Source: Actinomycetospora sp.
Lineage (GTDB): Bacteria > Actinomycetota > Actinomycetes > Mycobacteriales > Pseudonocardiaceae
Assembly: GCA_025925615.1 (NCBI GenBank)
Contig: JAICLN010000098.1
Span: 1 to 11,301, forward strand
Length of the DNA stretch: 11,301 nucleotides
Reading direction: 5' to 3'
Part shown: piece after piece, positions 1 to 11,301 of the stretch
Layout of the letters: each line of letters starts with the position of its first letter
Numbering within the stretch: the stretch's first letter is position 1
Notes under the pieces: model-generated
The model's input: the letters and a program-made list of their open reading frames with translations, nothing else
The model's database searches: none
Told to the model about the DNA's origin: nothing
Program-made: the position numbers and the translations under genes

Positions 1-246
1 CCCGCAGTCGCACCAGGTCGACGGGCATCGGTGCCGCGAGGACTGCACGCACACCGCCTCGGCGACGGTGCCGTAGACCTGGCTGCGCCCGAGCGCGACG
101 CCGTTGAACCCGACGGCGCTGCCGTCGGAGGAGAGCATGGGGTACGCGATCTTCCACCCGGGCAGGGCGGCCCGGTCGGCCGGCACGTCCGGCTCGGCGC
201 GGTCGGCCCGCCGCCCGAAGAGAGCGCGCCCGCCGGACGCGCTCAG
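1..246 (-). CDS. conserved hypothetical protein with Cys cluster (5' part only)
   Basis: A minus-strand frame is open from about 294 to the window edge and was judged coding by its sequence (GC-rich third positions, a compact motif-like body). No ATG, GTG or TTG lies before GTG 186. I prefer CTG 246, because GAGGA (253-257) sits 6 nt upstream and the start follows the stop of the upstream gene by one base. GTG 186 and ATG 138 are alternatives. From CTG 246, 82 residues are visible: a basic N-terminus (RALFGRRADR), then a well-ordered stretch GWKIAYPMLSSDGSAVGFNG (30-49) and a Cys cluster C66-x7-C74-x4-C79-x-C81 running off the window. The cluster suggests metal binding, but this is inference. 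I recognise the type as a conserved actinobacterial protein of unknown function and cannot name a family. It is probably translationally coupled to the 53-aa gene at 248-409. Confidence 0.6.
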   Translation of the reverse strand, partial: MSASGGRALFGRRADRAEPDVPADRAALPGWKIAYPMLSSDGSAVGFNGVALGRSQVYGTVAEAVCVQSSRHRCPSTWCDCG

Positions 247-247
247 G

Positions 248-409
248 TCAGGTCCTCGAGACGGCCGGGTCCGCGGTGCGCTCCCGCGTCGGGGTCACGG
301 GTGCGGTGGCCTCGACCGGGACCTCGCGCGGCGTGTCCGCGGGCGCGGCGGGAGTCGGGGCGGGCGGGTCCTCGGCGATCCCGGCGGAGAGTCGGCGGCC
401 CAAGCGCAT
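248..409 (-). CDS. 53-aa hypothetical protein, Pro/Ala-rich
   Basis: The ATG at 409 is preceded by GGGAGG (415-420 on the plus strand) at 5-nt spacing. The frame closes with TGA at 248-250, one base before the proposed CTG start of the next gene. The protein begins MRLGRRLSAGIAEDPPAP and continues as a Pro/Ala/Thr-rich, probably disordered tail. Third codon positions are almost all G or C. It has no transmembrane segment or signal peptide. I do not recognise a family. The ribosome-binding site and tight junction with the downstream gene support a real small gene in a bicistronic unit. The frame is open further upstream to 895, but that part only mirrors the VOC gene on the other strand and lacks this site. 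Confidence 0.55.
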   Translation of the reverse strand: MRLGRRLSAGIAEDPPAPTPAAPADTPREVPVEATAPVTPTRERTADPAVSRT

Positions 410-541
410 GTCTGCCTCCCGTGGCTGCGTGGCGGTGACGCGTGCTCGATGGTCCGTTGCCGGTGGAGGTCCTGTCCAGAGGGGACTGCGGGTCGTCACG
501 AGATCGTCGCGGGAGGGCCGCCGACGGTCGAGGATGAGGCC

Positions 542-961
542 GTGCCCGCCACCTTCAACCACACGATCGTCGCCTCCCGCGACCGCGACGAGTCCGCGCG
601 CTTCTACCGCCGCCTGCTCGAGGCGCAGGAGGCCCCGAGCTGGGGCCCGTTCACGAACGTCGCCCTGGACGCCGGCGTGATGTTCCAGTTCGCGACGCTG
701 CCGCCCGAGGCGTTCCCCGAGAACCAGCCGCAGCACTATGCCTTCCTCGTCGACGAGGAGCTCTTCGATCGGGCGCTGGCCCGCATCCGCGAGGCCGGCC
801 TCGAGCACTGGGCCGACCCGCAGCGCAGCCGGCCCGGCGAGACGAACACCGAGCACGGCGGCCGCGGTGTCTACCTCCTCGACCCGACGGGGCACTACCT
901 CGACTCACGACGCGGCCGTACTTCTGAGGGCTGGCGTCCGCGGCGCGGACGCTGGTCGTAG
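542..961 (+). CDS. VOC (glyoxalase/bleomycin-resistance fold) protein, frameshifted C-terminus
   Basis: The GTG start has GAGGA (530-534) 7 nt upstream. The protein opens with the first VOC beta strand (FNHTIVASRDRDESARFYRR) and carries the expected metal-ligand positions H7 and H65 (QHYAF), followed by GGRGVYLLDPTGHYL (107-120). In this family the next residues are normally E-(I/L)-x-T-R-P-Y. Here the frame reads D121-SRRGRTSEG and runs on to TAG at 961, whereas the -1 frame from 904 reads LTTRPYF and stops at TGA 925-927. One base therefore appears to be missing around 903-905, at the third metal ligand. The restored product would be 128 aa, a usual single-domain length, and a hairpin at 934-952 begins 7 nt after that stop. 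Substrate unknown; the fold covers dioxygenases, lyases and resistance proteins. The deletion is either real or a sequencing error. Confidence 0.8.
   Translation: MPATFNHTIVASRDRDESARFYRRLLEAQEAPSWGPFTNVALDAGVMFQFATLPPEAFPENQPQHYAFLVDEELFDRALARIREAGLEHWADPQRSRPGETNTEHGGRGVYLLDPTGHYLDSRRGRTSEGWRPRRGRWS
934..952 (+). terminator. hairpin after the restored VOC stop
   Basis: GCGTCCGC (934-941) and GCGGACGC (945-952) form an 8-bp perfect stem with a GGC loop. It lies 7 nt after the TGA that would end the VOC gene if one base were restored, and inside the tail of the frame as written. There is no clear T-tract, which is usual for GC-rich actinobacterial terminators. Its position supports 927 as the original gene end. 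Confidence 0.5.
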
Positions 962-1012
962 GCTGTCGCGCGCGGGGCGCGACCGGGTGAGGGAGGAGTC
1001 GGCCCGCGCACG

Positions 1013-1089
1013 GGGGCAGTAGCTCAGCGGGTAGAGCAGCGGACTCATAATCCGTCAGGCCGTCGGTTCGAGCCCGACCTGCCCCACCA
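1013..1089 (+). tRNA. tRNA, anticodon CAT (elongator Met most likely; Ile2 possible)
   Basis: A full cloverleaf is visible. The acceptor stem is GGGGCAG (1013-1019) paired with CTGCCCC (1079-1085), followed by A73 at 1086 and an encoded CCA (1087-1089). The D stem is GCTC/GAGC. The anticodon stem is GCGGA/TCCGT with loop CTCATAA (1044-1050), giving CAT. The T arm is GTCGG-TTCGAGC-CCGAC (1062-1078). G1:C72 pairs normally, so this is not initiator tRNA, which has a 1:72 mismatch. CAT also occurs in the tRNA-Ile that is modified to lysidine, and I cannot exclude that by eye. The variable region (1056-1061) has 6 nt, one more than usual for a class I tRNA. Confidence 0.93.
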
Positions 1090-1121
1090 TCTCGAGCAGG
1101 TCACGTGGGGGAGGCTCCCGG

Positions 1122-1598
1122 GTGGGATCGTTCGATGTGCTGCGCGACGACGAGCGCACCCAGCTCGACGCGTTCGTCGAGGAGTACCGCGGCGCTCTCG
1201 AGGCGACACTCGACGGCCTGACCGAGGAACAGGCCCGTCGCCGGCTCGTCCCGTCGGCGACGACGTTGCTGGGGCTGCTCAAACACGTCACGTGGATGCA
1301 GCGGGTGTGGTTCGAGGAGTGCGTCGGCGGCACGTCCCGGCAGGCGCTCGGCCTGGTGCGCAGCCTTGACGAGTCCTTCCGGCTCGCCGACGACGACACC
1401 GTCGCCTCGATCACGGCCGCCCACCGGGAGGCCTGCGCGACGGCTCGGGCCACGGTCGCGGAGCTGCCGTTGGACGCGGTCGTGACCGGCCACCGCGCCG
1501 GGCCGCGCACGCTGCGCTGGGTGTACCTGCAGGTCCTGCGCGAGCTCGCCCACCACTGCGGGCACGCCGACATCCTGCGCGAACAGGTCCGGGCCTGA
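1122..1598 (+). CDS. DUF664 / DinB-type four-helix protein
   Basis: This 158-aa protein starts at GTG 1122, with GGAGG-like bases about 9 nt upstream and the tRNA 32 nt before. It shows the layout of the DUF664 branch of the DinB superfamily: an N-terminal helix (ERTQLDAFVEEYRGALEATLDGL), the segment TLLGLLKHVTWMQRVWFEE with H55, and a C-terminal helix ELAHHCGHADILREQ with H144-x3-H148. H55, H144 and H148 match the three-His metal site typical of DinB-like proteins. Some relatives are mycothiol- or bacillithiol-dependent S-transferases, but most DUF664 members have no known substrate, so the reaction here is open. Cytoplasmic, with no signal peptide. The length is normal for the family. An inverted repeat starts 17 nt after its stop and may end the transcript. 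Confidence 0.85.
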   Translation: MGSFDVLRDDERTQLDAFVEEYRGALEATLDGLTEEQARRRLVPSATTLLGLLKHVTWMQRVWFEECVGGTSRQALGLVRSLDESFRLADDDTVASITAAHREACATARATVAELPLDAVVTGHRAGPRTLRWVYLQVLRELAHHCGHADILREQVRA

Positions 1599-1614
1599 CG
1601 CGACCCTGCCGTGA

Positions 1615-1668
1615 CCGCCGAGTGGACCTCCACGGCTGGTCCCGCGACCCTGCGGGTCCACTCGGCGG
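1615..1668. repeat. inverted-repeat element, copy 1
   Basis: Perfect 14-bp arms, CCGCCGAGTGGACC (1615-1628) and its complement (1655-1668), enclose a 26-nt loop. The loop holds a second hairpin, CCCGC/GCGGG (1641-1645/1652-1656). Together with the related copy at 1689-1738 it fills the gap between the DUF664 gene and the TetR operator. Its position suits a terminator or an attenuating RNA structure, but duplication of the whole unit indicates a repeat family. Confidence 0.8.
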
Positions 1669-1688
1669 CGGCCGCCGTGCCCGACCGG

Positions 1689-1738
1689 GCCGAGTGGACC
1701 TCCACGGCCGGTGGCGCGACCGCCCAGGTCCACTCGGC
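1689..1738. repeat. inverted-repeat element, copy 2
   Basis: 12-bp arms, GCCGAGTGGACC (1689-1700) and its complement (1727-1738), again enclose exactly 26 nt. The loop starts with TCCACGGC, as in copy 1. Its inner hairpin GGCG/CGCC (1713-1716/1721-1724) differs in bases from that of copy 1 but keeps pairing, so the structure and not only the sequence seems conserved. Confidence 0.8.
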
Positions 1739-1749
1739 GGTCCTCGACG

Positions 1750-1796
1750 TTGACGGCCTCCCGTGAATCGTGGTTCAGTCCTGAACGTCGATTCAC
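1750..1796 (+). promoter_or_regulatory. tetR promoter with double TetR-type operator
   Basis: A nested palindrome spans 1763-1796, with 28 of 34 positions symmetric. It consists of two successive sites of the form TGAA-N6-TTCA, at 1764-1777 and 1782-1795, with centres 18 bp apart. TTGACG (1750-1755) is a good -35, and TTCAGT (1774-1779) at 18-bp spacing is a possible -10 inside the operator. It lies just upstream of the TetR gene, so autorepression with two dimers covering the promoter is the natural reading. The site is seen directly; the binding protein is inferred from position. Confidence 0.7.
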
Positions 1797-1813
1797 ACAA
1801 GGGGGCGCCCAGG

Positions 1814-2470
1814 ATGGTCGAGGGATCCGCCGCAACCGTCCGCCCCAGTCCGCGCGTGGCCGCGCGGCAGGCCGACGCCCGGCGTCGCATCCTCGAGGCG
1901 GCGCGGGTGGTGGTGGCCGAGCAGGGCTTCGCCGCCGCCCAGGTCGCGGTGGTCGCGCAGGTGGCCGAGGTGGCGACCGGGTCGATCTACCGGCACTTCC
2001 CGTCGAAGGCCTCGCTGTTCTCGGAGATGCTCCGCGTGGTCTGCGTCCGCGAGCTCGAGGTGGTCCGCGCGATCACGGCCGAGCCCGGGCGCAGCGCGGC
2101 CGACCGGCTCACCGACGCCGTCGCGACCTTCGTCGACCGCGCCCTGCGCGGGGAAGGCCTGGCCAACGCGGTGATCGTCGAGCCGATGGACCCGGACGTC
2201 GACCAGGTGCGCCTGGAGGCCCGCGCCGACCTGGCGGCGGCGTTCGCGGAGCTGATCACGGAGGGCGTGGCGGCCGGCGAGTTCCCGCGGCAGGACGCCT
2301 GCATCCGCGGCGCGGCCATCGTCGGGGCGTTCCTCGAGGGCGTCGTCGCCCCCCTGGCCGACCGCACCGCGCCCCTGGACCGGGACGCCATCAGCACCGA
2401 GATCGCCGACTTCGCCCGCGCCGGCGTCGGCGGCGGGCCCGGCACGAGACCCCCGGAGAGCGAGCGATGA
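1814..2470 (+). CDS. TetR/AcrR-family transcriptional repressor
   Basis: 218 aa from ATG 1814, with AAGGGGG (1799-1805) 8 nt upstream. The frame is open back to GTG 1763, but that would translate the operator, so I reject the longer form. The N-terminal helix-turn-helix is clear: ARRRILEAARVVVAEQGF, then VAQVAEVATGSIYRHFPSKASLF, the TetR recognition signature, ending near residue 67. The C-terminal helical part is the ligand-binding and dimer domain, and its ligand cannot be read from sequence. The stop overlaps the ATG of the acyl-CoA dehydrogenase (ATGA, 2467-2470), so the two are co-transcribed and translationally coupled. The likely targets are its own promoter and this dehydrogenase, with an acyl-CoA or related lipid ligand as an inference. 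Confidence 0.9.
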   Translation: MVEGSAATVRPSPRVAARQADARRRILEAARVVVAEQGFAAAQVAVVAQVAEVATGSIYRHFPSKASLFSEMLRVVCVRELEVVRAITAEPGRSAADRLTDAVATFVDRALRGEGLANAVIVEPMDPDVDQVRLEARADLAAAFAELITEGVAAGEFPRQDACIRGAAIVGAFLEGVVAPLADRTAPLDRDAISTEIADFARAGVGGGPGTRPPESER

Positions 2471-4122
2471 CCCTGACGACCTCGTCGGACCCGACCGACT
2501 TCGCCCACATGCGCCCGGTCCCGGACAACCTCGTCCCGGACCTGAACGGCGTGAACGCGTTCACGGCGGACGCGATCGCCTCGGGGATCGTGGAGAGGTA
2601 CGCGCCGTGGGCCCGCGACCGCGCGACCGCGCTCGGCGCGACGGTGTGGGACCCGCGCGTGCTCAAGGCCGCGCGCGACGCCAACCGGGCGCTCCCCGAG
2701 CTGCGGACCCTCGACCGGCTCGGGCGCGAGATCCACGACGTCGACTTCCACCCCGCGTACCACGAGCTCATGGCCCTCGGGTTCGGTTCCGGTGTCCACT
2801 CCCTGGCGTGGACCGCCGACCAGCCCGGGGCCCACTCCGCCCGCGCGGTGCTCTCCTACCTGTGGAACCAGATCGACGGCTCCACCGCGTGCCCGCTCGG
2901 CATGGCCTACGCGTGCGTCCCGGTGCTGCGCAGCCAGCCCGAGCTCGCGCCGTGGGCCGAGAAGCTCGTCGTCGAGGGCTACGACCCGGCCGACGTGCCG
3001 ATCCCCGAGAAGTCGGCGGGCACCATCGGCTACTTCATGACCGAGAAGCACGGCGGCTCGGATCTGCGCGCGAACGTGACCGTCGCCCGCCCGGTCGGGC
3101 GGCGCGGCCCGGGGGAGACCTACCTGGTCAACGGGCACAAGTGGTTCGCGTCGGTCCCGATGGCGGACTGCTACCTCACCGTCGCCCGGACCGAGGGCGG
3201 GGTGTCCTGCCTGCTCATCCCGCGTCGCCTCGCCGACGGCCGCCTCAACGGCATCCGGATCAACCGCCTCAAGGACAAGCTCGGGAACAAGGCCAACGCC
3301 TCCTCGGAGATCGAGTACCACGACGCCGAGGCGATCCTGGTCGGCGAGGAGGGCAAGGGGGTCCGGACGATCCTGTCCTCCGCCGAGTACACCCGCCTCG
3401 ACTTCGCGGTGGGCTCGGCCGGGCTGATGCGCGCCGCGCTCTCCCAGGGCCTCCACCACAACGACGAGCGCACCGCGTTCGGGGCGCCGCTCTCGGCCCT
3501 GCCGATCCAGGCGCCGGTGCTGGCGGACCTCGCCCTGGAGTGGGCCGGCGCCGCCCACCTCGGCTTCCGGGTCGCCCGTGCCGAGGACGCCCACGACGAC
3601 GTGTCCGAGAAGCTCGTGAGCCGGCTGCTCACCCCGGTGGCGAAGTTCTGGAACTGCCGGCGCGTGCCCGGCGTCGTCGAGGAGGTCGTCCAGTCCGTCG
3701 GCGGCAACGCCTACATCGAGGAGCACCCGCTGCCCCGCTACTACCGGGAGGCGCCGCTCAACGCCATCTGGGAGGGCACCTCGAACATGATGGTCATGGA
3801 CGTCGGGCGCGTCCTCGCCCGGGAGCCGAAGGCCATCGAGCCCGTCCTGGACGAGATCCGTCCCGCGGCGGCCGAGCACCCGCTGCTCGCCGACGCGCTC
3901 GGCGAGATCGAGGAGCTCGTCGCCCGGCCCGAGGACACGGCCCGCTACCTGGTCACCAGGCTCGCGCTGGCCACCCAGGCGGCGTTGCTGGTCGAGCACG
4001 CGCCCGACGTCGTGGCCGACGCCTTCATCGCCTCGCGGCTGGGTGTCGGCTGGGGCCCGGGCTACGGCACGCTGCGCGGCGTCGACTTCGGGGCGATCAT
4101 CGACCACGCGCGCCTGGGCTGA
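2467..4122 (+). CDS. aidB: AidB-like acyl-CoA dehydrogenase family protein
   Basis: 551 aa, close to the roughly 540 aa of E. coli AidB and longer than ordinary acyl-CoA dehydrogenases (about 380-400). AidB-type hallmarks in order are: an N-terminal extension; STACPLGMAYACVPVL; MTEKHGGSDLRAN (from residue 191); VNGHKWFASVPMADCYL; RLKDKLGNKANASSEIEYHDAEAILVGEEGKG, written here as one run of shorter motifs RLKDKLGNKANAS and LVGEEGKG; and LNAIWEGTSNMM, with E436 in the position of the usual catalytic Glu. The family is an FAD enzyme of isovaleryl-CoA dehydrogenase ancestry. AidB itself binds DNA and is induced by alkylation stress, and its substrate is uncertain. The start overlaps the TetR stop, implying control by that repressor and not by an Ada system. 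It could equally act as a plain catabolic dehydrogenase. Confidence 0.88.
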   Translation: MTLTTSSDPTDFAHMRPVPDNLVPDLNGVNAFTADAIASGIVERYAPWARDRATALGATVWDPRVLKAARDANRALPELRTLDRLGREIHDVDFHPAYHELMALGFGSGVHSLAWTADQPGAHSARAVLSYLWNQIDGSTACPLGMAYACVPVLRSQPELAPWAEKLVVEGYDPADVPIPEKSAGTIGYFMTEKHGGSDLRANVTVARPVGRRGPGETYLVNGHKWFASVPMADCYLTVARTEGGVSCLLIPRRLADGRLNGIRINRLKDKLGNKANASSEIEYHDAEAILVGEEGKGVRTILSSAEYTRLDFAVGSAGLMRAALSQGLHHNDERTAFGAPLSALPIQAPVLADLALEWAGAAHLGFRVARAEDAHDDVSEKLVSRLLTPVAKFWNCRRVPGVVEEVVQSVGGNAYIEEHPLPRYYREAPLNAIWEGTSNMMVMDVGRVLAREPKAIEPVLDEIRPAAAEHPLLADALGEIEELVARPEDTARYLVTRLALATQAALLVEHAPDVVADAFIASRLGVGWGPGYGTLRGVDFGAIIDHARLG

Positions 4123-4196
4123 TCGCCGTCGCCCGGGGAGGCCGGCGTGACCGGAACGGTGTGGGCACGGTCGACCACCCGGCCATCACCCGGACA

Positions 4197-4223
4197 CGGG
4201 GCTCCCTCGTCGAGGACGCCCCG
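4197..4223 (+). terminator. hairpin downstream of the AidB-like gene
   Basis: CGGGGC (4197-4202) pairs with GCCCCG (4218-4223), and inside it CCTCG pairs with CGAGG around a single T. It lies about 75 nt after the stop of the dehydrogenase gene with no gene in between. There is no T-tract. A terminator is the simplest reading, but function is inferred. Confidence 0.4.
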
Positions 4224-4271
4224 GCTGGTCCCGTCCCGCATGTGCGTCCCCGACCTCCCGACCGGTGGGGA

Positions 4272-4307
4272 GGGCAGAGCGCAGCGCGTGTCGCTTCGGC
4301 TCTGCCC
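4272..4307 (+). promoter_or_regulatory. 9-bp inverted repeat upstream of the truncated ANTAR gene
   Basis: GGGCAGAGC (4272-4280) and GCTCTGCCC (4299-4307) are perfect complements with an 18-nt loop, 65 nt before ATG 4373. It may be an RNA hairpin in the leader of the short GAF-ANTAR gene or a second terminator of the upstream operon. I see no clear promoter in 4123-4372 that would decide. Confidence 0.35.
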
Positions 4308-4372
4308 CGCATGCGCGCTCGTCGTGCCGCGGCCCCGTGCCCTCCGCGCCTCGAGACACGGGGTCCCTGACG

Positions 4373-4789
4373 ATGAACACCGGGCACGACGACCAGCTGG
4401 TCGTCGCTCTGCGCGATGCCGCCCGCACGATGGCCGGAGGTCGCAGCATCCGCGACCTCGAACTGACCCTCCAACAGATCGTCGAGTCCGCCGTCGCCAC
4501 CGTCCCGGGCGTGGACGCCGGCAGCATCTCGATGACCGAGCACGGCCGGATCGAGACGCGCCACCCCACCGGCGCGGCGATCGGCGAGCTCGACGACAAG
4601 CAGTGCCAGCTGCGCGAGGGTCCCTGCATCAGCATCCTCATGGAACGCCTCCAGGTCGACCACGAGACGGCGTTCCAGATGCTGGTGAAGTCTTTCCAGG
4701 ACACGAACATGAAGCTGACCGCGGTCGCCACCTGGCTCACGGCCCAGATCGGCGCCCCAGCACCGGGCGACCGGACGGGCTCCGCCTGA
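4373..4789 (+). CDS. GAF-ANTAR paralogue with internal deletion
   Basis: 138 aa from ATG 4373. The frame is open upstream to 4265, but similarity to the full-length paralogue at 5423-6187 starts here. Residues 2-86 align with residues 2-87 of that protein (…DLELTLQQIVESAV…, ending EGPCI). The chain then jumps directly to ILMERLQVDHETAFQMLV (88-105), which aligns with ANTAR residues from 197 on. The paralogue's residues 88-195 are missing: the second half of the GAF sensor domain and the first ANTAR helix with DDIGQAKG. The loss is exactly in frame, with CATC near both deletion edges. ANTAR domains bind RNA hairpins and cause antitermination, usually as dimers. The short form may be a decaying copy, or a dimer partner without sensing function. 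A weak ribosome-binding site precedes it. Confidence 0.75.
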   Translation: MNTGHDDQLVVALRDAARTMAGGRSIRDLELTLQQIVESAVATVPGVDAGSISMTEHGRIETRHPTGAAIGELDDKQCQLREGPCISILMERLQVDHETAFQMLVKSFQDTNMKLTAVATWLTAQIGAPAPGDRTGSA

Positions 4790-4816
4790 CGCCGGGCGAT
4801 CGCCCAGCGTCCGGCG
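4790..4816 (+). terminator. hairpin after the short ANTAR gene
   Basis: Directly after TGA 4787-4789, CGCCGG (4790-4795) can pair with CCGGCG (4811-4816). An alternative fold is the perfect 12-nt palindrome GGGCGATCGCCC (4794-4805). It would separate the short ANTAR gene from the small ORF at 4842. No T-tract. Confidence 0.4.
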
Positions 4817-4823
4817 GGTGGTT

Positions 4824-4838
4824 GGAGCACACTGCTCC
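4824..4838 (+). promoter_or_regulatory. small palindrome just before ATG 4842
   Basis: GGAGC-ACACT-GCTCC is a 5-bp inverted repeat ending 3 nt before the ATG of the 96-aa ORF. It could be an operator, or a hairpin that masks the start, since no other ribosome-binding site is visible there. Weak evidence. Confidence 0.25.
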
Positions 4839-4841
4839 GGC

Positions 4842-5132
4842 ATGACCGACAGCCGCGACACGGCGATCACCGCACTGCGCGAGGCCGCGGCCGCGCTCGG
4901 CGCGGGCCGGAAGGCCGACGGGGCCGACGGCCGGCTCCCCGACGACGAGCGCCCCGGCGTCGCCGGCGAGGTCGCGGCCGTCCTGGACGCCCTGATCGGC
5001 CTGCTCCGCTCGGTCGACCACTGGGTCGGGACGACGACGTCCGGGACGAGTGGGCTCGACCCCCTGCTCGCGCACCTCGCATCGGGGGCCACCCTCGCCC
5101 GCAGCGTGCAGGACCGCGGCCCCGGCTCCTGA
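4842..5132 (+). CDS. 96-aa hypothetical protein
   Basis: The frame is open from 4818. I place the start at ATG 4842, where MTDSRDTAITALREAAAALG begins and codon bias becomes strong. An Ala-rich helix is followed by a charged linker (GRKADGADGRLPDDERPG), a second helix AGEVAAVLDALIGLLRSVDHW and a third (LDPLLAHLASGATLARSVQ). No signal peptide, no membrane segment, no recognised family. The first helix loosely resembles the LRDAARTMAGGRS start of the neighbouring GAF-ANTAR proteins, which is suggestive only. It sits between two GAF-ANTAR genes in the same direction and may belong to that regulatory group. Confidence 0.55.
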   Translation: MTDSRDTAITALREAAAALGAGRKADGADGRLPDDERPGVAGEVAAVLDALIGLLRSVDHWVGTTTSGTSGLDPLLAHLASGATLARSVQDRGPGS

Positions 5133-5195
5133 CGCCTCTCGAGCACGGCCCCAGTGATCCACCCTCGACGCCGCTCCGGTTCCGCGCGACCACTG

Positions 5196-5351
5196 GTGTG
5201 GGTGTCGCAGACCGCCGACACCAGGCTCGCGATCGTTGCCGAACGCTTCCTCGTCGAGGTCGGGCGCACCGACTTCGGGAGGGCCCCGCGGGAGTCGCTC
5301 ACGCAGCTGCTCGACGGCCTGGGCCGCGCCCGCCCCCGCCGGGCTTCCTGA
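5196..5351 (+). CDS. small hypothetical protein, about 51 aa
   Basis: The frame is open from GTG 5154 to TGA 5351. Codon bias is weak up to about 5195 and strong afterwards, so I place the start at GTG 5196 (GTG 5202 is equally possible). The peptide contains SQTADTRLAIVAERFLVEVG and SLTQLLDGLGRARPRRAS, two likely helices with a basic end. There is no ribosome-binding site and no family that I recognise. It could be a real small protein or the remnant of a longer regulator gene. Confidence 0.35.
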   Translation: MWVSQTADTRLAIVAERFLVEVGRTDFGRAPRESLTQLLDGLGRARPRRAS

Positions 5352-5361
5352 CGGTTCCTGC

Positions 5362-5416
5362 TGGACTCGCGGCGCATCACTTGTACCGTGGACGAAACGA
5401 TCGGTCCGGGAGGTGA
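5362..5416 (+). promoter_or_regulatory. promoter and ribosome-binding site of the GAF-ANTAR gene
   Basis: TGGACT (5362-5367) and TACCGT (5384-5389), 16 bp apart, fit an actinobacterial housekeeping promoter. They are followed by a strong ribosome-binding site GGGAGGTGA (5408-5416), 6 nt before GTG 5423. The leader is short (about 27 nt), so no attenuator hairpin fits in it. Confidence 0.55.
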
Positions 5417-5422
5417 GCCGCC

Positions 5423-6187
5423 GTGAGCACGACCCACTCCGACGACGAGCTGGTCGTCACCCTGCGGTGCGCCGCGCAGGACCTGCTCGACCGGCGCAGC
5501 ATCAGGTACCTGGAGCGGACGCTCAGCGAGGTCGTCGCGGCCGCTGTCGAGATGGTGCCCGCCGCGACCGGCGGCGGCATCTCGCGCACCGAGGCCGGAA
5601 CGGTCCGCTCGAGCCACGCCACCGACGACACCATCCACAAGCTCGACGAGCGCCAGTCCGAGCTCAACGAGGGCCCGTGCATCACCGCGGCCGACGACCC
5701 GCCGCGGCACGGGATCGTGGTGGCCGACGACCTCGACGGGGCCGACCGCGAGCGCTGGCCCCACTTCGCGTCGTTCGCCGTGGACCTCGGGTTCCGCTCT
5801 GTCCTCTCGACCCACCTCGCGAGCCGGCCCGGAGGGCCCCGGTCGGCGCTCAACCTCTACGCCGCCGAGCCCCACGCCTTCGACCACCACGCCCGCGGCA
5901 TCGCCGGCATCTTCGCCGTGCAGGCCGCCACCCTGCTCTACGGCGCCGAGGAGGCCCAGCTGCTCGGCCGGGCCGTCGACAGCCGCGACGACATCGGGCA
6001 GGCCAAGGGCATCCTGATGGAGCGCTTCGCGATCGACGACGCCGAGGCGTTCCAGATGCTGGTGACGTCGTCGCAGAACACGAACATGAAGCTGGTGGAC
6101 GTCGTCGGGTGGCTGCTCGGCGAGGCCCGCCAGCGCCGGCTCGCCCAGCGGACACCGTCCGGCACCGTGCCGGACCTCGACCTGTGA
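5423..6187 (+). CDS. GAF and ANTAR domain RNA-binding antiterminator
   Basis: 254 aa from GTG 5423. Residues about 15-175 form a GAF domain (LSEVVAAAVEMV, LNEGPCITAADD, FRSVLSTHL, ALNLYAAEPHAF), normally a small-molecule or redox sensor whose ligand here is unknown. Residues about 180-235 are ANTAR: LLGRAVDSRDDIGQAKGILM, then AFQMLVTSSQNTNMKLVDV, the standard three-helix signature. The C-terminal tail is basic. Such proteins bind paired hairpins in nascent RNA and prevent termination. There is no receiver domain or phosphorylation site in this architecture. It has its own promoter. A hairpin at 6235-6279 lies between it and the acyl-CoA synthetase gene and could be a target, which is inference. 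The short paralogue at 4373 is the same type with its middle removed. Confidence 0.92.
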   Translation: MSTTHSDDELVVTLRCAAQDLLDRRSIRYLERTLSEVVAAAVEMVPAATGGGISRTEAGTVRSSHATDDTIHKLDERQSELNEGPCITAADDPPRHGIVVADDLDGADRERWPHFASFAVDLGFRSVLSTHLASRPGGPRSALNLYAAEPHAFDHHARGIAGIFAVQAATLLYGAEEAQLLGRAVDSRDDIGQAKGILMERFAIDDAEAFQMLVTSSQNTNMKLVDVVGWLLGEARQRRLAQRTPSGTVPDLDL

Positions 6188-6234
6188 CGCCTCGACGCGT
6201 CGCGGACCGGCGTTAGGGACCGCGCCCGATCGGG

Positions 6235-6279
6235 GAGCCCGCCCCGCGGTTCGCCTCGTGCGTCCCGTCGGGGCGGCTC
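6235..6279 (+). terminator. strong hairpin between the GAF-ANTAR and acyl-CoA synthetase genes
   Basis: GAGCCCGCCCCG (6235-6246) pairs with CGGGGCGGCTC (6269-6279) with one bulged C, giving 11 bp and a 22-nt loop. It starts 47 nt after the ANTAR stop and ends 95 nt before the next start. It may be a terminator of the ANTAR gene or a conditional one ahead of the synthetase. No T-tract. Confidence 0.45.
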
Positions 6280-6373
6280 GTCCCGGTTGACCACCCAGCC
6301 GAGGCGGGTCGTCGTCGGCCCCGCTCGCTGACCACGCCGCGCACGAAGCGCCCTGTCCCGGGATCGTGGTGCC

Positions 6374-7874
6374 GTGCCCACACCGAGGGTCCCGGAGCCC
6401 GTCGTCCCGCCCGGGGCCACCTCTCTCGCCGCCCGGCTGCGAGACCTCGCCAGGGCCGACCCGGACGCGCCGGCGGTGTCCGACGGCGACGCCCTCCTGA
6501 CCCGGGCCGACCTCGAGGTCCGGACGAACCGGCTGGCCCGGGCCTTCGCGGGTCGGGGGGTCGGGCGCGGGGACCTGGTGTCGATCGCCCTCGGCAACGT
6601 CGTCGCCCACGTCGCCTGCTCGGTCGCGGCCTGGAAGGTCGGGGCGGTCCCGCAGCCGCTGTCGGCCCGCCTGCCCCCGGGGGAACGCGACGCCGTCCTC
6701 GAGGTCGCCGACCCGGCGCTCGTCGTCGGGCTGCCCGATCCCGGCCGGCCGTCCCTGACCGCCGAGGACGTCGACCGGGCGGCGACCGACGGCGAGGCCG
6801 CACCCCTGCCCGACGTCGTCGGGCCCTCCTGGAAGGCGCCCACCTCCGGGGGCAGCACCGGCCGACCGAAGGTGATCGTCGCCGGTGGGGCCGCCTGCAC
6901 CGAGCACGTGCTGGCGCGCGCCGACGGGCTGCGGATCGACCGGGCGGGGGTGTTCCTGGCGACGGCGCCGCTGCACCACAACGCGCCGTACATGTTCTCG
7001 CTGATGGCCTTGCTGCAGGGCCACCACGTGGTGCTCATGCAGCGCTTCGACGCGGCCCGCACGCTGGAGCTGCTGGGCGAGCACGGCGTGACCTGGCTCT
7101 ACCTGGTCCCGACGATGATGGGCCGGATGTTGCGCCTGCCCGACGCGGCGTGGGAGACCGCGGACCTGTCGAGCTTGCGGACCGCGCTGCACGTCGGCGC
7201 GCCGTGCCCGCCCGAGGTCAAGCGCGGCTGGCTGTCACGGCTGCCGGCGCCGGAGATCCTCGTGGAGCTGTACGCGGGGACCGAGTCGCAGGCGAGCGCG
7301 ATGATCGACGGCCGGGAGTGGCTCGCGCACCCGGGGTCGGTCGGCCGGGTCACCCGCGGCGAGATGGCGGTGTGGGACGACGACGGGCACGTGTGCCCGC
7401 CCGGGGTCGTCGGCGAGCTGTGGATGCGCCCCGAGGGCCCGCCGACGTACTCCTACCTCGGGGCCTCGGCGCGCGCGGTCGACGGGTGGGAGTCCCTCGG
7501 CGACATGGGCTCGTTCGACGACGAGGGCTACCTGTACCTCGCGGACCGGCGGGCCGACATGATCGTCGTCGGGGGCGCGAACGTGTACCCCGGCCGAGGT
7601 GGAGGCGGCGCTGCTGGCGCACCCGGAGGTGGCCGACGCGGTCGTCGTCGGGGTGCCCGACGAGGACCTCGGGCGCGTGGTGCACGCGGTGGTCCAGCCG
7701 GTGGACGAGGCGGCGCCGGCGCTCGCCGAGCGGCTGGGCGTCGACCTCGCCGACCGGCTGTCCCGGCACAAGATCCCGCGGACCGTGGAGCTGGTCGACC
7801 ACCCGCTGCGCGACGACGCGGGGACGGTGAGGCGAGGTGCGCTTCGCGCTCGTGAGCACTTTCCGGGGTCATAG
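6374..7874 (+). pseudogene. acyl-CoA synthetase (AMP-binding family), frameshifted
   Basis: The frame starts at GTG 6374 with no clear ribosome-binding site. ANL-family motifs are in order: the P-loop TSGGSTGRPK (157-166), YAGTESQ (from 300), and WESLGDMGSFDDEGYLYLAD with RRADMIVVGGANVYP just before the break. At 7588-7591 there is a run of four C where three are expected. The frame then becomes Gly/Arg-rich nonsense to 7855, while the +1 frame continues perfectly as AEVEAALLAHPEVADAVVVG and ends at TAG 7872-7874. The C-terminal lid reads DHPLRDDAGTVRR, where the family has GK: the catalytic Lys is Thr (ACG, 7824-7826). The last 12 residues come from a palindromic repeat. It would activate a carboxylic acid with ATP and CoA (substrate unknown). 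The frameshift alone could be a sequencing error, but the lost Lys and foreign tail favour a decaying gene. Confidence 0.82.
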
Positions 7875-7907
7875 ACCCGGAAAATGCACACATGCCCGGA
7901 GGGCACC
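7836..7907. repeat. palindromic gene-end element, copy 1 (between convergent genes)
   Basis: This matches the element at 10559-10629. The left small hairpin is TGCGC-TTC-GCGCT, the central palindrome is imperfect (3 to 4 mismatches and one bulge, centred on GGGTC-ATA-GACCC at 7866-7878), and the right small hairpin is TGCCC-GGA-GGGCA. The synthetase reading frame enters from the left and stops at TAG 7872-7874. A minus-strand frame entering from the right would stop at 7869-7871. The NlpC/P60 stop codon (7907-7909) overlaps its right edge. It likely acts as a bidirectional terminator. Confidence 0.85.
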
Positions 7908-8680
7908 TATCGGGCGCCGCCCAAGCTGACGTCGCCGAACATGTTGCCGAGCTTGACCGACTCGCCGGGCTCCGGCGCGGTCCAGATCTTGTTGTTCCCG
8001 GCGTAGATCGCGACGTGGTAGATGCTGTTCGAGCCGCCCATGAACACCAGGTCGCCGGGCTGCGCCTGGCTCTTGCTGATGTGCTGCACGGCGTCGTACT
8101 GCTGCTGCGCCGTGCGGGGCAGGCTGATGCCCATCTTCTTGAACACGTAGGACGTGAATCCGGAGCAGTCGAACGAGCTCGGGCCGGTGGCGCCGTAGAC
8201 GTAGGGCGTGCCCTCGAACGACGCGGCCGTGGAGACGATCCGGTCGCCGAGCGGACCGAGACCGGCCACGCTGCTCGCCGAGCTCGAGGCCTTCTTCGCC
8301 GCGCTGGCCTTCTGCGCCGCGGCCTTCTTCGCGGCGGCGGCCTGGTCGGCAGCAGCCTTCTTGGCGGCGTCGGCGGCCGGCGAGGTGTGCTTGACCGCGG
8401 GCGCGGCGGCCGGGGCGGTCGCCGCGATCGGGGTGACGGCGGCGCGCTGGGTGGGGACCGAGGCCGCGTGGGGGGAGTACGCGGTCAGGTTCGTCGCGGC
8501 GTGGGAGACGTCCGTGCTCGGGAACGAGAAGGCCCCGGTGGAGCCGGCGACGGCGGCGGCGCTCGCGGTGACGAGCGCGGCGGCGATCCCGGCGCGGGTG
8601 AGGGAGCTGTCGGTGAAGGAGCTGGGGAGGGACACCGGCAGGGACATCGGACCAGCGGTCGCGGCATGACGTCCGGGCAT
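7907..8680 (-). CDS. secreted NlpC/P60 peptidoglycan endopeptidase
   Basis: 257 aa from ATG 8680, preceded by GAGAAAG about 7 nt upstream. The frame is open to 9004, but only this start gives a signal-like N-terminus. An export signal (LTRAGIAAALVTASAAAVAG, about residues 30-50) is followed by a Pro/Ala-rich stretch and an Ala/Lys-rich low-complexity segment (AADAAKKAAADQAAAAKKAA), then a C-terminal NlpC/P60 domain (about 145-257). Catalytic Cys172 is in FDCSGFTSYVF and His222 in IYHVAIYAG. The third polar residue, usually His, Glu or Asn before AP, appears to be Thr234 (IWTAP). The enzyme should cleave peptide cross-links of peptidoglycan outside the membrane, in growth or cell separation. 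It stands alone as a minus-strand gene, with its own promoter and long leader, and converges on the synthetase at the palindromic element. Confidence 0.9.
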   Translation of the reverse strand: MPGRHAATAGPMSLPVSLPSSFTDSSLTRAGIAAALVTASAAAVAGSTGAFSFPSTDVSHAATNLTAYSPHAASVPTQRAAVTPIAATAPAAAPAVKHTSPAADAAKKAAADQAAAAKKAAAQKASAAKKASSSASSVAGLGPLGDRIVSTAASFEGTPYVYGATGPSSFDCSGFTSYVFKKMGISLPRTAQQQYDAVQHISKSQAQPGDLVFMGGSNSIYHVAIYAGNNKIWTAPEPGESVKLGNMFGDVSLGGAR

Positions 8681-8775
8681 GGCGGCACTTTCTCGGTCGT
8701 CCACGACGCCTCGGGGTGCGTCGCTCCCGTCCTCGACCGCGATGCGGTTCCTGACCCGGTCCACCCCCTGGGGAG

Positions 8776-8803
8776 CGGGTCGCCGGACGGGCACGGCGAC
8801 CCG
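8776..8803 (-). promoter_or_regulatory. hairpin in the NlpC/P60 leader
   Basis: CGGGTCGCC (8776-8784) and GGCGACCCG (8795-8803) form a perfect 9-bp stem with a 10-nt loop inside the roughly 160-nt leader of the hydrolase mRNA. Cell-wall hydrolase genes of actinobacteria often have structured leaders, but I do not see the conserved motifs of the c-di-AMP (ydaO) riboswitch here. Confidence 0.4.
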
Positions 8804-8845
8804 GGCGTGGAGCCCGATCGACCCACCGGGAGGTGAGTTGCCGAG

Positions 8846-8873
8846 ACCGTATCGAGACCTTTTCGTGATCCAA
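8846..8873 (-). promoter_or_regulatory. promoter of the NlpC/P60 gene
   Basis: On the minus strand, TTGGAT (8868-8873) and TACGGT (8846-8851) are 16 bp apart, in the style of actinobacterial sigma-70 promoters. Transcription would start near 8839 and give a 5' leader of about 160 nt before ATG 8680, which is unusually long and GC-rich. Confidence 0.5.
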
Positions 8874-8900
8874 AGGGCCGCTTTCGGGGCAGTGGCGCGC

Positions 8901-8941
8901 CGGGCGGTCGGGTGGGTGGTCCTCGTGCGGACGACCGCCCG
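8901..8941. repeat. 10-bp inverted repeat
   Basis: CGGGCGGTCG (8901-8910) and CGACCGCCCG (8932-8941) are perfect complements around a 21-nt loop. It lies upstream of the NlpC/P60 promoter on the minus strand. Either a terminator for transcription coming from the right or a protein-binding site; undecided. Confidence 0.5.
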
Positions 8942-9147
8942 CCGCGATGTCCCCGACGCCGAGCGCCCGTGTGGCCCCCCGAGTACGGCCCTACGGAGCA
9001 GCAATCGGGGTGCTCGGCCCTCGCCGAGCGTCGTCGGCGGTCCGGGTGCGGGGGTGGTCTGCCCGGTTCCCGGCCGCCGGTCGTCGCGTCGGCGGGGCGG
9101 TGAGTCGTCCTCGAGCGTCGGCGGGCGGTCTGCCCTGGGCGCGTTCT

Positions 9148-9276
9148 GAGCGAGGGGCGCCTTTGCTCGATCCAGCCGACCGTGGGTGCCCTTCGCCGGA
9201 TGCCGGACGGCTCGGGCTTTCCGAGCGAGGGGGCCCTTCGCTCGATCTATTCGACCGAGGGTGCCCTTCGCTCAGA
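9148..9276. repeat. cluster of four GAGCGAGGG…CCCTTCGCTC palindromes
   Basis: Four related imperfect palindromes of about 21 nt start at 9148, 9178, 9223 and 9253. They form two pairs with the same 30-nt internal spacing, the second pair 75 nt after the first, so a composite unit of about 55 nt seems to have been duplicated. Each unit can fold as GAGCGA-GGG…CCC-TTCGCTC. The copies at 9223 and 9253 are the most regular. Confidence 0.65.
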
Positions 9277-9366
9277 ACCGGCACCGGCTCGCCGCCGTCG
9301 GGACCCACCCGTCGTCGTCGGGATCGGCCGACGCTCCGCGGGCGAGGGGAGGATTCGGCCGCTCTA

Positions 9367-9393
9367 CCGGCACGAGGGTTCCCCTCGCGCCGG
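9367..9393. repeat. isolated 11-bp hairpin
   Basis: CCGGC-A-CGAGGG, then TTC, then CCCTCG-C-GCCGG makes a stem of 11 pairs with one A/C mismatch. The CGAGGG core resembles the cluster just upstream. It lies about 75 nt before the GNAT start and could end transcription from the left or belong to the same repeat family. Confidence 0.5.
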
Positions 9394-9457
9394 GCAGGCG
9401 TCGTCGTTCGTCGACCTCCAGCGGGCGTCGCGAAGCGGGCGTCCGAGCGCGGCGGTC

Positions 9458-9463
9458 TACCGT
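9458..9463 (+). promoter_or_regulatory. -10 box of a leaderless GNAT transcript
   Basis: TACCGT ends 6 nt before GTG 9470, the spacing expected if transcription starts at the GTG itself. No ribosome-binding site is visible. Leaderless mRNAs of this form are common in actinobacteria. Confidence 0.5.
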
Positions 9464-9469
9464 GGCCGC

Positions 9470-9934
9470 GTGGCCGCCCAGGAGTCCGACGACACCGTCA
9501 CGATCGAGATCGTGGAGACGCTCGACGACGCCGTCCGCGCCGCCGTCGAACGCCTCCTCCCGCAGCTCTCGCGCAGCGCGACGTTCTCCGAGCAGACGCT
9601 CGCGTGGGTGGTCGCGCACGAGGCGACGACGCTGTTCGTCGCCAAGGTCGGCGGCGACGTCGTCGGGGCCCTGACGCTCGTGATGTACCCGCTCCCGACG
9701 GGGCTGCGGGCGCACGTCGACGACGTGGTGGTCGACGACGCCGTGCGCGGGCGCGGGGTGGGGGAGGCGCTCGTGCGTGCCGGGGTCGACCGCGCCGTCG
9801 AGGTGGGCGCGCGCACCGTCGACCTCACGTCGCGCCCCTCGCGGGAGTCGGCGATCCGGCTCTACGAGCGGGTCGGGTTCGTCCGGCGCGACTCCACGCT
9901 CTTCCGCTGGACGCCTCCGGGCGACGAGGCCTGA
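9470..9934 (+). CDS. GNAT-family N-acetyltransferase
   Basis: 154 aa from GTG 9470. The frame is open upstream to 9182, but that part runs through the palindromic repeats and has no codon bias. GNAT features are: an N-terminal helix (DDAVRAAVERLLPQL), a beta hairpin TTLFVAKVGGDVVGALTLVM, the core HVDDVVVDDAVRGRGVGEAL with the acetyl-CoA pyrophosphate-binding RGRGVG (93-98), and the C-terminal SRESAIRLYERVGFVRR. It transfers an acetyl group from acetyl-CoA to an amine of unknown identity (small molecule or protein). It is followed after 23 nt by the carboxymuconolactone-decarboxylase-like gene in the same direction, but that gene seems to have its own promoter. Confidence 0.9.
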   Translation: MAAQESDDTVTIEIVETLDDAVRAAVERLLPQLSRSATFSEQTLAWVVAHEATTLFVAKVGGDVVGALTLVMYPLPTGLRAHVDDVVVDDAVRGRGVGEALVRAGVDRAVEVGARTVDLTSRPSRESAIRLYERVGFVRRDSTLFRWTPPGDEA

Positions 9935-9944
9935 GGCAGGGGAA

Positions 9945-9950
9945 TAGCGT
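9945..9950 (+). promoter_or_regulatory. -10 box of a leaderless CMD-like transcript
   Basis: TAGCGT ends 7 nt before ATG 9958, and no ribosome-binding site lies in the 23-nt gap after the GNAT gene except a distant AGGCAGGGG. This again fits a leaderless start, so the second gene can be expressed without the first. Confidence 0.5.
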
Positions 9951-9957
9951 CCGCGCC

Positions 9958-10557
9958 ATGACCGATCTCCCCGCGGCGGACGCGAAGGACTGGGGCGGGC
10001 GACTCCCGCGCAACGAGACGCTGGACCTCGACGACGACCAGCGCGCCGTGTCGGAGCAGATCCGGGACCGCAGCACGCGCTGGGCCGAGCGCTCGGGCTT
10101 CGCGCCGACCGACGACCAGGGCGGGCTCCTCGGCCCGTTCAACGCGTTCGTGCTCCGGCCCGGCCAGGCCCGGGGCTTCAACCAGTGGGTGCAGCACGAC
10201 CAGAAGCACTCGTCGCTGCCGGCGCAGGTCCGCGAGGTCGTGATCCTCACGGTCGGGCTCGCCTGGGGCGCGGACTACGAGATCTACGCGCACGTCGCGG
10301 TCGGCCGGTCCGTCGGGCTGTCCGAGACGGTGATCGCCGGCCTGCGCTCGGGCTCGACCGAGGGCTTCACCCACCACGAGACCACCGCGCACCGGTTCAC
10401 CGACCAGCTGGTGCGCACCCACCGCGTCGACGACGCCACGTACGCGGCGGCCGAGGAGGCCTTCGGGCGCGACGGGGTGCTCGACATGGTGCACCTGATC
10501 GGGATGTACCTCGCGACGTCGGCGCTGCTCAACGCGTTCGAGGTTCCTGCTCCTTAG
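9958..10557 (+). CDS. carboxymuconolactone decarboxylase-fold protein
   Basis: 199 aa from ATG 9958. The centre carries the CMD/AhpD-fold signature: LPAQVREVVILTVGLAWGAD, then YEIYAHVAVGRSVGLSETVI, with E108 and H112 in the usual helix. The protein contains no Cys at all, so the CxxC of AhpD peroxidases is absent and a thiol peroxidase role is excluded. The length and the N-terminal extension (RNETLDLDDDQRAV…) fit the larger family members related to 4-carboxymuconolactone decarboxylase. Those act on lactones of aromatic catabolism, but no other gene of that pathway is here and the substrate is unknown. It is cytoplasmic. Its TAG stop (10555-10557) is one base before the palindromic element. 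Confidence 0.87.
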   Translation: MTDLPAADAKDWGGRLPRNETLDLDDDQRAVSEQIRDRSTRWAERSGFAPTDDQGGLLGPFNAFVLRPGQARGFNQWVQHDQKHSSLPAQVREVVILTVGLAWGADYEIYAHVAVGRSVGLSETVIAGLRSGSTEGFTHHETTAHRFTDQLVRTHRVDDATYAAAEEAFGRDGVLDMVHLIGMYLATSALLNAFEVPAP

Positions 10558-10558
10558 C

Positions 10559-10629
10559 GGTGCCCGTGGGCATGTGAGCACTTTCCGGGGCTATAGCCCC
10601 GGAAAGTGCTCACATGCCCGAAGGGCACC
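10559..10629. repeat. palindromic gene-end element, copy 2 (52-nt perfect palindrome)
   Basis: The core 10568-10619 is a perfect palindrome with 26-bp arms centred on CTATAG. Outside it, GGTGCCC (10559-10565) pairs with GGGCACC (10623-10629). The ends can alternatively fold as two small hairpins, TGCCC-GT-GGGCA (10561-10572) and TGCCC-GAA-GGGCA (10615-10627). The central CTATAG gives a TAG stop on both strands, and the minus-strand permease uses it (10591-10593). It lies exactly between convergent genes, so a bidirectional terminator is the likely role. Confidence 0.9.
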
Positions 10630-11301
10630 CAGGAGTTCCGGCTCGCGGCCACGGAGACACCGGGCCGCGGCCCGCGTCAGCGCGGCGAACAGAAGGCTCC
10701 CGACGACGAGGGCGGCCGGGACGCCCGCCCAGTCCAGCGGCACGTCGCCGGTGAGGGTGCCCGCGAGGAGCACCGCCGCGGCCGGTGCCGCCGTCAGCGC
10801 CGTCGCGTAGAGGCAGAGCTGGACCTTGACCGAGTAGGCCGGGGTCGGGCCGCCGGTCGCGTCCAGGGGGAGCGGGAGCCGAGCGGAGGCGTAGGCCATC
10901 ACGCCGGCACCTCCGAGCAGCAGCGCCGGGGTGAGCGCCGCGACCCACGGCCACGCCCACTCCTGGCCCGAGACCGCCGTCCCGACGACCCCCGCGACGA
11001 CCGCCACCGGCCCGGTGACGACGAGCCACGCGAGCTGCCGCCCTCGCAGGTCCGGGCCGCTGCTGTGCGGGGCGAGCAGCGTCGACCAGACCGCGGTGCC
11101 GTCGTGCCCGTACAGGTTGCTCGCGCACGCCGCGGTGATCACCGTCCAGAGCAGCCCCCCGAAGGGCAGCAGCGCCGTCGTCGCCGACGTGCTCGCGGGC
11201 AGCAGGGCCGTGCCCGCGCTGACCACGAGTGCGATGAGCAGGCAGGTCAGCCGCAGCGGGTCGCGCACCCAGAGCCGCAGTTCCTTCGCGACGACGGCGC
11301 C
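10591..11301 (-). CDS. ABC-2-type transporter permease (C-terminal part)
   Basis: The frame enters from the right edge and encodes 236 residues in the window. A GTG at 11268 exists, but the coding sequence plainly continues upstream of it (AVVAKELRLWVRDPLR), so the 5' end lies outside. KELRLWxRDPxR is typical of large actinobacterial ABC permeases. About six hydrophobic segments follow, among them LTCLLIALVVSAGTALL, LLPFGGLLWTVITAACA, LAWLVVTGPVAVVAGVVG, VAALTPALLLGGAGVMA and VPAALVVGSLLFAALT. Between them is SNLYGHDGTAVWSTLLAP, a loop common in this family. It resides in the membrane and would work with an ATPase encoded outside the window; its cargo is unknown. The last 12 residues (GALRACEHFPGL) and the stop are encoded by the palindromic element. 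Confidence 0.82.
   Translation of the reverse strand, partial: GAVVAKELRLWVRDPLRLTCLLIALVVSAGTALLPASTSATTALLPFGGLLWTVITAACASNLYGHDGTAVWSTLLAPHSSGPDLRGRQLAWLVVTGPVAVVAGVVGTAVSGQEWAWPWVAALTPALLLGGAGVMAYASARLPLPLDATGGPTPAYSVKVQLCLYATALTAAPAAAVLLAGTLTGDVPLDWAGVPAALVVGSLLFAALTRAAARCLRGREPELLGALRACEHFPGL

Follow-up and report, generated by a model that had tools for sequence, protein, structure and literature searches.

The window, an 11,301-nt stretch of Actinomycetospora sp. DNA, contains two copies of a palindromic element, copy 1 at 7836–7907 and copy 2 at 10559–10629, the positions given in the original prediction. The predicted three-hairpin design was also right: a long central palindrome stands between two small hairpins, each of which is self-paired. 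In copy 1, which has 1 mismatch to the core pattern of the home genome, the left small hairpin GCGC-TTC-GCGC (7839–7849) is followed by a 40-nt core palindrome with an imperfect right arm (7852–7891) and by the right small hairpin TGCCC-GGA-GGGCA (7893–7905). Copy 2 has the left small hairpin TGCCC-GT-GGGCA (10561–10572), a 40-nt core running from GTGA to TCAC (10574–10613) and the right small hairpin TGCCC-GAA-GGGCA (10615–10627), which shows a TTC loop on the opposite strand, and the perfect 52-nt palindrome announced for this copy lies at 10568–10619. As predicted, the left small hairpin keeps its pairing with changed letters, TGCCC/GGGCA in copy 2 and GCGC/GCGC in copy 1.

Among the perfect palindromes of the window, the runner-up measures 20 nt, and a perfect palindrome of 52 nt has a chance expectation of about 2e-11 in the window under a simple base model. 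With up to 3 mismatches, GTGAGCACTTTCCGGGG matches the window 4 times, compared with 0.03 expected from shuffles. RNA folding z-scores for the two strands are −12.9 and −13.0 for copy 2, far beyond shuffled sequences, and −4.8 and −5.9 for copy 1, moderately so. At the Rfam gathering score, a tRNA is the sole match in the window, with none for the element; a tRNA-Met (CAT) lies at 1013–1089.

Gene ends meet at both copies, although ‘exactly between convergent genes’, as the prediction had it, is too simple, since the stops lie at the element edge or at the palindrome centre and leave no simple gap. At copy 1, a plus-strand TAG at the palindrome centre (7872–7874) ends the C-terminal frame (7599–7874) of an acyl-CoA ligase (AMP-binding), and a minus-strand TAG at the edge (7907–7909) is the stop of an NlpC/P60 gene with its 3′ end at 7907. 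At copy 2, the plus-strand CMD-family gene (9958–10557) stops at a TAG (10555–10557) 1 nt ahead of the element, and a minus-strand TAG at the palindrome centre (10591–10593) is the stop of the minus-strand ORF 10591–11268, which has no Pfam match and whose C-terminus, ...ALRACEHFPGL, is encoded in part by copy 2. The ligase frame breaks at about 7590, between AMP-binding and AMP-binding_C, through either an assembly error or a broken gene; owing to this break, the longer ligase ORF ends at 7855 instead, and the gene caller scores its end at +4 of the core, not +23.

Two other repeats were noticed in the window. A further inverted repeat, GCCGAGTGGACC ... GGTCCACTCGGC, is present at 1617–1740 in two copies of 52 nt that are 87% identical and stand 72 nt apart. 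Upstream of a GNAT gene, at 9141–9388, a 56-nt repeat with GAGCGAGGGG ... GGGTGCCCTTCGC-like boxes occurs three times, the other two copies matching the first at 84% and 63%.

Copy number, length and range of the repeat family

The window copies are members of an Actinomycetospora repeat family. In the home genome (G000; 3.52 Mb in 382 contigs, 59.8% complete), the home core has 69 copies with up to 3 mismatches and the reversed pattern has 0; 51 of the 69, a selection that favours few mismatches, were examined in context. The frame GTGAGCA-N26-TGCTCAC is present in 18 of 18 genomes of the genus, with 2–183 matches each and 1,112 in total, and the reversed control gives 0 in all 18. The original prediction had proposed a genome search for more copies; the outcome of few copies is absent. 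A search with the CMD-family gene matched A. endophytica, A. callitridis, A. chibensis, A. chiangmaiensis, A. soli and two further Actinomycetospora species.

The length of the core is fixed. When the inner gap of the frame was freed to 12–42 nt in three genomes, giving 126, 186 and 150 matches, exactly N26 (the 40-nt core) accounted for 119, 183 and 145 of these, or 447 of 462. A scan for palindromes of the form GTGA-Nx-TCAC (at least 3/4 paired, total length 30–51 nt) over contiguous stretches of 400, 165 and 209 kb found 28 at 40 nt, 1 at 32 nt, 1 at 38 nt and 0 at other lengths, with 0 for the reversed control at length 40. Cores with other openings, GTGAGTA and GTGAACG, exist as well. Two contig-end copies in the home genome (L016 and L017, contigs C11 and C13) share one flank in inverted orientation, an assembly fold-back at the palindrome, and one of them may be chimeric.

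Across 390 Pseudonocardiaceae genomes, the frame is otherwise frequent in one genus, g26 (present in 15 of 22 genomes, with 58 matches at most). The remaining 350 genomes include 38 with a frame match, at most 2 each, which is near chance given that the reversed control yields one match each in 14. In g26, matches of free length number 63 in genome G383 and 28 in G378, of which 58 and 22 are exactly 40 nt long. The 14 g26 palindromes examined, which come from 12 of 16 loci, show no evident GGTG small hairpins, and several have arms prolonged as CCC/GGG. Of 20 inward-pointing genes in g26, called with codon scores trained on Actinomycetospora and not on g26 itself, 10 end within −25 to +40 of the core start, 1 of them inside the core. 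The composite of stops and small hairpins has thus so far been found, within the genomes examined, in Actinomycetospora alone.

Pairing, gene ends and stop codons

The letters of the stems change while their pairing is kept. Stem sequences differ between species: the home genome has CACTTTCCGGGG, A. endophytica CACTAATTGACG and A. callitridis CACTTCGGAGTG, and in genome G042 several stem types occur together. The pairing was measured at core positions 8–18, the outer 7 bp being set by the search pattern, in 223 cores that are distinct within each of 16 genomes and were taken from among the matches listed: 83.9% of cells are Watson–Crick, compared with 23–34% when the partner is slid by 1–3 nt, and the Watson–Crick pair types that recur in 3 copies or more add up to 34 across the 11 positions, as against 21–26 when slid. 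Within the home genome, both 17-nt arms are identical in 42 of 50 copies.

The small hairpins vary in their letters from copy to copy in the home genome, yet 100 of 101 halves form a local stem of 3 bp or more (58 at most in 100 shuffles of the letters, with a mean of 44) and 82 form one of 4 bp or more (26 at most when shuffled, with a mean of 15); a control stretch further out has 45 and 19 such halves, respectively. The letters of the left and right inner stems agree in 5 of 49 home elements, which indicates that each small hairpin pairs with itself and is kept on its own. The same count rules out a single long foldback as the conserved structure.

Positioned at gene ends, the home copies are convergent in 33 of 48 placed cases, tandem in 15 and divergent in 0, with another 3 unresolved, in a set of 51 entries that excludes one core incomplete at a contig end and includes one core of another type; a slightly different rule gives 32 convergent, 15 tandem, 0 divergent and 4 unresolved among 51 copies. 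All 196 distinct copies examined divide into 103 convergent, 78 tandem, 9 divergent, 2 within a called gene and 4 at a stretch edge, and the convergent share, 103 of 196, compares with 128 convergent among the 724 gene pairs that serve as background in the contiguous stretches. The unselected G042 stretch of 400 kb has 66 convergent, 248 tandem and 66 divergent gene pairs, which contain 6, 11 and 4 of its 21 elements, respectively. The predicted placement by gene orientation is therefore clear in the home genome, but the convergent bias is weak in this unselected stretch.

Nearly all inward-pointing genes (277 of 284) have their ends in the interval from −25 to +40 nt relative to the core start, as called by a custom caller with a codon-usage score, which misplaces the ligase end (+4 instead of +23). 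The 82 home gene ends fall on a small number of stops: a TAG at the element edge (36 at −15 and 6 at −13), a TGA in the small-hairpin loop (6 at −6 or −7), the TGA of the opening GTGA (20 at +4, one being the frame-broken ligase) and the palindrome centre (5 at +23). The edge stop at −15, the GTGA stop and the centre stop lie in three different frames. At 368182–369236 in genome G042 (L154), two elements flank an extra gene where the corresponding G098 locus (contig C4, 67203, L167) has one element, which would fit the gain or loss of a gene between elements.

Genes that end at the centre gain a palindrome-encoded tail, EHFPGL; the five home cases, one of which is the window ORF 10591–11268, read ALRACEHFPGL in four and VLRTREHFPGL in one. 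Rickettsia palindromic elements insert in-frame and similarly add residues to proteins, as our element does in these five home genes; here, by contrast, they are added at the C-terminal end, where the element closes the reading frame. The Rickettsia elements carry a CGTC tag, according to PMC3733652.

At the centre of the home core (positions 21–23, read on either strand, 100 halves), the codon is TAG in 59, TAA in 22, TGA in 14, TGG in 1 and another in 4. The single TGG compares with 9.4 expected if the two variable letters were independent (0 of 5,000 permutations). Halves whose own gene does not stop at the centre still have a stop there in 89 of 94 cases, with TGG at 1 as against 9.5 expected (0 of 20,000 permutations). 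CCATGG is absent from 50 home cores, though it would make a better palindrome. The home centre thus looks like a target of selection on a stop codon; the permutations treat halves as independent, and the copies are related and exchange cores.

Elsewhere in the genus the pattern is uneven. Among the matches listed, third-frame stops occur in 95 of 100 half-cores in the home genome, 103 of 116 in G042, 66 of 100 in G098, 38 of 50 in G152 and 2 of 48 in G150 (A. callitridis), and are mixed in 11 other genomes with 1–10 cores each. TGG at the centre is clearly depleted in G042 (7 versus 15.7 expected, 0 of 5,000 permutations), slightly so in G098 (11 versus 14.1, p = 0.013) and not in G152 (18 versus 19.4, p = 0.17), and stands at 3 versus 3.0 in G150. 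Centre stops in G042 are hardly more frequent in half-cores without a stop at positions 9–11 (45 of 58 versus 41 of 58). A three-frame stop as a genus-wide rule is weakened by the count in G150 and the uneven TGG depletion.

Core differences at orthologous sites

Of 61 elements in G042, 12 have both flanks on one G098 locus in a single orientation, and at 7 of these 12 loci both genomes have an element in the corresponding position. Their cores match at 33, 19, 32, 34, 20, 25 and 37 of 40 letters, where unrelated cores that share the frame are estimated to agree at about 20 of 40. Four of the 7 sites keep both small hairpins (at least 18 of 24 nt per side), around cores that match at 33, 34, 37 and 20 of 40. 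The last of these, L244/L208, has flanks that are 91–93% identical and conserved small hairpins, with a core identity of 20 of 40, and each of the two core types is common in its own genome, which suggests that one of the two was replaced as a block.

Similar differences are seen at other sites. At the site of copy 1, the left small hairpin is conserved in A. endophytica (21 of 24) beside a core that matches at only 21 of 40, with the right hairpin at 10 of 24, and A. sp. TBRC 11914 has a different 40-nt palindrome (17 of 40). One site in genome G155 has both small hairpins with the core missing. The orthologs L234 and L203 differ by symmetric double changes, as judged by eye. The home copy L037 has no counterpart in G042 or G155, and the CMD gene is shorter with its element than in 12 element-less orthologs. 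Together, the sites suggest that the core can change faster than its surroundings, beyond what point mutation alone would give, although clear cases are few.

Candidate roles and origins

We consider it probable, from the sequence comparisons, that this is a dispersed, structure-selected gene-end element of Actinomycetospora that forms the 3′ end of both transcripts. At the end of either neighbour's mRNA, a small hairpin, a long one of 18–20 bp and another small one would follow each other, and this composite could make the 3′ end through two-way, U-tract-less termination, through a block to 3′-to-5′ decay, or both. Neighbouring ORFs would draw their stop from the element or its edge, that is, from the edge TAG, from the TGA of the core-opening GTGA or from a stop further in, and we infer selection on these stops. 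Within a species, copies would spread and homogenise, and the 40-nt core would be swapped as a unit at a conserved site by some putative route of exchange.

The anatomy fits a two-way 3′ end, with predicted hairpins of up to 18–20 bp that either follow a stop codon directly or span it. Inverted repeats downstream of stop codons are a general bacterial feature according to PMC13155455 and PMC1590033, and REPs no more than 15 nt from a stop codon are reported to stall ribosomes (PMC12306157). A scan of 7000–11301 for intrinsic terminators gave three hits, none at either element, and the elements have no U-tract. A U-tract intrinsic terminator is ruled out by the lack of a T-rich tail behind the element hairpins. 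The missing U-tract counts against this reading, as do the near-identical home cores (42 of 50), which a terminator would not need, the weak convergent bias in the G042 stretch and the g26 cores that have no evident small hairpins.

The original prediction had also raised a mobile, REP- or MITE-like element, which holds up only by half, as the core appears replaceable at orthologous sites where small hairpins persist, and the REP transposase family is absent from the genus genomes examined. REP and BIME elements (GTAG and CGTC super-families) adjoin the 3′ ends of convergent and same-direction, not divergent, ORFs, and in this position, as in their high copy number and palindromic form, our element is like them, as they are described in PMC3733652. 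It is likewise a palindrome of 20–40 bp, high in copy and extragenic. That such an element was moved here by a REP-associated tyrosine (Y1) transposase is nevertheless highly improbable. The transposase domain PF01797 was found in 0 of 18 genus genomes, 3 of them less than 90% complete, where the control search was positive in 5 of 14 known genomes; and the small-hairpin letters vary among copies. TAGGTG stands at the edge of 54 of 100 home halves with a varying preceding letter (C in 21, G in 20, A in 11 and T in 2), so that there is no fixed tag, and within 23 nt outside the core GTAG occurs in 21 and CGTC in 8 of 100 halves. Unlike a REP, the element has an exact 40-nt GTGA/TCAC core, two self-paired small hairpins and species-varying stems. 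A REP with a RAYT was rejected on the missing PF01797 and the lack of a fixed tetranucleotide tag. As a whole, the original interpretation is partly supported, its repeated, structure-conserved gene-end element being borne out by the 69 home copies and the matches in 18 of 18 genus genomes.

A MITE-like insertion that duplicates TA (TA-GGTG ... CACC-TA), whose autonomous partner is lost or unseen and whose old copies survive near gene ends by bringing stops, would accord with the home copy L037 that has no counterpart in G042 and G155, and with the CMD gene that is shorter than its 12 orthologs. TA precedes GGTG in 44 of 50 home halves whose gene has its stop no further in than the edge, a TA that is largely a consequence of the TAG stop itself; of the halves whose gene does not need it, 10 of 42 have TA, and another 8 of 100 home halves lack GGTG. 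These counts, and a mixed picture at the empty sites, leave room for a TA-targeting MITE, which we regard as unlikely, as TA is missing from 32 of the 42 unused ends, from the corresponding point in the 12 CMD orthologs (by eye) and from the L037 site in G042, where G155 does have a TAG stop, and conserved small hairpins around a different core are ill-suited to insertion of a whole unit. It is also rather unlikely that these are ordinary U-less bidirectional terminators, each of which arose at its own site, where selection together with quasi-palindrome template-switch correction kept the arms complementary, similarity within a genome being parallel. The symmetric double changes at L234/L203 would suit such an origin, but both 17-nt arms are the same in 42 of 50 home copies where a terminator needs no particular letters, the cores of L244/L208, at 20 of 40 between conserved hairpins, resemble block replacement and not point changes, and the length is fixed at 40. 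Ju et al. reportedly described bidirectional transcription terminators of convergent genes in 2019; these serve two convergent transcripts with one hairpin of long stem and short loop, as ours would, and we know of no case in which they form a repeated sequence family, whereas here the length, the ends and, in the home genome, the stem letters are common to dozens of copies. Structured ends without a U-tract (intrinsic or Rho-dependent being left open) and bidirectional ends have been mapped by 3′-end mapping in Streptomyces clavuligerus, according to PMC8269248, in line with terminators that evolved in place.

The GTGAGCA/TGCTCAC frame recurs genus-wide at one spacing, and most home stems are identical, as would be expected of a sequence-specific DNA signal, a protein-binding or uptake-like site, that sits in terminators by chance. 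Uptake sequences sit in terminators in Neisseria and Pasteurellaceae, and there too a repeated motif forms an inverted pair between convergent genes. In our case, however, single motifs are not in excess outside the palindromes: GTGAGCA occurs 121 times in the 400 kb of G042, 34 of them in elements, against a Markov expectation of 111, and cores that open with GTGAGTA and GTGAACG also occur. A DNA signal is for these reasons quite improbable, and an uptake-like one was rejected on the GTGAGCA count.

Returning to the gene-end element with a two-way 3′ end, a more specific version can be put forward tentatively, and we hold it to be possible but doubtful. The elements may be gene-end docking sites at which the 40-nt core is exchanged as a cassette and the flanking hairpins stay; in the home genome they might combine stops in three frames on two strands with a two-way stop of transcription, the centre being kept as a stop even where no called gene uses it. 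If the core is truly replaced as a block, bacteria would copy 40 nt between dispersed sites in a way that Y1, the one transposase family searched for, does not explain, and Actinomycetospora, with as many as 183 matches in a genome and 18 genomes available, would be a good place to find the copying process. The element would also be a natural, compact two-way gene end of stops and hairpins, and it makes U-less hairpin termination in GC-rich actinomycetes testable. Repeated extragenic palindromes at gene ends are already known; what is unusual here is that the length is exactly 40 nt, that cores appear to be replaced as blocks and that the home genome has a stop codon at the centre. A literature search, with subscription journals mostly outside its reach, found no description of this element family.

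Other palindromes were noticed in the same genomes. A different family with an odd centre, GAACG-GCACTTTC, is represented by L074, L081, L108 and L119–L124 (G042, G075, G013 and six genomes of genus g5), that is, in other Pseudonocardiaceae genera and two Actinomycetospora, and GCACTTTC ... GAAAGTGC reaches 50 in G013. In genus g16, the reversed control CGTGAAAG ... CTTTCACG is itself abundant, up to 44, and is probably another palindrome family. Repeats with AAGATC ends lie at about 224304–262533 in G155, and a repeated palindrome around GACGTCGC, with arms of the CATGATCAA type, is found at 178220 and 261460 in G042 and at 187939 in G155.
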